Assembly: GCA_002842435.1 (NCBI GenBank)
Contig: PHCX01000001.1
Span: 1 to 64,000 of the forward strand
Reading direction: 5' to 3'
DNA length: 64,000 nucleotides
Origin: Betaproteobacteria bacterium HGW-Betaproteobacteria-1
GTDB taxonomy: Bacteria > Pseudomonadota > Gammaproteobacteria > Burkholderiales > Methylophilaceae
Shown: one piece after another, positions 1 through 64,000 of the stretch
Position numbering within the stretch: position 1 is the stretch's first letter
Layout: each line of letters starts with the position of its first letter
Made by a program: the position numbers and the translations under genes
The notes under the pieces: generated by a model
Told to the model about the DNA's origin: nothing
Database searches by the model: none
The model's input: the letters and a program-made list of their open reading frames with translations, nothing else

Positions 1-1857
1 GGTCTCGGCTGCGGTTTTGATGGTGACGATCGGGTTGACGATCATTTCCAGTGTTTCATTGACGCCTTCGATGATCTTGCGGAAGTCGCCCTGGTGACGT
101 CCGGCATCGGCACGGACCGTGACCCGGCCTTCACGGGCCGCTTCGGCGAGTACGCCGGCATCGCCTACCAGCGCATTGATCGCAGTGATGCAGGTATTGA
201 GGTTCTGCTTGATGGTGTTGAAGTCGCCGTTGTAGTTGTCAGTGATCTTCGGCGGAATTTCCCCCCTGGATATCCGGTCGATATACTCGGCCGCCACGCT
301 CAGGGGAGCAATGACCGCATCCAGCAGACTGTTCACCCCATCAATGGCGTTTTTGTGCACACCTACATATTTTGAGGTGTCGGCCCGGAAGTCGAGTTTC
401 CCCTGAATGGCGGATTCGATAAGCGTAGAAACATCTTTTCCCCTATTGCTCAAAACTTCTATGAGTTCATTAAGGTTATTCTTGATCTCGTTGAAGTCGC
501 CGTTGTAGTTGTCGGTGATTTTTGCCGGAATCTTGCCGTGGGCAATATCATCAACATATTGAGCTGCCACATTGAGCGGCCCGATGACGGCATCCAGCGT
601 GTGATTGACGCCGTCGACGATCTTGCGAAAGTCGCCCTGATGCTGACCAGCGTCGGCACGTGTGGCCAGTTGACCCTGCACTGCAGCATCAGCCAGCATG
701 GCAGCATCGGCCACCAGCGCATTAACCGCATCTATGCACTGATTGAGGTTGTTCTTGATCGTGTTGAAATCACCGTTATAGGGATCGCTAATCCTGGCCG
801 GGATATCGCCCTTGGAGATACGATCGACATAGTTGGCAGCAACGTTCAATGGCACGATGACGGAATCCAGTGTGGCATTCACGCCCTCCACCACCTTGCG
901 GAAGTCACCTTGATGACGGGTGGCATCGGCACGCGTAGAAAGGCGGCCATCCACAGCAGCCTGGGAAAGCATCCCGGCATCGCTAACCAGCAGGTTGATT
1001 TTCTCCTGCATGGTGCGCATGGCAGCCATGGCGCTGCTGCGGTCATTGGCAGCCAGCGGAATGGTGAAATCGAGATCGCCTGCGGCAATGCGGCTGGCAG
1101 CCTTGTTGATCTCATCCGGCTCGCCACCCAATGCACGACCTATCGACCTGATCATGGCAAGACCGATCCAGACCAGCAACATGGCCACCGCAACCAGCAA
1201 GCCCACGGTCATTGCGAATACTGTCTCGTAGCGCTCTACAGCCGCATTGTATTCCGCCGCCGCCACATCGAACTGAAGTTCAACAACCGCGGCAGCGTCA
1301 GGGCTGGCGGCGGCATAGAGTTCCCGCACCTTGTGGGACAAGGTTCCGGCTTCTTCATAATCCAGCGCACGCAAGGCAGCAACGGCCGGTTTCAATCCTT
1401 CCTCGATAAACCTGTCACGGCTTACGGCATATTTATCGGCCAGTATCTTTTCTTCCGGCGTCAGATCCGTAGCCATGTAAATTCTCAACAAACCGCCGAT
1501 AGTGGCGATGTTCTGCTCAATGGCATCCGCCGATTTCAATGCCTGTTCCGGATTCAAAACAAGTTCCGGCGGCGCAGTGAATTCAGGAGGCTGAACTGCT
1601 TCAGTTTGGCTGTTTTCCCTGGCGACAAGCTCTACCTCACTGAGCGCCATGCCCAGATGCGTCTGGCTTTCGAGCATCAGACTGGCCATTTTGTCCAGAA
1701 CCGCCACCGGTTTCATCCGTTCTTCATAAACGGTTTTAAGGGACTCCTTGGCAAGTTCAAGCGAAGCAAGCCCCATCAAACCAATTCCCGTCGCAACCAA
1801 CACGGCTATCGAATTCAAAACGGTCAGTCGGGCCTTGACACTCATGTTCTTAAACAT
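1..1857 (-). CDS. Methyl-accepting chemotaxis protein with tandem HAMP-like repeats (C-terminus outside window)
   Basis: Inner-membrane chemoreceptor. Translating the minus strand from the ATG at 1857 (starts MFKNMSVKAR, preceded by AAGGGAG) gives 619 residues before the window ends, with no stop. Residues about 11-32 and 213-236 are membrane segments, with a helical periplasmic sensor between them. A HAMP-like stretch follows, then four related units repeating every 91 residues (273 bp), each with phrases like NYNGDFNTIKNNLN and HQGDFRKIVDGVN. The repeats resemble poly-HAMP arrays. The signalling domain that would contact CheA and CheW should lie left of position 1 and is not seen. It is the last gene of the mot-che run, 37 bp after cheW. 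The ligand cannot be told from the sequence. Confidence 0.9.
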   Translation of the reverse strand, partial: MFKNMSVKARLTVLNSIAVLVATGIGLMGLASLELAKESLKTVYEERMKPVAVLDKMASLMLESQTHLGMALSEVELVARENSQTEAVQPPEFTAPPELVLNPEQALKSADAIEQNIATIGGLLRIYMATDLTPEEKILADKYAVSRDRFIEEGLKPAVAALRALDYEEAGTLSHKVRELYAAASPDAAAVVELQFDVAAAEYNAAVERYETVFAMTVGLLVAVAMLLVWIGLAMIRSIGRALGGEPDEINKAASRIAAGDLDFTIPLAANDRSSAMAAMRTMQEKINLLVSDAGMLSQAAVDGRLSTRADATRHQGDFRKVVEGVNATLDSVIVPLNVAANYVDRISKGDIPARISDPYNGDFNTIKNNLNQCIDAVNALVADAAMLADAAVQGQLATRADAGQHQGDFRKIVDGVNHTLDAVIGPLNVAAQYVDDIAHGKIPAKITDNYNGDFNEIKNNLNELIEVLSNRGKDVSTLIESAIQGKLDFRADTSKYVGVHKNAIDGVNSLLDAVIAPLSVAAEYIDRISRGEIPPKITDNYNGDFNTIKQNLNTCITAINALVGDAGVLAEAAREGRVTVRADAGRHQGDFRKIIEGVNETLEMIVNPIVTIKTAAET

Positions 1858-1894
1858 TTGCACTCCCTTGTATTCTTGTAATAATTTATTTTGA

Positions 1895-2401
1895 TCAATG
1901 CATTACAACGCTATCCATCAATTCCATTTCCTGGCTGTTCATCAGTTTTTCAATATCCACCAAGATGAACATCTTCTCGCCGACAGAGGCCAGGCCAGTG
2001 ATGTATTGGGTGTCGATGCTGGCCACGATATCCGGCACGGCGCGTATCTGGCTTTCCTCAAGCTGCATGACATCCGACACGCCATCAACCACAATGCCGA
2101 CGACGCGGCCGCCAAGATTCAGGATGATGACAACGGTAAATTCGTTGTACTCGATCTTGCCCATTTTGAATTTCACTCGCAGGTCAACAATGGGCACGAT
2201 CTTGCCGCGCAGGTTGATGACCCCCTTGATGAAAGCCGGTGTATTGGCGATCTGCGTCACGGCATCGTATCCGCGGATTTCCTGCACCTTGAGAATCTCC
2301 AGGCCATAAGCCTCGCTGCCCAGTACAAAAGTCAGGAACTCGCCTGCAACAGAGCCCCCCTGACTTGCCTTGCCTTCGACTTCTTCTACGACCATATTCA
2401 T
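1895..2401 (-). CDS. cheW: Chemotaxis adaptor protein CheW
   Basis: A 168-residue single CheW domain, close to the usual length, that couples chemoreceptors to the CheA kinase in the cytoplasmic array. The beta-barrel signature is clear: [21 protein letters not shown] near the start, then [15 protein letters not shown] and VVDGVSDV. The ATG overlaps the cheA stop codon (ATGA), so the two are probably translationally coupled. A second Met two codons in is an alternative start. The receptor gene follows directly. Confidence 0.96.
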
Positions 2402-4716
2402 TGTGTGTACTCCTTGCTGATGGTTTGGACTGCCTTGCTGGCAAATGAAGTGGCCCCAGTCAGATAGTTATGTGTTTGCCCCATCTGGATAAGTGCCGGA
2501 ACGTCAAGAATCAATGCGACCGAACCATCGCCCATGATGGTCGCACCTGAGACGCCCTGAATTTTTCTGAAATTGGTTTCCAGGCTCTTGATCACCACCT
2601 GTTGCTGACCGACCAGCGCATCGACAAACAGGGCGGCCTTCTTGCCCTCCGCCTCAATCAGCACCAGCACACCGTCGGTAGGGTCGGAGACCTCGGTCTC
2701 CTGGCCAAAAAGCGCATGCAATGCAATGACCGGCAAGTATTCACCGCGCACATGCACCATGCGTCCTTCACCGGTCACGGTCTTCATATCCTCGGCGCGA
2801 GGTTGCAGCGTCTCGACGATCAGGTTGAGCGGAATCACATAAACGCTGCTGCCGAGCGAAACGGACATGCCATCCAGGATCGCCAGCGTAAGCGGCAGTG
2901 AAATCGCGATGGTCGTGCCATAACCCAGTGCCGAACGAATCTCGATGCTGCCGTTCATGGCGGCGATATTGCGCTTCACCACATCCATGCCGACACCGCG
3001 GCCGGAAACATCGGTGACCACTTCCGCCGTTGAGAATCCCGGAGCAAAAATCAGCTGGTAAACATCGTTGTCGGACATATTCTCGCTGACGTTCAGACCA
3101 TTGCTTTTCGCCTTGGCAAGCAGCTTGTCACGGTTGAGGCCGGCACCGTCATCCGTCACTTCAATGACGATACTGCCGCCCTTGTGTGCAGCAGATAATG
3201 TAAGTTTCCCGGCTTCCGGTTTGTTGGCGGCCTTGCGCTTGTCCGGTGTCTCGACACCATGGTCGACACTGTTGCGCACCAGATGCGTCAAGGGATCGAC
3301 AATGCGCTCGATCAAACCCTTGTCCAGCTCGGTCGCAGCACCGACCGTGACCAGTTCCACTTTCTTGCCCAGCTTGCCAGCCAGGTCGCGCACCATGCGC
3401 GGAAAGCGGGAAAAGACAAAATCCATCGGCATCATGCGGATGGACATGACCGCTTCCTGCAGATCGCGGGTATTGCGGGTCAACTGGCCAACACTGTTGA
3501 TCAGCGCCTCATGATGTATGGGGTCCAGCGCATTGATGCGTTGTTCGATCATGGCCTGGGTAATCACCAACTCCCCAACCAGGTTGATCAGCTGATCGAC
3601 CTTCTCCACCCCCACACGTATCGACGTTGTTTCGGCACTGGCATGCCCGGCATCCGGTTTGGCCGGATTCCTCTTTTCAGTAACCGCAGTAGCCTTGTTT
3701 ACGGCCGCAGTTTCAACAGGGCTTGCCACTGCCCTGGCAATCTCCTCCTGGCTCATCGCTGCCGTATTGTCATCGATCTTCAGTGATGAAGGCGCGTCGG
3801 CATGCGGGGTAAAAGGCGCAAAGAAGCCATACCCCTCTTCCACCGCTTCTTTACCTTCTTCTGCGAACAGGCCATAGCCGGCTTCCTCATGTACTTTGAC
3901 CGAGGATGCTGTTTCCGTATCGCCCGCCTCGGCCGCGTGTTCAGCTGCATGCTCAGCGGTGACGGCCGTTGACGGACCGGCATCAGCCGTTGCCTGCGTA
4001 ATCACAAGGTCATCGGGATTCAGGATAAATGAGCAGATTGAAACAATGTCCGACTCGCTGGAGTCGGTATTCAGCGTAAGTAAAGTGCGGCCGCTTTCAT
4101 GTTTGCTGCCCGCCACCTCGCCCAACAATCCAAGCTCTTCCTGCAAATTCGCAATATCCTTTTCCTTGAGCTCGGGCAGCAGGATATTGAACTGTGTCAG
4201 CCCGTCGGCCGGCGGCGGCAAAGCTGCAGCAGGAGCAACGTGAGCGCTCACTTGGCTCGCCTCTACAGGAGCCGCAGGCGTCACGGCTGGCGTTGTGTCT
4301 GCCGCTGGCGCAGAATCTGCTGCCGCCTCAGCCTGGGTCAGGGAAGCCAGCCGCGTCTTGACTGCCGCCACCTGCTCCTGATCCACGTCCGACCCGTGAC
4401 GATGTCCGTCCAGCTCCATCTCAAGCACGTCCTTGGCGGCCAGGAAAGCATCGACATGTTCAACCGTCAGCGCCATTTCATGCTTGCGTATCCTGTCCAG
4501 CAGGTTTTCCAGCACATGGGTGATCTCGGTCATATCCATAAAACCGAAAGTGGCCGCGCCGCCCTTGATCGAATGCGCGGCACGGAAGATGGCGTTCAGG
4601 TCCTCGTTGTCCGGGTTCGCTACATCGATCGCCAGCAGCAGTCGCTCGGCTTCCGCCAGCAACTCTTCCGCCTCATCGAAGAAAACCTCATAAAACTGAC
4701 TCATATCCACTGTCAT
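2398..4716 (-). CDS. cheA: Chemotaxis histidine kinase CheA
   Basis: A 772-residue CheA that autophosphorylates and passes phosphate to CheY. In order it has an N-terminal HPt domain with the phosphorylated His48 in [13 protein letters not shown]; an Ala/Pro-rich linker; a small domain at about 173-240; a second linker; the dimerisation helices; a GHKL ATPase domain with N box [13 protein letters not shown]1 box DDGAG and G2 box GRGVGMDVV; and a C-terminal CheW-like domain. It is longer than the 654-residue E. coli protein because of the linkers, which resemble CheA proteins of other betaproteobacteria. It lies between cheY and cheW in one operon. Confidence 0.97.
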
Positions 4717-4785
4717 CGCACTACTCCCGGGTACTTTCTGGTTATCTGGGCGAGATCCACTTGCTCACGCCAATTCCTGCACAAA

Positions 4786-5151
4786 CTAACCGATCACTTT
4801 CTGCACAACTTCAATCAAGCGCTTGGGGTCGAACGGCTTGACCAGCCAGCCATTGGCTCCTGCAGCCTTGCCCCTGGCCTTCATCTCATCGCTGGATTCC
4901 GTTGTCAGCATCAGGATCGGCACTTTCTGGTACGAGCCGAGTCCGCGCAGGGACTTGATCAATGTCAGGCCGTCCATGATCGGCATGTTCTGGTCGGTCA
5001 ACACCAGGTCCACCGTTTTCTCTTTTGCCTTGTTCAAACCGTCCTGCCCATCCACGGCCTGCACGACGTTGTAGCCGGCGGCCTGCAAACTGAACGCCAC
5101 CATCTGGCGCAATGAGCCAGAATCATCTACCGCCAAGATTGTCTTTGCCAT
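4786..5151 (-). CDS. cheY: Chemotaxis response regulator CheY
   Basis: A 121-residue stand-alone receiver domain that binds FliM in the motor switch when phosphorylated. The acidic pocket is Asp9-Asp10, the phosphoacceptor is Asp53 in LTDQNMPIMDG, the switch threonine is in MLTTES (Thr83/84), and the conserved lysine is Lys105 in VKPF. No output domain follows. It lies 69 bp upstream of cheA and downstream of the CheZ-like gene in the mot-che run. Confidence 0.95.
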   Translation of the reverse strand: MAKTILAVDDSGSLRQMVAFSLQAAGYNVVQAVDGQDGLNKAKEKTVDLVLTDQNMPIMDGLTLIKSLRGLGSYQKVPILMLTTESSDEMKARGKAAGANGWLVKPFDPKRLIEVVQKVIG

Positions 5152-5221
5152 CTGTGTTCTTTCCCTGTATTGACGAGCCTGTCAGCGAGCCGGCTCTATT
5201 GTTGTTTTCAAGAAATGCCTG

Positions 5222-5800
5222 CTAAAACAATTCAATTTCGCCGCAGCCCAAATGCCGCTGCTGCACGGAGTGGCAAGATTCGCCAGCCGGATCGGCGCTG
5301 CAATGCTTCAGGCTTTCACCCATCTCACCAAGCAGCCTGACCATTTCCTCCGCTTCATGAGCGGCGCTTATGCCATCCCCATGTGCCTTGAAGGTCAAAA
5401 GCAGGTCACGCAAACCATTCGAACGATTGATCGTGCGCGATATCAACTGGCTGGTCAGGTCATGAAACTGCAATCCGACCACGGCAGAATTGACTTCATC
5501 GCCGATCACCTCCCGCAGGTCGCGGAGAGCCGAAATCTGTTCACTATCCTTCAGTTGCGCAGGCAAAACCATCTGCGCCAGCAACAGCTCAAACTCCGCC
5601 TGCTGCTCGCTCACCGCCTGGTGGATCGCAGTGAAATGCTGTCCGATCTTTTCAATCGCCTCGTTCAACAAAAACATGGTCTGCATCAGGTCAGACTCCA
5701 CCCGGGACAAGTGCTGGCTGCCGTTTTCGCACAACGCCGACAGCAATCTTCCAAGCTCCGGCACGGGCGAATCATTCTGCCTGGTCATTGGTTGCCTCAT
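5222..5800 (-). CDS. cheZ: CheZ-like CheY-P phosphatase
   Basis: A 192-residue, mostly helical protein that probably dephosphorylates CheY-P. The telling motif is LQFHDLTSQLISRTINR: Asp114 and Gln118 match the DxxxQ pair of CheZ (E. coli Asp143 and Gln147 in DLTGQ). The flanking helices would form the long CheZ hairpin. It is shorter than E. coli CheZ (214 residues) and ends in the acidic-hydrophobic peptide GEIELF, which may replace the usual C-terminal CheY-binding helix; that is inference. It lies directly upstream of cheY. An alternative ATG is four codons in. Confidence 0.78.
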   Translation of the reverse strand: MRQPMTRQNDSPVPELGRLLSALCENGSQHLSRVESDLMQTMFLLNEAIEKIGQHFTAIHQAVSEQQAEFELLLAQMVLPAQLKDSEQISALRDLREVIGDEVNSAVVGLQFHDLTSQLISRTINRSNGLRDLLLTFKAHGDGISAAHEAEEMVRLLGEMGESLKHCSADPAGESCHSVQQRHLGCGEIELF

Positions 5801-5856
5801 ATAAGTTACCTTGCATTCTGTGCATTCAATTCATGGAATAAACAATAAAAACAGCA

Positions 5857-6822
5857 TCAGTTATCGGGTTTCACAGCAACCGCCGCTTCAAGAGCGGACC
5901 GATCACCGTCTACCGGCACATCAACAGGGGAATCATCCTTGATCGCGTTTTCTTCAGCCTGCTTGTTCATGACAATGATGCTGATACGGCGGTTAACCGG
6001 ATTCAGCGGGTCTTTTTTATCGAACAACACGGCTGATGACAGGCCGACGACGCGCAGCATCTTGGTTTCATCCATACCGCCGGCCACCAGTTCGCGTCTC
6101 GAAGCATTTGCTCGGTCGGCGGAAAGCTCCCAGTTGCTGTAACCTTTCTCGCCGCGGTTATAGGCGGCCCCATCGGTATGCCCGGACAAACTGATCTTGT
6201 TGGGAACACCGTTCAGCATCTTGCCGATCTCCAGCAAAATCTGACGCGCATAAGGCTGCAACTGAGCACTGGCAAGGGCAAACATCGGACGATTCCGCTC
6301 ATCCACAATCTGGATGCGCAGGCCTTCTGACGTGATATCCAGCAGCAACTGGTTCTTGAACTGGCGCAACATCGGGCTGGCATCAATCGCCTCCTCAATT
6401 CGTTTCTTGAGGTCTTCCAGCCTGAGGCGTTCCTGCTTGAGAAGCTCGGCCTTGGCTTCTTCATAACTCATGGGCTTGGGCTTGTTTTCCTCTGTATCGA
6501 GCTTATTGTCCGGTGCATTATCGCCACGCTTGACCTGCCCTTTCTGGCTGGTCAAATCCTGGCCGCCGCCTTTCAATATCACCTTGCTGTTGCCGACGGC
6601 ATGCCCGCCTTGCAGCGCAACCTTGAGCGGCGTCTGGAAATATTCCGCAATACCCTCGAGTTGCGCCTTGGTGGTCGACCCCAGCAACCACATCAATAAG
6701 AAGAACGCCATCATGGCCGTGACAAAGTCGGCATAGGCAATCTTCCAGGCGCCACCATGATGTCCACCCGAGACCTTCTTGATACGCTTGACGATAATCG
6801 GGCGCATTGCGTCTTGTGCCAT
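5857..6822 (-). CDS. motB: Flagellar motor stator protein MotB
   Basis: A 321-residue stator subunit. After a short basic N-terminus a single membrane helix carries the proton-binding Asp32 (AYADFVTAMMAFFLLMWLL), the same position as in E. coli. A plug and linker region follows, then an OmpA-like peptidoglycan-binding domain with LSGHTDGA and NRRISIIVMN. It pairs with MotA, whose gene lies 42 bp upstream on the same strand. Confidence 0.97.
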   Translation of the reverse strand: MAQDAMRPIIVKRIKKVSGGHHGGAWKIAYADFVTAMMAFFLLMWLLGSTTKAQLEGIAEYFQTPLKVALQGGHAVGNSKVILKGGGQDLTSQKGQVKRGDNAPDNKLDTEENKPKPMSYEEAKAELLKQERLRLEDLKKRIEEAIDASPMLRQFKNQLLLDITSEGLRIQIVDERNRPMFALASAQLQPYARQILLEIGKMLNGVPNKISLSGHTDGAAYNRGEKGYSNWELSADRANASRRELVAGGMDETKMLRVVGLSSAVLFDKKDPLNPVNRRISIIVMNKQAEENAIKDDSPVDVPVDGDRSALEAAVAVKPDN

Positions 6823-6864
6823 TTCAATCGGCTCCGGTCGACATCAACAGAATAAAGTGCGCCA

Positions 6865-7725
6865 TCATCTCGACTTTGCCTGCTTGACGAAATCTTCCAG
6901 CTCATTGAAGCCTGGACGCTCGGATGAATAAAGCACCTTACGGCCGAACTCGACGGCGATAGCCGGGGCATATCCATTCAGGCTGGCAAGCAAGGTGACC
7001 TTGACGGTCTGGTACATCTTGGTGCTTTCTTCCAGCTTCTGCTCCAGCAATCCGGAAAGCGGCGTGATAAATCCGTAAGCCAGCAAAATACCGAGGAAGG
7101 TACCGACCAGGGCATGCGCAATCAGAATGCCCAACTCGGCTGGTGGCAGGGCCACATTTTCCATCGTGTGCACTACCCCCATGACCGCAGCGATAATGCC
7201 GAAAGCAGGAAGCGCATCTCCCACCCTGGCAATGCAATGCACAGGCACATGGCCTTCCATGTGATGGGTCTCGATTTCGTTATCCATCAGATTCTCGATC
7301 TGAAAGGCATCCATGTTGCCGGAGACCATGAGGCGCAAATAATCCGTAACGAATTCCATCAAATGATGGTCTGCCTGCAACTTGGGGTATTTGCTGAAGA
7401 GTGCGCTCGACTCAGGATTCTCCACATCGTTTTCGATGGACATCATGCCGTCCTTGCGTATCTTGTTGAGAATCTCATAAAGCAGGGAGAGCAAATCCAT
7501 ATACAGGGATTTGGTGAATTTGGAGCCCTTGAATACACTGGGCAGGGCCTTGAATGTGGCCTTCAATGCCTTTGCATTATTGCCAACGATAAAAGCCCCC
7601 AAGGCTCCGCCCCCGATCATCAGCACTTCCAGTGGCTGCCACAAGGCACCAAGGTGCCCACCTGCCAGGGCATAGCCGCCAAAGATTGCCCCCAGGACGA
7701 CGATATATCCAATGATCACGAACAT
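6865..7725 (-). CDS. motA: Flagellar motor stator protein MotA
   Basis: A 286-residue four-helix inner-membrane stator protein forming the proton channel with MotB and pushing on FliG. The residues shown to matter in E. coli MotA fall at the same numbers here: Arg90 and Glu98 in the cytoplasmic loop, Pro173 and Pro222 near the channel. The start is preceded by CGGAG. A possible sigma-28 promoter lies about 30 bp upstream, so the mot-che genes may be expressed late in the hierarchy. Confidence 0.97.
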   Translation of the reverse strand: MFVIIGYIVVLGAIFGGYALAGGHLGALWQPLEVLMIGGGALGAFIVGNNAKALKATFKALPSVFKGSKFTKSLYMDLLSLLYEILNKIRKDGMMSIENDVENPESSALFSKYPKLQADHHLMEFVTDYLRLMVSGNMDAFQIENLMDNEIETHHMEGHVPVHCIARVGDALPAFGIIAAVMGVVHTMENVALPPAELGILIAHALVGTFLGILLAYGFITPLSGLLEQKLEESTKMYQTVKVTLLASLNGYAPAIAVEFGRKVLYSSERPGFNELEDFVKQAKSR

Positions 7726-7753
7726 AGTTAAAACTCCGACTTAGAGGATTCTT

Positions 7754-7780
7754 TTTTCGCTTATATCTCTGTAGCGTTTA
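7754..7780 (-). promoter_or_regulatory. Possible sigma-28 (FliA) promoter for the mot-che operon
   Basis: On the minus strand TAAA, a 15-bp spacer and AGCGAAAA resemble the FliA consensus TAAA-N15-GCCGATAA, with five of eight -10 bases matching. The site ends 28 bp before motA, and motAB-cheAW is a known FliA target in enterobacteria. The match is weaker than those before flgM and flgK. Confidence 0.35.
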
Positions 7781-7966
7781 TTTCCACAGCGTAATAACAC
7801 CAAGCTCGCTTGCGCTTTCATCATGTGTCTTTAGCGCATGCCCAAGCTTAATGGCTGGCTGCATGATGCAATCCCGAGAACTAAAACGGGTTTCCCAAGC
7901 TGCTTTAAGAATTACGACAGGGAAGATAAAAACTTGAATGACGGCAGGGGCAGATGAAGCAGGCAC

Positions 7967-7985
7967 ACCCCGGCAAAACCGGGGT
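7967..7985 (-). terminator. Hairpin just after the methyltransferase gene
   Basis: A perfect inverted repeat, ACCCCGG-5-CCGGGGT, starts 12 bp past the stop codon at 7997. It is GC-rich and well placed to end the flhDC-methyltransferase transcript before motA, but no run of U follows, so it may only be a weak terminator or an mRNA end-stabiliser. Confidence 0.4.
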
Positions 7986-7996
7986 AGTTCACTTGA

Positions 7997-8908
7997 TCAA
8001 AAATGCCAGATATAGATGGAAGGCTTGCCCTCTTGCTGCAAGATGCAGTCAGGCTCAGCACCGGGAATTTCGAACTCATAACTCATCAACAGGCTGCCGG
8101 GCCGCATCTCACGAGATGCCTTCTGCCAGAGTGCAGCCATGGCGGCAGGCGATAAATAAGCAAAGACCACATCGTATTGTGCAAAATCCAGCATCTCGTA
8201 ATCGCCCAGCTCAAAACCGGCATTACCGATACCGCGCAGCCTTGCGCGCCACCGACTGAGCAGCCAGGGCAAAGGTGCGATCTCGATGCCGGTAAACCGG
8301 CTCTCCGGCATGGCCCTGGCAAGGTACATGATCAAATCGCCCAAACCGCTGCCGATATCGATCAAATGAATGTGTCGATCTTTCGGCAGGTAGGCTGCCA
8401 CACGGTGCCAGACATCCGGCCGCGATGGATAGAAAGGAACCTGCGTGCGGAATGTGGTCCAGAACAGGCTCAGGAAAAACACAAAGCCCAGAAAATAAAT
8501 CCAGGACGGCAATGCAAGCTGATGCGTGACCAGCAAGCCGATGGGAAATAAAAACTGGATCGCCCGCCACCAGATATCCATACGGCACATGACGGATAGC
8601 AGCATGGCGATGCCGCCTTGAAGAATGACCAGTGTATAAAGATCGGGCTCAAGGCCCGTGTATCGCTCAATGACCATCCAGATTGCCAACATCATGAGCA
8701 ATGCGCCCAGCTGAAGCATCAATGCCAGCGTCGCCGGTTTCCATCCCGCCTTCTGCAAACCGCGCTCATCCGCCGGTACCTGAGATGACAAAAACCCCGG
8801 GGCAGGCCTCTTTACAGAGAAATGTCGCGGGGTTTCTGAAGACTGCGGGCTATCTGTAAACCCGGGTGTATCCATCTGAGCCAAAACCCGTTTCACATTG
8901 GGTTCCAT
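7997..8908 (-). CDS. Membrane-bound SAM-dependent methyltransferase of unknown target
   Basis: A 303-residue protein with a roughly 57-residue polar N-terminus, about four hydrophobic segments (around 58-80, 90-107, 113-130 and 134-152) and a C-terminal class I methyltransferase fold with SAM motif I IDIGSGLGD at 183-191 and the acidic strand FTGIEIAP. The ATG at 8908 is 7 bp after the flhC stop and has no ribosome site of its own, suggesting coupling to flhC. A TTG one codon earlier would also read through. It sits between flhDC and motAB, an unusual place for such a gene. The substrate is not evident; a protein, lipid or small molecule are all possible. Confidence 0.8.
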   Translation of the reverse strand: MEPNVKRVLAQMDTPGFTDSPQSSETPRHFSVKRPAPGFLSSQVPADERGLQKAGWKPATLALMLQLGALLMMLAIWMVIERYTGLEPDLYTLVILQGGIAMLLSVMCRMDIWWRAIQFLFPIGLLVTHQLALPSWIYFLGFVFFLSLFWTTFRTQVPFYPSRPDVWHRVAAYLPKDRHIHLIDIGSGLGDLIMYLARAMPESRFTGIEIAPLPWLLSRWRARLRGIGNAGFELGDYEMLDFAQYDVVFAYLSPAAMAALWQKASREMRPGSLLMSYEFEIPGAEPDCILQQEGKPSIYIWHF

Positions 8909-8915
8909 CAAAGAC

Positions 8916-9473
8916 TCAGGCAGCGGTGGAAGCTGCTACCAGTTGCGCTTCTTTCGCCTGTTTGGTTTTACCGGCACGCGAAGGCACATGGCAGATACCG
9001 CACTGATAATTCTCATTCAGGTCGTAGGTGTTAACGACGAACTTGCCGCCGCAACAGGTGCAAGGCGCCAACTTCAACATCTTGCTGTCGATAAACCTGA
9101 CCAATGTCCAAGCCCGGGTAAGCGACAGAACCGGCTCATCATCACGGCTCTTGCCTGCCTGCTCAAGGTAGATCCTGTAGGCTTTCATGACAGCATGAAT
9201 ACCGTGAACATCCGCATACTCAACCAGGAAGTCGTAAATATTCAGGAACATGGAGGAATGAATATTGGGCTGCCAGGTTAAAAACCAGTCGGTTGAAAAC
9301 GGCAACATGCCCTTGGGCGGCGAAACGCCTCTCAACTCCTTGTAAAGCTTGATCAGGCGCTCGCGCGACAGGGTTGTCTGCGCTTCCAGCATCTGCAGAC
9401 GCGCCCCCAGATTAATCAGCTCAATCGCCAGATGAATTTGTTCGGCTTCTTCTACGACACTTTTCTTGACCAT
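8916..9473 (-). CDS. flhC: Flagellar master transcriptional activator FlhC
   Basis: A 185-residue FlhC, which forms a complex with FlhD that activates early flagellar promoters with sigma-70 RNA polymerase. The zinc site is seen as paired cysteines, C138-x2-C141 (APCTCCGGKF) and C158-x2-C161 (QCGICHVPSR), matching the known Cys4 cluster. The length is close to the E. coli protein (192). It lies 38 bp after flhD, with RBS GGAGAAAGATATG. Confidence 0.97.
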   Translation of the reverse strand: MVKKSVVEEAEQIHLAIELINLGARLQMLEAQTTLSRERLIKLYKELRGVSPPKGMLPFSTDWFLTWQPNIHSSMFLNIYDFLVEYADVHGIHAVMKAYRIYLEQAGKSRDDEPVLSLTRAWTLVRFIDSKMLKLAPCTCCGGKFVVNTYDLNENYQCGICHVPSRAGKTKQAKEAQLVAASTAA

Positions 9474-9511
9474 ATCTTTCTCCTCCGAATCACCGGATTT
9501 CCTGCGTTTTA

Positions 9512-9829
9512 TTATGCAATCGCCTCAACCGGCTGATTGGCCATCAACATCACGGCATGCGCATTGGTCAGTGCACTGTCCTTGTTGTAGCTGGTCAGCA
9601 TATTCAGAATGCTGCAATCATCGAAACGAAAACGTGCCAGCATCATTTGGGCATTGGCCAGCTTGGTTAGCTGTGAATTACTGAGGCTATCGATCAGGTT
9701 GGCGATATCTTGGCTAATGCCCAAACGGAAAATCGCAGAAGGCTTGTCATCGCGAATCATCTGCTGAGCCAGCATCAGATAGTTGAGGTTGATGTCACGA
9801 ATTTCAGACAAAGTATTTTCAATTGACAT
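9512..9829 (-). CDS. flhD: Flagellar master transcriptional activator FlhD
   Basis: A 105-residue helical FlhD (MSIENTLSEIRDINLNYLML), partner of FlhC. The start at 9829 is chosen because GGAGG lies eight bases before it (CCGGAGGAAATAACATG); a reading frame open 19 codons further upstream lacks this support. It is the first gene of the minus-strand operon and has a long upstream control region. Confidence 0.96.
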   Translation of the reverse strand: MSIENTLSEIRDINLNYLMLAQQMIRDDKPSAIFRLGISQDIANLIDSLSNSQLTKLANAQMMLARFRFDDCSILNMLTSYNKDSALTNAHAVMLMANQPVEAIA

Positions 9830-10644
9830 GTTATTTCCTCCGGTAAAGATACATCTCATTTTTTTGCAACGACTTGGCTGCTTCAAGCACTAGCCGATAT
9901 GAGCTCGTACTTTGCACCGGATGAGAAGTTATTCAAATGAGACTTTGTCGGTATTTTTTGTCAGGCAAAAGGCTGACATACCTGTCGGAAAAACAATAAA
10001 AGCCGTGTACGTGTTTGTCCTACAAACACGTACACGGCTCAAATAAATTCTTTTTAATTAATCAGTTAAATCAGGCCAGAATCCGCCATCTCCACTCTGT
10101 GGTGCATGTCATAATTTCATCACCCATCCATTTCGGAACAACTTCTGCTCTCCTGCCCGCAGAAAAACATCGAATGATTGACGAAGTCGAATGATTAACA
10201 AATCAGCTATCGGCATCTCCCTGAAAAACTTTAGGGAAAATTCAAATTTTTAATAAAAAAATTATAAGTAACTGACTTGTATGATTAATTAATAAAAATA
10301 ATTTTCCATATCCGGCTAAACACCTGTCGCCTGACACCTGCCACAAGCCCGGATGCCATCGTCATTGCCTTTCGAGCGATACGGGCAAATGCCATCGCCA
10401 TCAAAAAACAGTCGATATCTCGACAAGTATTCAAGTTTTTCAACATTCGGCCGATATACCGTCAACGTTTCAACATGACCGGAGAGCCAAGTCTCCTGCG
10501 CGCATGAAAATTATCATTTTAAATTCATAAAGTTAGACATACCCATTTCGAATGCTGGCCAAAAAATATCCGTGGTATGAATTTCGCTCACTGATTCATT
10601 AAAGAACTTTTTAACTGAACATATTTTCAAGTCGAATCTATCAA
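9830..10644. promoter_or_regulatory. Divergent control region between flhDC and the two-component system
   Basis: An 815-bp stretch without a convincing gene, AT-rich especially at 10230-10310. It must contain the flhDC promoter (leftward) and the kinase promoter (rightward). The main visible structure is the 18-bp-arm hairpin at 10001-10039. A TAAAGTTA at 10528 resembles a sigma-28 -35 box but lacks a matching -10. Long leaders are normal for flhDC, whose expression integrates many signals. Confidence 0.6.
10001..10039 (-). terminator. Strong hairpin with U-rich tail in the flhDC leader region
   Basis: A perfect inverted repeat with 18-bp arms (agccgtgtacgtgtttgt and its complement) and a 3-nt loop. 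Read on the minus strand it is followed by TTTATTGTTTTT, the form of an intrinsic terminator. It lies 171 bp upstream of flhD and no leftward gene lies upstream of it, so it may be an attenuator in the flhDC leader. Read on the plus strand the tail (caaataaattcttttt) is poorer. Confidence 0.6.
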
Positions 10645-12339
10645 ATGGAATCATTGCCTAAAAAGCAGAACCCGGCCCCGGTAAGCATGCTCCGCTCAAC
10701 CAGCGACTTATCGCCAACGGACCGGATGAATGAATCGCACATGCTGCACTGGCAAGAGGCATCGTTCATCAACCTCAGGGAGAGCGCAAACCAGAACGAA
10801 CAAGGCCATGGCCGCCCGCACGGCAACGTCACCGGCATCGCGCTAGCCCATAACGAGCAGCATGAACCCGACAGTACCGTCTCGCGTTTAAAAACCATAC
10901 TTTCCAATATCCCCGGCCTGGTATTTGAATGCACGCTGAACGGAAACAACGAAATTGACTTCAGTTACCTGAACGAAGGCTGCCAGTCCATACTGGATAT
11001 AGCGCCGGAACAATTACGCGCCAACCCGCATCTGCTGCTTGACATGATTTTGCCTGCTGATCGCGAGTCATTCCTTGAAAGCATGCAAGCATCCGCAGCC
11101 AGCTTGAGCACATGGAACTGGGAAGGCGGATTATGGATAGAAAAATGGCAGGACGTGAAATCCGTCAATCTGCGCGCCACTGCGTCCAGAAACCGGCAAG
11201 GCAAAGTGCTATGGAGCGGCATCATCACCAACATCACCCAGAGCCGTAACGAGAAAATGGCACTGGATGAAATCACCAACCGCTTCAAGGCGATTGTTTC
11301 GAACATCCCCAGCCTGGTGTTTCAATGCTCACTCAACAACCAGAATGACATGGTCTTCAATTATCTCAGCGATGGATGTTATGCCTTGCTGGGCGCTCAT
11401 TCCGATACGCTGTTCAAGCAACCGGAGCGGTTCATCGAGATCATCCTGCCGGAAGACCGCGAGTCTTTCTTCCAAAGCATGCATCAATCGGCCGCCAATC
11501 GATCTCCCTGGAACTGGGAAGGCGGGCTCTGGATTGAAGAATGGCAGGATATCAAGCTGGTCAACCTGCGTGCCAGCGCCATGCTGAACGCGCAAGGGCA
11601 GGTTCAATGGTGCGGCCTCATCACCAATATCACCCAAAGCAAAAAGGAAAAGCAGGAGCTGGAACGCTCAAACCAGCAACTTGAAGAACTCTCCTCACAC
11701 ATGGCCCTGGTAAAAGAACAGGAGCGGCTGCATATCGCGCGTGAAATCCACGACAATATCGGCGGCAACCTGTCGGCCATTAAAATTGGCCTGTCATCCC
11801 TGATCAAGGGCCTGGAAAAGCAACAGCCGGTGCTGATTGAAAAAGCCATAAAACTGGAAGAGCTGGTCGACTGCACGTTTGACGATACGCACAAGATTAC
11901 CGCCGACTTGAGGCCAGGCGTGCTTGAGCTTGGCATCGTCGCAGCGCTGGAGTGGCACGCAAGGGAATTTGAAAATAGAATGGGCATTCCTGTCAGCTTC
12001 AAAACCAACGAAGAGAATCTCGAACTGGACATGGATAGCGCCATCGTCCTCTTCAGGGTCTGCCAGGAAGCGAATACGAACACCGCCAAATACGCCAAGG
12101 CAGGTTCGATCAAGATTGAGTTGATGCATCAAGCCGATGAGATCGTGTTGCAAATAAGCGATGACGGTATCGGCATCAAGCCTGAAGACAAACTTAAAAA
12201 ACATGCATTCGGACTAAGAGGCATGGTAGAACGCGTTCAGGCTGTGGGCGGCCGGATATCAATCGAGCCGGGCCTGATTATCGGTACCAAAATTTTGGTG
12301 AGACTTCCTTATAATCCATGCTATAAACTAGACATCTAG
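10645..12339 (+). CDS. Sensor histidine kinase, two PAS domains, NarX/DegS type
   Basis: A 564-residue cytoplasmic sensor kinase with no membrane segments. Residues 81-200 and 212-332 are two closely similar PAS domains sharing phrases such as WNWEGGLWIE and TNITQS, clearly an internal duplication. A coiled linker leads to a HisKA_3 dimerisation domain with the phosphorylated His369 in AREIHDNIGGNL, then a GHKL ATPase domain (DDGIGIKPED, FGLRGMVERV). The cognate regulator is encoded 38 bp downstream. Placement opposite flhDC suggests a link to motility control, not shown by sequence alone. The start has no clear ribosome site; a Met at codon 15 is an alternative. Confidence 0.88.
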   Translation: MESLPKKQNPAPVSMLRSTSDLSPTDRMNESHMLHWQEASFINLRESANQNEQGHGRPHGNVTGIALAHNEQHEPDSTVSRLKTILSNIPGLVFECTLNGNNEIDFSYLNEGCQSILDIAPEQLRANPHLLLDMILPADRESFLESMQASAASLSTWNWEGGLWIEKWQDVKSVNLRATASRNRQGKVLWSGIITNITQSRNEKMALDEITNRFKAIVSNIPSLVFQCSLNNQNDMVFNYLSDGCYALLGAHSDTLFKQPERFIEIILPEDRESFFQSMHQSAANRSPWNWEGGLWIEEWQDIKLVNLRASAMLNAQGQVQWCGLITNITQSKKEKQELERSNQQLEELSSHMALVKEQERLHIAREIHDNIGGNLSAIKIGLSSLIKGLEKQQPVLIEKAIKLEELVDCTFDDTHKITADLRPGVLELGIVAALEWHAREFENRMGIPVSFKTNEENLELDMDSAIVLFRVCQEANTNTAKYAKAGSIKIELMHQADEIVLQISDDGIGIKPEDKLKKHAFGLRGMVERVQAVGGRISIEPGLIIGTKILVRLPYNPCYKLDI

Positions 12340-12377
12340 CAAAAGAATCAGAAAGCTGCTTTAACCTTTTGAGTACA

Positions 12378-13025
12378 ATGTCCCCGTCCATTATCAAAGT
12401 CATCCTTGCTGACGATCACGCCATATTGCGTGACGGCCTGAAACAAATCCTCTCTGAAACGGATGATATCCAGGTCATAGCAGAAGCCGAGAGCGCCACT
12501 GAAGCCATCATGATCGCGCGCAAAAATCCGGCTGATGTCGTAGTTCTGGATATCTCGCTGCCGGATCGCAACGGCGTTGAAGCGCTCAAAACCCTCAAGA
12601 AAGAAAACCCGAACCTGGCTGTATTGATGCTCTCGATGCACAAGGAAGATCAATACGCGATCCGCTCCCTGAAGGCAGGCGCCTCCGGCTACCTGACCAA
12701 ACAAGGCGCATCTTCAGAACTGGTAACGGCCATCCGCACCGTTGCAAAAGGCAAGAAATACCTGACTGCCAGCGTGGCCGAAAGCCTGGCCAACCATTTG
12801 GGTGATGAAGAGAAACCGCTACACCAGACGCTTTCCGACCGTGAGTTCCAGACACTGACCATGATCGCATCCGGCATGACCGTAGGGGAGATTGCCGAAA
12901 AACTCTGCCTTTCCGTCAAGACCATCAGCGTGTACCGAGCGCGCCTGCTGGAAAAAATGCGCCTGCACAACAATTCTGAAATCACCCATTACGCCATCAA
13001 GAATCACCTGATCGACTCCCAATAA
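12378..13025 (+). CDS. LuxR/NarL-family response regulator
   Basis: A 215-residue response regulator: a receiver domain with Asp12-Asp13, phosphoacceptor Asp58 (VVLDISLPDRNG) and the conserved lysine in GYLTKQ, then a C-terminal LuxR-type helix-turn-helix (LSDREFQTLTMIASGMTVGEIA). It is the obvious partner of the kinase just upstream and should bind DNA as a dimer. The ATG at 12378 is preferred over a TTG three codons earlier. Targets are unknown; the neighbouring flhDC region is a reasonable candidate. Confidence 0.92.
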   Translation: MSPSIIKVILADDHAILRDGLKQILSETDDIQVIAEAESATEAIMIARKNPADVVVLDISLPDRNGVEALKTLKKENPNLAVLMLSMHKEDQYAIRSLKAGASGYLTKQGASSELVTAIRTVAKGKKYLTASVAESLANHLGDEEKPLHQTLSDREFQTLTMIASGMTVGEIAEKLCLSVKTISVYRARLLEKMRLHNNSEITHYAIKNHLIDSQ

Positions 13026-13219
13026 GCCGGCTCTAACTCCCATGTGATTCGATGCTTGATTAATGCCACTTCATTTCCTGGTATCTGGCTTAGCGCTGAC
13101 TAGCCCGTCAATATAGATAAATCAAGTAGCTGGCTGATACAGATTACGATTGACTAACGAATGAAAGAGACTTCCCTGTCACGAGGCTGCGGAAACCGCA
13201 AGCAGCAAAAGCTGGCACT

Positions 13220-16200
13220 TCAATATGCTTGTGCCACAAAGGTCAAAAAATCTTCTCCCGGCATTGGCATTCCATAGAAATTTCCCTGCACGTATTCGCA
13301 ACCTACCGCTGCCAGCAGGTCGCGCTGTCCGGTTGTTTCCACGCCTTCGGCAATAACCTTGATTCCCAGTTTGTGCGCCATGACGACGATAGCTTCGGCA
13401 ATGGCGCGATCACCGGGATCGATCTCCAGATCGCGCACGAAGGAGCGATCGATCTTGAGATAGTCGATGGGGAATTTTTTGAGATAGGCCATGGCCGAAT
13501 AACCCGTACCGAAATCGTCCAACGCCACCTGCATACCTGACAAACCAAGCCGGGCAAGTGTTTGCATGATTTCAGGGCGGTCGTCGAGCAACAGGCCTTC
13601 AGTGATTTCGATGGTAATTTGTGCCGGGTCGACATCCAGTTGTTTGAGATGCTCCAGCCATGCGGCGTCGAGGTTTCCGTTCAGAAACTGCCGTGGCGAA
13701 AGGTTGACGCTGATTTGCCGCCGGAACTGGCTGCCGGCATTCCAGCGTTGAACCATCTGGACCGCCTGACAAAAGACCCAATCGCCAATATCGTGGATAA
13801 GGCCGTTTTCCTCGGCGATGGGGATGAACTTATCTGGCGGCACCATACCGCGTAGCGGGTGTTTCCAACGTAACAGGGCTTCGGCCTTGACCACCTCGCC
13901 GGTGGCGATATCGACGATGGGCTGATACCAGACTTGGAACTGATCGTTGACGAGCGCATCATGCAGGTCATTGGCTAGCAGCATTCTTGCCTGCACCTGT
14001 TGCTGCATGGCGCTGGTAAAGAATCTAAAGTTGTTGCGGCCCTGCGCCTTGGCAGCATACATGGCCTGATCTGCACAGCCGATCAGGCTTTCAGCGCCAT
14101 CGGCATCCAGCGGGTAGCCGGCAATGCCGATACTGGCAGTAACGTAGGCCGTGTGATCGCCCAGATAGAAGGGCTGGGCCATATCGTCGATGATGTTTTG
14201 CGCCAACCGCCCCAAGTGAGAGATGTCCTCAACTTGCGTCAGGATGACGACAAACTCGTCGCCGCCTAAACGGGCCACAGTATCCGATTCGCGCACGCAA
14301 GCCCTGATACGCTGTGACGCCGTGGTCAGCAACAAATCACCGACATCGTGCCCCAGCGTGTCATTGACCTCCTTGAAGCGGTCAAGGTCGATGAAAAATA
14401 GCGCCAAGCTTTCCCTTGTCCGCTCTGACTTGGCGATTTCCGCCCGCAACCTTTGGCCGAGCAGGCGCCGGTTGGGCAAGTCGGTAAGGCTGTCGTAGCT
14501 TGCCTGGTACAACATCCGCGATTCGAGGCGTTTGCGCTCGATGGCAATCGAAGACAAATATCCGGCATGCCGTAGCAAGGTCAAATCCTGACTATCGGCC
14601 TCCGCAGCTTGTTCGCGGTAGATGACAACGACGCCAAGTGCCTTGCCGGATGACGCTAGAATCGGCTCCGACCAGCATGCCGCCAACCTGTTTTCGCGGA
14701 CAAAAGCCTGACAGCTTTTCTGATAGGCATGATGACTGAAGTTTTCAACGACGATGCGCTCGCCGCGCAATGCTGCAGTAGCGCAACAACCACTATCTTC
14801 GCACAGTTCGATGCCTTCCTGGCTGCTCTGGCAAGGTACCGGGAGTGATGGCGCGGCAACGCTGATTAGACGGCTTCCGTCCTCGTCCGGTAACAGAATG
14901 CAGCAGTATCGACCGGACTTGGCTGACTCAACGTAGCGAGCCACCTGTTTGAGCGTTTCGTTCAATTCACCGCCGTGCGCAATCGTTTCGAACACACGCT
15001 GGCGCTCCACTTCGAGCGCTTGCTGGCGACTGCGCTCGGTAATATCGAAGCCCAGTACCAGCAGACCCTGCACTTTTCCATTTGCCGAAAATTCCGGACT
15101 CACGCGCACGAGATGGCTGGAAAGCCGCCCTGCACCATCCCGCCACTCCAGCGTGAGCTCTTCCTGCATGCCGGACCTCAACACCTTGGTCAGCAAGGCA
15201 ATATAGGCGTCGACCGACACATTTTCGGCACGCCAGAACGCACTAACATGCCTACCGAGGATATCCGCCGCGGGCAGGCCAACCATCTTGAGATAGGCAG
15301 GGTTGACATAGATACGCCGCAAATCGTGATCAAGCCGTACCACATAAGTCGGCAGGTTTTCCACCAGCGTACGGAATTCGCGCTCGCGGGCAATCAGCGC
15401 CAGCTCGGCTTGCTTGCGTTCGGTAATCTCCAGCGACGTGCCGATAAAACGCATGGGGCGACCATCCTGATCGAAATACGGCTCGCCGAGTTCCTGGATG
15501 TATTTCACCCGGCCGTCCGGGAACAACAGCCGGTGCTCGACCTTATACAAAGATTTGTCGATGATCGACTGATTGTAGGCTCGGGCGACTTTCTCACGGT
15601 CTTCGGGATGCACAGTTTCAAGGAATGCCGAAAAAGTCGCTGCGAACTGGGTTTTGTCGATCTCCCAGATGCGAAATGTTTCATCGCTCCAGGTCAACAC
15701 ATCGTTGACCATATCCACCTCCCAGCTACCGATGTGGGCAATGCGCTGCGCCTCTTTCAGGGCCGACTGGCTGCGTTGTATAGCATTCTGAGCTTGTTTG
15801 CGCTCGCTGATATCCCGCACCAGGGCATAATTGTAATAGCGGCCCTCATGGGTAATGAAATTGGCATTGACTTCTATCGGGACCAGATTGCCCATCCTGT
15901 TGCGGTGGTTGGTCTCCAGGGTGATCGTACCCCTGACCAGTAAGTCGTCCCAGTGCTGCCTCCATTTTTCCGGGCCAAAATCGGTGTCAATGTCGTATAT
16001 CCGCATCGCCAACAACTCGTCTTGGGTATATCCCAGCATGCTGCTCGCGGCTTTGTTGACTTGAAGAATGCGCGCATCCTCATCCACCAGGTAAACGGCC
16101 TCGCTGACATGATCAAGCGCATGATCCTGCAAGGCCAGTCGCGTCTCGATCCGCTTGCGTTCGGTAATATCGAGCATGATGCCGTGCCAGATGATGCTGC

Positions 16201-17653
16201 CGTCGGCCTCCGCCATGGGCATGGAGCGGCATTCGACCCAGCGCTCGGGAAAACCAGGGCGACAGACGCGTAATTCTGCTTGCAACGGCAGCATCGTCCG
16301 CGCTGATTCGGCAACGGCAGCCATGATGCGCGGTGCATCTTCAGGGTGCGCCAGATTATGAAGTGGCGTCATATCCTCCTTCACATCTTCGGGCTTCAAA
16401 CCATAAAACTTTTCGATGCCGGGACTGGCGAAGGGAAAGCTGGCATGCCCATCGGGTGACATGCAAAAGCTGTAGGCAAAGCCTGGGAAATTGGCGACAA
16501 AATCCGCCAGACGGCGCTCGGCACGGCGGATAGCAGTAATGTCCACGCCGAAAGCAATCGTGCCGATCACCTGTCCGGCAATATCCAGCTCGGGGACAAC
16601 GCGGATCTGATAAAAATCCGGTTCTCTGGCACTCTGTGCACAGACCTCGATACAGACTTCAGCTTCCGTCTCCAGCGCTTGCGCAGCTGCCTGCTGGATT
16701 GCATCATAGCGCCCGTCCGGCCAGGCCTCGCTGGGAAGCTTGCCTATAATCTCGGCGGTATCGGACACTCCCAAAACACGGGCCAGCCCGCTGTTGAGGT
16801 AACGGATGCGACCCTCTCGATCGTAGCGGATGATGGAGTTGGGCGAGCTTTCCGCCAGACTGCGGAATTCCTGCTCGTGCCGGGCGATGGTTTCCTGCAT
16901 CTGGTATACGTCCGTCATGTCGCGGCCTATACCCAGCACGCTTATGACGCGTCCTTCACCATCGAATTCCGGTGCCAGACGGACATCGTGGTATTCCGTG
17001 CTGCTACCTGGCACAGGAACACGCAACATCTGCCTTTCCTGCCTGGTGGAGATCACCTGCGCCAAGACTTCCTTGAAGGGTGCGTAGCGATCATCGCTAA
17101 AAATCTCGGCGTGCGTCTTGCCGAGCATTTCTTCCAGCGTCTTGCCCATTGTGCGCTGGTGGGTCGGGTTGCTGTACAGGTAACGACCGTCAATATCCCA
17201 ACGCGCAATGTTGTCCGGCAGGTTTTCCGCCAGACTACGGAATTCCTGTTCGTGCAGCGCAAGCATTTCTTCCGTTCGCCTATGCTCGGTAATGTCGCGT
17301 ATATGCCCTGCCATCAGGAAGCGAATATCGTTTTCCAGCCGTGAAAAGGTTATCTCGATTACTTTATGGCCGTGCGCGGTGCAGAAGTCGGTCTCCATGA
17401 CGAATGTGCCGGACTTACAGACTGTGCGCCATATCTGCTTAAGCCTTGTAGAAGTGAGCGTTGGGATGCTCCCTGGTAAATGGTCCCCCTGTGCCAATAA
17501 CCAGCTACTAGAGGCACTTGCATGACATATCCGGTATCCGTCGTTCAAATCGACAACAAACAAGGCCGGGGCATGAGCACTTTCCGTCATATGCCGGAAA
17601 AGCATGGCCGTCAGTTCGACATCGTTATTCTGCGTTTCGTTAATCCTATCCAT
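13220..17653 (-). CDS. Multi-PAS/GAF/GGDEF/EAL cyclic-di-GMP signalling protein
   Basis: A 1477-residue protein with about seven PAS or PAS-PAC modules (residues 1 to about 880), a GAF domain (about 890-1040), a diguanylate cyclase domain with intact LGGDEFVVIL, and a C-terminal phosphodiesterase domain with KAEALLRWKHP and DDFGTGYSAM. No membrane segment is seen, so it is likely a cytoplasmic sensor that makes or degrades cyclic-di-GMP; both catalytic signatures look intact. It lies convergent to the response regulator and just before fliC, a position that suits switching between motile and attached states. The start at 17653 has no strong ribosome site. Confidence 0.93.
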   Translation of the reverse strand: MDRINETQNNDVELTAMLFRHMTESAHAPALFVVDLNDGYRICHASASSSWLLAQGDHLPGSIPTLTSTRLKQIWRTVCKSGTFVMETDFCTAHGHKVIEITFSRLENDIRFLMAGHIRDITEHRRTEEMLALHEQEFRSLAENLPDNIARWDIDGRYLYSNPTHQRTMGKTLEEMLGKTHAEIFSDDRYAPFKEVLAQVISTRQERQMLRVPVPGSSTEYHDVRLAPEFDGEGRVISVLGIGRDMTDVYQMQETIARHEQEFRSLAESSPNSIIRYDREGRIRYLNSGLARVLGVSDTAEIIGKLPSEAWPDGRYDAIQQAAAQALETEAEVCIEVCAQSAREPDFYQIRVVPELDIAGQVIGTIAFGVDITAIRRAERRLADFVANFPGFAYSFCMSPDGHASFPFASPGIEKFYGLKPEDVKEDMTPLHNLAHPEDAPRIMAAVAESARTMLPLQAELRVCRPGFPERWVECRSMPMAEADGSIIWHGIMLDITERKRIETRLALQDHALDHVSEAVYLVDEDARILQVNKAASSMLGYTQDELLAMRIYDIDTDFGPEKWRQHWDDLLVRGTITLETNHRNRMGNLVPIEVNANFITHEGRYYNYALVRDISERKQAQNAIQRSQSALKEAQRIAHIGSWEVDMVNDVLTWSDETFRIWEIDKTQFAATFSAFLETVHPEDREKVARAYNQSIIDKSLYKVEHRLLFPDGRVKYIQELGEPYFDQDGRPMRFIGTSLEITERKQAELALIAREREFRTLVENLPTYVVRLDHDLRRIYVNPAYLKMVGLPAADILGRHVSAFWRAENVSVDAYIALLTKVLRSGMQEELTLEWRDGAGRLSSHLVRVSPEFSANGKVQGLLVLGFDITERSRQQALEVERQRVFETIAHGGELNETLKQVARYVESAKSGRYCCILLPDEDGSRLISVAAPSLPVPCQSSQEGIELCEDSGCCATAALRGERIVVENFSHHAYQKSCQAFVRENRLAACWSEPILASSGKALGVVVIYREQAAEADSQDLTLLRHAGYLSSIAIERKRLESRMLYQASYDSLTDLPNRRLLGQRLRAEIAKSERTRESLALFFIDLDRFKEVNDTLGHDVGDLLLTTASQRIRACVRESDTVARLGGDEFVVILTQVEDISHLGRLAQNIIDDMAQPFYLGDHTAYVTASIGIAGYPLDADGAESLIGCADQAMYAAKAQGRNNFRFFTSAMQQQVQARMLLANDLHDALVNDQFQVWYQPIVDIATGEVVKAEALLRWKHPLRGMVPPDKFIPIAEENGLIHDIGDWVFCQAVQMVQRWNAGSQFRRQISVNLSPRQFLNGNLDAAWLEHLKQLDVDPAQITIEITEGLLLDDRPEIMQTLARLGLSGMQVALDDFGTGYSAMAYLKKFPIDYLKIDRSFVRDLEIDPGDRAIAEAIVVMAHKLGIKVIAEGVETTGQRDLLAAVGCEYVQGNFYGMPMPGEDFLTFVAQAY

Positions 17654-17839
17654 TCGATCTCAATTTGCTCATTAATGCACCTGAAAATCGTCTAGTAAAG
17701 CGGGCGAAGTCCTCTACATCTGTATCAGGAAGATACTATCAGAACTTATACAACAGATGGATGTTGCACAAATCAGGCTTCCACTTTACCGAAAATATCA
17801 CATAAGCCATTGTTTAATATCAGCCATCAATCAATTCCC

Positions 17840-17867
17840 TAAAGTTTTCCACAACAGCTGCCGTCAT
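17840..17867 (+). promoter_or_regulatory. Possible second sigma-28 site upstream of fliC
   Basis: TAAAGTTT is an exact FliA -35 match, followed after 12 bases by GCCGTCAT. The spacer is one base longer than optimal and the -10 has three mismatches, so this is weaker than the site at 17925. Confidence 0.25.
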
Positions 17868-17924
17868 CTGACTTACACCGGTTAGCAATCGGTTGTGGAA
17901 TGAGAAAAAATTTTCAGGTAACCC

Positions 17925-17951
17925 TAAATTTTCTCAAAAAGCATCCGATAA
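17925..17951 (+). promoter_or_regulatory. Sigma-28 (FliA) promoter for fliC
   Basis: TAAA, a 15-bp spacer and TCCGATAA match the FliA consensus TAAA-N15-GCCGATAA with one mismatch in the -10. The start codon of fliC is 95 bp downstream, giving an untranslated leader of roughly 85-90 nt that ends in the ribosome site AAAGGAG. This is the expected late-class promoter for flagellin. Confidence 0.8.
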
Positions 17952-18045
17952 ACATCTCAACAATACTGCACAGTGAAACATGGCAAGGCAGCATTGAGGG
18001 TCACTCACCGGAATGACGAATCAACCCAAGTAAAGGAGAATCAGA

Positions 18046-18843
18046 ATGGCTGCTGTAATTAACACCAACATTGCTTCACTTAATGCTCAACGTAACCTGA
18101 GCGCTTCTCAATCGAGCCTAAATGTTTCATTGCAACGCCTGTCTTCCGGCTTGCGTGTCAACAGCTCCAAGGATGATGCTGCCGGTCTCGCGATTGCAAC
18201 CCGTATGGACGCACAAGCACGTGGTCAGACTGTTGCAATCCGTAACGCCAACGATGCGATTTCATTCGCACAGATCGCCGACGGTGCACTCGGCAAGGTG
18301 TCAGATGCCTTGCAACGTATGCGTGAACTGGCAGTTCAAGGTGCCAACGGCACTAACGGTACAGGCGACTTGGCCAACCTGGATGCTGAATATCAGGAGC
18401 TGGTTGCTGAAGTCACACGTATCGGCACCGCCACCAAGTTCAACGGTTCAGCTGTTTTCGGTGCCGGCTACACGTTCCAGGTCGGCGCTGATTCAACCGA
18501 CACGATTGCTGTTGCTTCAACAGCCGCCGCCAGCATTGCCGGTGACGTAACGACGAATGCAAACGCAACGACTGCTATCGGCCTGATCGACACTGCTCTC
18601 GATTCCGTCAACACCTCCCGTGCGACACTGGGTGCGGTACAAAACCGTTTCGAGTCTGTTATCAGCAGCTTGCAAGTGTCTGTGGAAAACCAGTCTGCTG
18701 CACGTTCACGCATCATGGATGCCGACTTCGCAGCTGAATCTGCCAACCTGACACGCGGCCAGATTCTCCAGCAAGCAGGTACTGCGATGTTGGCGCAAGC
18801 GAACTCCTTGCCAAACAACGTACTGACTCTGCTGAGAGGCTAA
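18046..18843 (+). CDS. fliC: Flagellin FliC, short form
   Basis: A 265-residue flagellin that polymerises into the filament after export. Both conserved ends are present: N-terminal AAVINTNIASLNAQRNLS with LQRLSSGLRVNSSKDDAAGL, and C-terminal ARSRIMDADFAAESANLT with MLAQANSLPNNVLTLL. Only about 60 residues lie between the conserved ends, so the outer D2/D3 domains of long flagellins are missing. RBS is AAAGGAG. A FliA promoter lies upstream; flaG and fliD follow on the same strand. Confidence 0.97.
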   Translation: MAAVINTNIASLNAQRNLSASQSSLNVSLQRLSSGLRVNSSKDDAAGLAIATRMDAQARGQTVAIRNANDAISFAQIADGALGKVSDALQRMRELAVQGANGTNGTGDLANLDAEYQELVAEVTRIGTATKFNGSAVFGAGYTFQVGADSTDTIAVASTAAASIAGDVTTNANATTAIGLIDTALDSVNTSRATLGAVQNRFESVISSLQVSVENQSAARSRIMDADFAAESANLTRGQILQQAGTAMLAQANSLPNNVLTLLRG

Positions 18844-18876
18844 GGCAGCACAGGAAGTATCATTAAAAACAACCGG

Positions 18877-18904
18877 CGCGGGGGAGCATAGCTAATCCCC
18901 TGCG
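18877..18904 (+). terminator. Hairpin after fliC
   Basis: CGCGGGGGA, a 10-nt loop and TCCCCTGCG form a nine-pair stem with one G-U pair, 33 bp past the fliC stop and 23 bp before flaG. No U run follows, so it may limit read-through or stabilise the abundant fliC mRNA and not fully terminate. Confidence 0.4.
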
Positions 18905-18927
18905 TTGGCACGTAAGGAATCCAAATC

Positions 18928-19275
18928 ATGTCGATTACATCTATAAATGGTTTAGGCGCAGTAAGAGAACTAGGCTCTTATCGTGCAAGAACCAATGTAG
19001 CAGATGTGCCAGCGGTGCCTAGTAAACCCGCAACCGAGACGCCACAACCAGATGTAAAAGAGATGCAGCAGGCCGTGGAAAGCCTGAATCGCATCATTGC
19101 AGCTTCACATCAGAGCATTCATTTCACGATGGATCAGGAATCGGGAAAGATCGTCGTAAGAGTGCTCGATTCCGAAACCCAGAAAGTATTAAGGCAAGTG
19201 CCGAATACAGAGGCCCTGGCAATATCAAGAAACCTTGCTCGCTTGCAGGGTTTGGTCATTTCAGACCATGCCTGA
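18928..19275 (+). CDS. flaG: FlaG family protein
   Basis: A 115-residue FlaG-family protein. The N-terminal half is variable and Pro/Ala-rich; the second half carries the family pattern (LNRIIAASHQSIHFTMDQES, then KIVVRVLDSETQKVLRQVP). FlaG proteins in other bacteria affect filament length or assembly; the mechanism is not settled. Its place between fliC and fliD is the usual one. RBS is AAGGAATCC. Confidence 0.9.
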   Translation: MSITSINGLGAVRELGSYRARTNVADVPAVPSKPATETPQPDVKEMQQAVESLNRIIAASHQSIHFTMDQESGKIVVRVLDSETQKVLRQVPNTEALAISRNLARLQGLVISDHA

Positions 19276-19434
19276 TTTGCTTAATTGATTGAACAGCGCG
19301 TACTTTGCTTTGCAGTTCGACTGATGGGTAATGCACAAGCTGCGATAGGCTAAGCGACATTAGGTTTTATCGCATTTCGATTACCAGCGTACAGGTCAAA
19401 CGAGTTGCCTGTCTTCTGACTGAAAGGATAATTT

Positions 19435-21114
19435 ATGGCCATCACAGCGTCAGGTATCGCCTCAGGACTCGATGTCAATTCGATTGTGTCCCAGCTGGTA
19501 GCCGCAGAAAGCGGACAGCTGAATATCATTGCGGAAAAGAAAACCGCGCTGCAATCAAAGATCTCGGCTTTTGGCACACTGAAGAGTTCCCTGGCCAGCT
19601 TTCAGACTGCGCTTGCGAATTTATCGACCGCCAACAAATTCAATGTGCAAAGCACCACCATCAGCGATAACACCATTTTTTCAGCCACTGCCAATGGCAA
19701 GGCGACAAGTGGGGATTATGCCGTTACCGTGAGCCAGCTGGCACAGAGCCAGAAACTGGCAACAGCAGGATTTGCAAACAAGACCGATACTGTTGGTTCC
19801 GGCACACTCACCATCACGCTGGGCACTTATGACAGCGGGAGCAACAGCTTCACCGCCAACGCCGCAAAAACCCCGGTCGATATCGTCATTCCGGCTGGTA
19901 GCGATAGCCTTGAAAAAGTCCGCGATGCGATCAACAGCGCCAATGCCGGTGTCAGTGCCTCCATCGTCAACGATGGCAGTGCCAACGGCAACCGGCTGGT
20001 GATTACTTCCAAAGACTCCGGCACGGTCAACAGCATCAAGATCGAGGTCGCCGACGATGACGGCAATGCGCTCGACGACAGCGGCCTCTCAAAACTGGCG
20101 TTCGACCCGACGCTGGCAAGCGGCAGCGGCAAGAACCTGTCACAAGTGCAGGAAGCGAAAGATGCGTTGCTCAATGTGGACGGCATCGATATCGTCAAAT
20201 CCAGCAACAGCATCAGCGATGCCATCGAAGGCGTCACGCTCAACCTGCTGAAAACAAGCGGCGGCACAGCCGTCGGCCTCAATATCGCGACAGACACGGC
20301 AGCGATCGAGGCATCGGTGGAGGCATTTGTCAAAGCTTACAACGACCTCAACACCACGATCACCAACCTGACCAAATACAACGAGACCACCAAAAAAGGC
20401 TCGGCGCTGACAGGCGATGGAACGGCTCGCAGCATCGCCTCCAAGATCAAAACAACCTTGACTGGCAGCATCAACACTGGCGGCGCCTTGAGTTCGCTGT
20501 CGCAAATCGGGGTCGGGTTCAAGGCAGACGGAACCTTGTCCCTGGACAGCACCAAGCTGCAAGACAAGATTGCCACCAATTTTGAGGATATCGCCAAACT
20601 GTTTGCCACCAGCGCAACCGCATCAGATGCTCAGATCAGTTTTGTCGGCAACAGCAGTAAAACCCAGGCCGGGGTTTATGCCATCAACATCAGCGCGCTC
20701 GGCTCAGACGTAAGCGATGCCGCCGGTACGATTAACGGCGTTGCCGCTACGGGCGCAGGCACTACGCTCAAGGGCGGCGTGGGCGATGCGAGTGAAGGCC
20801 TGATTATCAATGTCGCCGGCGGTGCTTTGGGTGACCGCGGCACGGTGACTTTCAGTATCGGTTTCGCCGCGCAACTCAATAACCTGATTTCGGATTTCCT
20901 TGATGAAGAAGGCATCCTGACCAGCAAAACAGACGGCTTGAATGGCTCTGTCACCCGCCTGGATAAAGAAAAGGAAAACCAGGAGGCGCGTCTGGTATTG
21001 ATAGAAAAACGTTATCGGGCCCAGTTTACCGCGCTCGAAACACTGATCAGCAGCATGAACTCGACCAGTTCTTACCTTACTCAGCAGTTGGCTCAGTTTT
21101 CCGCCAACAACTAA
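19435..21114 (+). CDS. fliD: Flagellar filament cap protein FliD (HAP2)
   Basis: A 559-residue cap protein that sits at the filament tip and helps flagellin fold in place. The N-terminal motif GIASGLDVNSIVSQLVAAE and the C-terminal coiled region (LDKEKENQEARLVLIEKRYR ... LISSMNSTSSYLTQQL) define FliD. It is longer than the 468-residue E. coli protein, the extra length lying in the variable middle. RBS is AAAGGATAA. fliS follows 26 bp later, as usual. Confidence 0.96.
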   Translation: MAITASGIASGLDVNSIVSQLVAAESGQLNIIAEKKTALQSKISAFGTLKSSLASFQTALANLSTANKFNVQSTTISDNTIFSATANGKATSGDYAVTVSQLAQSQKLATAGFANKTDTVGSGTLTITLGTYDSGSNSFTANAAKTPVDIVIPAGSDSLEKVRDAINSANAGVSASIVNDGSANGNRLVITSKDSGTVNSIKIEVADDDGNALDDSGLSKLAFDPTLASGSGKNLSQVQEAKDALLNVDGIDIVKSSNSISDAIEGVTLNLLKTSGGTAVGLNIATDTAAIEASVEAFVKAYNDLNTTITNLTKYNETTKKGSALTGDGTARSIASKIKTTLTGSINTGGALSSLSQIGVGFKADGTLSLDSTKLQDKIATNFEDIAKLFATSATASDAQISFVGNSSKTQAGVYAINISALGSDVSDAAGTINGVAATGAGTTLKGGVGDASEGLIINVAGGALGDRGTVTFSIGFAAQLNNLISDFLDEEGILTSKTDGLNGSVTRLDKEKENQEARLVLIEKRYRAQFTALETLISSMNSTSSYLTQQLAQFSANN

Positions 21115-21140
21115 GAATTTGATACAAAAAAGGAATCACT

Positions 21141-21605
21141 ATGTTTGGGGCCATTAACAAAGGTGTCAGCGCATACAAGCGTATCGACCTGGAAACCGGT
21201 GTGGTCGATGCCGATCCACTGAGGCTGATCGTGATGTTATACGAAGGTGCGATTGAAGCTTGCCAGACCGGGCTGATGCACATGCGCAATGAAGATATCG
21301 TCAAGAAAGGCGAGGCGCTTTCAAAAGCCATCATGATTATCGAAAGCGGGTTGCGGCTCTCTCTCGACAGGAATGCGGGCGAAGACATTGCACAAAGCCT
21401 GGATGCGCTTTACGGCTACATGAGCAACCGTTTGTATGTGGGGCATCTGCAAAACAAGCCGGAGTATGTGCTGGAAGTCGTTAAATTGCTCAACGACCTC
21501 AAGGCTGCCTGGGTTGCCATCGCCGATGGCCAGGGCTCCACAACGCAGGCAATGCCGCAAGCCATCAATTATCAAAATCAACAAAACATGCCGGCGAAGG
21601 GCTAA
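21141..21605 (+). CDS. fliS: Flagellin export chaperone FliS
   Basis: A 154-residue helical chaperone that binds the FliC C-terminus and prevents early polymerisation in the cytoplasm. Typical features are the N-terminal YKRIDLETGVVDADPLRLIV, LYEGAIEACQTGL and later YMSNRLYVGHLQNKPE. A Gln-rich tail follows. It lies between fliD and fliT, with a two-base gap before fliT. Confidence 0.95.
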   Translation: MFGAINKGVSAYKRIDLETGVVDADPLRLIVMLYEGAIEACQTGLMHMRNEDIVKKGEALSKAIMIIESGLRLSLDRNAGEDIAQSLDALYGYMSNRLYVGHLQNKPEYVLEVVKLLNDLKAAWVAIADGQGSTTQAMPQAINYQNQQNMPAKG

Positions 21606-21607
21606 TA

Positions 21608-21958
21608 ATGACAAACCGCAATACAACATTGATGCTTTATGCCGATGTCGCAGGCATCAGCGAGCAAATGCTGGCAGCCACCCGGGCTGAGGATTGGGAA
21701 TTGCTGGAAAAGCTCGAGGCCGATTGTGCGGCCTGCATGAAAGACGTACGCGCAATGGATAAATCCGTGCCTTTGTCAAAAGACGAGCTGAAGCTGAAGA
21801 TTCAATATATCGAGAAGATCCTGGCGGCAGACAAACAGATCCGCTATCTGGTTGAACCCTGGATGGCCCGGCTTTCCGACCTGATGCACAGCGGCGGTAA
21901 CCGCCAGAAATTGCGCAACGCCTATGGAATGAATAACGGGCACCAGGGCGCACCCTGA
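21608..21958 (+). CDS. fliT: Flagellar chaperone FliT
   Basis: A 116-residue mostly helical protein in the standard fliDST order. In enterobacteria FliT is the FliD export chaperone and also inhibits FlhDC. Motifs are weak, as is normal for the family (EDWELLEKLEADCAACMKDV, IEKILAADKQIRYLVEPWM). The call rests on size, helical make-up and position. Confidence 0.85.
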   Translation: MTNRNTTLMLYADVAGISEQMLAATRAEDWELLEKLEADCAACMKDVRAMDKSVPLSKDELKLKIQYIEKILAADKQIRYLVEPWMARLSDLMHSGGNRQKLRNAYGMNNGHQGAP

Positions 21959-21960
21959 CC

Positions 21961-22923
21961 ATGTCAACCAAGCCTGCAATCTCGCCGGTCAACAACATCA
22001 GCCCGATAGCGCCGATGCATGTTATCGGGGATACGGCTGAAGAGCTTGGTTTTCGTTTCGAGCAACTCAATCTGGCGCAACTGAGCAAGGGGCAGTTGTA
22101 TCAAGGCAAAGTCGTGGCGCGGCTGGATGACCAGAGTTTTCTGGTAGCCCTTAACGGCAGCGCCATCAGAATGGCACTGGGCAAGGAGACGCATGTCGGT
22201 GAGTTCGTCTCTTTGCGTTATATGGGCGGTTTTCCCACCCCCACCTTTTTACTTTCTTCACAAGCGCCTTCCGTCAGCCACACCAGCATCAGCCCTTCTG
22301 CGCAGTTGATCAACCAGTTTCTCAATACCACCGATAACAAACAAACAACGAACCGCTTTGAAGCGCAACAATCGGTCACCAGTTCGCCTTTCAACCCGGT
22401 CGGTAAAATTGCATACGACCTCCGGCAGGCACTGGTCATGAGCGGCCTGTTTTATGAATCGCACCTGGCCGAATACTTGGTCGGTAAACGCCCCTTGTCC
22501 GCCATTCTGCAGGAACCGCAGAATCAGCCCGCGAGTACGCTGACCTCCCTGGTGCCGCAACAGCTGCAAACCCTGGAACAGCAGCGACTGCTGTGGCATG
22601 GCGAAGTCTGGCCAAGACAACAGATGGAATGGGAGATCAGCCGCCACGACCGGCATCACAATCAGCAGTATCCACAAGCAGCAGATACAGATGAAACCAT
22701 GATCAACAGCAGGATCACGCTTCATTTGCCACGGCTGGGGGAAGTCACGGCCAGCATCAGCCACGTCAACGGCCACATGCGTATTGAATTGCTTGCTGAC
22801 AAGGGGTCAACGCTGGCCCTGCTCAAGCAGCAAAGCCAGAAACTGGTGGAAAGCCTGGAGGCTTCCGGCCAGACCCTGGACCATCTAACGGTGCAAGCGC
22901 ATGAACACCCCGCACAACCCTAA
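21961..22923 (+). CDS. FliK-like hook-length control domain protein
   Basis: A 320-residue protein, second to the true fliK at 29165. The N-terminal third looks like a small beta domain (LSKGQLYQGKVVARLDDQSF), the middle is Gln-rich, and the C-terminal 100 residues resemble the FliK Flg_hook domain (ITLHLPRLGEVTASISHVNG, then LLADKGSTLALLKQQSQKLVE). It overlaps fhlB by 23 bp and lies 2 bp after fliT. The pairing of a FliK-like C-domain with an FlhB C-domain homologue suggests both touch the export switch; the role is inferred. Confidence 0.7.
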   Translation: MSTKPAISPVNNISPIAPMHVIGDTAEELGFRFEQLNLAQLSKGQLYQGKVVARLDDQSFLVALNGSAIRMALGKETHVGEFVSLRYMGGFPTPTFLLSSQAPSVSHTSISPSAQLINQFLNTTDNKQTTNRFEAQQSVTSSPFNPVGKIAYDLRQALVMSGLFYESHLAEYLVGKRPLSAILQEPQNQPASTLTSLVPQQLQTLEQQRLLWHGEVWPRQQMEWEISRHDRHHNQQYPQAADTDETMINSRITLHLPRLGEVTASISHVNGHMRIELLADKGSTLALLKQQSQKLVESLEASGQTLDHLTVQAHEHPAQP

Positions 22924-23179
22924 GCAGCAGGCGGTCGCATTGGCCTACGAAGCTGGCGATCTGGCACCGCATGTCGTCGCCAAGGGGCGCGGCCTGATCG
23001 CAGAGCAAATCATCGCGCGCGCCAAGGAACATGAGATCTTTGTGCATGAATCGAAGGAACTGGTGAACCTGTTGATGCAGGTAGACCTGGACGACCACAT
23101 TCCCCCTGCCCTCTATACCGCGATTGCCGAGATACTTGCCTGGCTGTATCAGATGGAAAACCAGACTTTGGGCAAGTAG
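22901..23179 (+). CDS. fhlB: FlhB C-terminal domain homologue FhlB
   Basis: A 92-residue protein matching the cytoplasmic domain of FlhB/YscU export-switch proteins: AVALAYEAGDLAPHVVAKGRGLIAEQIIARAKEHEIFVHES and so on along its length. It lacks the membrane domain, and the self-cleaving Asn-Pro-Thr-His site is absent (NPKQ occurs near the start instead). Similar genes in other bacteria are called fhlB or YlqH and can partly substitute for FlhB-C. It overlaps the end of the FliK-like gene. Confidence 0.85.
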   Translation: MNTPHNPKQQAVALAYEAGDLAPHVVAKGRGLIAEQIIARAKEHEIFVHESKELVNLLMQVDLDDHIPPALYTAIAEILAWLYQMENQTLGK

Positions 23180-23185
23180 TTTTAG

Positions 23186-23357
23186 CCACAGAGTACCCGC
23201 ATGGGGCATGTCCGCCACCAATGGCGCTGAAGCGCCTATTGTTGGCGCCACACAGAGGAAAAGCGGATTGCGCTGTATTGGGAGGGTCACCTGACAAGCG
23301 GGAATATGCCCCCGACAATCTCTGGGGTTTTCTCTGTGCGCTCTGTGAACTCTGTGG
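23186..23357. repeat. Intergenic repeat region with CACAGAG / CTCTGTG motifs
   Basis: Between the convergent ends of fhlB and fliE. CACAGAG occurs at 23187 and 23251, and its complement CTCTGTG occurs three times at exact 9-bp spacing (23332, 23341, 23350). The whole is bounded by CCACAGAG and CTCTGTGG in inverted order. It also contains the small stem GGCGCTGAAGCGCC. Inverted CACAGAG-type repeats are common between bacterial genes; here they may act as a two-way terminator or a scattered repeat. No gene is seen. Confidence 0.5.
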
Positions 23358-23377
23358 TTTGAATTTCAGCTTCCAGT

Positions 23378-23740
23378 TTAAACCGGCATGTTCATGATGT
23401 CCTGATAGGCCGACACCAGCTTGTTACGTACTTGCACCGTGGCCTGAAACGAGATGTTGGCTTTTTGCCCGGCAATCATGACATCCGACAGGCTGACTTT
23501 GTCATCGCCCAGCACAAAGTTCTTGCCCAGCGTTTCTGCGTTCACTTGTGCGTTGTTAACGTGATTGAGCGAGGCTTTCAGGGCGGCGGCAAAATCCACT
23601 TTGCCGGTTTGTTGTGATTCTTTCAGTGCAGCCGGCCCGATAGCATTGATATTCATATTGCTTGCGGGATTTTGTGCTGCCGCCTTGAGTTGGGCAAGCA
23701 TGGACTGGATTCTGTTTGCGTCTATGGCTCCGGTATTCAT
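23378..23740 (-). CDS. fliE: Flagellar hook-basal body protein FliE
   Basis: A 120-residue FliE, the MS-ring/rod junction protein. The C-terminal half is diagnostic: VDFAAALKASLNHVNNAQVNAE, then VSLSDVMIAGQKANISFQATVQVRNKLVSAYQDIMNM split over the last 40 residues. It lies alone on the minus strand, divergent to fliF with a 175-bp shared control region. Confidence 0.95.
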   Translation of the reverse strand: MNTGAIDANRIQSMLAQLKAAAQNPASNMNINAIGPAALKESQQTGKVDFAAALKASLNHVNNAQVNAETLGKNFVLGDDKVSLSDVMIAGQKANISFQATVQVRNKLVSAYQDIMNMPV

Positions 23741-23915
23741 TGCTTTCTCGTCTACATTTTTATGACATGCTCAATTTAGCATTCCGGGCAAAATGAAATC
23801 CTCAAATTAAGCCGATGATTCCTCCTCTATTCCACCGATTGATATTTGTTGACCACCCCATAATGGCATTCAATAAGGGGAAACCCGATGCAACGAGTTT
23901 TGATGGGAGCGGCAA

Positions 23916-25559
23916 ATGGCAACAGCAGAAGTTTCGATGAATGGCGGTAGCGGACTTGCCCAAGCGGGCAAATCCTTGATGGGCGGCAAATTCATGCTGG
24001 CCATCGGCGCTGCTGCGGTCATCGCATTCATGACGGTAGTCTGGCTGTGGAGTCAGCAGCCTGATTATCGCGTTCTGTTCTCCAACTATTCTGACAAGGA
24101 TGGCGGCGCTGTCGTCGCTGCGCTTGAACAGATGAATATCCCTTTCAAATTTTCCGAAGGCGGCAGTGCCATCATGGTGCCTTCCAATCATGTACACGAG
24201 GCCAGGCTCAAGCTTGCATCACAAGGCTTGCCCAAAGGCGGCAACGTCGGTTTTGAATTGCTGGAAAACCAGAAATTCGGCGTTTCGCAATTCGTCGAAC
24301 AAGTGAATTTCCAGCGTGCACTGGAAGGCGAACTGGAGCGCAGCATCCAGTCGGTCGATACGATCCAGGTCGCCAGGGTGCACCTGGCCATCCCCAAAGC
24401 CAGTGTGTTCACCCGCGAGCAGAAAAAACCGACCGCTTCTGTTTTGCTGAACCTGCACGCCGGACGCAGCCTGGATAAAAGGCAGGTCAGCGCCATTGTG
24501 CACCTGGTCGCCAGCAGCGTGCCCGACCTGCCGATCGCCAATGTCACGGTGGTCGACCAGAACGGCAACCTGCTTTCGGATACCGGCAAGGATGGCATGT
24601 CGGATGGACTTGACCCGGCCAAGCTCAAATATATCGAGGATTTGCAACGCAATATCATCAAGCGTGTCGAGTCCATCATCATCCCGCTGGTCGGTGCGAA
24701 TAATGTGCGTGCCGAGGCCACTGCAGAAGTCGACTTTTCGACCATGGAACAAGCCGCAGAAATCTACAAGCCGAACCAGACACCGGGAGACATCACTGTA
24801 CGCAGCATGCAAAGCAGTGAAGCTAGCAGTTCCACCACGACGACAACAGGTGGTGTTCCCGGTGCATTGTCCAATCAACCTCCGGCACCTGCTACTGCAC
24901 CCCTTGTGGCTAACGAGCCTGCAGAAGCATCCACCGTCACCACGCCTGTCAGCTCACAAAAGAATGTGACGACCAACTATGAAGTCGACAAGACCGTGCG
25001 TTACGTGCAGCAACCCATGGGCGGCATCAAGCGCCTGACGGTTGCCGTGGTCGTCAATCACATCACCAGCGTGGATGCGAACGGCAAGACCGTCACACGC
25101 CCTCTGACCGATGATGAAAAAACCCAGATCAACGAGCTCGCCAAACAGGCCATGGGTTTCAATGCCGAACGCGGCGATTCATTGACCGTGGTCAACAACT
25201 CTTTCGTCAGTGCAGAACAGGAAGTCCTGCCCGAGATTCCTTTATGGAAGCAACCGGCAACCATCGAGATGGCCAAGGATGCCGGCAAGTTCCTGATCGG
25301 CCTGATAGTGATCCTGCTGCTCTACCTGCGCCTGCTTAAACCCATGGTGCGCACGCTGATCACGCCGGCTGCCCCCATGTTGCCGGCGCCGTCCGACGAT
25401 GGCGCGGTAGTCAAGCTGAGTAGTAATGAAAGTCTTGCGGCCAGAGGCCTGGGTGCCCAGGGTTATGAGGAGAATCTGGTCGTGACCAAGCAGATCGCCA
25501 AGGAGAATCCGAAATTGGTCGCCAATGTAGTGACATCATGGGTCAGCGGCAATGGTTGA
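23916..25559 (+). CDS. fliF: Flagellar MS-ring protein FliF
   Basis: A 547-residue inner-membrane ring protein, close to the E. coli length (552). A first membrane helix lies near residues 26-45 and a second near 450-470 (FLIGLIVILLLYLRLL). The ring-building region includes EGGSAIMVP and the YscJ-like QVNFQRALEGELERSI. The C-terminal tail binds FliG. The start has RBS GGGAGCGGCAA. Its last bases overlap fliG by 8 bp. Confidence 0.97.
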   Translation: MATAEVSMNGGSGLAQAGKSLMGGKFMLAIGAAAVIAFMTVVWLWSQQPDYRVLFSNYSDKDGGAVVAALEQMNIPFKFSEGGSAIMVPSNHVHEARLKLASQGLPKGGNVGFELLENQKFGVSQFVEQVNFQRALEGELERSIQSVDTIQVARVHLAIPKASVFTREQKKPTASVLLNLHAGRSLDKRQVSAIVHLVASSVPDLPIANVTVVDQNGNLLSDTGKDGMSDGLDPAKLKYIEDLQRNIIKRVESIIIPLVGANNVRAEATAEVDFSTMEQAAEIYKPNQTPGDITVRSMQSSEASSSTTTTTGGVPGALSNQPPAPATAPLVANEPAEASTVTTPVSSQKNVTTNYEVDKTVRYVQQPMGGIKRLTVAVVVNHITSVDANGKTVTRPLTDDEKTQINELAKQAMGFNAERGDSLTVVNNSFVSAEQEVLPEIPLWKQPATIEMAKDAGKFLIGLIVILLLYLRLLKPMVRTLITPAAPMLPAPSDDGAVVKLSSNESLAARGLGAQGYEENLVVTKQIAKENPKLVANVVTSWVSGNG

Positions 25560-26547
25560 AGATAACATCACAAAAGGCGCCATCCTCATGCTGGCGCTGG
25601 GCGAAGAAGAGGCTTCTGAAGTCATGAAGCATTTGAGCCCGCGCGAGGTGCAGAAACTGGGCGCCGCCATGACCACAATGAAGACCATCGGCCATGATGA
25701 AGTCGAATCCGTGCTGAACGAGTTCCTTGCGACCGCCAGCCAGAACACTTCTCTTGGCCTGGATTCGGACGATTACGTACGCTCCGTACTGAATCGCGCA
25801 TTGGGCGAAGACAAGGCTTCAAGCCTGCTCAGCCGGATTATCCAGGAACGCGACTCCAGCGGCATCGAAAGTCTGAAATGGATGGATGCGCTGACCGTCG
25901 CGGAATTCATCAAGAATGAACACCCGCAGATCATCGCCACCATTCTTGTGCATCTCGAACGTGACCAGGCCTCCGAAGTACTCAGCCATTTCACCGAACG
26001 CCTGCGCCACGACGTGATGTTGCGTATCGCCACCCTCGATGGCGTCAAGCCAACCGCATTGAAGGAATTGAACGATGTGCTGACCAAATTGCTCAGCGGC
26101 AATGAGAACCTCAAGAAGAAGAACCTGGGCGGCATCAAGGCCGCTGCGGAAATCATGAATTACATCAGCGGCGAGCAGGAAACAGCACTGATGGATGCGC
26201 TTAAATCCTACGATGACGATATGGCACAGAAAATCATGGATGAGATGTTTGTCTTCGATGACATTATGGAGATCGACGACAAGGGCATACAGACCATATT
26301 GCGCGAAGTGCAATCCGACAGCCTTATTCTTGCGCTCAAAGGTTCGACTGCCGAATTGCGTGAAAAAGTCTTCAAGAACATGTCCACACGCGCCGCCGAG
26401 ATGATGCGCGAAGACCTGGAAAGCAAGGGCCCGGTACGCTTGTCCGAGGTGGAGGCGCAACAAAAACAAATCCTGCAGATCGTTCGCAGGCTCGCCGACG
26501 AAGGCCAGATCATGATAGGCAAGGGAGGCGAAGACACCTATGTCTGA
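25552..26547 (+). CDS. fliG: Flagellar motor switch protein FliG
   Basis: A 331-residue switch protein, the same length as in E. coli. It joins the MS ring (FliF tail) to FliM and takes torque from MotA. Armadillo-like middle and C-terminal domains are present, with EHPQIIATILVHL and the torque helix region VFDDIMEIDDKGIQTILREV. It overlaps fliF and fliH by 8 bp each, an arrangement typical of coupled translation. Confidence 0.97.
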   Translation: MVEDNITKGAILMLALGEEEASEVMKHLSPREVQKLGAAMTTMKTIGHDEVESVLNEFLATASQNTSLGLDSDDYVRSVLNRALGEDKASSLLSRIIQERDSSGIESLKWMDALTVAEFIKNEHPQIIATILVHLERDQASEVLSHFTERLRHDVMLRIATLDGVKPTALKELNDVLTKLLSGNENLKKKNLGGIKAAAEIMNYISGEQETALMDALKSYDDDMAQKIMDEMFVFDDIMEIDDKGIQTILREVQSDSLILALKGSTAELREKVFKNMSTRAAEMMREDLESKGPVRLSEVEAQQKQILQIVRRLADEGQIMIGKGGEDTYV

Positions 26548-27199
26548 TATCAATCTGCCGAAAGAGGCACAAGACGAATATCAACGCTGGGAGATGTCCA
26601 CTTTATCGGCTGAGGGCAAAACACATTCCAGGAAAGTGGAACGTGCAAAACCCAAAATCCCTGATGAATTGGCACAGATCCTTGAAAACGCACGCATCGA
26701 AGCCTTCAAGAAAGGCTATACAAATGGCATGAAGGAAGGTTATGAGGCTGGCTTGCAGAAAGCCGCCGACCATGAAAAAACCATTGCCGATCTTGCCAGG
26801 GCTTTCACCGGTTCGTTAAGGGAAGCGGATGAGAAAATTGCAGAGGAATTACTCTCGCTTGCGCTGGATATTGCCAAAGCCATGCTCAAGACCAGCCTCA
26901 ACACCGACCACAATCGCGTGCTTGCGGTCGTCAAGGAGTCGATTCGCTATCTGCCCACGGTGAAGCAGCCAGCACGCATTCTGCTCAATCCGGCAGATGC
27001 CGAGACGGTGAAATTGAACCTGGCCGAGGAACTGGCCGAAGGCGGCTGGCTGATTATCGAGGAGCAAGCGATAGAGCGCGGCGGTTGCATGGTGGAAACA
27101 CCCAGCAACCAGATCGACGCTACCAATGGCGTGCGCTGGAAGCGTATCAGCAATGCCTTGGGACAACCCAGCGAATGGCTGAATGAGAGCGATGCCTGA
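26540..27199 (+). CDS. fliH: Flagellar export apparatus stator FliH
   Basis: A 219-residue FliH that holds the FliI ATPase at the export gate and regulates it. The central segment [15 protein letters not shown] shows the family GxxxG-type pattern, followed by a coiled region and the C-terminal domain ([44 protein letters not shown]). It overlaps fliG upstream and shares one base with the fliI start. Confidence 0.93.
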
Positions 27200-28605
27200 T
27201 GCCGGCCGATACCACACATCTGCAGCGCTGGAACAGCCACTTGCAGGATTGTGGCGAGCTGCTCAAACTCACTGAGTCGCTGGAGATCTCGGGCCGTGTG
27301 ACACGACTGACAGGGCTGGTGATGGAAGCTGTCGGCATCAAACTGCCTGTCGGTAGCGCCTGCACGATACCCTTGCCGGATGGCAGGAAAATCGAGGCGG
27401 AAGTCGTCGGCTTCGATGGCGACAGGTTGTTACTGATGCCACAAGGCAGCATCGAAGGCATAGTGCCGGGGACCCGGGTTTTTCCTCTGGAAGTCACGGA
27501 ACACATACCGAAACCGGGCAGTGCAAATCATCCGCGCAGGCGGGCTGCAGACCGTGCACGGCACTTGCCGGTCGGTATCGAACTGCTGGGGCGGGTACTG
27601 GATGCCGCAGGCATGCCGCTGGACGATCTCGGCCCGCTCAAGACACGCAATGTTGCACCGCTCAACACGCGACAGATCAATCCGCTGTCGCGCGCACCGA
27701 TTACCGAGGCGCTTGACGTTGGCGTTCGCGCTATCAACAGCATCCTGACCGTCGGACGCGGACAACGCATGGGCCTGTTCGCAGGTTCCGGCGTCGGCAA
27801 GAGCGTGCTGCTCGGCATGATGGCGCGCTACACCACGGCCGATGTCATCGTCGTCGGCCTGATCGGCGAACGCGGTCGTGAAGTGAAGGAATTCATCGAA
27901 CAGATTCTCGGTGAGGAAGGACTCTCCCGCTCCGTGGTCATTGCAGCGCCTGCCGATGCTTCGCCATTGATGCGCCTGCAGGGCGCCAGCTATGCCACCA
28001 GCATTGCCGAAAATTTCCGCAATCAGGGCCGGCATGTATTGCTGATTATGGATTCGCTCACCCGCTATGCCATGGCGCAACGCGAAATTGCCCTGGCGAT
28101 TGGCGAACCGCCTGCGACCAAGGGCTACCCGCCTTCCGTCTTTGCCAAGTTACCGGCATTGGTGGAACGCGCAGGCAACGGCAAAACCGGTGAGGGTTCG
28201 ATTACGGCTTTTTACACGGTATTGACGGAAGGCGACGACCAACAGGACCCGATTGCCGATGCCGCACGCGCCATTCTCGATGGACACATTGTGCTTAACC
28301 GCTCACTGGCGGAAGCGGGACATTACCCTGCCATCGATATCGAGCAGTCGATCAGCCGTGTGATGGTCAACATTACCGGCAAGGCGCATCAAAAAGCCGC
28401 CTTGAGACTGAAACAACTGAATTCGCGCTACACCCGCAATATCGACCTCATTAACGTAGGCGCATACGAGGCAGGTTCGGACCCTGTTCTCGATGAGGCC
28501 ATTGGCAAACACGAAGAAATCGCCGCTTTCCTGCAGCAGGATATCAATGAGCGGGCAGACATCGACCACAGTATCCAGCAGCTTTCAACGTTGCTGGAAG
28601 CCTGA
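27199..28605 (+). CDS. fliI: Flagellar export ATPase FliI
   Basis: A 468-residue F1-beta-like ATPase that drives unfolding and entry of export substrates. It has Walker [14 protein letters not shown], the segment [15 protein letters not shown], Walker B-like [13 protein letters not shown] and [15 protein letters not shown]. It starts on the last base of the fliH stop (TGATG). fliJ follows 67 bp later. Confidence 0.97.
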
Positions 28606-28672
28606 GTAGCCAGACAAGAGCGAATCAGATAAAAGCAAATCGGATAAAAAAGCCAGACAAGGGCAGAAAAAC

Positions 28673-29128
28673 ATGACAAAGCAGATATCCAGCGCCATTC
28701 ACACCCTGATCGAGATCGCCATCAAGGAATCCAATCAGGCTGCCGAAGCATTGGGCAATGCCAACAAGCTGCTGAAAGAGAGTGAGAAGAATCTCAATAT
28801 GCTGCTGGATTACCGCAACGACTATACCAACCAGCTTGCACAGAACTCACAAAAGGGCTTGTTCGCCGAGAGCTACCAGAACTTTCAAAGCTTCCTGGCA
28901 AAACTGAATCAGGCCATCACCGGTCAGCAGGCCGTAGTGGAGACCTGCAGGCAAAAGGTCGCTGACCAACGGAAATACTGGCAGGAATGCGAACGCAAAA
29001 AACTCTCTTATGGTGTGCTCGTCACGCAGGCAGAAACCAGGGCACATCGCGCAGAACTGAAAAAAGACCAGAAACTGATGGATGAACACGCCCTGCGCCA
29101 GAGCATGAAAAAAGCGCATTCACGCTAA
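28673..29128 (+). CDS. fliJ: Flagellar export protein FliJ
   Basis: A 151-residue predicted coiled coil, charged and rich in Gln, Lys and Glu, the FliJ pattern of two long helices that insert in the FliI ring. Length matches E. coli FliJ (147). Order fliI-fliJ-fliK is standard. Confidence 0.92.
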   Translation: MTKQISSAIHTLIEIAIKESNQAAEALGNANKLLKESEKNLNMLLDYRNDYTNQLAQNSQKGLFAESYQNFQSFLAKLNQAITGQQAVVETCRQKVADQRKYWQECERKKLSYGVLVTQAETRAHRAELKKDQKLMDEHALRQSMKKAHSR

Positions 29129-29164
29129 TCGAATATCAAGTATATGAGAAACCAGAAGGAATCC

Positions 29165-30424
29165 ATGATGCAAAACCTGCCATTACTGAATACGTCGAAT
29201 GCTGCACCCAAAGCCCATACTCAGGGTGCCTCGAAATCCGGCAACATCACCGGGCAATCCGGCGAGGCCGGTGCATTTCAGCAAAAACTGACGCATCAGA
29301 TTCATCAAAAAAGTGAAACCCGGCAGCAGGCTCAGCAAAGTCAGAACGCCCAGAAAAGTCAGCAAAAAAATGAAGCTGCTGAAGATAAAACCATGGTGGA
29401 TAAGGACACTCCCGCGGCCGACCTCATTCAACGAAAAATAAAGGGCCTTTCAGGCAAGTTGGCGCTGCCTGAAACCCATCGCCAGGATGCTGGCCAGTCA
29501 GGTCCGGCCAAAGCCGTGCTCGAGCATGAAGATGACATCAATATCGTGGATGGCACCCTGATTCCGGCATCGCTCAATGTGCTGGCACAGCTTCAGCAGA
29601 CAGCAAGCGGAGAGGCAGAAGCAGCATCAACCGATCCGGCCTTGGTCAATACAACAGCACTGAAAACAGACGGCTCTACTGCCGTGCCGGCACCGGCAGC
29701 AGGAAAAGAAACACCGTTAATTGCCGAGACCGGCGACGACACAAAACCAGTGCAAACCGGCATGGATAAAAACGGCACGGAAAAACCGGCAATCGCTGCG
29801 GAGAATCCGCGCATGCAAGCTGACAGGCTCAATGGCTTGATATCCGGTAGTGCGAAATTTGACGACATGCTGCCGGAAAACCTGAGCAAGATAGCCGCAA
29901 ACCGAGAACCAATCGCCGGCATGCTGCAGAACCAGCCCGTGTCCACCGCGCAAACTGCAGCAGCCAACCTGGCCAGCACCAACCCGGTCAACAACAGCCT
30001 GATCATGACGCCCCCCGGCAAGGAGGGCTGGGCCCAGGCCATCGGACAACGCGTGATGTGGATGGTCGGCGCTGCACAACAATCGGCAACGCTGACACTG
30101 AACCCGCCGGAAATGGGTCCGCTGCAGATCGTCATCAATGTTCACAATGACAAAACCGACACCGCTTTCTTTTCAGACCGGCAGGAAGTCAGGCAAGCGC
30201 TGCAGGACGGCATGGATAATTTGCGCGAAATGATGAAAGACGCCGGCATCAACCTGGGGCAGACCAACATCAACCAGCGCGACAAGATGGCTCAGGACTT
30301 CACGCAACATCAGCAACAAGCTGCGCGTCAGGATACTGGCAATAGCGCACATGCTGCCGAAGAGGCTTCAGTTTCAACGGTAGCCACACGCTCAGGGCTC
30401 GGCCTGGTCGATACCTTCGCCTGA
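29165..30424 (+). CDS. fliK: Flagellar hook-length control protein FliK
   Basis: A 419-residue secreted ruler. The long N-terminal part is rich in Gln, Lys and Ala with low complexity; the C-terminal domain has the Flg_hook signature (MVGAAQQSATLTLNPPEMG, PLQIVINVHNDKTDTAFFSD, VRQALQDGMDNLREMM). The start at 29165 is preferred because AAGGA lies just before it; an in-frame ATG at 29144 has no ribosome site, and 29168 is also possible. Confidence 0.92.
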   Translation: MMQNLPLLNTSNAAPKAHTQGASKSGNITGQSGEAGAFQQKLTHQIHQKSETRQQAQQSQNAQKSQQKNEAAEDKTMVDKDTPAADLIQRKIKGLSGKLALPETHRQDAGQSGPAKAVLEHEDDINIVDGTLIPASLNVLAQLQQTASGEAEAASTDPALVNTTALKTDGSTAVPAPAAGKETPLIAETGDDTKPVQTGMDKNGTEKPAIAAENPRMQADRLNGLISGSAKFDDMLPENLSKIAANREPIAGMLQNQPVSTAQTAAANLASTNPVNNSLIMTPPGKEGWAQAIGQRVMWMVGAAQQSATLTLNPPEMGPLQIVINVHNDKTDTAFFSDRQEVRQALQDGMDNLREMMKDAGINLGQTNINQRDKMAQDFTQHQQQAARQDTGNSAHAAEEASVSTVATRSGLGLVDTFA

Positions 30425-30570
30425 AGAATAAGGCTGGCCGGACATGCATCGCATACCGCGATGTAGAGTCGGGTGACGCCCGCTCCCGGCAAGGTGTGCC
30501 GCCCTTCGCCGCGGCCTGCCTTCCCGGCACTCCCGGCCGTCCCCACAGATTGTAAGGCCTGATATAACGC
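30425..30570. other. GC-rich spacer with hairpins between fliK and fliL
   Basis: This stretch is much more GC-rich than the flanking AT-richer 30571-30659 and contains the stem CATCGC-5-GCGATG at 30447-30463 and several GC repeats around CCCGGC/GCCGGG. No gene fits it. It may end the fliFGHIJK transcript, or be a remnant of an inserted repeat. The fliL promoter probably lies to its right. Confidence 0.4.
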
Positions 30571-30659
30571 ATATTCCCGCCTCTTTTCCCCGCATTCAGC
30601 GACTCATTCTTTCCCGATAATGAATCCATTCTTAATGCAATGGAAATCAGGAGTACAGA

Positions 30660-31175
30660 ATGGCTCAAGCACCTGCCCCAGAAGAAGTTGTGCCAGGGGA
30701 AGTTAACCCGGAAAAAAGCTCGAAATCCAGGTTCGTCATGATTATCGTCGTGATACTGCTTCTGCTTGGCGGCGGCGGTGCAGCCTGGTATTTCATGCAG
30801 CCGCAAGCTGCCGGAAAAGAGCAGAACGAAGTCAAGGAAGAAGCCAAGGCTGCAAGCGCCGCTCCGGTCTTTATGACCTTGGAAACATTCACCGTCAATC
30901 TGCTACCCGATCCGGGCGAGCAATATCTGCAAACCGACATTTCATTACAACTCGGTAAAGCTGCCAACGAAGCCTTGATCAAACAGTTCATGCCTTTGGT
31001 GAAAGCGCAGACCTTGATGATCCTCTCCAGCAAGAGAAGCTCGGAGATATCGAGCATCGAAGGCAAAAATACCTTGAGTCAGGAAATCGCCGACAACATC
31101 AACAAGCTCCTTGCCCAATCAAGCAAGGAGCCGATAGTCAGCGGCGTGTTCTTCACCTCATTCATCATTCAATAA
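30660..31175 (+). CDS. fliL: Flagellar basal body protein FliL
   Basis: A 171-residue single-pass membrane protein associated with the stator. A short cytoplasmic start is followed by the membrane segment FVMIIVVILLLLGGGGAAWYF and a periplasmic domain with FMTLETFTVNLLPDPGEQYL and GVFFTSFIIQ at the end. RBS is CAGGAG. First gene of fliLMNOPQR after a 235-bp gap, so it may have its own promoter. Confidence 0.95.
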   Translation: MAQAPAPEEVVPGEVNPEKSSKSRFVMIIVVILLLLGGGGAAWYFMQPQAAGKEQNEVKEEAKAASAAPVFMTLETFTVNLLPDPGEQYLQTDISLQLGKAANEALIKQFMPLVKAQTLMILSSKRSSEISSIEGKNTLSQEIADNINKLLAQSSKEPIVSGVFFTSFIIQ

Positions 31176-31196
31176 CTTGTAACCAGCGCCGCCATC

Positions 31197-32201
31197 ATGG
31201 TCGATAATTTTCTTTCGCAAGATGAAGTCGATGCCCTCCTGAAGGGGGTCACCGGCGAGCAGGACGAGGTCAAGAACGAGATCGACCCGTCCGCGATCCG
31301 GGATTACAACCTCGCCACGCAGGAACGGATCGTGCGCGGCAGGTTGCCGACGCTGGAAATCATTAACGAGCGTTTTGCCCGTCTGCTACGCATCGGGCTG
31401 TTCAATTTCCTCAGGCGCACTTCCGAGGTCTCCGTCGGCTCGGTACGCATCAGCAAATACAGCGACTTCATCCGCAACCTGGTCGTCCCTACCAACCTGA
31501 ACCTGGTGCAGATCAAGCCTTTCCGCGGTACCGCGCTGATGATTTTCGACCCCAACCTGGTGTTTCTGCTGGTGGACAACCTGTTTGGCGGCGACGGCCG
31601 CTTTCATACACGGGTTGAGGGCCGCGATTTCACCCAGACGGAACAGCGCATCATCAAGCGCCTGCTGGATATCGTCACTGAAACCTATATGAAATCCTGG
31701 GAGCCGGTTTACCGGATCGAGTGCGAATATGTGCGTTCGGAAATGAATACGCAGTTCGCCAATATCGCCACGCCTAATGAGGTCGTCGTTTCGACCACCT
31801 TCACGATTGAGCTGGGCGATGTCAGCGGAGAACTTCACTTCTGCATGCCCTACTCCATGATAGAGCCGATACGCGACATTCTCAGCTCCAGCCTGCAAGG
31901 CGAAGTGCTGGGCGTCGACCGGCGCTGGGTACGGCTGATGACACAACAGATCCAGGGCGCAGAAGTTGAACTGGTCACCGACCTGGCCAAAGCCAGAATG
32001 ACACTGAACGATGTATTGAACATGAAGGTCGGCGACGTGATCCCGCTTTCACTTTCAGAGACGGTCGAGGCCAAGGTCGACAACGTGCCGGTGATGGAAT
32101 GCAAATACGGAATATTTAACGGGCAATACGCATTACGCGTGGAAAAGCTTTTGCGAGCCAATTCTACGGAATATGTAAAGGGAGAACAGTATGGCGACTG
32201 A
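31197..32201 (+). CDS. fliM: Flagellar motor switch protein FliM
   Basis: A 334-residue switch protein, same length as in E. coli. The N-terminal CheY-P-binding peptide is present (FLSQDEVDALLKGV), then the CheC-like middle domain with LFGGDGRFHTR and a C-terminal SpoA domain. It forms the C ring with FliG and FliN. It overlaps fliN by 11 bp. Confidence 0.97.
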   Translation: MVDNFLSQDEVDALLKGVTGEQDEVKNEIDPSAIRDYNLATQERIVRGRLPTLEIINERFARLLRIGLFNFLRRTSEVSVGSVRISKYSDFIRNLVVPTNLNLVQIKPFRGTALMIFDPNLVFLLVDNLFGGDGRFHTRVEGRDFTQTEQRIIKRLLDIVTETYMKSWEPVYRIECEYVRSEMNTQFANIATPNEVVVSTTFTIELGDVSGELHFCMPYSMIEPIRDILSSSLQGEVLGVDRRWVRLMTQQIQGAEVELVTDLAKARMTLNDVLNMKVGDVIPLSLSETVEAKVDNVPVMECKYGIFNGQYALRVEKLLRANSTEYVKGEQYGD

Positions 32202-32613
32202 AGATGAGATCAACACTGAAACCGCAGTGGAAGATGATTGGGGAGCAGCAATGGCAGAACAGGCTGAAGCTTCCGCAGTGTTGCAGGCCAAGCCAGAGAA
32301 TAGCCAGGTCTTTGCTGAATTCTCAGACCAGAACAAGCTGACCGACACGCAAAACGATATCGACTTCATTCTCGACATCCCGGTACAGCTGACTGTTGAG
32401 CTTGGCCGCACCAAGATCGCGATCAAGAATCTATTGCAACTGGCTCAAGGCTCTGTGGTTGAGCTGGACGGCATGGCTGGCGAACCGATGGACGTTCTGG
32501 TCAATGGTTGCCTGATCGCGCAAGGTGAAGTCGTGGTGGTGAATGACAAGTTCGGCATCCGCCTGACCGACATCATCACCCCGGCTGAACGCATCCGCAA
32601 ACTGAACAAGTAA
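32191..32613 (+). CDS. fliN: Flagellar motor switch protein FliN
   Basis: A 140-residue C-ring protein. An acidic N-terminal tail precedes the SpoA domain (ILDIPVQLTVELGRTKIAIK, VVELDGMAGEPMDVLVNG, VVVNDKFGIRLTDIITP). Length matches the E. coli protein (137). It overlaps fliM and lies 8 bp before fliO. Confidence 0.97.
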   Translation: MATEDEINTETAVEDDWGAAMAEQAEASAVLQAKPENSQVFAEFSDQNKLTDTQNDIDFILDIPVQLTVELGRTKIAIKNLLQLAQGSVVELDGMAGEPMDVLVNGCLIAQGEVVVVNDKFGIRLTDIITPAERIRKLNK

Positions 32614-32621
32614 GCATAAAA

Positions 32622-33101
32622 ATGAACACTCGCCGTTTCCCGCACCTTTCCAGCCCGGCATTTCTGACTGGTCCGGCTTTCCTGGCCAGCCTGGTTTTCC
32701 TGCCGGGCGTAGCAGGCGCTGCTGAAACTGCCAGCATCTCTGCGGCCGGCAGTGCCGTACAAGTCATCTTCGGCTTGATCATGGTACTGGGCGTCATGAT
32801 GCTGATTGCCTGGCTGTTCAAGCGCTATGCGCCGGGCATCGGCCAGAACAACAGTGTTGCCCGCATCGTAGGCGGCGTCAGTGTAGGTAATCGTGAACGC
32901 GTGCTGGTAATAGAAGTGGCTGACCGCTGGCTGGTGGTTGGCGTCTCGCCGAGCCAGGTGACCAGTATCGCCAATCTTGAAGCAGGCCAGGCCAACACCG
33001 AACAACTGAACCAACACTCGACGGCGACCCATCCGTTCGCAAAGTGGCTGACGCAATCCATGAGCCGGACCCAGTCGATCAATCCACCAGAAAGTAGATA
33101 A
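32622..33101 (+). CDS. fliO: Flagellar biosynthesis protein FliO
   Basis: A 159-residue membrane protein that aids FliP assembly in the export gate. A signal-like N-terminus ends in VAGAAET; a membrane helix follows at about 45-67 ([20 protein letters not shown]), then a cytoplasmic domain with [20 protein letters not shown]. fliP starts 2 bp after its stop. Confidence 0.92.
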
Positions 33102-33103
33102 CC

Positions 33104-33934
33104 ATGCGTTCAAGTCTACTGAACCAGTTCACCATGCAAAAAACCCTGACTCGATTTTTACCGGGATTCAGCAAGCGTCGCGCAGCCGCGCTCAGCCTGG
33201 CCATTTTCCTGTCTGCGCTGATAGCGATGCTGTTCTCATTCAATGCAACGGCCGCCGATGCCGGCCTCCCGGTCATCAACGCCACCCCGACCGCGGGCGG
33301 CGGCCAGAATTACACGCTGAGCCTGCAGACCCTGCTGCTGCTCACATCGCTGACTTTCCTGCCCGCCTTGTTACTGATGATGACCGGCTTTACGCGCATC
33401 ATTATCGTCCTGTCCCTGCTCAGGCAAGCGCTCGGCACGCAATCCACGCCGCCCGGCCAGGTACTGATCGGCCTCGCATTGTTCCTGACCTTTTTTGTCA
33501 TGGGCCCGGTCTTCGACAAAATATACGCCGAGGCTTACCAGCCATTTGCCGAGAACAGGATCACCATGCAGCAGGCCATGGAAAATGGCGCCCAACCGCT
33601 CAAGGCTTTCATGTTGAAACAAACGCGCGAAGCCGACCTCGCATTGTTCATCAAGATGTCGCAAAGCGAAGCACCGGAGACTGCTGAGGATGTCTCACTG
33701 CGCGTACTGATTCCCGCCTTCATGACGAGCGAACTGAAGACCGCGTTCCAGATCGGCTTTGCCATTTTCATCCCGTTCCTCATCATCGACATGGTGGTGG
33801 CCAGCGTATTGATGGCGATGGGCATGATGATGGTATCGCCGGTGATTGTCGCGCTGCCGTTCAAGTTGATGTTGTTCGTCCTGGTTGATGGCTGGCAGCT
33901 GATTCTCGGCTCGCTCGCGCAGAGTTTCTATTAG
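33104..33934 (+). CDS. fliP: Flagellar export gate protein FliP
   Basis: A 276-residue export-gate subunit. An N-terminal signal sequence ends near FNATAADAG, and conserved membrane blocks follow: [40 protein letters not shown], and [19 protein letters not shown]. It is longer than the 245-residue E. coli protein because of the N-terminal extension; an internal Met at codon 11 is an alternative start. Confidence 0.96.
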
Positions 33935-33960
33935 CGCCGGATAAAAAGGAGGACAAGCTC

Positions 33961-34230
33961 ATGAATCCGGAAAGCGTGATGGATATCGGCCGCCAGGCGA
34001 TCTATATCACCATCATCGTCGCCTCTCCCATGCTGTTGACCGCATTGATCGTCGGCCTGGTCGTGAGTATTTTCCAGGCAGCAACCCAGATCAACGAAAC
34101 CACCCTGTCCTTCATCCCGAAGCTGTTCGGTATTCTCGCGGTGCTGGGCATTGCCGGCCCATGGATGCTCACGGTGATGACTGACTATATGCGACAGGTA
34201 TTGACCAACGTACCGATGATCGCAGGTTAA
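33961..34230 (+). CDS. fliQ: Flagellar export gate protein FliQ
   Basis: An 89-residue two-helix membrane protein of the export gate, identical in length to E. coli FliQ. Signature segments are QAIYITIIVASPMLLTALIV and QINETTLSFIPKLFGILA. RBS is AAGGAGG. Confidence 0.96.
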   Translation: MNPESVMDIGRQAIYITIIVASPMLLTALIVGLVVSIFQAATQINETTLSFIPKLFGILAVLGIAGPWMLTVMTDYMRQVLTNVPMIAG

Positions 34231-34280
34231 TCGGGAAACCTCGGGCGTGTTTCCGTCTCCACACATCAACCCGCAACATC

Positions 34281-35081
34281 ATGATCTCCATTAGCACCGA
34301 CATGCTGCAGGCCTGGATCAGCGGCCTGCTCTGGCCGCTGACCAGAGTCCTCGGCATGATTGCGGTCGCCCCGATTTTCGGCCACAGATCCTTGCCTGCA
34401 AGATTCAAGGTCGCACTGGGGGTTTTCATCACCCTGGCGATCATGCCCGGCTTGCCACCCATGCCGACCGCCGACATGTTCTCGATCCAGGGGGTTGCCA
34501 TCCTCATTCAGCAACTGCTGATCGGCGTCGCCATCGGCTTCACCATGCGCATTGCATTTGCTGCCGTGGATATGGCCGGCCACTTCTGCGCAATGTCCAT
34601 GGGCCTCGGTTTTGCAACCTTCTTCGACCCTCAATCAAGCGGGCAAACCACGGCAGTTACACAATTGTTCGTGGTACTCGCCATGCTGTTCTTCCTGAGC
34701 ATGAATGGTCACCTGATCCTGATCATGGCCGTCACCGAAAGCTTCATGACCATCCCGATCTCGCTGGGCCCGGAAACCGGAATCAACTTCGTCAGGATCG
34801 TCACCTGGGGCGAACACATTTTCAGTGCAGGGCTGCAACTGGCGCTCCCCGTGATTGCGGCGCTGCTTATTGCCAACCTTGCACTCGGTATCCTCAGCCG
34901 CACCGCCCCCCAACTCAACCTGTTCGGCATCGGCTTCCCGATCACCATCAGCATCGGGCTGATTGTCATTGCACTTGCTTTCCCGAGAATGACCGTGCCG
35001 CTGGAACGTCTGATCAACGATAGCTTCAACACCATCGATCAGCTCTCGATGCCATCCCCTCCCTTGCCGCTGCCGGAATAA
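34281..35081 (+). CDS. fliR: Flagellar export gate protein FliR
   Basis: A 266-residue polytopic membrane protein of the export gate. Typical FliR blocks: LLWPLTRVLGMIAVAPIFGH, AGHFCAMSMGLGFATFFDP, and RTAPQLNLFGIGFPITISIG. It is the last gene of the fliLMNOPQR run. flhB and flhA do not follow and must lie elsewhere. Confidence 0.96.
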   Translation: MISISTDMLQAWISGLLWPLTRVLGMIAVAPIFGHRSLPARFKVALGVFITLAIMPGLPPMPTADMFSIQGVAILIQQLLIGVAIGFTMRIAFAAVDMAGHFCAMSMGLGFATFFDPQSSGQTTAVTQLFVVLAMLFFLSMNGHLILIMAVTESFMTIPISLGPETGINFVRIVTWGEHIFSAGLQLALPVIAALLIANLALGILSRTAPQLNLFGIGFPITISIGLIVIALAFPRMTVPLERLINDSFNTIDQLSMPSPPLPLPE

Positions 35082-35101
35082 ATCAACGGCGGATTCAGGC
35101 C

Positions 35102-35128
35102 AAAAAAAAGCCACCCGGTTAAGGTGGC
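35102..35128 (-). terminator. Intrinsic terminator of the flg operon
   Basis: On the minus strand GCCACC-7-GGTGGC is followed by eight U, a textbook Rho-independent terminator. It lies 175 bp beyond the flgL stop and 21 bp past the convergent fliR stop. No U run follows it on the plus strand. Confidence 0.85.
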
Positions 35129-35302
35129 ATTGCTGAAAGGAGACTCAGCACATCCCCAGGGAAACACTGATTAAATGGCTGCGCGGGCGAATTGTCGCGT
35201 TGCGCGGTACTCACAACCTCGCTGTATAAACCATACTATCTCGGCTGTTGCGTGCCGGGCGCCTTACACTTCATCCCGCTCGCTCATCCAATCAGCGCTT
35301 CC

Positions 35303-36217
35303 CTAGAAATAATTGAACAGCGACAACCCCGTCGTCTTTACAAAGGTTTTCTGCGCCGCTTCGAGAATCACCTGCTGCTGCGAAATATCCGAAATCGCCT
35401 TGGCGTAATCCAGCTCCTCCACTTCCGACAGCGATTGCGCGTATTGCAGGCTCAGTTCCTGGCCAAACTCTTCGAGTGCATCCAGCTCATTCAGACGTGT
35501 GCCGACCATGGCGCGCGTTGCCAGCACGGTATCCACACCTTGATCGATGCTGGTTTGTGCCGTCACCAATCCTGCAGAAAAGGCTGCTGCCGTTGCCGCA
35601 TCGGTAATCGGAACATCAAGCAGATCGGCAAAATCATTGAGCGTCTGGAAAATATCATTACCGCCTGCCTGGAAAACCGCAGCTCCGGTGTCTGCGACCT
35701 CCATTTGCCGTGTAGCGCCGACTTGCAGCAAACGCTGTTGACTATCACCTTGATACAACGCGCCGGTGGCCGTTTTGGCAAAAGCCGGCGTTTGGCTCTG
35801 ATAGCCCGCAAAAATGTAATTCCCCGCGGCATCCTTGGTATTGGCCAGACCGATCAACTGATCGAGGGCTCCGCGCATTTCCATCGCCAGGAAGCTGCGC
35901 TCGGTATCCGAGTAGGCGCCATTACCTGCGGCGACCATGGAGGATTTCACCGAGAGCAGCAAATTGGTCACATTATTCAGCGTCGATTCTTCAACGCCAA
36001 GATTGCTGACTGCCGCCTGGCGGTTGAGAGCATGCTGATCGTTGATGCCGCTGGCCTGTCTGATTTGCAGCGCACGCGAAGCACCTACCGGATCATCCGA
36101 AGGTGACTGGATTTTCCTGCCGGTCGAGATCTGCTGTTGCAGCTTCGCCTGCGAACTTGTCAGTTCGCTGATGCGTGATATCCCGCTTTGAAAAATGATA
36201 TTGCTACTTACCCGCAT
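35303..36217 (-). CDS. flgL: Hook-filament junction protein FlgL (HAP3)
   Basis: A 304-residue flagellin-like junction protein. N-terminal MRVSSNIIFQSGISRISELTS and QLQQQISTGRKIQSPSDDPVG-type sequence, and the C-terminal helix AISDISQQQVILEAAQKTFV, mark the family. RBS is AAAGGAATC. It follows flgK by 19 bp; the operon ends at the terminator near 35110. Confidence 0.95.
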   Translation of the reverse strand: MRVSSNIIFQSGISRISELTSSQAKLQQQISTGRKIQSPSDDPVGASRALQIRQASGINDQHALNRQAAVSNLGVEESTLNNVTNLLLSVKSSMVAAGNGAYSDTERSFLAMEMRGALDQLIGLANTKDAAGNYIFAGYQSQTPAFAKTATGALYQGDSQQRLLQVGATRQMEVADTGAAVFQAGGNDIFQTLNDFADLLDVPITDAATAAAFSAGLVTAQTSIDQGVDTVLATRAMVGTRLNELDALEEFGQELSLQYAQSLSEVEELDYAKAISDISQQQVILEAAQKTFVKTTGLSLFNYF

Positions 36218-36236
36218 GTTGATTCCTTTTCTCTGA

Positions 36237-37874
36237 CTATCGGCCTATGGTCAGTAACAGCTCAAACAGCTGGCTGGCGATCTGCATCATCTTGCCCGCA
36301 GCCTGATAAGCTTGCTGATAACGCATCAGGTTGGCAGCTTCTTCATCCAGATTGACGCCGGAGAAGGCTTGCTGGGCATTGTAGGCACCCTCCAGCATCT
36401 TGGCCTCGGCTTCGCTCATAACCTTGAGTTCGTTGGTCTTGTTGCCCACCAGGCTCACCAGTTGACTATAGGCACCTTCATAACTGGTGGTACCGCCCGC
36501 TGTCGTCAGCGCAGATTGCAAAGCCGCCAGCTTGAGCGCGTTGCCGTTATCGGAGCTACCCGCCGTTGGCAACTCGGCCAGCGCAATCTTGTTGATATCG
36601 CTGATGGCAACGGAGAAACCGTTGGCAGCCATGACGGTAGGCTTGATGAGGAAGGAGTCATTGGCCTGCATGCTGCCGCTGGCGATATTGATTTCCAGCC
36701 CATCGACGGTTTGCGGCATGCTGGCAAAAGTCTGGAATGCACCGGTATCCTGCTGCGTCAGTATGTAATTGCTGCCATCGTAGGAAAGACGATAGTTGCT
36801 GCCATTGAGCGCGCTGGCATTGTCGATTGAGACATCGAGTACCGCATCACCGGTATTGTTGACACTGCCGCTAACCACCGGCCCCGGCACATTGAAGAAC
36901 ACGCCGCCTGCGTTGCCGGACTTGTCATAGCCTTGCATGTGCTGGGCGTTGAAGGTTTCCGCCAGCGTCACGGCAATCATGCCCAGCTGACCGCGTATGG
37001 TATCCAGTGATTTTTCACGGAACTGCACCAGACCGCCCAGTTTTCCGCCCGAGAGACTGTGACTGCCCAGCACCACAGTACCGGAGTTACCGTTGTAACC
37101 GACTTCCATGCGATTTGGGTCGCTCTCGGAGCGTATGGTCGAGAGCGTATAACGGTTCTTGCCGACGACCAGAGGCTGGCCATTGCCGATAAAGACGTTG
37201 TAGGTGCCATCCTCTTGCGCAACGACATCAACCTTGATCTGCTTGCTCAGTTCAGCAATGATCTGATCGCGCTGGTCCATCAGGTCATTGGGAGGTCCCA
37301 CGCCATTGTTGAGCGCCGCTTCAATACTCTTGTTGAGCTGCTGCAGTTGTTGCGAGTAGGAGTTGATCAGGCCTACACTGGCATTCACCTCCGCATTTAC
37401 ATTGCCTTCTATCTCGGCAAGGCGGCTACCCAACCCCTGAAATCGTGATGCCAGGGATTGCGCCTGCGATAGCAGGGTTTGGCGGCTGGCTGGATCACCC
37501 GGATTGGCAGATGCGGTCTGTACGCTGTCAAAGAAATTTTGAATGACGGGAGACAAGCCGGCGCTGGAGTTGGAGAGCAGGTTGTCGATGTAAGACATTT
37601 GCGCGGCATAGGTGCTCATCTCGTTGCTGCTGGTGAGACTGCTGCTGTATTGCCTGCTCAGAATCTCGTTATAGATACGCTGAATGCCCAAGACCTCGGT
37701 ACCCTGGCCCACATAGCCATAGCCGAAATTCTGTGCCTGGGCCGCGCCTTGTATCACCACTTGGCGGGTGTAGCCGGGGGTGGAAGCGTTGGCGATATTA
37801 TGCCCGGTAACACTCATGCCTACCTGTGCTGCATTCAGCGCAGTCTTACCGATGTCGAGTATGCTCGATGCCAT
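36237..37874 (-). CDS. flgK: Hook-filament junction protein FlgK (HAP1)
   Basis: A 545-residue junction protein, close to E. coli FlgK (547). The N-terminal rod/hook motif is ALNAAQVGMSVTGHNIANAS with TPGYTRQ, and the C-terminal helix is EEAANLMRYQQAYQAAGKMM. RBS is CAGGATG. A good FliA promoter lies 31 bp before the start, which allows flgKL to be expressed late independently of the flgB-J operon. Confidence 0.97.
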   Translation of the reverse strand: MASSILDIGKTALNAAQVGMSVTGHNIANASTPGYTRQVVIQGAAQAQNFGYGYVGQGTEVLGIQRIYNEILSRQYSSSLTSSNEMSTYAAQMSYIDNLLSNSSAGLSPVIQNFFDSVQTASANPGDPASRQTLLSQAQSLASRFQGLGSRLAEIEGNVNAEVNASVGLINSYSQQLQQLNKSIEAALNNGVGPPNDLMDQRDQIIAELSKQIKVDVVAQEDGTYNVFIGNGQPLVVGKNRYTLSTIRSESDPNRMEVGYNGNSGTVVLGSHSLSGGKLGGLVQFREKSLDTIRGQLGMIAVTLAETFNAQHMQGYDKSGNAGGVFFNVPGPVVSGSVNNTGDAVLDVSIDNASALNGSNYRLSYDGSNYILTQQDTGAFQTFASMPQTVDGLEINIASGSMQANDSFLIKPTVMAANGFSVAISDINKIALAELPTAGSSDNGNALKLAALQSALTTAGGTTSYEGAYSQLVSLVGNKTNELKVMSEAEAKMLEGAYNAQQAFSGVNLDEEAANLMRYQQAYQAAGKMMQIASQLFELLLTIGR

Positions 37875-37904
37875 GATCCATCCTGCCCAATCTATTTAAT
37901 CACT

Positions 37905-37931
37905 ATGTCGGCAGCTTCCGACGAAACTTGA
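37905..37931 (-). promoter_or_regulatory. Sigma-28 (FliA) promoter for flgKL
   Basis: On the minus strand TCAAGTTT, 11 bases and GCCGACAT match TAAAGTTT-N11-GCCGATAA with three mismatches in total and exact spacing. The site ends 31 bp upstream of flgK. flgKL is a known FliA-responsive transcript in enterobacteria. Confidence 0.7.
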
Positions 37932-38015
37932 TACCCCAGCTAACCCGAATATTTCAAAAATTTCACGCGAATTCATGAAACATCCGGACTAAAATCATGC
38001 CCCGGCCTTGCCGGA

Positions 38016-38918
38016 TCAGGCTGCAGAGGTGCGCTGTATGACCTTGATCAATTTATCCGCATAGTTGGGATCCGTCGCATAGCCTGCCTGCTGCATGGCA
38101 TGGGCATAGCCATCCGGATGCTGCAAATTACCCATGACAGCCTGATAACGCGGATTCTTGCTGATGAGATTGGCAAAGTCCCTGAATGCATCGGCATAGG
38201 AGTCATAGGCACGGAATTTCTCGACGCGCTGGACCTTTTCGCCGTTGATGTATTCGGTGGTCATGGTCTCGGCCACCTTGCCATTCCAATTGCCCGTGGC
38301 CTTGATGCCGAACAGGTTATGGCTGGGGCTGCCATCCGCATGTTTGATCTCATGCTTGCCCCAACCGCTTTCCAGCGCAGCCTGCCCTACCATGAACTGT
38401 GCGGGGATACCGCTCTTGAGGCTGGCTTCCTGCGCGTAACCCATCATTCTTTGCTGGAAATTACCTGCGTGCCCGGCTTCATGACGTGGGCTTGCCGCAT
38501 TCAACGACTGTGCCATTTTCTGGATCAAGGCTGTTGGAATCGCCGATACCTCATCCGGTTTTTCTGCTGCACCGGTGCCATTCATCGGCATATCCGGCGC
38601 AACCGTGCCGGTGGTCTTGGTGAGCTGGCGTATCAGCACATCAGCCAGCCCCATGCCTTTGGATGCCAGCGATTGACTTAGTTGCTGGTCGAGCATGGCA
38701 GTATAGGTACGCGTCTGGTCGCTCTCGAACATGCCTTCCTGCGGCGTCGCATCGCGCATGCTTTTCAGCATCATGTTGAGAAACATCGCCTCGAACTGTT
38801 TCGCTGTTTCACGTATCGCTTCCGGCGAATTCTCTTTGGCCGCTGCCCGGAGATTGTTCAGGCCGTTGCTGTCGAGCGCCAGTTTGCTGCTGAGATCGGG
38901 CTGGTTGATCATGAGCAT
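38016..38918 (-). CDS. flgJ: Rod-capping protein and muramidase FlgJ
   Basis: A 300-residue two-domain protein. The N-terminal rod-binding half has AKQFEAMFLNMMLKSMRDAT; the C-terminal half is a glucosaminidase/muramidase domain with AQFMVGQAALESGWGKHE and SHNLFGIKATGNW. It caps the growing rod and opens the peptidoglycan. It starts 3 bp after flgI. Confidence 0.95.
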   Translation of the reverse strand: MLMINQPDLSSKLALDSNGLNNLRAAAKENSPEAIRETAKQFEAMFLNMMLKSMRDATPQEGMFESDQTRTYTAMLDQQLSQSLASKGMGLADVLIRQLTKTTGTVAPDMPMNGTGAAEKPDEVSAIPTALIQKMAQSLNAASPRHEAGHAGNFQQRMMGYAQEASLKSGIPAQFMVGQAALESGWGKHEIKHADGSPSHNLFGIKATGNWNGKVAETMTTEYINGEKVQRVEKFRAYDSYADAFRDFANLISKNPRYQAVMGNLQHPDGYAHAMQQAGYATDPNYADKLIKVIQRTSAA

Positions 38919-38921
38919 GCC

Positions 38922-40043
38922 CTAGATGATTTCCAGCTCCGCACGGAAGGAACCCGCCGCTTTCATTGCCTGCAGGATAGCGAGCAAATCCTGCGGCGTC
39001 GCGCCAATGGCATTCAATGCCTTGACCACTTCCGCCAGGCTTGCGCCGTCTTCCAGCAGCATCACTTGCCCCGGCTCCTTGTTGATTTCAACCTGCGAAA
39101 CGGGAACGACAACCGTGTCGCCATCCGCCAGTGGGTTCGGCTGGCTGATGACAGGAGCGGTGCTGACGATCACCGACAGGTTGCCGTGGGAAACGGCACA
39201 ACTCTCGAGCCGCACATGCTGAGTCATGACAACCGAGCCCGTGCGGGCATTCATGATGACCTTGGCTGCTGTCATGGTCGGTGCGATGCTGATGGATTCC
39301 AGCCTGCCGAGAAAAGCCACGCGGTCTTCCAGGCGGTCAGGCGTCCTGACCCGGATCACCCGCCCATCCTGGGCAACAGCCGTGCCCTGGCCAAACTGCA
39401 TATTGACGGCATCGACGACGCGGGCTGCCGTTGAAAAACTGGAATCGGTCAGTTCGAGGTTGATGCTATTGCCTTCGGCAATCACGTTGGGCAGTGTGCG
39501 TTCAACTGTTGCACCGCCGGAAATCCTGCCTACACTCAAATGATTGACCTGGACCGAAGTGCCAGCCGACGATGCACCGACACCCCCAACGACCAGGTTA
39601 CCCTGTGCCATCGCATACACCTGGCCATCCGCACCCTTGAGCGGCGTCATCAATAGAGTACCGCCACGCAGGCTTTTTGCATTCCCTATCGAGGACACCG
39701 TGATATCCAGCGTCTGCCCTGCCTGGGCAAAGGCCGGTAGCGCACTGGTCACCATCACGGCCGCCACGTTCTTCAATTGCAGATTGGTGCCCACCGGCAG
39801 GTTGACCCCCATCTGCTGCAACATGCTGATAATGCTTTGCACGGTGAAAGGCGTCTGCGTGGTCTGGTCGCCGGTACCGTCGAGGCCGACGACCAGGCCA
39901 TAGCCGATCAGCTGGTTGTTTCGCACACCCTGGATCGTGGCGATATCCTTGAGACGGTCCGCCTGCGCGGTCACAGCTCCAAGGAGCAAGGCAACGGCAA
40001 GCAGAACACTCGCGATTGAAGTCAATTGACGTGGCACATTCAT
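38922..40043 (-). CDS. flgI: Flagellar P-ring protein FlgI
   Basis: A 373-residue periplasmic P-ring subunit. The signal peptide ends at AVTAQA, then the mature start DRLKDIATIQGVRNNQLIGY is typical. The start at 40043 is chosen because AAAGG lies at proper distance; a GTG and ATG further upstream are too close to that site. The order flgHIJ is standard. Confidence 0.96.
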   Translation of the reverse strand: MNVPRQLTSIASVLLAVALLLGAVTAQADRLKDIATIQGVRNNQLIGYGLVVGLDGTGDQTTQTPFTVQSIISMLQQMGVNLPVGTNLQLKNVAAVMVTSALPAFAQAGQTLDITVSSIGNAKSLRGGTLLMTPLKGADGQVYAMAQGNLVVGGVGASSAGTSVQVNHLSVGRISGGATVERTLPNVIAEGNSINLELTDSSFSTAARVVDAVNMQFGQGTAVAQDGRVIRVRTPDRLEDRVAFLGRLESISIAPTMTAAKVIMNARTGSVVMTQHVRLESCAVSHGNLSVIVSTAPVISQPNPLADGDTVVVPVSQVEINKEPGQVMLLEDGASLAEVVKALNAIGATPQDLLAILQAMKAAGSFRAELEII

Positions 40044-40054
40044 TGGCATCACCT

Positions 40055-40753
40055 TTAGAGCGGGCTCAAGCTCAGGAAGAATCGGGCAAGTATCGAGACG
40101 ACCTGGGCAGCATCAAGCTGCGAGTTGGTGCGATACTCGATGCGCGCATCCGCCACCTTGGTGGAAGGCACATTGTTGCCGAGCGAAATTGTGTCCGGGT
40201 TGACCACGCCGGAGAATCGAACGAATTCAGCACCACGGTCAAAAGCGATCTGCTTCTCGCCGCTGACCACCAGGTTGCCGTTCTCCAGCACATCCACCAC
40301 GGTCACGCTGATCGTTCCGCTGAAATTGTTACTGGAACTTGAGGCTGCCTTTTCTTCATTGCTGAGCGATGAATTCGCCCCGATCGAGATCGGATTTTTC
40401 AGGTTGAAAGGCAAGCCTGTCGTCGGGTCGACCGAAGCCGCCACCTTGCCCGACCTGCTTGACGAACCGGCTCCCTGTTTGCCGGCACTGGTGTTCTCGG
40501 TAATCTGGATCGTCAATGTATCGCCGATAAACCTTGCGCGCCTGTCCTCGAACAAGGGCTTGTAAGCAGCGGCGCGGTAAATGGCGCCATTGGGCGCAGC
40601 GGTTCTATCGGCCGGTACCGGTTTCGCCGTGGTTGGCGTCTGCACGATAGTCCCCGGCGTCACGGAACACGCAGCAAGAAATCCCGACATAACAAGCAGC
40701 AACAGATCTCTGCGGATCCGGCTCCAGCTGCAATGTTGAGTGTAATGAGTCAT
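40055..40753 (-). CDS. flgH: Flagellar L-ring lipoprotein FlgH
   Basis: A 232-residue outer-membrane lipoprotein, same length as E. coli FlgH. The signal peptide ends in the lipobox LAAC (MSGFLAACSV). Conserved segments are LTIQITENTSAGKQG and NLVVSGEKQIAFDRGAEFVR. The start at 40753 follows AGAGGTG; an upstream in-frame start has no such site. Confidence 0.95.
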   Translation of the reverse strand: MTHYTQHCSWSRIRRDLLLLVMSGFLAACSVTPGTIVQTPTTAKPVPADRTAAPNGAIYRAAAYKPLFEDRRARFIGDTLTIQITENTSAGKQGAGSSSRSGKVAASVDPTTGLPFNLKNPISIGANSSLSNEEKAASSSSNNFSGTISVTVVDVLENGNLVVSGEKQIAFDRGAEFVRFSGVVNPDTISLGNNVPSTKVADARIEYRTNSQLDAAQVVSILARFFLSLSPL

Positions 40754-40793
40754 GTCTGTCACCTCTGCCGTTTCAGCGCGCATCGAATATCGA

Positions 40794-41576
40794 CTACATC
40801 TGCGTCAGTTTTTGCAGCATCTGGTCGGAAGTCGTGATGGCCTTGCTGTTGATTTCGTAGGCACGCTGGGTCTGGATCATATTGACCAGTTCCTCCACCA
40901 CATTGACGTTGGAGGTTTCCACATAGCCTTGCGTCAACAAACCTGCGCCATTGGTGCCCGGCGTATTGGTATTGGCCGCACCGGAGGCCGCGGTCTCCAC
41001 ATACAGGTTTTCACCCTTGCTGAGCAAACCGGCCGGATTGATAAAGGTTGCCAGTTGTATCGTGCCGACTTGCACGGTGTTGGCATTTCCCGCCTGTGTA
41101 ATGGAGACCGTACCGTCACGGCCTATGCTCAGGCTTTGCACATCGGCAGGAATATTAATGGCAGGCTGCACAGGAAAACCGCTGGAAGTCACCAGCTGGC
41201 CCTGGTCATTGATCTGGAACGAACCATCGCGGGTGTAAGCGGTGGCGCCATCCGGCAGCAACACCTGGAAAAAGCCCTGCCCCTGAATGGCGACATCCTT
41301 GTCATTGGACGTCTGCTGCAGATTGCCCTGGGTAAACACGCGCTCGGTCGAAACCGGACGCACACCCGTGCCGATCTGCAAGCCGGTCGGCAACTGGGTC
41401 TGCTGAGATGACTGTGCACCGGGCTGACGAATGGTCTGATAGAGCAAATCCTCGAACACCGCTCGCGAACGCTTGAAACCATTGGTACTGACGTTAGCCA
41501 GGTTGTTGGCAACCACATCCATCTGGGTTTGCTGTGCATCCAGACCGGTTTTTGAAATCCAAAGTGAACGTATCAT
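40794..41576 (-). CDS. flgG: Distal rod protein FlgG
   Basis: A 260-residue rod protein, same length as E. coli FlgG. N-terminal [20 protein letters not shown] with [19 protein letters not shown] and C-terminal [20 protein letters not shown] are diagnostic. The start at 41576 follows AAGGAGA; an upstream extension is not supported. Confidence 0.97.
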
Positions 41577-41651
41577 TTTCGTCTCCTTATGCGCAGAACC
41601 CTGCAAGTTCGCGCAAGCTTGCCAAATTATGTCTCTATGGTAATCGTCTGA

Positions 41652-42395
41652 TCAGGAACTCAAACTCAAGAGCTGACTGGCTTTATTGGCGTTATTCTCG
41701 GCTTTCTCCAACAACTTCATCTGGAAATCGAACTGGCGGGCGAGACTGATCATGTTCACCATCGCCTCGACCACGTTGACATTACTGCCTTCCAGCGCAC
41801 CGCCGACCAGCTGCACTTCCGGATCGATCGCCGCAGGCTGGCCGCTCTTCAATTCAAACAAGCCATCCTTGCCGCGCACCAGCATCTCTTCCGGCGGATT
41901 CACCAGCCTGAGGCGGCCCAGTATATTCACCGCACCCGGTTCATAGTTGTTGGAGACCGTTGAAATCGTGCCGTCCTTGCCCACCGTGATGGTTTCATCA
42001 GGCGGAATGCCGATCGGGCCACCATCGCCCATGAGAACCTGCCCGGTGGAATTCTGCAGCAAGCCGTTCTCGCTCACCCTGAGCGAGCCATTACGCGTAT
42101 AAGCTTCACTGCCGTCCGGCCGTATGACGGTCAACCAGCCCTTGCCCTGGATCGCCACATCCAGATCACGGCCGGTTTGCTGCAATACGCCGGGGCTGAA
42201 ATCCGCGCCTACGGTGGAATCGACGACAAAAGCACGGGTCGGCACGCCCTCGCTGACTACGGGGACGGCACGGAAAGAATCGAGCTGGGCACGAAACCCG
42301 GTCGACGTGGCATTCGCCAGATTATGCGAATTGGTCGCCTGCTGCTCCAGAATATGCTTCGCGCCCGACATCGCGGTGTAAATCATTCTGTCCAT
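41652..42395 (-). CDS. flgF: Proximal rod protein FlgF
   Basis: A 247-residue rod protein. MDRMIYTAMSGAKHILEQQA followed by SHNLANATSTGFRAQL marks FlgF, with C-terminal EGSNVNVVEAMVNMISLARQ. The start at 42395 follows GAGGAGG. It lies between flgE and flgG in the usual order. Confidence 0.96.
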   Translation of the reverse strand: MDRMIYTAMSGAKHILEQQATNSHNLANATSTGFRAQLDSFRAVPVVSEGVPTRAFVVDSTVGADFSPGVLQQTGRDLDVAIQGKGWLTVIRPDGSEAYTRNGSLRVSENGLLQNSTGQVLMGDGGPIGIPPDETITVGKDGTISTVSNNYEPGAVNILGRLRLVNPPEEMLVRGKDGLFELKSGQPAAIDPEVQLVGGALEGSNVNVVEAMVNMISLARQFDFQMKLLEKAENNANKASQLLSLSS

Positions 42396-42456
42396 TACCG
42401 CCTCCTCTTCTTGTACCGGGTGCCTGCAGCTACACAGGCACCTCAAAAATCATGCA

Positions 42457-43668
42457 TTAACGCAGGTTCACCAGCGTCTGCAACACCTGGTCCTGGGTCT
42501 TGATGGTTTGCGCATTGGCCTGATACACACGCTGCGCCGTAATCATGTTGACCAGTTCGGCGGTGAGGTCCACATTCGAATCCTCCACTGCGGAAGATTG
42601 CAGCACGCCCAGACCGCTGGTGTTGGGAGGCCCGACCAGAGGCACGCCGGAAGTCGCGGTCTCGGCCCAGGCATTGCCGCCCAGGGCTTGCAACCCGTTC
42701 GGGTTGACGAAGTTCGCCATGACCAATTGCCCCAGATTGGCCGATTGACCATTGGTGTAACGACCGACGATGATGCCGTCCGCACCTACATTAAAGCCGG
42801 ACAGACGGCCGGAGGTATAACCGTCTTGGGAGAAACTGTTGAGGCTGAAATTCGAGCCGAACTGCGTGCTGCCTGAGAAATCAATCGCCACGGCCAATGG
42901 GCTGGTGGCGCCGTTAGTAATCGGAATATTCAGGTTGGCCGTACCACCGGTGGGCGACATGCCCGTACCATCGAAGTTCATGGTCGTGAGTGCGGTTGCC
43001 GGTGTTACGCCATCCACAGTGGTAAACAGATCCCATTCGCCCGGCGCGGTTTTCACAAAGAAGGTTTGCAATGTGTGCGAATTGCCCAGACTGTCGAATA
43101 CCGACAGGGAGCGTGAATCGTGGAATGTGGTGGGATCGTCCGGATCGAACCCTGCTGACGGCAAGGGATCCTTGCGGGAATCCAGATTGACGATGCCGCT
43201 CACGGCACCGGTAATTTTTGGCTGCAGGTCGGCAGTATTGATTTGCAGCTCCACCATACTGCCGGTCAACAGGTTACCGGCAGCATCTGCTGAATAACCG
43301 GTCAGGCGCTTGTTGTCCGTGTTGATCAGGTAACCATCCTTATCCATCTGGAACTGGCCGTTACGGGTATATGTAATGGAGCCGTTATCGCTCAACCTGA
43401 AAAATCCGGCGCCATTGATGGCGATATCCAGCGGATTATTGGTCGCGCTGATATTGCCCTGCGTGAATTGCTGCTGCACCTTGGCGATCTTGACGCCGAT
43501 GCCCACTTGCGAGGCGCCGCTGCCTGTCAGCGAATTAGCATAAACATCCGAAAACTGTGTTTGCGACTGCTTGAAGCCCACGGTGCTGGCATTGGCAACG
43601 TTGTTGCCTAACACTTCCAGACTTTTGGAAGCTGCATTCAATCCGCTCAAACCTTGCTGGAAACTCAT
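42457..43668 (-). CDS. flgE: Flagellar hook protein FlgE
   Basis: A 403-residue hook subunit, matching E. coli (402). N-terminal FQQGLSGLNAASKSLEVLGN and NVANASTVGFKQSQTQF; C-terminal DSNVDLTAELVNMITAQRVY. The middle is the variable exposed region. RBS is AAGGAGA. Confidence 0.97.
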   Translation of the reverse strand: MSFQQGLSGLNAASKSLEVLGNNVANASTVGFKQSQTQFSDVYANSLTGSGASQVGIGVKIAKVQQQFTQGNISATNNPLDIAINGAGFFRLSDNGSITYTRNGQFQMDKDGYLINTDNKRLTGYSADAAGNLLTGSMVELQINTADLQPKITGAVSGIVNLDSRKDPLPSAGFDPDDPTTFHDSRSLSVFDSLGNSHTLQTFFVKTAPGEWDLFTTVDGVTPATALTTMNFDGTGMSPTGGTANLNIPITNGATSPLAVAIDFSGSTQFGSNFSLNSFSQDGYTSGRLSGFNVGADGIIVGRYTNGQSANLGQLVMANFVNPNGLQALGGNAWAETATSGVPLVGPPNTSGLGVLQSSAVEDSNVDLTAELVNMITAQRVYQANAQTIKTQDQVLQTLVNLR

Positions 43669-43733
43669 CTCGCTCTCCTTGGTGAATATTGATTCAATTG
43701 CATATGGTTCAAAATTTCATAGGGTTAATGTGT

Positions 43734-44408
43734 CTAGAAAACCTGCTTGATATCGCCCAGAGATACCGTCTTCAGATTGCTCAGGTTCATCTGTATGCCA
43801 TCAGCGGAGTTGCTGACGCTGTTGACCATGCTGTAGGCCATGGGTACGGCATTGATAGTGCCACTGGCACTGGTCGCGCTGACTTCATAAAAATAGCGGC
43901 CATCGGCGGCAATTTCCCCGGAGTTGGTCTCACCGCCCCAGTTCAGTTCAAGCAAGCCAAATGGCTGCTTGCCCAGACTCATCTCCCTGACGACGATACC
44001 GTCCGCGTCCTTGATTGTGACCTTGACGTTATCCGCACTTGCCGGCAGGTCGACGGCGAACAAACTGTCACCCTCGAACAGATCGACATTGTTGCCTTCG
44101 GTCAGCACCACGCGCCCGATCATGCCGGAAGCCTGCATGGACTGGCTGGACTGCACGCTGCCTATCAGCGCTTCCATGGTGTTGTTCAGTTTGTCGATAC
44201 CAGTCACCGTCGAAAGCTGCGCCAACTGGCTGGTCACCTGGGCGTTATCCATCGGATTGAGCGGGTCCTGGTTCTTCATTTGCGTCACCAGCAAAGTCAT
44301 GAACCTGTCCTGCGCCTCCTGTGCTGTCGTCTTGGCCGTATTGCGTGAACCGTTCATCGCATCCAGCAGAGTATTCGAGACCTTGTTGTCGTTCTGTACC
44401 GTCGTCAT
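43734..44408 (-). CDS. flgD: Hook-cap protein FlgD
   Basis: A 224-residue scaffold for hook growth. The family block is DRFMTLLVTQMKNQDPLNPM with DNAQVTSQLAQLSTVTGI. A FlgD Ig-like and tudor-like C-terminal part follows. The start at 44408 is chosen for AGGAGA at the right distance. Confidence 0.95.
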   Translation of the reverse strand: MTTVQNDNKVSNTLLDAMNGSRNTAKTTAQEAQDRFMTLLVTQMKNQDPLNPMDNAQVTSQLAQLSTVTGIDKLNNTMEALIGSVQSSQSMQASGMIGRVVLTEGNNVDLFEGDSLFAVDLPASADNVKVTIKDADGIVVREMSLGKQPFGLLELNWGGETNSGEIAADGRYFYEVSATSASGTINAVPMAYSMVNSVSNSADGIQMNLSNLKTVSLGDIKQVF

Positions 44409-44435
44409 GTCGTTCTCCTCTATCTCCGGCATCTA

Positions 44436-44843
44436 TCAGGATTGGCCGATACTGAGTGTCTTCATCAGCATGGTCTTGGTCGTGTTCATGGTCTCAACAT
44501 TGTTCTGGTAGGCACGTGAGGCAGCGATCATGTTGACCATCTCCTCCGTGACGTTGACGTTCGGCATGGCCACATAGCCGTTCTCATCCGCATGCGGATG
44601 TTCCGGCTTGTACACCATCTGTGGCGGGCGGCTGTCCTCAATCACTTGCTGCACCTTGACGCCGCTTGCCTGCTGCCCGTTGATGGGAACCGCCTCGAAC
44701 ACAACCTGTTTTGCCTTGTAGGGCTGACCGTTGGCACTGGTCACGCTATCAGCGTTGGCGAGGTTACTGGCTACCGCATTGAGCCGCTGGGAATGCGCAC
44801 TCATGGCGGAACCTGCGATGTTGAAAACATTGAATAAAGACAT
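44436..44843 (-). CDS. flgC: Proximal rod protein FlgC
   Basis: A 135-residue rod protein, as in E. coli (134). FNVFNIAGSAMSAHSQRLNA and VASNLANADS at the start, NVNVTEEMVNMIAASRAYQN at the end. RBS is CAGGAGA. Confidence 0.96.
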   Translation of the reverse strand: MSLFNVFNIAGSAMSAHSQRLNAVASNLANADSVTSANGQPYKAKQVVFEAVPINGQQASGVKVQQVIEDSRPPQMVYKPEHPHADENGYVAMPNVNVTEEMVNMIAASRAYQNNVETMNTTKTMLMKTLSIGQS

Positions 44844-44893
44844 GTTGTTCTCCTGATTAACTGTCGGCGAATACGCTTAAGTAGGGTTGCAAA

Positions 44894-45328
44894 TTACTGG
44901 CCCTGAATCGCCGACATGAGTTTTTTAAGCTGCCCATTCAGCATGATCAGGCTTGCCTCGTAGCGCACGGCATTGTCAGCGAACTGGTTACGCTCAACAT
45001 CCATATCAACGGTGTTGCCGTCGACACTGCCCTGCATCTCGCTACGGTACTGTGCACCGCCGGGGTAGCCTGCATTCAGCGCATCTGCCAGTGGCTGTGC
45101 CGCCATATGGCCGGAGGCCGTCTGATCCAGCACGCTGCCGCTTGCAGCAGGATTTGCCGCAGCACCGGAAAGCGCCTGCTTGAATGCCGACGCAAAATCG
45201 ACATCCCTGGCCTTGAAATTGGGGGTATCGGCATTGGCAATATTTGCCGCAATCAACTCCTGCCTTTGCGCACGTATGCGCAAGGCAGTCTGGTGAAAGC
45301 TTAATGCCTGGTCTAACTTGCCTATCAC
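44894..45328 (-). CDS. flgB: Proximal rod protein FlgB
   Basis: A 144-residue rod protein and first gene of the flgBCDEFGHIJ(KL) operon. LSFHQTALRIRAQRQELIAA and NIANADTPNFKARDVDF are typical, as is the C-terminal VERNQFADNAVRYEASLIML. The start codon is GTG at 45328, six bases after AGGAGG. It is divergent to flgA with a 211-bp control region. Confidence 0.95.
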   Translation of the reverse strand: MIGKLDQALSFHQTALRIRAQRQELIAANIANADTPNFKARDVDFASAFKQALSGAAANPAASGSVLDQTASGHMAAQPLADALNAGYPGGAQYRSEMQGSVDGNTVDMDVERNQFADNAVRYEASLIMLNGQLKKLMSAIQGQ

Positions 45329-45539
45329 ACTGCACCTCCTGGCTTGCCGGCATTCTCTATATCTCTAAAGAAAACCGGATTGACGCCGCTAACCTAAGAT
45401 GAAGCAAAGTCTAGGACCAATCCAGATCATTCAATCGGAAGAGTAAAGATGAGAAAACATCGCTTTTTGAAGTTTTGCTGGAAAGACGGCTGCGTAGAAT
45501 GCAACTTGTCATTCTCTCCAACGAATTGCGAGATACACC

Positions 45540-46301
45540 ATGAAAGAGCTGAATAGCGAACAGTTCCAGGTATATTCCACCAGAATTTATCAGGCAATCT
45601 GGCTGGCGATCCTCGCTTGCCTGCTCATGCTATTCGCCAGCGCAGTCAGCGCCAATCAGGGTAATAATCAGGTCGCAACACAGGACACGGCTGCCATACG
45701 CAGCAAGGTACAGGAGTTCTTGCAGGTGCAGACCATGGGTGTGCCCGGCAAGGTCAGCATTACGGTTGGTCAGGTGGAGCAACATCTTCGCTTGCAGGCA
45801 TGCAGCGACCTGGAAGCGTTTTTGCCCGCAGGCAGTCGGGCATGGGGCAGAACCACCGTCGGCATCAAATGCAGCCAACCCGCCGCCTGGACCATCTATG
45901 TTCAGGCCCGCGTAAACGTCACCGGTCAGTACCTCGCTGCAGCGGTACCATTGAGGCAAGGGCACGAAATCGGCGAGCAGGATCTGATGTTCTTGACTGG
46001 CGATCTGACCACACTGCCGCCCAGCATCATCACCGAAAAACCCTTGGCCATCGGTCAAACCGTGAGTTCATCCATCGTTTCCGGTAGTGTGATCAGGCAA
46101 GACATGCTACGCAAACCGGCAGCAGTAAAACAAGGCCAGTCTGTCCGCATCATATCCTCCGGCAAAGGCTTCAGCGTCAGTGCAGAAGGTCAGGCACTGG
46201 CCAACGCCAGTGAAGGTCAGGTGGTCAGGGCCAAAACCGGTAACGGTTCGGTCATCAGCGGAATTGCCCGCAATAGCGGTGAAGTTATCGTGAGTTTCTA
46301 G
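45540..46301 (+). CDS. flgA: P-ring assembly chaperone FlgA
   Basis: A 253-residue periplasmic protein that helps FlgI assemble. A long N-terminal signal segment (AIWLAILACLLMLFASAVSA) is followed by the SAF/FlgA domain with LRQGHEIGEQDLMFLTGDL and the final GQVVRAKTGNGSVISGIARN. It is divergent to flgB, the usual arrangement. Confidence 0.93.
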   Translation: MKELNSEQFQVYSTRIYQAIWLAILACLLMLFASAVSANQGNNQVATQDTAAIRSKVQEFLQVQTMGVPGKVSITVGQVEQHLRLQACSDLEAFLPAGSRAWGRTTVGIKCSQPAAWTIYVQARVNVTGQYLAAAVPLRQGHEIGEQDLMFLTGDLTTLPPSIITEKPLAIGQTVSSSIVSGSVIRQDMLRKPAAVKQGQSVRIISSGKGFSVSAEGQALANASEGQVVRAKTGNGSVISGIARNSGEVIVSF

Positions 46302-46364
46302 TTTTCAACTCACTGGTCAGTAATGAGGGCATCACGCCAAGTGCAAGAATTAAGGATTCGGTGT

Positions 46365-46391
46365 TAAAGTTTTTGTTACTTCTGCCGTAAA
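46365..46391 (+). promoter_or_regulatory. Sigma-28 (FliA) promoter for flgMN
   Basis: TAAAGTTT, exactly 11 bases, then GCCGTAAA: an exact -35 and a -10 differing from GCCGATAA in two central bases. The site ends 49 bp before flgM. In enterobacteria flgM is also read from a FliA promoter. Confidence 0.8.
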
Positions 46392-46440
46392 AAGGTTGAA
46401 TCCAGGTAACACCTGAACAATTAAGCAAAAGGATGCAGCA

Positions 46441-46752
46441 ATGAAAATTGATGACGCACTGAAAGTAAACCCGGGACTGGCTACCGGCAATACGGATGCC
46501 AAAACTGCCAAAAACACTGAAACCCCGAAAACAGAGCAAGGTACGGGCGAAAAAGTCACCCTGTCCTCACGCTCCTCCGAGCTTCAGTCATTGGAAACCA
46601 AAACGGTATCTGAAGAAGCCTACGATGCAGGCAAGGTTGAAGCGATCAAGGCCGCCATCCTGGATGGCCAGTTCAAGATCGACTCCGGCAAAGTGGCAGA
46701 TGGCTTGATTAATACCGTCAAGGACCTGCTGACAAGCCCCGGTGCCAAATAA
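46441..46752 (+). CDS. flgM: Anti-sigma-28 factor FlgM
   Basis: A 103-residue FlgM that holds FliA inactive until exported through the finished hook. The N-terminus is polar and unstructured; the C-terminal FliA-binding part has EKVTLSSRSSELQSLETK and YDAGKVEAIKAAILDGQFKI. flgN follows 49 bp later. Confidence 0.94.
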   Translation: MKIDDALKVNPGLATGNTDAKTAKNTETPKTEQGTGEKVTLSSRSSELQSLETKTVSEEAYDAGKVEAIKAAILDGQFKIDSGKVADGLINTVKDLLTSPGAK

Positions 46753-46801
46753 GCCAGATAAAGCATCTGTACGGCAAATATCTACACGATAGAAAGCACA
46801 C

Positions 46802-47260
46802 ATGAGCGCAGCCATTTCAATCGAGCAGGAATCTCGCACAGTCGACAGATTGATCGAGACACTTGAGCAAGAACAAAGCTGCCTCATTCAAGCGGATTTC
46901 GAACAGGTACAAACCCTGCTGGAAGAAAAATCCACGCTCCTGCAAAGCCTCAACCAGCTATCACAAGAACGCTACCAATGGTTATCCACCGCAGGTTACC
47001 AGGCAAATGAGTCCGGCATGTCCGACTGGTTAAAGGAAAACCGTGAGCATGCCCTGCAAACTTCCTGGCTGACCATGCAGCAAGCCCTGCTCAAGGCAAA
47101 GGAACTCAATCGCATTAACGGCATGCTCATCAACAAGCACCTCACCCGTAACCAGCAGCTACTCAGCACTCTGCGTGGCCAAACCGAAATCGACCAGTTT
47201 TACGGCCCCAGCGGTCAAACCACCTCAAATGGCCGTCTTCGCGGCGCCGTCATCGCATAA
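46802..47260 (+). CDS. flgN: FlgK/FlgL export chaperone FlgN
   Basis: A 152-residue helical protein in the standard flgMN pair. Family-like segments are the heptad-rich N-terminus (IETLEQEQSCLIQADFEQVQ) and ELNRINGMLINKHLTRNQQL, ending in FYGPSGQT. It chaperones FlgK and FlgL for export. Confidence 0.92.
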   Translation: MSAAISIEQESRTVDRLIETLEQEQSCLIQADFEQVQTLLEEKSTLLQSLNQLSQERYQWLSTAGYQANESGMSDWLKENREHALQTSWLTMQQALLKAKELNRINGMLINKHLTRNQQLLSTLRGQTEIDQFYGPSGQTTSNGRLRGAVIA

Positions 47261-47276
47261 TCCGCACCTGCATCCC

Positions 47277-47295
47277 TATCTGGAGTTTCCAGATA
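47277..47295 (+). other. Small hairpin after flgN
   Basis: TATCTGGA-GTT-TCCAGATA is a perfect inverted repeat with 8-bp arms, 17 bp after the flgN stop. No U run follows, so its role as terminator is uncertain. Confidence 0.35.
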
Positions 47296-47338
47296 TCCTT
47301 GATTACCCAAACAAAACCCGATATCACTTAACACTGAT

Positions 47339-47365
47339 GTAAGGTTCTCTGCTTCCATACGATTA
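47339..47365 (+). promoter_or_regulatory. Possible ECF-type promoter before the small-peptide operon
   Basis: GTAAGG, 15 bases and CGATTA resemble the GTAAC...CG(T/A) shape of ECF sigma promoters and lie 57 bp before the 44-residue peptide gene. ECF sigma operons often regulate themselves. The match is short and speculative. Confidence 0.25.
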
Positions 47366-47421
47366 ACTGACAGGCTTTGATAAAAAGCCATCAACAATCA
47401 TTAATATTCTGGAGGTTAGTT

Positions 47422-47556
47422 ATGTCGATTATGTGCAAAATGGGCAGCAAGTGCAGCGCCAGCAAGGGGATGTGCATCCACGAGAAAATGATGATGGCCG
47501 TTGCCATGATCATGGCACTCGCCGCGATCGGACACTGGGGTCTGGGCTGGTTCTGA
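47422..47556 (+). CDS. 44-residue Cys/Met-rich membrane peptide
   Basis: A short gene with a very good ribosome site (GGAGG six bases before the ATG). It encodes MSIMCKMGSKCSASKGMCIH, then EKMMMAVAMIMALAAIGHWG and LGWF. The first 20 residues have three Cys, four Met and a His in a Lys-rich setting, a possible soft-metal binding patch; the remainder is one hydrophobic helix. It stands 24 bp before an ECF sigma gene and is probably co-transcribed with it, an anti-sigma and a DoxX gene. I do not recognise the family. Metal binding is inference from composition only. Confidence 0.7.
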   Translation: MSIMCKMGSKCSASKGMCIHEKMMMAVAMIMALAAIGHWGLGWF

Positions 47557-47580
47557 TCCTGACAGAACTTCAGCTACATC

Positions 47581-48150
47581 ATGAAAACGGCTCCATTACT
47601 GAACGCGGAAGGTCTGCTTGACGAGCATGGCGATTACCTCTTCCGTTTCGCCTTGCTTCGGCTCAAGGACTCTGCCCTGGCAGAGGACATGGTGCAAGAG
47701 ACCTTGATTGCCGCTTTTGCAGCAAGGGATCGCTATACCTCAAGTGCTTCGGTACGCACCTGGCTTACGGCAATCATGAAGAACAAGATGATTGATTACT
47801 GGCGGCGCATGGGACGGGAAAATCTGGCCTCCGACCTGATGGAAAGCACCGGCCAGAATGGAAGCGTTGATGACTTCTTTGATCAGGCCGGGCGCTGGGT
47901 CGACAAACCCAACCCTTATCCGGATCCTGATCAGGCACTCGAAAACAAACAGTTCTGGGGTGTTTTCGAGTCCTGCGTTTCCAGACTGAAACCGCAGCAA
48001 GCAGAAGTATTCATCGCCATTGAGGTTCACGGTATGGAAAACGAGGAAGTCAGCAAAAGCCTTGCCTTGAGTCCGGGCAATATCTGGGTATTGATGCATC
48101 GCGCTCGCGTCGCCTTGAGCAAGTGCCTGGAAATTCACTGGTCGAGATAG
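47581..48150 (+). CDS. ECF-family RNA polymerase sigma factor
   Basis: A 189-residue sigma-70 family protein of the extracytoplasmic type. Region 2 reads LFRFALLRLKDSALAEDMVQ with ETLIAAF and VRTWLTAIMKNKMIDYWRR; region 4 reads RLKPQQAEVFIAIEVHGMEN with SPGNIWVLMHRARVALSKCL. No region 3 or 1.1 is present. The zinc-type anti-sigma gene follows 11 bp later. Target genes are unknown; the operon itself is the likeliest. Confidence 0.93.
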   Translation: MKTAPLLNAEGLLDEHGDYLFRFALLRLKDSALAEDMVQETLIAAFAARDRYTSSASVRTWLTAIMKNKMIDYWRRMGRENLASDLMESTGQNGSVDDFFDQAGRWVDKPNPYPDPDQALENKQFWGVFESCVSRLKPQQAEVFIAIEVHGMENEEVSKSLALSPGNIWVLMHRARVALSKCLEIHWSR

Positions 48151-48161
48151 GAGTGGAAATC

Positions 48162-48449
48162 ATGCTCAACTGCAGACAGGCAAGCGAACTCATGTCCCAG
48201 GGAATGGACGGTAAATTGTCCTTGAAAGACAGGTGGGCTCTCAAAGTACATTTGATGATGTGCCGGGGATGCGCCAGTTTCATGCACCAAATCCGTTTTC
48301 TGCGTAAGGCAGGAAACCGCTGGCAACAGCACAGTCCGTCAAACCCCACTCGATTATCCAACGAAGCAAAAAAACGGATAAACGATGCTTTGGAGGATTT
48401 CAAAAACGGCAGGCGACTGCACAACGATGACAAAGGAACATCATCATGA
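48162..48449 (+). CDS. Zinc-finger anti-sigma factor
   Basis: A 95-residue cytoplasmic protein with the ZAS/zf-HC2 motif H-x3-C-x2-C in [17 protein letters not shown], plus an upstream Cys in [17 protein letters not shown]. No membrane helix, so it is a soluble inhibitor of the neighbouring sigma factor, perhaps released by oxidation or metal as in RsrA/ChrR-type proteins. The start at 48162 follows AGGAG; a longer frame overlapping the sigma gene is less likely. Its stop overlaps the DoxX start (ATGA). Confidence 0.85.
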
Positions 48450-48964
48450 CCAGACTTTTTGCTCTCTATGGGAAGACCATCAACTGGCTTGGCCTTGGCG
48501 CCTTGATCATACCGCCACTCTTGCTGAGGCTGATACTGGCTTACGAATATGGTGAAGCGGGTTATATGAAATTCTCCGGGGAAAACTGGTTTGCCCACCT
48601 GAGCTTCCCTTTCCCTTTCAATGTTCTGCCGGTTGAACTCAGCTGGCAAATGGCAACCTGGTTCGAATTGATCGGTGCAGCCGCATTGGTTTTAGGACTG
48701 GCAACACGCTTCTTCAGCTTGTCCCTGATCATTCTGACCATCGTGGCGATTGCGTCCGTGCACTGGCCGGAGCAATGGTCCAGCCTGGGTGAGCTATGGA
48801 AAGGTTACACGGTTCTGGATGATGGTTATGGCAACTACAAACTGCCCCTGTTATTCATGCTCATGTTTCTTCCGCTGTTATTTGGCGGAGCAGGCAAGGC
48901 CAGCCTGGATTACCTGATTGCCCGACGCAGCAGCGCCAACAAGTCGCCAACTTCGGCTATATAG
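48446..48964 (+). CDS. DoxX family membrane protein
   Basis: A 172-residue protein with four membrane segments and the DoxX pattern: [20 protein letters not shown] early, then a segment around [20 protein letters not shown], and two later helices. DoxX proteins occur in redox, metal-stress and respiratory clusters, often behind ECF sigma genes; the biochemical role is unclear. Its start overlaps the anti-sigma stop, and its last 8 bp overlap the convergent AraC gene. Confidence 0.9.
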
Positions 48965-49877
48965 CGCTGCGGCGACAAGCGCCAGGACTGACGCCCAGAC
49001 ATTTCTTGAAAGCCTTGCCGAACGCGGCTTCGGATTGATAACCGGCTGATTCAGCAATCGCCTGCATGGAAAGATTGCTGGTTTCCAGCATCTTTCGCGC
49101 CTTTTGCATACGCCACATCGTCAGATAGTGCATGGGTGTCTGTCCGGCCAAGGCATGGAAACGTTGAGAGAAAGCCGTGCGGGACATCCCGGCCTCCTGC
49201 GCCAGTGTATCGACTGACCACGAATTTTCCGGCCGCTGATGCATGGCGTTCATCGCCAGCCCAAGTTTTGGATCGGCAATCGCGCCAAGAATCCCGGGGG
49301 GCGTTACTGACTGTTCGATATAGGCCCGCATGATCTGGGTAAACAGCACCTCCACCAGCCTGTTCACAACTGCCGCCGTGCCCGGCCGCGCATGACGAAC
49401 CTCATGGCTGATGAAATTGATCGTGGTCTGCAACCAATTGAGCTCCGTGGCATCCGTTCCCTTCAGATGAATAAATGCCGGCAATGCGTCCAGTAGTGGT
49501 GAGCGCGTCTTCCGGTCGAACTCGAAATAACCGCACAACACATTGGCCGGGCTGCCGCCGCCACCATACCGCACCGGCCCGTAGTTCTCGATAGTCCGGT
49601 CGCCAATCAATTCTGCCGGCGGGATCGCCTTGCTGTCCGGGGCATCCAGAAACAAGTGGGCATGGCCGTGCGGGAACACCACCAGATCCCCCGCATTCAG
49701 GCAGACCGGTTCAGCCTCACCCAGCAGCTTGATCCAGCAGGTGCCACGCGTCACCACATGAAATTCCGCCACCGGCGTTTCACCGATATCCATGCCCCAT
49801 GGCGCCGTCAGCTCGCAGCGGAAATAGATGCCGCCGCCGAGATGCAAGGATCCAAGAATGTCTGTTAGTGCATCCAT
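48957..49877 (-). CDS. AraC family transcriptional regulator with cupin domain
   Basis: A 306-residue regulator: N-terminal cupin_6-like sensor (about 1-190; [32 protein letters not shown]) and C-terminal AraC double helix-turn-helix ([20 protein letters not shown], then [19 protein letters not shown] and [20 protein letters not shown]). Divergent to the AhpD-like gene at 50025, with 147 bp between, so it probably controls that run. Ligand unknown. Confidence 0.92.
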
Positions 49878-50024
49878 ATATTTAATCCAGTACTAATTGA
49901 CATAAATAATGCACTAATCATCATTTTTAATCCACATCAATCTATCTATCATTCAATCCATGCCGATATGCAGTTTTCATCAAACGCATATCCAGCTGTT
50001 CATCCAATCACCAAGGAGAAAATT

Positions 50025-50636
50025 ATGTCGTCCAACTACCAACTTACCCTCGCACCACGTACGGTGCATGACGCCCATCCGCGCGCGAGGATTAACCTGG
50101 AAAGCGCAAAGAACGCATTGGGGTTCATCCCCAATATGTACGCCAATATGGCCAATGCGCCGATTCTGCTGGACAGCTACCTTTACACCTACGGGCTGTT
50201 CCGTCATGAATCCGGGTTCACCCCGGTGGAGCAGGAAGTCGTGTTCCTGACCATCAGCCGCGAGAACGGCTGCCATTACTGCGTCGCCGCACACAGTTTC
50301 GTGGCGGATGCCATGTCCGGGGTGCCGACCGAGGTGACCGATGCCATTCGCGATGGGCGAGAAGTTCCCGACGCGAAACTGCAGGCGTTGAGTGCTTATA
50401 CCAAGGTCGTCCTCAACTCACGCGGCCATCCCTGCCAGGAATCCACCGCAGCCTTCCTGGCAGCCGGGTATACCGAACAGCACATTCTCAACATCGTGCA
50501 GGCGATTGCCGTGAAGGTCATGAGCAACTACGCGAACCATTTGTTCGATACGCCGCTGGATGAGGTATTCACAGGGCGAGCCTGGCAGCCGGCATGTCAG
50601 GCTGCCGCCTGCAGTACCTCTGCGTGCGCGGCTTGA
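50025..50636 (+). CDS. AhpD/carboxymuconolactone decarboxylase-like protein with Cys-rich tail
   Basis: A 203-residue protein of the AhpD-like superfamily. The peroxidase-type motif is complete: ENGCHYCVAAHSFVADAM, with CxxC plus His. FIPNMYANMANAPILLDSYL is the usual N-terminal block. The last 16 residues (QPACQAAACSTSACAA) add three cysteines not typical of the family. The start at 50025 follows AAGGAGA; the 19-codon upstream extension is not supported. First gene of a run divergent to the AraC regulator. Confidence 0.88.
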   Translation: MSSNYQLTLAPRTVHDAHPRARINLESAKNALGFIPNMYANMANAPILLDSYLYTYGLFRHESGFTPVEQEVVFLTISRENGCHYCVAAHSFVADAMSGVPTEVTDAIRDGREVPDAKLQALSAYTKVVLNSRGHPCQESTAAFLAAGYTEQHILNIVQAIAVKVMSNYANHLFDTPLDEVFTGRAWQPACQAAACSTSACAA

Positions 50637-50711
50637 CCGGTAAACCACGTCCGCACGTCATTTCCATGTATTCAGGAAATGACGTGCCCAACACTCAAAA
50701 AGGAAACCACC

Positions 50712-51257
50712 ATGACGATCTCAACCCCATTCGACGTCATGCAACACACCAGGGCGCCATTGCGCCTTGAATTGACAGCCAGATTCCATGTTTCGCCGCA
50801 AAAGCTGTTCGATACCGTTTCAGACCACCATGCCGTGGCCAACTGGGTGCCGCTCATGCGCGCCGTCGCCATGGAGCACAAGAGTAACGGACAATGCGAT
50901 GTCGGCTCCATCCGGCACTGCTCACTGCACGGCATGGGCGGAATCGACGAAACCATTCTCTGGTGGAATCCGCCACACGGCTATGCCTTCCGGGTGGAAG
51001 CCAAATCTAAAATGATGATGCCAACCCGGGACCATGTCTCCGTGATGCTGATCGTACCCACTGCCGATGGTGGTTGTGAATTGACCTGGCGCCACCATTT
51101 CAACTGGCGCGGATTCTTCATGCGTCACATGACTGCGGTCATGTTTCCCATGATGATGCGGAGCGCGCTCGCCAATATCCGCAAGGAACTCGGTGAAGAT
51201 TGTGCCGCCAATCACGCATGTGCCGCTTCAACGTGCCAGAAAGCCGGTTGTAAGTAG
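50712..51257 (+). CDS. SRPBCC family protein with Cys-rich tail
   Basis: A 181-residue START/Bet v1-like (SRPBCC) protein: ARFHVSPQKLFDTVSDHHAV and NWVPLMRAV at the start, then a lipid- or ligand-pocket fold with CELTWRHHFNWRGFFMRHM. Such proteins bind hydrophobic ligands; which one is unknown. The tail (EDCAANHACAASTCQKAGCK) has four cysteines, like the tail of the protein before it. Start follows AAGGAAACC. An AhpD-like gene follows after 121 bp. Confidence 0.85.
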   Translation: MTISTPFDVMQHTRAPLRLELTARFHVSPQKLFDTVSDHHAVANWVPLMRAVAMEHKSNGQCDVGSIRHCSLHGMGGIDETILWWNPPHGYAFRVEAKSKMMMPTRDHVSVMLIVPTADGGCELTWRHHFNWRGFFMRHMTAVMFPMMMRSALANIRKELGEDCAANHACAASTCQKAGCK

Positions 51258-51378
51258 TCCGCATCACAGCCGTTTAATTGCCATTAACCGATGGAATCAG
51301 GGCGATGCACCTTGAAGAAGTTCAAGCACCGGCTGACTGGACTGGCTATTTCCTTACAAGAGCTCAAAGAGATAAAAA

Positions 51379-51900
51379 ATGACACAAGCTACAAGCACCT
51401 TCAACCCTGACCCGACATTGCCGATTCTGCAGGACATACACCACGCCTTCGGCATGGTGCCCAATCTGTTCCGCGCCTACGCAAAACATCCAGCGCTACT
51501 GGAAGCGAACTGGAACAAGGTCAAGGCGGTTCTTCTCGGCGGCGGCATCCGCCGCCATACAAAAGAGATCATGGCGCTGCTGGTATCCATAGACAATGGC
51601 TGCACCTATTGCGTCGCGGCGCATTCAGCGATACTACGAAGCCTGGGCATGGAAAAATCTCACATCGATGCCTTGTTACTGGGACTCTACCCATCCGAGC
51701 TTACCGCTTCCGATGTCGAACTGATCAAATTCGCCCGCAGGGTTAACCTGCACTGGCGTGATATATCCAACGATGATTTGGAGTCCATGAAACAAATGGG
51801 CATCGCCGAAACGGACATCATCGAGACGATAGGAATCGTTGAATTGTTTTCCGGTTTCAACCGCTTTACCCGCACGATGCAGGTCGAAGTGGATTTCTGA
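51379..51900 (+). CDS. AhpD/carboxymuconolactone decarboxylase-like protein
   Basis: A 173-residue AhpD-like protein with DNGCTYCVAAHSAILRSLG (CxxC and His) and the N-terminal FGMVPNLFRAYAKHPALLEA. Second such protein within 2 kb but without a Cys tail. The catalytic cysteines suggest a peroxide- or thiol-linked role; substrate not shown. An NrtS-like gene follows 3 bp later. Confidence 0.88.
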   Translation: MTQATSTFNPDPTLPILQDIHHAFGMVPNLFRAYAKHPALLEANWNKVKAVLLGGGIRRHTKEIMALLVSIDNGCTYCVAAHSAILRSLGMEKSHIDALLLGLYPSELTASDVELIKFARRVNLHWRDISNDDLESMKQMGIAETDIIETIGIVELFSGFNRFTRTMQVEVDF

Positions 51901-51903
51901 TCA

Positions 51904-52110
51904 ATGAAACCCGGCCACCGGCAAATAGTCTCGAATGCACTCCGCATTTCAGCCGTGGTCGGGGCGCTGCTGAACATCATCAATCAGGGCGGGGATATGC
52001 TGGAAGGCCGCGTTTCATGGCTGCATTTTGTGCTCAACTTCCTGCTCCCCTTCGCTGTAGCCACATACAGTGGGTTTACCGCACATCACGATCAACCTGA
52101 CGACAGGTGA
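51904..52110 (+). CDS. NrtS-like small membrane protein
   Basis: A 68-residue protein with two hydrophobic stretches (RISAVVGALLNIINQGGDML and LHFVLNFLLPFAVATYSGFT), matching in size and pattern the NrtS family of small nitrate/nitrite transport-related proteins. No nitrate gene is near, so the transport role is uncertain. It lies 3 bp after the AhpD-like gene and touches the HD-GYP gene. Confidence 0.65.
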   Translation: MKPGHRQIVSNALRISAVVGALLNIINQGGDMLEGRVSWLHFVLNFLLPFAVATYSGFTAHHDQPDDR

Positions 52111-52115
52111 CTACC

Positions 52116-52964
52116 ATGAACCACGCCGAACATTTACTGAAAAGCCTCTTCGTCATGGCCTCTATGGTAGAGGCGAGAGATCCCTATACGGGTGGTCACT
52201 TGTGGCGCGTCTCCCAGTTCAGCCGCATCCTGGCCAAGGATGGTGGCTTGCCCGCAAATGAAGTATCCAGAATCGCGCTAGGCGGTTTTCTGCATGATCT
52301 AGGCAAAATCAGCGTACCTGACGCAATCCTCAACAAACCGGACAAACTGACTGCCGAAGAATATGAGGTCATCAAGACACACCCCGAGGTCGGTAGCCGC
52401 CTACTGGCCGACCACCCACTGGCCGAGCTGGCGCGTAGCGCCATCCTCTCACATCATGAAACGCCTGACGGACGCGGTTACCCGCATGGCCTGTCCGGTC
52501 CTGCCATTAGCGTGGATGCCAGCATCGTCGGCATTTGTGACGCCTTTGACGCCATGACCAGCACTCGCCCATATCGCAAGGGCATGCCGACCGGAAAGGC
52601 GCTAGGCATTATCCAGGAGAACCTGGGCAGGCAATTCCATGCAGCATGGGGGCAACGGTTCGTCCGGCTGGGGGAAAGTGGAAAATTGGATCACATTATT
52701 GGTCACAGCGAGCAGGGCATCCCATTGCAGACATGTCCCATGTGCGGACCAACCATCGTCATTAACCGCCGCCATTTGCATGGCGACCATGTGTATTGCC
52801 GGTCTTGCGGGGGCGAAGCCTCCGTGGACAGGAGCGGTGGCCGACTCTCGATCGCACCAACAGGTAGACGCGGCAGCATGCGCGATCTTGAACCCGAGAT
52901 TGACAGCAACCTGCTGGATGAACTGGTCAGGGGAAGCAGCCGCCATCTGGCTCTAGCGGTGTGA
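52116..52964 (+). CDS. HD-GYP domain phosphodiesterase with C-terminal zinc ribbon
   Basis: A 282-residue protein with a complete HD-GYP domain: MVEARDPYTGGHLWRVSQFS, FLHDLGKISVPDAILNKP, LSHHETPDGRGYPHGLSG and CDAFDAMTSTRPYRKG. HD-GYP proteins hydrolyse cyclic-di-GMP. A C-terminal addition has CPMC and CRSC pairs 25 residues apart, a zinc ribbon, and a polar tail. No receiver domain. The ATG at 52116 is preferred to a GTG at 52107 that overlaps the previous stop. Convergent with the next gene. Confidence 0.9.
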   Translation: MNHAEHLLKSLFVMASMVEARDPYTGGHLWRVSQFSRILAKDGGLPANEVSRIALGGFLHDLGKISVPDAILNKPDKLTAEEYEVIKTHPEVGSRLLADHPLAELARSAILSHHETPDGRGYPHGLSGPAISVDASIVGICDAFDAMTSTRPYRKGMPTGKALGIIQENLGRQFHAAWGQRFVRLGESGKLDHIIGHSEQGIPLQTCPMCGPTIVINRRHLHGDHVYCRSCGGEASVDRSGGRLSIAPTGRRGSMRDLEPEIDSNLLDELVRGSSRHLALAV

Positions 52965-52968
52965 GAAC

Positions 52969-53694
52969 TTATCTGGCCATAGATACTGGCTCCAGCGCCT
53001 GCACAATGGATTTTATCTGCTGTTCAACGCTGATTGGAGCATAGCCGGTCAACTCCAGCCCCCTATCCTCAAAGACGTCGTTTTCCGGATTTCTGTCTAT
53101 CCATTCCCCTACGACCTGATCACGTGTCTTTAATAGATCTTCAATTTGTGGCCGGAACAAGGTCAGCATGGATGATATCCAGATGTTCACCGGCCATGAT
53201 GGCCAGGCGTGGTCGATATGAAAACGATCCAGCATCCTGATGACATCATGCGCCGGGTACCAGGTCTCGCCGGTCACCCAGCGATTGGTGGCAAACAACC
53301 CCACCGGGAAACCGTAGACATCCATCGAGATACCGATCAGGTGGGATAGCGCATCCTGGCCTCGCGGCCAGGGTTCATCTCCCACGTAGTCCAGTGGCTG
53401 CACCTTCTCGGGCATTCCGGACTGTCGCAGAAAGGTATGAAAATGACCATGCTCACCAGCCTCGACACGGTGGGCATGGTAGTAGTACTGACTGTGAGTC
53501 TCCATGTCGAACACGTCATCCCGGGGATAATGCTCAAATTCGATGAAATCGCCCTGCTCACGCAGCACTTCACTGACGATATTCATCCCGGCCTTGCCCA
53601 GAACCCGATAACACTCCAGCACTCGCGCACCGGCATCCGCCATGCGCTCAAGCTGGGTACGCGGCAGCATTGAGAAATCAATGGTCTCCATCAT
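52969..53694 (-). CDS. Conserved uncharacterised protein (possibly DUF6969)
   Basis: A 241-residue soluble protein, with a possible 17-residue longer form from 53745. It has a striking run of His, Tyr and acidic residues: EFEHYPRDDVFDMETHSQYY, YHAHRVEAGEHGHFHTFLR, and later NRWVTGETWYPAHDVIRMLD. The spaced HYPRDD, HSQYYYHAH and EHGHFH motifs look like a metal site, which is inference. I believe it belongs to a family recently numbered DUF6969 but cannot verify this. It follows the repeat cytochrome gene on the same strand. Confidence 0.75.
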   Translation of the reverse strand: MMETIDFSMLPRTQLERMADAGARVLECYRVLGKAGMNIVSEVLREQGDFIEFEHYPRDDVFDMETHSQYYYHAHRVEAGEHGHFHTFLRQSGMPEKVQPLDYVGDEPWPRGQDALSHLIGISMDVYGFPVGLFATNRWVTGETWYPAHDVIRMLDRFHIDHAWPSWPVNIWISSMLTLFRPQIEDLLKTRDQVVGEWIDRNPENDVFEDRGLELTGYAPISVEQQIKSIVQALEPVSMAR

Positions 53695-53776
53695 GGCCCC
53701 AAAATTATGGGCGATGAACCCAACGCGCAGCCCCACCGCCCACAAAACATCATTATTACTTCTTTAAATCACCAAT

Positions 53777-54538
53777 CTAGTGAGCGGCACAAGGATTCTT
53801 TGCCTTGCACGGATTCTTTGCCTTGCACGGGTTCTTTGCCTTGCACGGGTTCTTGGCTGCGCAGGGGTTTTTACCGGCACAAGGGTTCGCGACAGGCGCA
53901 CAGGCGCCACAACCCTTTGCCTTTGCCGAGCAGGGGTTCCCGGCAGCACAGGGATTGGCTGTTGCCTTGCCCGGCTTGAAATTCTTCTGCACCTCTGCCG
54001 TATAAGCCGTCAACGCCGCAAGCTCCCGGGAATTCCAGGGCAAGGGCTGTGCCTGCATCGGCTTGACCATGCAGAACTGCACCATCTCTTCCAGAGTGAT
54101 CGATTGCAGGCCGGCGTTATCGACCGCCATTTGTACGCGATGCGGATAGGGCTTGGCAAAATCAGGCTGGAACATCGTTCCGCCGGTATGGCAGGTCGCG
54201 CAGGAAATGGTTTTGGAACCACTCAACCTGGGATTGTTCCAGAGGCGCTCGCCTTCCTTGACCAGCGTCGGCTTGTCGCCCTGATAAGGCTTGGTGCCCT
54301 TGGGGCGAAGAACCAGCTTGGGATCGATACGATCACCCGCTGCACACGGGTTCTTGGCACCGCACGGGTTCTTCGCGGCACAAGGATTCTTGGCCGCACA
54401 TGGGCTGCACGGGTTCTGCCGCGACCTTGGTGTACATGGGGCGCAGCGCGCGGCAAGGGCGGGAACCGGCATGGCGATCACAGCGCTCAATAGCCCGGTA
54501 AGTACGGCTGCTCTCAATTGTTTGGCTTGCGTGTTCAT
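53777..54538 (-). CDS. Monohaem cytochrome c with Asn-Pro-Cys repeats
   Basis: A 253-residue secreted protein. A signal peptide ends near PALAA. The haem-binding motif is C113-A-T-C-H117, with Met157 or Met161 as possible sixth ligand, in a class I cytochrome c-like domain (EGERLWNNPRLSG ... LPWNSRELAALTAYT). The haem domain is flanked by tandem hexapeptides of type NPC(A/K)AK: four NPC units before it (residues 42-67) and eight after it (195-253), giving 12 NPC units. The 18-bp DNA repeats for the three KAK units are nearly identical, so the tract may vary in length. The repeats are likely metal- or thiol-active; that is inference. RBS is GGGAG. Confidence 0.85.
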   Translation of the reverse strand: MNTQAKQLRAAVLTGLLSAVIAMPVPALAARCAPCTPRSRQNPCSPCAAKNPCAAKNPCGAKNPCAAGDRIDPKLVLRPKGTKPYQGDKPTLVKEGERLWNNPRLSGSKTISCATCHTGGTMFQPDFAKPYPHRVQMAVDNAGLQSITLEEMVQFCMVKPMQAQPLPWNSRELAALTAYTAEVQKNFKPGKATANPCAAGNPCSAKAKGCGACAPVANPCAGKNPCAAKNPCKAKNPCKAKNPCKAKNPCAAH

Positions 54539-54574
54539 GGCAAATCTCCCGTTCTGAATGTGGTTAACAGAATC

Positions 54575-54596
54575 ACGGCATGTCTGTTCATGCCGT
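54575..54596. other. Inverted repeat upstream of the cytochrome gene
   Basis: ACGGCATG-6-CATGCCGT, 8-bp perfect arms, centred 48 bp before the cytochrome start. It could be a regulator binding site for that gene or a hairpin ending the DUF1348 gene to the right; no U run supports the latter. Confidence 0.35.
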
Positions 54597-54647
54597 CACT
54601 ACTGAGTTAAACGGGATGGCATCGGAATACTTACAATTCGCTGTTAT

Positions 54648-55121
54648 TCACAACCCCAGGTCACTCAAACCGGGGTGATCGTCGGGCCGGCGACCCAATG
54701 GCCAAAAGAACAGACGTTGCTCTTGTTTGATTGGCAGGTCGTTGATGCTGGCAAAGCGGCGTTGCATGAAACCTTGTGCGTTGAATTCCCAGTTTTCGTT
54801 GCCGTAACTGCGGAACCACTGTCCTGAATCGTCATGCCATTCATAAGCAAAGCGAACGGCGATGCGGTTATCGGTAAACGCCCATAACTCCTTGATCAAG
54901 CGATAATCCAGCTCCTTTCCCCATTTACGCTGCAAAAGCTGCCGAACTTGCTCGCGTCCTTGCGGAAACTCGGCGCGGTTGCGCCAGAGTGTGTCTTCGG
55001 TATAAACCAGCGCGACGCGGTCCGGGTCGCGCGAGTTCCAGGCATCTTCGGCCAGGCGCACTTTCTGCGCCGCGGTTTCGACGGTAAATGGCGGAACGGG
55101 AGCTTTGATTTCTTCGGTCAT
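54648..55121 (-). CDS. NTF2-like DUF1348 family protein
   Basis: A 157-residue SnoaL/NTF2-fold protein. The family pattern is clear: [60 protein letters not shown] and the end [11 protein letters not shown]. Function of the family is unknown. The start at 55121 follows GGAG; an upstream frame overlapping the GST gene is not supported. Last gene of the LysR-linked set. Confidence 0.88.
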
Positions 55122-55153
55122 GATTTTTTCTCCGTTTTTGAATGGTGTGTGAG

Positions 55154-55768
55154 TCAAGCCTGCCACATGCCCGGCATAGGAACATAACCAGGCAAGACGC
55201 GGATGCGATGAAACCAGTCGACAATATTGGGGTAAGCGCCAATGTCGATACCGCCCTCCGGCGCCAGCGCCAAATAGGGATAGACGGCAATATCGGCGAT
55301 GGATACCGAATCGCCGACCAGCCAATCGCTGCTTCGCAGGTGGCGATCGATAATGCCCAGCACTTTATCGGCGGTTTGCCGAGTTTTTGAAATATCGATA
55401 TCGCGACCGAATTTATGATGTGCTCGCAACAAGGCCGGACCGTTAGCAATTTCGTTGGCGGCGGTCGATAACCAGGCCGCAATTTGCGCCAGTTGGTAGG
55501 CATCGCCTGGCCACCATTGTTCGCCACTGTATGATTCACCACTGTAGCGTTTGGCCAGATAAACCAGAATGGCCTGGCTGTCGCGGATGATCAGGCCATC
55601 GTCATCCAGCACCGGCGCTTGACCGAACGGGTTGCGTTGCAAATAGTCAGGACTATGCTGTTCGCCGCTTGCCAAATCGACAGTCCGATGAGGTAGCGCC
55701 AAGAAACTCAGCATTAGGCGGACTTTATGGCAGTTGCCGGATAGCGGCATGTTGTAAAGTGTAATCAT
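55154..55768 (-). CDS. Glutathione S-transferase family protein
   Basis: A 204-residue GST: thioredoxin-like N-domain ([40 protein letters not shown]) and all-helical C-domain ([20 protein letters not shown]). The start at 55768 follows AGGGAG. It lies 13 bp after the PNPOx-reductase gene. Confidence 0.93.
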
Positions 55769-55781
55769 GGCATTCTCCCTG

Positions 55782-57065
55782 TCAGGTGAAACTTTCCGAC
55801 TGCAGGCGTTCTTCGGCAATGCCGAGACGACGAGCGGTCTGGCGCACGGCGTCGATCAAGCGGGCTGGGCCGCAAACGTAAATGATGGTATCGGCAGATA
55901 AGTTGTTCAACAACACCGACACGTCCAGCCGGGTTGGCGTTGGCGTCTCGCTGAAATAAAACCGGCATTGATTGGGGAAATGCCGCCGCATGTCTTCGAT
56001 AAACGCCATTTGCTCCGGCGTCCGGCCAGTGTAATGCAGTTGGAAATCCACACCGCGCGTCATCAACTCCCCTGCCATCGCCTTGATCGGCGTGATGCCG
56101 ATACCACCAGCAATCAATAACGCCGGACGGCCGTCGTCGTGCAATGGGAAATGGTTTTCCGGCGCATCAACGTTGAGGCGAGTGCCAATTTGCCAGCCGT
56201 CATGCAAGGCTTGCGAGCCGCCTTCGCCATCGTCGACACGCAACACCGCAATGCGGTATTGGCCAGGCTGGTCCGCTGTGTCGGTCAGCGAATAGGCGCG
56301 CGAGGTAACGCTACCGTCGGGCATCGCAATCGGCACCTGCAGATGCGCGCCGGCCCGATATGCCAGCAGCTGTTCGCCATTGGCATGGCGCAATTCGTAA
56401 GCGCGAATGCGCGGCGTCAGTTGCCGGATCCCGACTATCGTCAATGGCAATGCGCCGTCACCCAAAACTTCCGACGCTTGCCGTTCTATCGCTGGTTGCC
56501 GTTGACGAGCTTGAACGAGCAGAGCTTCAACCTCTTTTTGGCTGTAGCGCGGCGTGATGTACTTGGGGCAATTCCAGTCGAAGGCTTCAACCTGGATAAC
56601 GATGCCACGCTCAACCGGGGCCCGAGAGTCCGGCGATTCCAGTTGCGCCAGCAATGCTGGCTCGGTGCGTTCATCCACCGCTCGCGCCCTCCCCCATATT
56701 TTCAGGCGCCGCCGCTGCGGATAGTCCATCAGCAGCAAACTCACCCGGTCATCCCCGCGTAAATTGCCAACTGAAATGTATTGGCGGTTGCCGCTGAAAT
56801 CAGCATAGCCAATGGTATGGTCATCCAGCACTTTCAGGAATCCCGCCGGGCCGCCGCGATGCTGCACATAGGGCCAGCCGGTCTGGCTCACAGTGGCTTG
56901 ATAAAAGCTGTCGCGCTCGGCAATAAAGGCTTGCTCGACAGCGCCCAGTGCCGCTTCCTCGGTCTCGCCGAGTTCCGCTGACCGATACGCGGCGCGACTA
57001 CCCATTTCGGCTTGTACTGCCTGCACGTTCGGGGTGAAACTGATGTTGGCAAAAGCGCGGGCCAT
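55782..57065 (-). CDS. Pyridoxamine oxidase-like/ferredoxin-reductase fusion
   Basis: A 427-residue fusion. The N-terminal half (about 30-200) is a pyridoxamine 5'-phosphate oxidase-like flavin-binding split barrel (YVQHRGGPAGFLKVLDDHTI, FSGNRQYISVGNL, RVSLLLMDYPQRRRLKIWGR). The C-terminal half (about 205-427) is a ferredoxin-NADP reductase-like module with the FAD motif RAYSLTDT and nucleotide motif LLIAGGIGITPIKAM, ending YVCGPARLIDAV. No ferredoxin domain follows. Such fusions are usually oxidoreductases of unknown substrate. RBS is AGGAG. Confidence 0.9.
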   Translation of the reverse strand: MARAFANISFTPNVQAVQAEMGSRAAYRSAELGETEEAALGAVEQAFIAERDSFYQATVSQTGWPYVQHRGGPAGFLKVLDDHTIGYADFSGNRQYISVGNLRGDDRVSLLLMDYPQRRRLKIWGRARAVDERTEPALLAQLESPDSRAPVERGIVIQVEAFDWNCPKYITPRYSQKEVEALLVQARQRQPAIERQASEVLGDGALPLTIVGIRQLTPRIRAYELRHANGEQLLAYRAGAHLQVPIAMPDGSVTSRAYSLTDTADQPGQYRIAVLRVDDGEGGSQALHDGWQIGTRLNVDAPENHFPLHDDGRPALLIAGGIGITPIKAMAGELMTRGVDFQLHYTGRTPEQMAFIEDMRRHFPNQCRFYFSETPTPTRLDVSVLLNNLSADTIIYVCGPARLIDAVRQTARRLGIAEERLQSESFT

Positions 57066-57215
57066 GACCTTGCTCCTGAATCAAGATTGAAACATTGGCA
57101 TTAACTGTGACACTGCATCCAGCCGCCTTGAATATCCATAAAGCTGCAATACATTATTCCGTTCGGCACAAGAACCCGGGCGCAAGTCCATGCTTGAACC
57201 TGGCCCGGTTCAATA

Positions 57216-57761
57216 TCAGGCTGCCTCTTTTAGCGCCACTTTCGGGAAGTCGATCTCAACCCGGCTAGCCTTGCCCAGTATGTTGGTCAGAACGTTCATG
57301 CCAACATGGGTAATCACCTCGACGATGTCCGCCTCGCTGTAGCCGGCATCGCGCATGGACTGCAACTCCGCGTTGGTGACCTCGCCATTGTGCTCGGCCA
57401 GGGCGCGGGCAAATCTGACTGCCACCGCTGCCTTGGCGTCCTGACTGGAGCCGGCGCGGTTGGCTTCGATTTCCGCCCCGTTCAAACCGGCTTTGCGGCC
57501 GATGGCGGTGTGTGCTGACAGGCAGTATTCGCACTGGTTTTGCTGGGCCAATGCCAGCGCTATACGTTCGCGGGTGGCGGCGTCCAGCGAACCGTAGTTG
57601 GCGATGTGATGCAAGCCGAGGAAGGCTTTCAAGGCATCCGGCGAGTGGGCAAACACCCGCAAGAAGTTAGGCACCATGCCCAACTGGCTTTGGATCGCAT
57701 CCAACAGGCTGCGTTGTTCGGTGTTGGCGCTTTCGTTGCTGATGGTAGTAATACGGCTCAT
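57216..57761 (-). CDS. Carboxymuconolactone decarboxylase/AhpD-like protein
   Basis: A 181-residue AhpD-like protein with NQCEYCLSAHTAIGRKAG (CxxC plus His) and LGMVPNFLRVFAHSPDALKA. Third of its kind in this window. RBS is GGAG. It is first in the leftward set and divergent to the LysR gene, its probable regulator. Confidence 0.92.
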   Translation of the reverse strand: MSRITTISNESANTEQRSLLDAIQSQLGMVPNFLRVFAHSPDALKAFLGLHHIANYGSLDAATRERIALALAQQNQCEYCLSAHTAIGRKAGLNGAEIEANRAGSSQDAKAAVAVRFARALAEHNGEVTNAELQSMRDAGYSEADIVEVITHVGMNVLTNILGKASRVEIDFPKVALKEAA

Positions 57762-57866
57762 GATAGTTCTCCAAATAATGAAAGGGGTTGTTAGTCGCCT
57801 GTGTAACTCAGCAGGTGGAGATAGTGTGTGTTATTGCAAAATAATAAAGAATAGTTAAAATTATCA

Positions 57867-57885
57867 ATTTACTATTCCAGTAAAT
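57867..57885. promoter_or_regulatory. Probable LysR operator
   Basis: ATTTACT-5-AGTAAAT is a perfect inverted repeat with 7-bp arms of the AT-rich T-N11-A form bound by LysR regulators. It lies 10 bp before the lysR start and 105 bp from the divergent AhpD-like gene, as expected for joint control. Confidence 0.6.
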
Positions 57886-57895
57886 GAAATAATAA

Positions 57896-58795
57896 ATGGA
57901 CAGGCTGCATTTAATGAGTGTGTATGTCGCGGTGGTCGAGGCGGAAGGCTTCGCCGGTGGCGCGCGTAAGCTGCACATGTCGCCTCCAGCCGTGACACGT
58001 GCAATTGCGGCCTTGGAAGATCGATTGGGTGTCAAATTGCTGAACCGCACCACCCGTCACGTGCGGATGACCGAAGCCGGCCAGAAATACTACGAAGACG
58101 CCAAACGCATTATCGCCCTAGCCGATGAAGCCGACGACGCGGCACTGGGCATCAATGCCGAACCGCGCGGCCAACTCACTGTCACCGCTTCTGTTTTGTT
58201 TGGCCGCTTGTATGTGATGCCCGGTATCGTCGAGTATTTGCGCCGTTACCCGGTGGTGGAAGTCAATGCGCTGTTCGTCGACCGGGTGGTCAACATGCTG
58301 GAGGAAGGCGTGGACGTAGCAATCCGCATTGCCGAATTGCCCGATTCGTCATACCGGGCGCTGCGAGTCGGCTCAGTAAGACGAGTACTGTGCGCATCGC
58401 CAGATTATCTGGATACGCACGGAATTCCGCAAACGCCGGACGATTTGCTCAAGCATCAAATCATCCTGGCGCGCGGCTTGAATCCGAATAATGAAATGCG
58501 ATTTCTGCGTGACGGTCTGCCGCAAACGGTCAAGTTACAACCGGTATTGAGCGTCAGCGACAACGACTCTGCGGCCTGTGCAGCCATGGCTGGCCTCGGC
58601 ATTACCCGTCTGCTGTCCTACCAAATAGCCGAGCCGCTACAGTCAGGCAAACTGAAAGTCGTACTCAGCGAGTTCGAAAGCCCACCGGTTCCAGTCCATA
58701 TTCTGCACCGTGAAGGTCGCCATTCGTCAGCGAAAGTCCGATCGTTTGTCGATTTGATGGCGGAGCGTTTGCGGACGGAGTTGTCGCTGAATTAA
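57896..58795 (+). CDS. LysR family transcriptional regulator
   Basis: A 299-residue LysR protein: N-terminal winged helix (LHLMSVYVAVVEAEGFAGGA, SPPAVTRAIAALEDRLGVKL, LNRTTRHVRMTEAG) and C-terminal periplasmic-binding-like effector domain. Divergent to the AhpD-PNPOx-GST-DUF1348 genes. The effector is unknown. Confidence 0.94.
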   Translation: MDRLHLMSVYVAVVEAEGFAGGARKLHMSPPAVTRAIAALEDRLGVKLLNRTTRHVRMTEAGQKYYEDAKRIIALADEADDAALGINAEPRGQLTVTASVLFGRLYVMPGIVEYLRRYPVVEVNALFVDRVVNMLEEGVDVAIRIAELPDSSYRALRVGSVRRVLCASPDYLDTHGIPQTPDDLLKHQIILARGLNPNNEMRFLRDGLPQTVKLQPVLSVSDNDSAACAAMAGLGITRLLSYQIAEPLQSGKLKVVLSEFESPPVPVHILHREGRHSSAKVRSFVDLMAERLRTELSLN

Positions 58796-59117
58796 TCGCT
58801 TTTTTGACTTCCCCGGTGTTTTTGACGATTAACCATTTGCCGCCAAAGGATAGCTAACTCTTGTAAGCAAACGAACTGACCGCTGACTTCATCACCGCAA
58901 GCTGCTTCTCCAATAATGTAGTGAGCACTTGTCCCTAGTTAAAATCGTCATCGATAATTTGATGACTAATCCGGGATGAACCAATCCAAAGCCTGAACAT
59001 GTAAGCTAACACTCGCCTGTCCTCAACTGGGCTCACTTACGTCAGGATTTATGGCCTCACTTTTCTTTTATCTGGAGGCGGAGCATGATGGCTTGGAGGG
59101 TACATTGGAGGATGCCG
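58796..59117. other. Gap before the phospholipase-D family gene, with repeat copy 1
   Basis: This 322-bp gap holds no convincing gene. Most of it is the first copy (58882-59004) of a diverged direct repeat found again at 60513-60629. The remainder has a good ribosome site for the gene starting at 59118. Confidence 0.6.
58882..59004 (+). repeat. Direct repeat, copy 1
   Basis: About 123 bp that share with 60513-60629 the ordered blocks gctgacttc, caccgcaa, ccaataatgt, gtcatcgataatttgatg, cgggat/cgggta and acatgtaa. The copies flank the phospholipase-D family gene and each lies upstream of a rightward gene. Confidence 0.65.
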
Positions 59118-60512
59118 ATGAACATTAGCAAGACCGCCTATACAAGCAAAATAACACTTGCGGCAGTACTTTGCCTGGCATTGTTCGTCAGTTGCGGCTC
59201 GATTCCCACCATGGTGCCCGACATGGCACTGCAGCCAGCGCGCCCTGTACAACTCGAGGGTGCGCAAGGCCCCCTATCTGCCAAGCAGAGCAAGGCCATC
59301 CTCGCCAAGCTGGAAAAGCATGGAGATGACACCAACATCTTCGATAAACACCTGGCTCTGGAAGCGGAGATAGTCGGCAGCCCATTGGTGGTGGGTAACA
59401 AAGTGGAGTTACTGGTCGATGGACCAACCACATATGACGCCATGTTCGCCGCCATAGAGAGTGCGAAGGACCATATCAATATGGAAACCTTCATCATCGA
59501 AGACGACGAGATCGGCCAGCGTTTCGCCAAGCTATTGATCGGCAAGCAACAAAGCGGTGTACAGGTCAATCTGATATACGACAGCGTGGGGTCGCTCAAC
59601 ACCCCCAAGGAGTTCTTCAAGTTGCTGCAAGACAGCGGTGTGAATGTACTGGAGTTCAATCCGATCAATCCGCTTGCCGCACGCAAAGGCTGGCAGTTCA
59701 ACCGGCGCGATCACCGCAAGCTGTTGATCGTCGATGGCCAGGTCGCCTTCGTGGGAGGCATCAACATCAGTAGCGTGTATTCCAGCGGCTCATTCAGCAA
59801 TTCCAGATCGACCCCAAGCAAACAAACCTGGCGCGATACGCATTTGCGCATGGCGGGGCCGGTGGTCGACGAATTCCAGAAGCTGTTCATGGCGACATGG
59901 AGCGAGCAAAAGGGCGACCCCTTGGTGCCGAAAGATTATTTCCCCGAGCCAGGCAGCAAAGGCAACGAAGTGGTACGTGCCATTGGCAGTTCGCCAGAAG
60001 AACCGTACAGCCAGATCTACGTAACCCTGCTGTCTGCCATCAATAGTGCGGAAACCCGGGTTTGCCTGACCAATGCCTATTTTGTTCCCGACCCACAACT
60101 GCTAGCCGCACTGAAAGAGGCAGTGCAGCGTGGAGTGGAGGTGCAGCTGTTGCTGCCCGGGAGAACGGATTCAGTCTTGGTGTTTTATGCATCGCGCTCC
60201 TTTTATGACGAATTGCTGAACGCCGGCGTAAAAATCCATGAGCGCGAGAATGTCCTGCTGCATGCCAAAACCGCAGTGGTTGACGGGGTGTGGTCAACCA
60301 TCGGTTCCACCAATCTGGATTGGCGTAGTTTCATCAACAATCAGGAAATCAATGCGGTCATTCTCGGTCAGGGTTTCGGCGAACAAATGCAGGCCTTGTT
60401 CGAGAAGGATCTCGAATCCTCCAGACAGATCACGCTAGGAGCGTGGCGGAAGCGGTCGATGATCGACCGCATCAAGGAAAAAGCGGCACGATTATGGGCA
60501 CGCTGGCTGTAA
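59118..60512 (+). CDS. Phospholipase D/cardiolipin synthase family lipoprotein
   Basis: A 464-residue protein with two HKD motifs, HRKLLIVD at His199 and HAKTAVVD at His382, the active-site pair of the phospholipase-D superfamily. IIEDDEIGQRFAKLL, GGINISSVYSSGSF and GSTNLDWRSF fit cardiolipin synthases. The N-terminus is a signal peptide ending LFVSC (Cys26), so it may be a lipoprotein, unlike the membrane-helix start of ClsA. The start at 59118 follows GGAGG; an upstream extension is less likely. Substrate unproven. Confidence 0.88.
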   Translation: MNISKTAYTSKITLAAVLCLALFVSCGSIPTMVPDMALQPARPVQLEGAQGPLSAKQSKAILAKLEKHGDDTNIFDKHLALEAEIVGSPLVVGNKVELLVDGPTTYDAMFAAIESAKDHINMETFIIEDDEIGQRFAKLLIGKQQSGVQVNLIYDSVGSLNTPKEFFKLLQDSGVNVLEFNPINPLAARKGWQFNRRDHRKLLIVDGQVAFVGGINISSVYSSGSFSNSRSTPSKQTWRDTHLRMAGPVVDEFQKLFMATWSEQKGDPLVPKDYFPEPGSKGNEVVRAIGSSPEEPYSQIYVTLLSAINSAETRVCLTNAYFVPDPQLLAALKEAVQRGVEVQLLLPGRTDSVLVFYASRSFYDELLNAGVKIHERENVLLHAKTAVVDGVWSTIGSTNLDWRSFINNQEINAVILGQGFGEQMQALFEKDLESSRQITLGAWRKRSMIDRIKEKAARLWARWL

Positions 60513-60629
60513 GCTGACTTCAGCACCGCAAACGATCCTTCCAATAATGTCGTGACAATTGTTCATTGCCAAAAATTGTCATCGATAATTTGATGCCCCA
60601 TCCCGGGTAAAACAATCAAAAACATGTAA
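60513..60629 (+). repeat. Direct repeat, copy 2
   Basis: About 117 bp diverged from copy 1 at 58882-59004; the best conserved core is gtcatcgataatttgatg. It begins at the stop codon of the phospholipase-D family gene and lies upstream of the Crp/Fnr-type gene. Together the copies bound a 1.6-kb segment. Confidence 0.65.
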
Positions 60630-60732
60630 TCCCAAGCGGCGTAGTAGCGCCCTGCAAATGCTTTGAGAAGAAAATGTGAATCTCCGTGCATGCGGCGATC
60701 GCTTGAATTATCTCCCGATGCGCTTCGAAACT

Positions 60733-60777
60733 CGGGAACTTTTCCCGATAAAAACATAACCACTATGTACTATAGTG
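60733..60777 (+). promoter_or_regulatory. Two inverted repeats before the Crp/Fnr-type gene
   Basis: CGGGAA-3-TTCCCG at 60733-60747 and CACTAT-5-ATAGTG at 60761-60777 lie 65-110 bp before the start codon in a gap of 329 bp that otherwise holds only repeat copy 2. Either may be an operator, possibly for the regulator itself. Confidence 0.4.
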
Positions 60778-60841
60778 ATATTTGAACGTCGCTTTTCTGC
60801 ATTCCGCAACTGAGTCCAACCTTCACTCAATTGGAAACACC

Positions 60842-61567
60842 ATGTCGGAGTTGCACAGCCCTCGCCAGAACCACCTGCTCGCCGCCCTGCCGGAGGCGGA
60901 ATACGAGCGCCTGCTCCCCCATCTCGAACTGACCAGTTTATCGCTCGGCGAAGTCCTTTACGAGTCCGGGGATAGTTTGCAATACGCCTATTTCCCCACC
61001 GACTGTATCATTTCACTGCTTTACGTCCTGGCCACAGGCCAGTCAGCGGAAATCGCCGTCATCGGTAACGAGGGCGTCCTCGGCATCGCATTGTTCATGG
61101 GTGGCGACACCATGCCGAACCGGGCTGTCGTACAGAGTTCTGGCTGGGGCTACCGGTTGCGTGCAAATCTGATACAAAAGGAGTTCGACCGCAACGGCCC
61201 GCTGCTTCACCTGCTGCTGCGCTATACCCAGGCGCTGATTACCCAGATGGCGCAAACGGCGGTGTGCAATCGACATCATAATGTGGATCAGCAACTCTGC
61301 CGCTGGCTGCTGCTCAGCCTCGACCGGCTGCCCGGCAACCAGTTGAGCATGACCCAGGAACTGATCGCCAACATGCTGGGCGTGCGTCGCGAAGGTGTCA
61401 CTGATGCGGCAGGAAAACTGCATCGCGCAGGATTGATCGATTACTGCCGCGGCCACATCGTCGTACTCGACCGGCCTGGACTGGAAGCTCGCGTTTGCGA
61501 GTGTTACCAGGTGGTCAAAACAGAATTCGATCGCCTGCTCCCTGCGTTCGGCAACTTGCCTCATTGA
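60842..61567 (+). CDS. Crp/Fnr family transcriptional regulator
   Basis: A 241-residue regulator with an N-terminal cyclic-nucleotide-binding-like beta roll (LSLGEVLYESGDSLQYAYFP, GQSAEIAVIGNEGVLGIALF) and a C-terminal winged helix (LSMTQELIANMLGVRREGVT). No Fnr-type N-terminal cysteine cluster. It resembles a common proteobacterial subgroup of unknown ligand. The ATG at 60842 is chosen; a TTG 20 codons earlier is possible. Confidence 0.9.
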   Translation: MSELHSPRQNHLLAALPEAEYERLLPHLELTSLSLGEVLYESGDSLQYAYFPTDCIISLLYVLATGQSAEIAVIGNEGVLGIALFMGGDTMPNRAVVQSSGWGYRLRANLIQKEFDRNGPLLHLLLRYTQALITQMAQTAVCNRHHNVDQQLCRWLLLSLDRLPGNQLSMTQELIANMLGVRREGVTDAAGKLHRAGLIDYCRGHIVVLDRPGLEARVCECYQVVKTEFDRLLPAFGNLPH

Positions 61568-61712
61568 TATCGGCCTGCTGCGCTTGTAGCGCGTTGGCTA
61601 TATCGTCCCAAGCCTCGACACATATCAATAACGCAGATGGCTTTTACGCGTAAACCATGCCGGCATGGCATGTAGTCGTTTTACAGGTGGATTGTCTTGT
61701 CGCGAAATAGAT

Positions 61713-61732
61713 TGGCGCCTATCAGGGCGCCA
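61713..61732. other. Inverted repeat downstream of the glycine-zipper gene
   Basis: TGGCGCC-6-GGCGCCA, 7-bp perfect arms, between the convergent regulator and lipoprotein genes. It may terminate either transcript, though no U run is evident. A 12-bp palindrome CATGCCGGCATG lies nearby at 61656. Confidence 0.35.
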
Positions 61733-61818
61733 GGATGGACTTACATTCTTTGGGCTATCTCAATGGTAATGCGTTCGCTGCGCCAACCCTGATGGGCCGG
61801 CGCAGTGCATATAACGCA

Positions 61819-62040
61819 TCAATCGTCATCGGCTACTTCATGACCGATGACACCGCCAACGGCCGCACCACCTACTGTTCCGATAGCACTGCCGCCGGTA
61901 AGGACAGCACCACCTACGGCACCGACCCCGGCACCGATGGCCGTGCTTTTATCCTGTGCCGACATGCCGGCACAACCACCCAGGCCAAGCAGCATGGCTG
62001 CAGCCACTGCGCCCAAGGCTAATCTTTGTATCGTTTTCAT
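61819..62040 (-). CDS. Glycine-zipper lipoprotein (OsmB-like)
   Basis: A 73-residue lipoprotein: signal peptide with lipobox LGGC (GLGGCAGMSAQDK), then a glycine-zipper helical hairpin (AIGAGVGAVGGAVLTGG and TVGGAAVGGVIGHEVADDD). Such proteins sit in the outer membrane and are often stress induced. RBS is GAGG. Confidence 0.88.
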   Translation of the reverse strand: MKTIQRLALGAVAAAMLLGLGGCAGMSAQDKSTAIGAGVGAVGGAVLTGGSAIGTVGGAAVGGVIGHEVADDD

Positions 62041-62470
62041 GGGATTACCTCTTTCCAGAATATCGTACTTACAATGTATCCGGCATTTCGTGCCTCTTCG
62101 AGTGCAGCTTGTAACTGGCCAAAACAGGCCTTCACCTGATTCAGGCAGTTATCCATGACGCCACTTTCAATCTTGCGCATTGCCGCGGTGCAGACATTGC
62201 ACCCTCGTTGACTCGGATGGTTTCATTTTATGGTGATTGCTCCTCACTGTCGGTCTGCTGGCACACATAGGCGGAAACCTGCAGGACGAGCGGGGTGAGT
62301 AGGCGAGTAGCCCAGACATCACCATGAACGCATCGCGCGGACTACTTTGTTTGGAATGATTACCCATCTTCGCTTGATCCGCGTCGGCCTTCAATCTGGC
62401 TGGCGCATGCCTTGCACTTTAAGTGGGCTAACGCACAGACCCGCCATGATGGAAAAGGAAAATTGGCTGG
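62041..62470. other. Gap without a recognised gene
   Basis: 430 bp with only short open frames that show no family features or ribosome sites. A promoter for the leftward lipoprotein and one for the rightward signalling gene should be here; none is clear enough to place. Confidence 0.5.
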
Positions 62471-63829
62471 ATGCCAAACCGAATTCTCATCATCACAGAT
62501 GCCCCTGCAGATGCCAAAGCACTCAAAGCTGTGCTGAGCAGGTCAATAGAGGGGCCTTTCGCTGTCAAATGGGTGAGACGTCTTGCAACCGGGCTCAAAA
62601 GCCTGCGCGCGGGCGGTTTCGAGGCCATCATCGTGGATTTGTCACTACCTGACGGTAGCGGCATCGCCGCCTTCGAACGCTTGTACGCTGCCGCGCAACA
62701 TACGCCGATCGTGACGCTGAGCGCAGGGACCGATAACACGCTGGCGATAGAGGCGGTGCAGCGCGGCGCGCAAGGCTATCTGACGAAAGGCTATTTCGTC
62801 AGCCACCTGGTGCCGCAAGTGCTGCGCAACATCATCCAGCGCAAGGCCATTGAACTCACCTACTACAATGATAAGGAACGCGCCGAAATCGCGCTCAACT
62901 CGATCAGCGACGCCGTCATCTGCACTGACATCTCCGGCAACGTCGATTACCTGAACATCGCGGCAGAAACCATGACCGGCTGGTCGCGGGCGGAAGCACA
63001 CGGACGTCCGGTCGGTGAGGTGTTCAGGATCATCAATGGCGACACACTCGAGCTGGCGCCGAGTCCGGTCGACCTGGTGCTGCAGTCGAACGAGCCGATG
63101 GGATTGCATGCCGACACCGTCCTGATCCGGCGGGATGGCAGCGAAACCCCCATCGAGGATTCCGCTGCGCCTATCCATGACTGGGATGGCCGCCTGACCG
63201 GCGTAGTGATCGTATTTCATGATGTCAACGCGGCCAAAGCCATGACCATGAAAATGGCGCACCTGGCCCACCACGATTTCCTCACCGACTTGCCGAATCG
63301 CGTGCTATTGAACGACCGTATCGCGCAGGCTATTTCCTTGGCGAAACGCAACGGCACGCAACTCGCCGTGCTGTTCCTGGACCTGGACAATTTCAAGCTC
63401 ATCAACGATACGTTCGGGCATGCTGGCGGCGACAAACTGCTGCAATCGGTGGCGCAACGCTTGCATACCTGTGTGCGCAGCTCCGATACTGTCAGCCGTG
63501 CGGGGGGAGACGAATTCATCATCCTGCTGTCGGGCGGCATCTACGAGCAAGACGCGGCGCTGACCGCCGACAAGATACTCGCCGAACTGGCCCGGCCACA
63601 TCTTATCGACAACCGCGAATCTCAAATCACCACCAGCATCGGCATCAGCGTCTACCCGGCCGACGGCCAGGATGCGGAAACCCTGATCAGGAATGCGGAC
63701 ATCGCGATGTATACCGCCAAGGAAAAGGGCCACGCCAACTACCAGTTCTTTGGGTGGCGAAATGAATATCCGCACGCTCGAACGCCAAGTCATGGAAGCC
63801 AATCTACGGCGTGCGCTGGTCAGGAATAA
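62471..63829 (+). CDS. Response regulator-PAS-diguanylate cyclase, C-terminus frameshifted
   Basis: A 452-residue frame. Domains are a receiver (Asp56 in IIVDLSLPDGSG), a PAS domain (about 135-255; AEIALNSISDAVICTDISGN) and a GGDEF domain with intact RAGGDEFIILLSG. After QFF at about position 63751 the reading shifts to an unrelated tail (GWRNEYPHARTPSHG). The proper continuation is found in the +1 frame. The cyclase part may still be active. Confidence 0.85.
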   Translation: MPNRILIITDAPADAKALKAVLSRSIEGPFAVKWVRRLATGLKSLRAGGFEAIIVDLSLPDGSGIAAFERLYAAAQHTPIVTLSAGTDNTLAIEAVQRGAQGYLTKGYFVSHLVPQVLRNIIQRKAIELTYYNDKERAEIALNSISDAVICTDISGNVDYLNIAAETMTGWSRAEAHGRPVGEVFRIINGDTLELAPSPVDLVLQSNEPMGLHADTVLIRRDGSETPIEDSAAPIHDWDGRLTGVVIVFHDVNAAKAMTMKMAHLAHHDFLTDLPNRVLLNDRIAQAISLAKRNGTQLAVLFLDLDNFKLINDTFGHAGGDKLLQSVAQRLHTCVRSSDTVSRAGGDEFIILLSGGIYEQDAALTADKILAELARPHLIDNRESQITTSIGISVYPADGQDAETLIRNADIAMYTAKEKGHANYQFFGWRNEYPHARTPSHGSQSTACAGQE

Positions 63830-63923
63830 GTTTGACCTGCATCACCAGCCCAAGGCCAATCTGGCGAATGGCAGGATCACCGGCCTAAACACTGTTGCAC
63901 TGAGGAGGCGACCGCTTGTCTGA
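63752..63923 (+). pseudogene. Frameshifted and truncated EAL-domain remnant
   Basis: In the +1 frame relative to the GGDEF gene, GEMNIRTLERQVMEANLRRA, then LVRNKFDLHHQPKANLANGR and ITGLNTVALRRRPLV match the usual start of an EAL phosphodiesterase domain (compare LHYQPKVDLxTGxIxGxEALxRW). The EAL triad itself is replaced by LNT, and a stop follows at 63921. The domain is therefore broken both by a frameshift and by early loss; no EAL sequence is seen to position 64000. Confidence 0.75.
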
Positions 63924-64000
63924 CAGCACGCCTACCGGGCATTGCGCGCTGCCTTTCTGCAACGACCACCGAATTTACGAGCTGGCGTCGCTGCTTGTTC

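Follow-up and report, generated by a model that had tools for sequence, protein, structure and literature searches.

Sigma-F of Caulobacter is metal-responsive, binds the promoter GTAACC-N16-CGAA and controls a DUF2282-DUF692-DUF2063-DoxX gene set as well as YedY, which is of the MsrP type (Kohler 2012, PMC3511200). In Haemophilus influenzae, RpoE2/HrsE answers HOCl and controls a DoxX/DUF2063 operon together with methionine sulfoxide reductases (Nasreen 2021, PMC7907618). HvfX, the family of the DoxX protein considered below, is still termed uncharacterised (PMC13419390).

We analysed a stretch of 64,000 nucleotides from Betaproteobacteria bacterium HGW-Betaproteobacteria-1 (the window). A preliminary description had singled out a 44-codon gene with a strong ribosome site, encoding three Cys, several Met and a His before one membrane helix. 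The ORF was confirmed at 47422-47556, with a GGAGG ribosome site 6 bases 5′ of its ATG. The genes described as following it, an ECF sigma factor after a gap of 24 bp, an H-x3-C-x2-C anti-sigma factor and a DoxX protein, were recovered by TIGR02943, zf-HC2/NF052368 and NF050144, respectively. All four genes are on the plus strand, and the anti-sigma and DoxX genes share four bases. The features of the region are as follows.

47338..47366, plus strand: predicted ECF promoter of the peptide operon, TGTAAGG-N15-CGATTAA, 84 nt before the peptide start
47422..47556, plus strand: 44-aa Cys/Met/His peptide with one predicted membrane helix; the ORF reads MSIMCKMGSKCSASKGMCIHEKMMMAVAMIMALAAIGHWGLGWF
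47581..48150, plus strand: ECF sigma factor of the TIGR02943 family (185.1 bits, cut-off 162.2)
48162..48449, plus strand: zinc-type anti-sigma factor, H-x3-C-x2-C (PF13490, zf-HC2, 35.9 bits; NF052368, 71.1 bits; both above cut-off)
48446..48964, plus strand: DoxX protein of the HvfX family (PF07681, 57.5 bits; NF050144, 132.3 bits, cut-off 80)
48957..49877, minus strand: AraC regulator with a Cupin_6 domain (nearest NCBIfam RclR, below cut-off, 148.8 of 400)
49968..50636, plus strand: CMD/AhpD-domain protein (PF02627, 26 bits, cut-off 23)
51249..51277, plus strand: second predicted ECF promoter (relaxed motif), 130 nt upstream of the CMD gene at 51379
51379..51900, plus strand: CMD peroxidase-related protein (TIGR01926, 92.3 bits, cut-off 81.8)
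52107..52964, plus strand: HD-domain (HD_5) protein; similar genes stand near Gallionella-type relatives
52969..53745, minus strand: DUF6969 protein (PF22308, 282.5 bits), downstream of the NPC-repeat cytochrome
53777..54538, minus strand: secreted-looking NPCAAKNPC-repeat protein with a SoxA/TsdA cytochrome c domain (PF21342, 40.7 bits, cut-off 27)
54607..54635, minus strand: third predicted ECF promoter (relaxed motif), 97 nt before the NPC-repeat cytochrome gene at 54538

AraC genes were also found near related peptides at other loci. In the cytochrome (53777-54538, minus strand), NPCAAKNPC-type repeats flank the SoxA/TsdA domain at both ends, and these repeat words were absent from the literature covered by our text search. 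The absence of MNIO and DUF2063 genes, remarked on in the preliminary description, is correct for the operon, which contains neither. It does not extend to the genome, whose one MNIO gene lies, with DUF2063, on contig 3, away from the peptide operon. There (L027 5449-8405, minus strand) a second TIGR02943 sigma factor, an anti-sigma factor, a GKCG-type precursor, the MNIO and the DUF2063 protein are encoded consecutively. No HvfX gene was seen beside this row, the two HvfX genes of the genome being located elsewhere.

The peptide has the motif M-S/A-x-M-C...C...G-M-C-x-H-E-K-M-M, followed by a single hydrophobic helix. It had no significant match in Pfam, NCBIfam or PDB (the sole PDB match was at E 5.8), and neither DUF2282 nor any other curated precursor signature of Pfam or NCBIfam was detected on it. 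Matches to a dictyostelium-repeat (E 0.046) and a seadornavirus entry (E 0.29) were taken as chance. A search of its own genome gave one match and a plasmid search none, and the words of its motif were absent from the literature covered by the text search. Not recognised at the outset, the peptide thus proved equally foreign to the libraries searched, and within these libraries and this literature the family to which we assign it is unnamed. The AF2 model comprised one helix at residues 19-40 (mean pLDDT 72), with pLDDT below 65 over residues 1-20, where the Cys part was of low confidence. Inspection by eye likewise placed the helix at about 19-40, on the C-terminal side, and saw no signal-peptide-like start. 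The tail preceding the helix was net positive in 176 of 222 family members and neutral or negative in 46, and the C-terminal end was positive in 71 of the 222, a charge pattern that makes it likely that the N-terminus faces the cytoplasm.

Queried with the single peptide sequence, the search returned six proteins at E <= 10. A profile of nine sequences raised this to 208 proteins at E <= 10, and a profile of 33 sequences to 694 relatives at E <= 0.001, mostly of about 37-45 residues. No Pfam domain was present among the best 120 of the 208 or the best 120 of the 694 matches listed. A DNA pattern scan of genome contigs for G-x-C-x-H-E-K-x-M yielded 59 loci, 58 of them with a start codon at the expected distance. 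Both upstream cysteines occurred in all 58 readable peptides (58/58), a requirement that the pattern did not contain. The E-K of the motif was in part a product of the pattern: the profile search also recovered L088, in which HEM replaces HEK. L064 lacks a start and one cysteine, and L073 is truncated by the end of the available stretch.

By record, the hosts are Nitrospira, Nitrosospira, Gallionella, Sideroxydans, Methylotenera, Methylobacter, NC10, Zixibacteria, Chloroflexi, Elusimicrobia, Methanoperedens and DPANN archaea. MAGs make up most of these genomes, so a binning error may affect individual cases; support for the archaeal set comes from members in six of 34 genomes of one family. 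The distribution was patchy. Among 149 near relatives (the genome of the window included) there were three clear matches besides the window (G005, G042, G125). In 369 genomes of the class (again including that of the window) we found one more clear match, G280, and a weak one containing a stop, G425. Among 120 genomes surrounding a Gallionella genome, 12 matched, two with decayed-looking copies (L109, L110); together with L064, these are decayed-looking peptide genes in Gallionella-type genomes.

Fifty pairs of locus peptides with more than 75% DNA identity, mutually non-independent, differed 222, 187 and 574 times at codon positions 1, 2 and 3. In the same pairs, synonymous and non-synonymous codons numbered 205 and 95 in the Cys/His part, and 165 and 288 in the helix. 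The Cys/His tail, and not the helix, is the most conserved part of the peptide. Since relatives occur across phyla and codon positions are biased, the ORF is beyond chance, and these comparisons indicate a conserved family in bacteria and archaea. The search for homologues proposed at the outset, in which a lack of conservation in related genomes was to count against the peptide, did not refute it.

The strict promoter pattern occurred once in the 2.5-Mb genome. The relaxed motif had five matches, compared with two for a reversed control. Four of the five stand 84-130 nt before genes; the fifth (C3:444875) is inside the second sigma gene and was left out. Three of the predicted promoters fall inside a 7.3-kb part of the window, and the remaining site, on contig 3, lies 106 nt before msrP, behind which follow msrQ and the second HvfX gene. 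The coordinates of this msrP-msrQ-HvfX group are L097 1559-3180 and G000:C3:173308-173727. In a sister genome, the site of the peptide operon was identical at 13 of 13 box positions and 5 of 16 spacer positions, the CMD site at all 29 bases, and the site of the NPC-repeat cytochrome at 12 of 13 box and 5 of 16 spacer positions with the same -97 distance.

A site of the form TGTAA-N15..19-CG[AT][ACT]YAA stands 75-107 nt upstream of the peptide of the window, and the same holds for 24 of 56 related loci; the upstream regions of the other 32 of 56 lacked the strict motif. A slightly stricter motif gave 52 sites in the 436 kb of the 59 loci versus none in ten shuffles. The gene nearest to these sites was the peptide in 24 cases, a thioredoxin in seven and a bufferin in four, and seven of the 52, inside sigma coding sequence, were set aside. 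The region-4 codons of the sigma genes in L027, L032, L036, L052, L057, L061, L078 and L079 spell TGTAA...CGAC-AA, the very motif that the sigma factor would recognise, which is probably a coding coincidence.

Either of the two TIGR02943 sigma factors of the genome is a candidate reader of the motif. As in sigma-F/RpoE2-like regulons, a TIGR02943 ECF sigma adjoins an anti-sigma, and, by pattern only, a GTAA...CGA-type promoter stands before the sigma operon and the DoxX and Msr genes. Judged by these motif matches, the peptide operon appears to be one member of a small ECF regulon of known kind. The suggestion of a new copper- or thiol-stress module held in part: the peptide is new to the libraries, but the operon appears as a unit of such a regulon and not as a stand-alone module.

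We suggest that the peptide is a membrane-anchored soft-metal or thiol ligand switched on by an ECF envelope-stress sigma factor, a reading to which we assign a probability of about 0.45. The peptide likely helps cells to withstand toxic metals or oxidants, given that genes for methionine repair and for a cysteine-rich cytochrome lie behind the same putative stress-promoter motif. Three conserved cysteines and a C-x-H-E beside a helix would be compatible with soft-metal binding or with thiol redox chemistry. In the proposed mechanism, metals or oxidants would attack the zinc-type anti-sigma and so free the sigma factor, one of the two TIGR02943 proteins, which would read the TGTAA...CGA motif and switch on the peptide along with the sigma and anti-sigma genes of its operon. 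With its N-terminus presumably toward the cytoplasm, the peptide may coordinate an ion such as Cu(I) or Hg(II) through its cysteines and histidine, or these may cycle between oxidised and re-reduced states. It would hold the ion or thiol at the inner membrane face for partners encoded nearby, the candidates being HvfX/DoxX, thioredoxin-DsbD or, in some archaea, MerA-DsrE. Copper is not singled out: a copper-only reading is not favoured over oxidants or mercury, as the linked genes point equally to oxidants (MsrPQ, CMD and the sub-cut-off RclR-like AraC) and, in some other genomes, to mercury (MerA; L035, L066).

The neighbourhoods of related peptides were compared with profiles built from the loci themselves, counting matches within 1.5 kb of the peptide at the 59 loci. 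Sigma genes were found at 26 loci, anti-sigma at 21, MNIO at 16, bufferin-1 and thioredoxin at 15 each, NPC-type at 13 (a low-complexity profile and the least certain label), DUF2063 at 13, DsbD-like at 11, DsrE at seven, MerA-like at four and DoxX at one. A sigma, anti-sigma or bufferin-type gene was present at 36 of the 59, and at 45 when thioredoxin, DsbD-like, MerA and DsrE were added, which left 14 without any profiled partner. At 21 control loci, those of weak peptide matches (L005-L025, E 0.004 to 1), the counts were sigma 1, anti-sigma 1, thioredoxin 2 and DsbD-like 2. In scans with independent libraries, TIGR02943 matched 22 of 27 sigma factors at 1e-40 (window included), DUF2282 all 16 bufferin labels (16/16), and DsbD_TM 12 of 44 proteins. 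These 44 took in 15 of the 22 thioredoxin labels and 13 DsbD-like labels, 12 of the 13 being matched.

Four layouts were seen: peptide-bufferin-MNIO-DUF2063-DoxX; peptide-NPC-type-sigma-anti-sigma-AraC with a divergent thioredoxin-DsbD pair; peptide-sigma-anti-sigma, in the window and in L044, L047, L062, L072 and L084; and, in Methanoperedens, the peptide accompanied by DsrE and MerA (L035; MerA 590.9 bits, cut-off 454). L035 and L066 each have a MerA above cut-off close to the peptide, and L068 a MerA-like match below it. The copies in L042 and L069 are solitary: each keeps its own motif, and the stretch examined contains no sigma gene. The likeness to bufferin clusters first noted for the operon is real, as relatives of the peptide sit in DUF2282-MNIO-DUF2063-DoxX clusters and beside ECF sigma genes. 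Two further small genes were seen: in L004 (1646-1780, minus strand) another tiny Cys-rich single-helix peptide (MSRTCATEEGEKCGSCGG...) is encoded directly before a family member in a bufferin cluster, and in L035 (2419-2631, minus strand) a small Cys-rich protein, with what we take to be a SEC-C-like end, directly before the archaeal peptide.

Alternatively, the peptide might belong to a membrane complex (DoxX/HvfX or a DsbD-like thiol transporter, for example), either as a subunit or as a partner in its assembly, and would then have no metal site itself. Small membrane subunits typically have a single short helix, as the peptide does; DoxX, thioredoxin and DsbD-like genes also recur nearby, the latter with DsbD_TM as above. 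Nevertheless, no single membrane partner is common to all contexts and conservation is highest in the Cys/His tail rather than the helix, and we consider this reading unlikely. A role as regulator of the sigma/anti-sigma pair, in which metal binding to the cysteines of the peptide, or their oxidation, makes it act on the soluble anti-sigma as a membrane sensor or tether, would account for the peptide-sigma-anti-sigma order at the six loci listed and for the sigma labels at 26 of the 59. This too seems unlikely to us: to our knowledge archaea have no such sigma factors, yet they carry the peptide, and L042 and L069 keep the motif away from any sigma gene within the stretch examined. These archaeal members and stand-alone copies weaken a regulator-only reading and favour an effector role over one limited to regulating the sigma factor.

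It is improbable that the peptide, like a bufferin, serves as a RiPP precursor for MNIO modification. The cysteines of the peptide are conserved, MNIO labels lie within 1.5 kb at 16 of the 59 loci, and the genome of the window encodes one MNIO. However, among 50 peptide-bearing genomes (completeness unstated; loci L033, L064, L073, L080 and L082-L086 omitted) 24 showed no MNIO, which makes an MNIO substrate unlikely, and the 26 that showed one do not exceed the class background of 222 in 369 genomes. A separate DUF2282 precursor is present in 16 loci, in L059 a GKCG-type precursor of its own is encoded ahead of the peptide and MNIO, and the start of the peptide does not resemble a signal peptide by eye. 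The expected genome-level enrichment with MNIO did not appear, and only physical linkage was considered; the MNIO reading was not favoured. A chance or decaying ORF, or a mere upstream leader of the sigma gene, might be suspected from its tiny, unannotated state and from the decayed look of L064, L109 and L110, but is highly improbable given the amino-acid conservation across phyla, the codon-position bias and the many copies with no sigma gene following.

Returning to the membrane-anchored ligand, we propose, more tentatively, that the family may be a new class of tiny peptides in bacteria and archaea that carries soft metals or redox thiols at the inner membrane face and is plugged into the detoxification systems of its hosts (bufferins, DoxX, thioredoxin-DsbD, mercuric reductase). 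If true, metal and oxidant defence in bacteria and archaea alike would include a membrane ligand that costs little to make. Peptides this short are easily missed by gene finders and family libraries, and the relatives reveal a common component, as yet unstudied, that accompanies bufferin, DoxX and DsbD-like genes and, at some loci, MerA. The promoter motif offers a direct route to testing the regulon.

Among known systems, Caulobacter sigma-F has a promoter close to the motif in the window. The Caulobacter anti-sigma NrsF is a six-helix membrane protein, unlike the small zinc-type anti-sigma of the window, and the available sections of the sigma-F account name no tiny peptide (PMC3511200). Haemophilus influenzae RpoE2/HrsE is likewise an ECF sigma with a small cytoplasmic anti-sigma, but its gene layout differs from that of the window and the available part of that account names no tiny peptide either (PMC7907618). 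Bufferin/oxazolin (MNIO) clusters share DoxX and ECF sigma genes with the window and have relatives of the peptide inside them (Antoine 2025, PMC12452194). Unlike bufferins, the peptide has no tested precursor signature and no evident signal peptide, and the available sections of the bufferin/MNIO account name no such peptide (PMC12452194). Mer loci are approached in L035 and L066, where MerA is near the peptide, and not in the window. The regulon is of a known kind and the peptide family is conserved, present in two domains and linked to several detoxification systems; the predicted regulon of the window resembles the published Caulobacter sigma-F and Haemophilus RpoE2 regulons.
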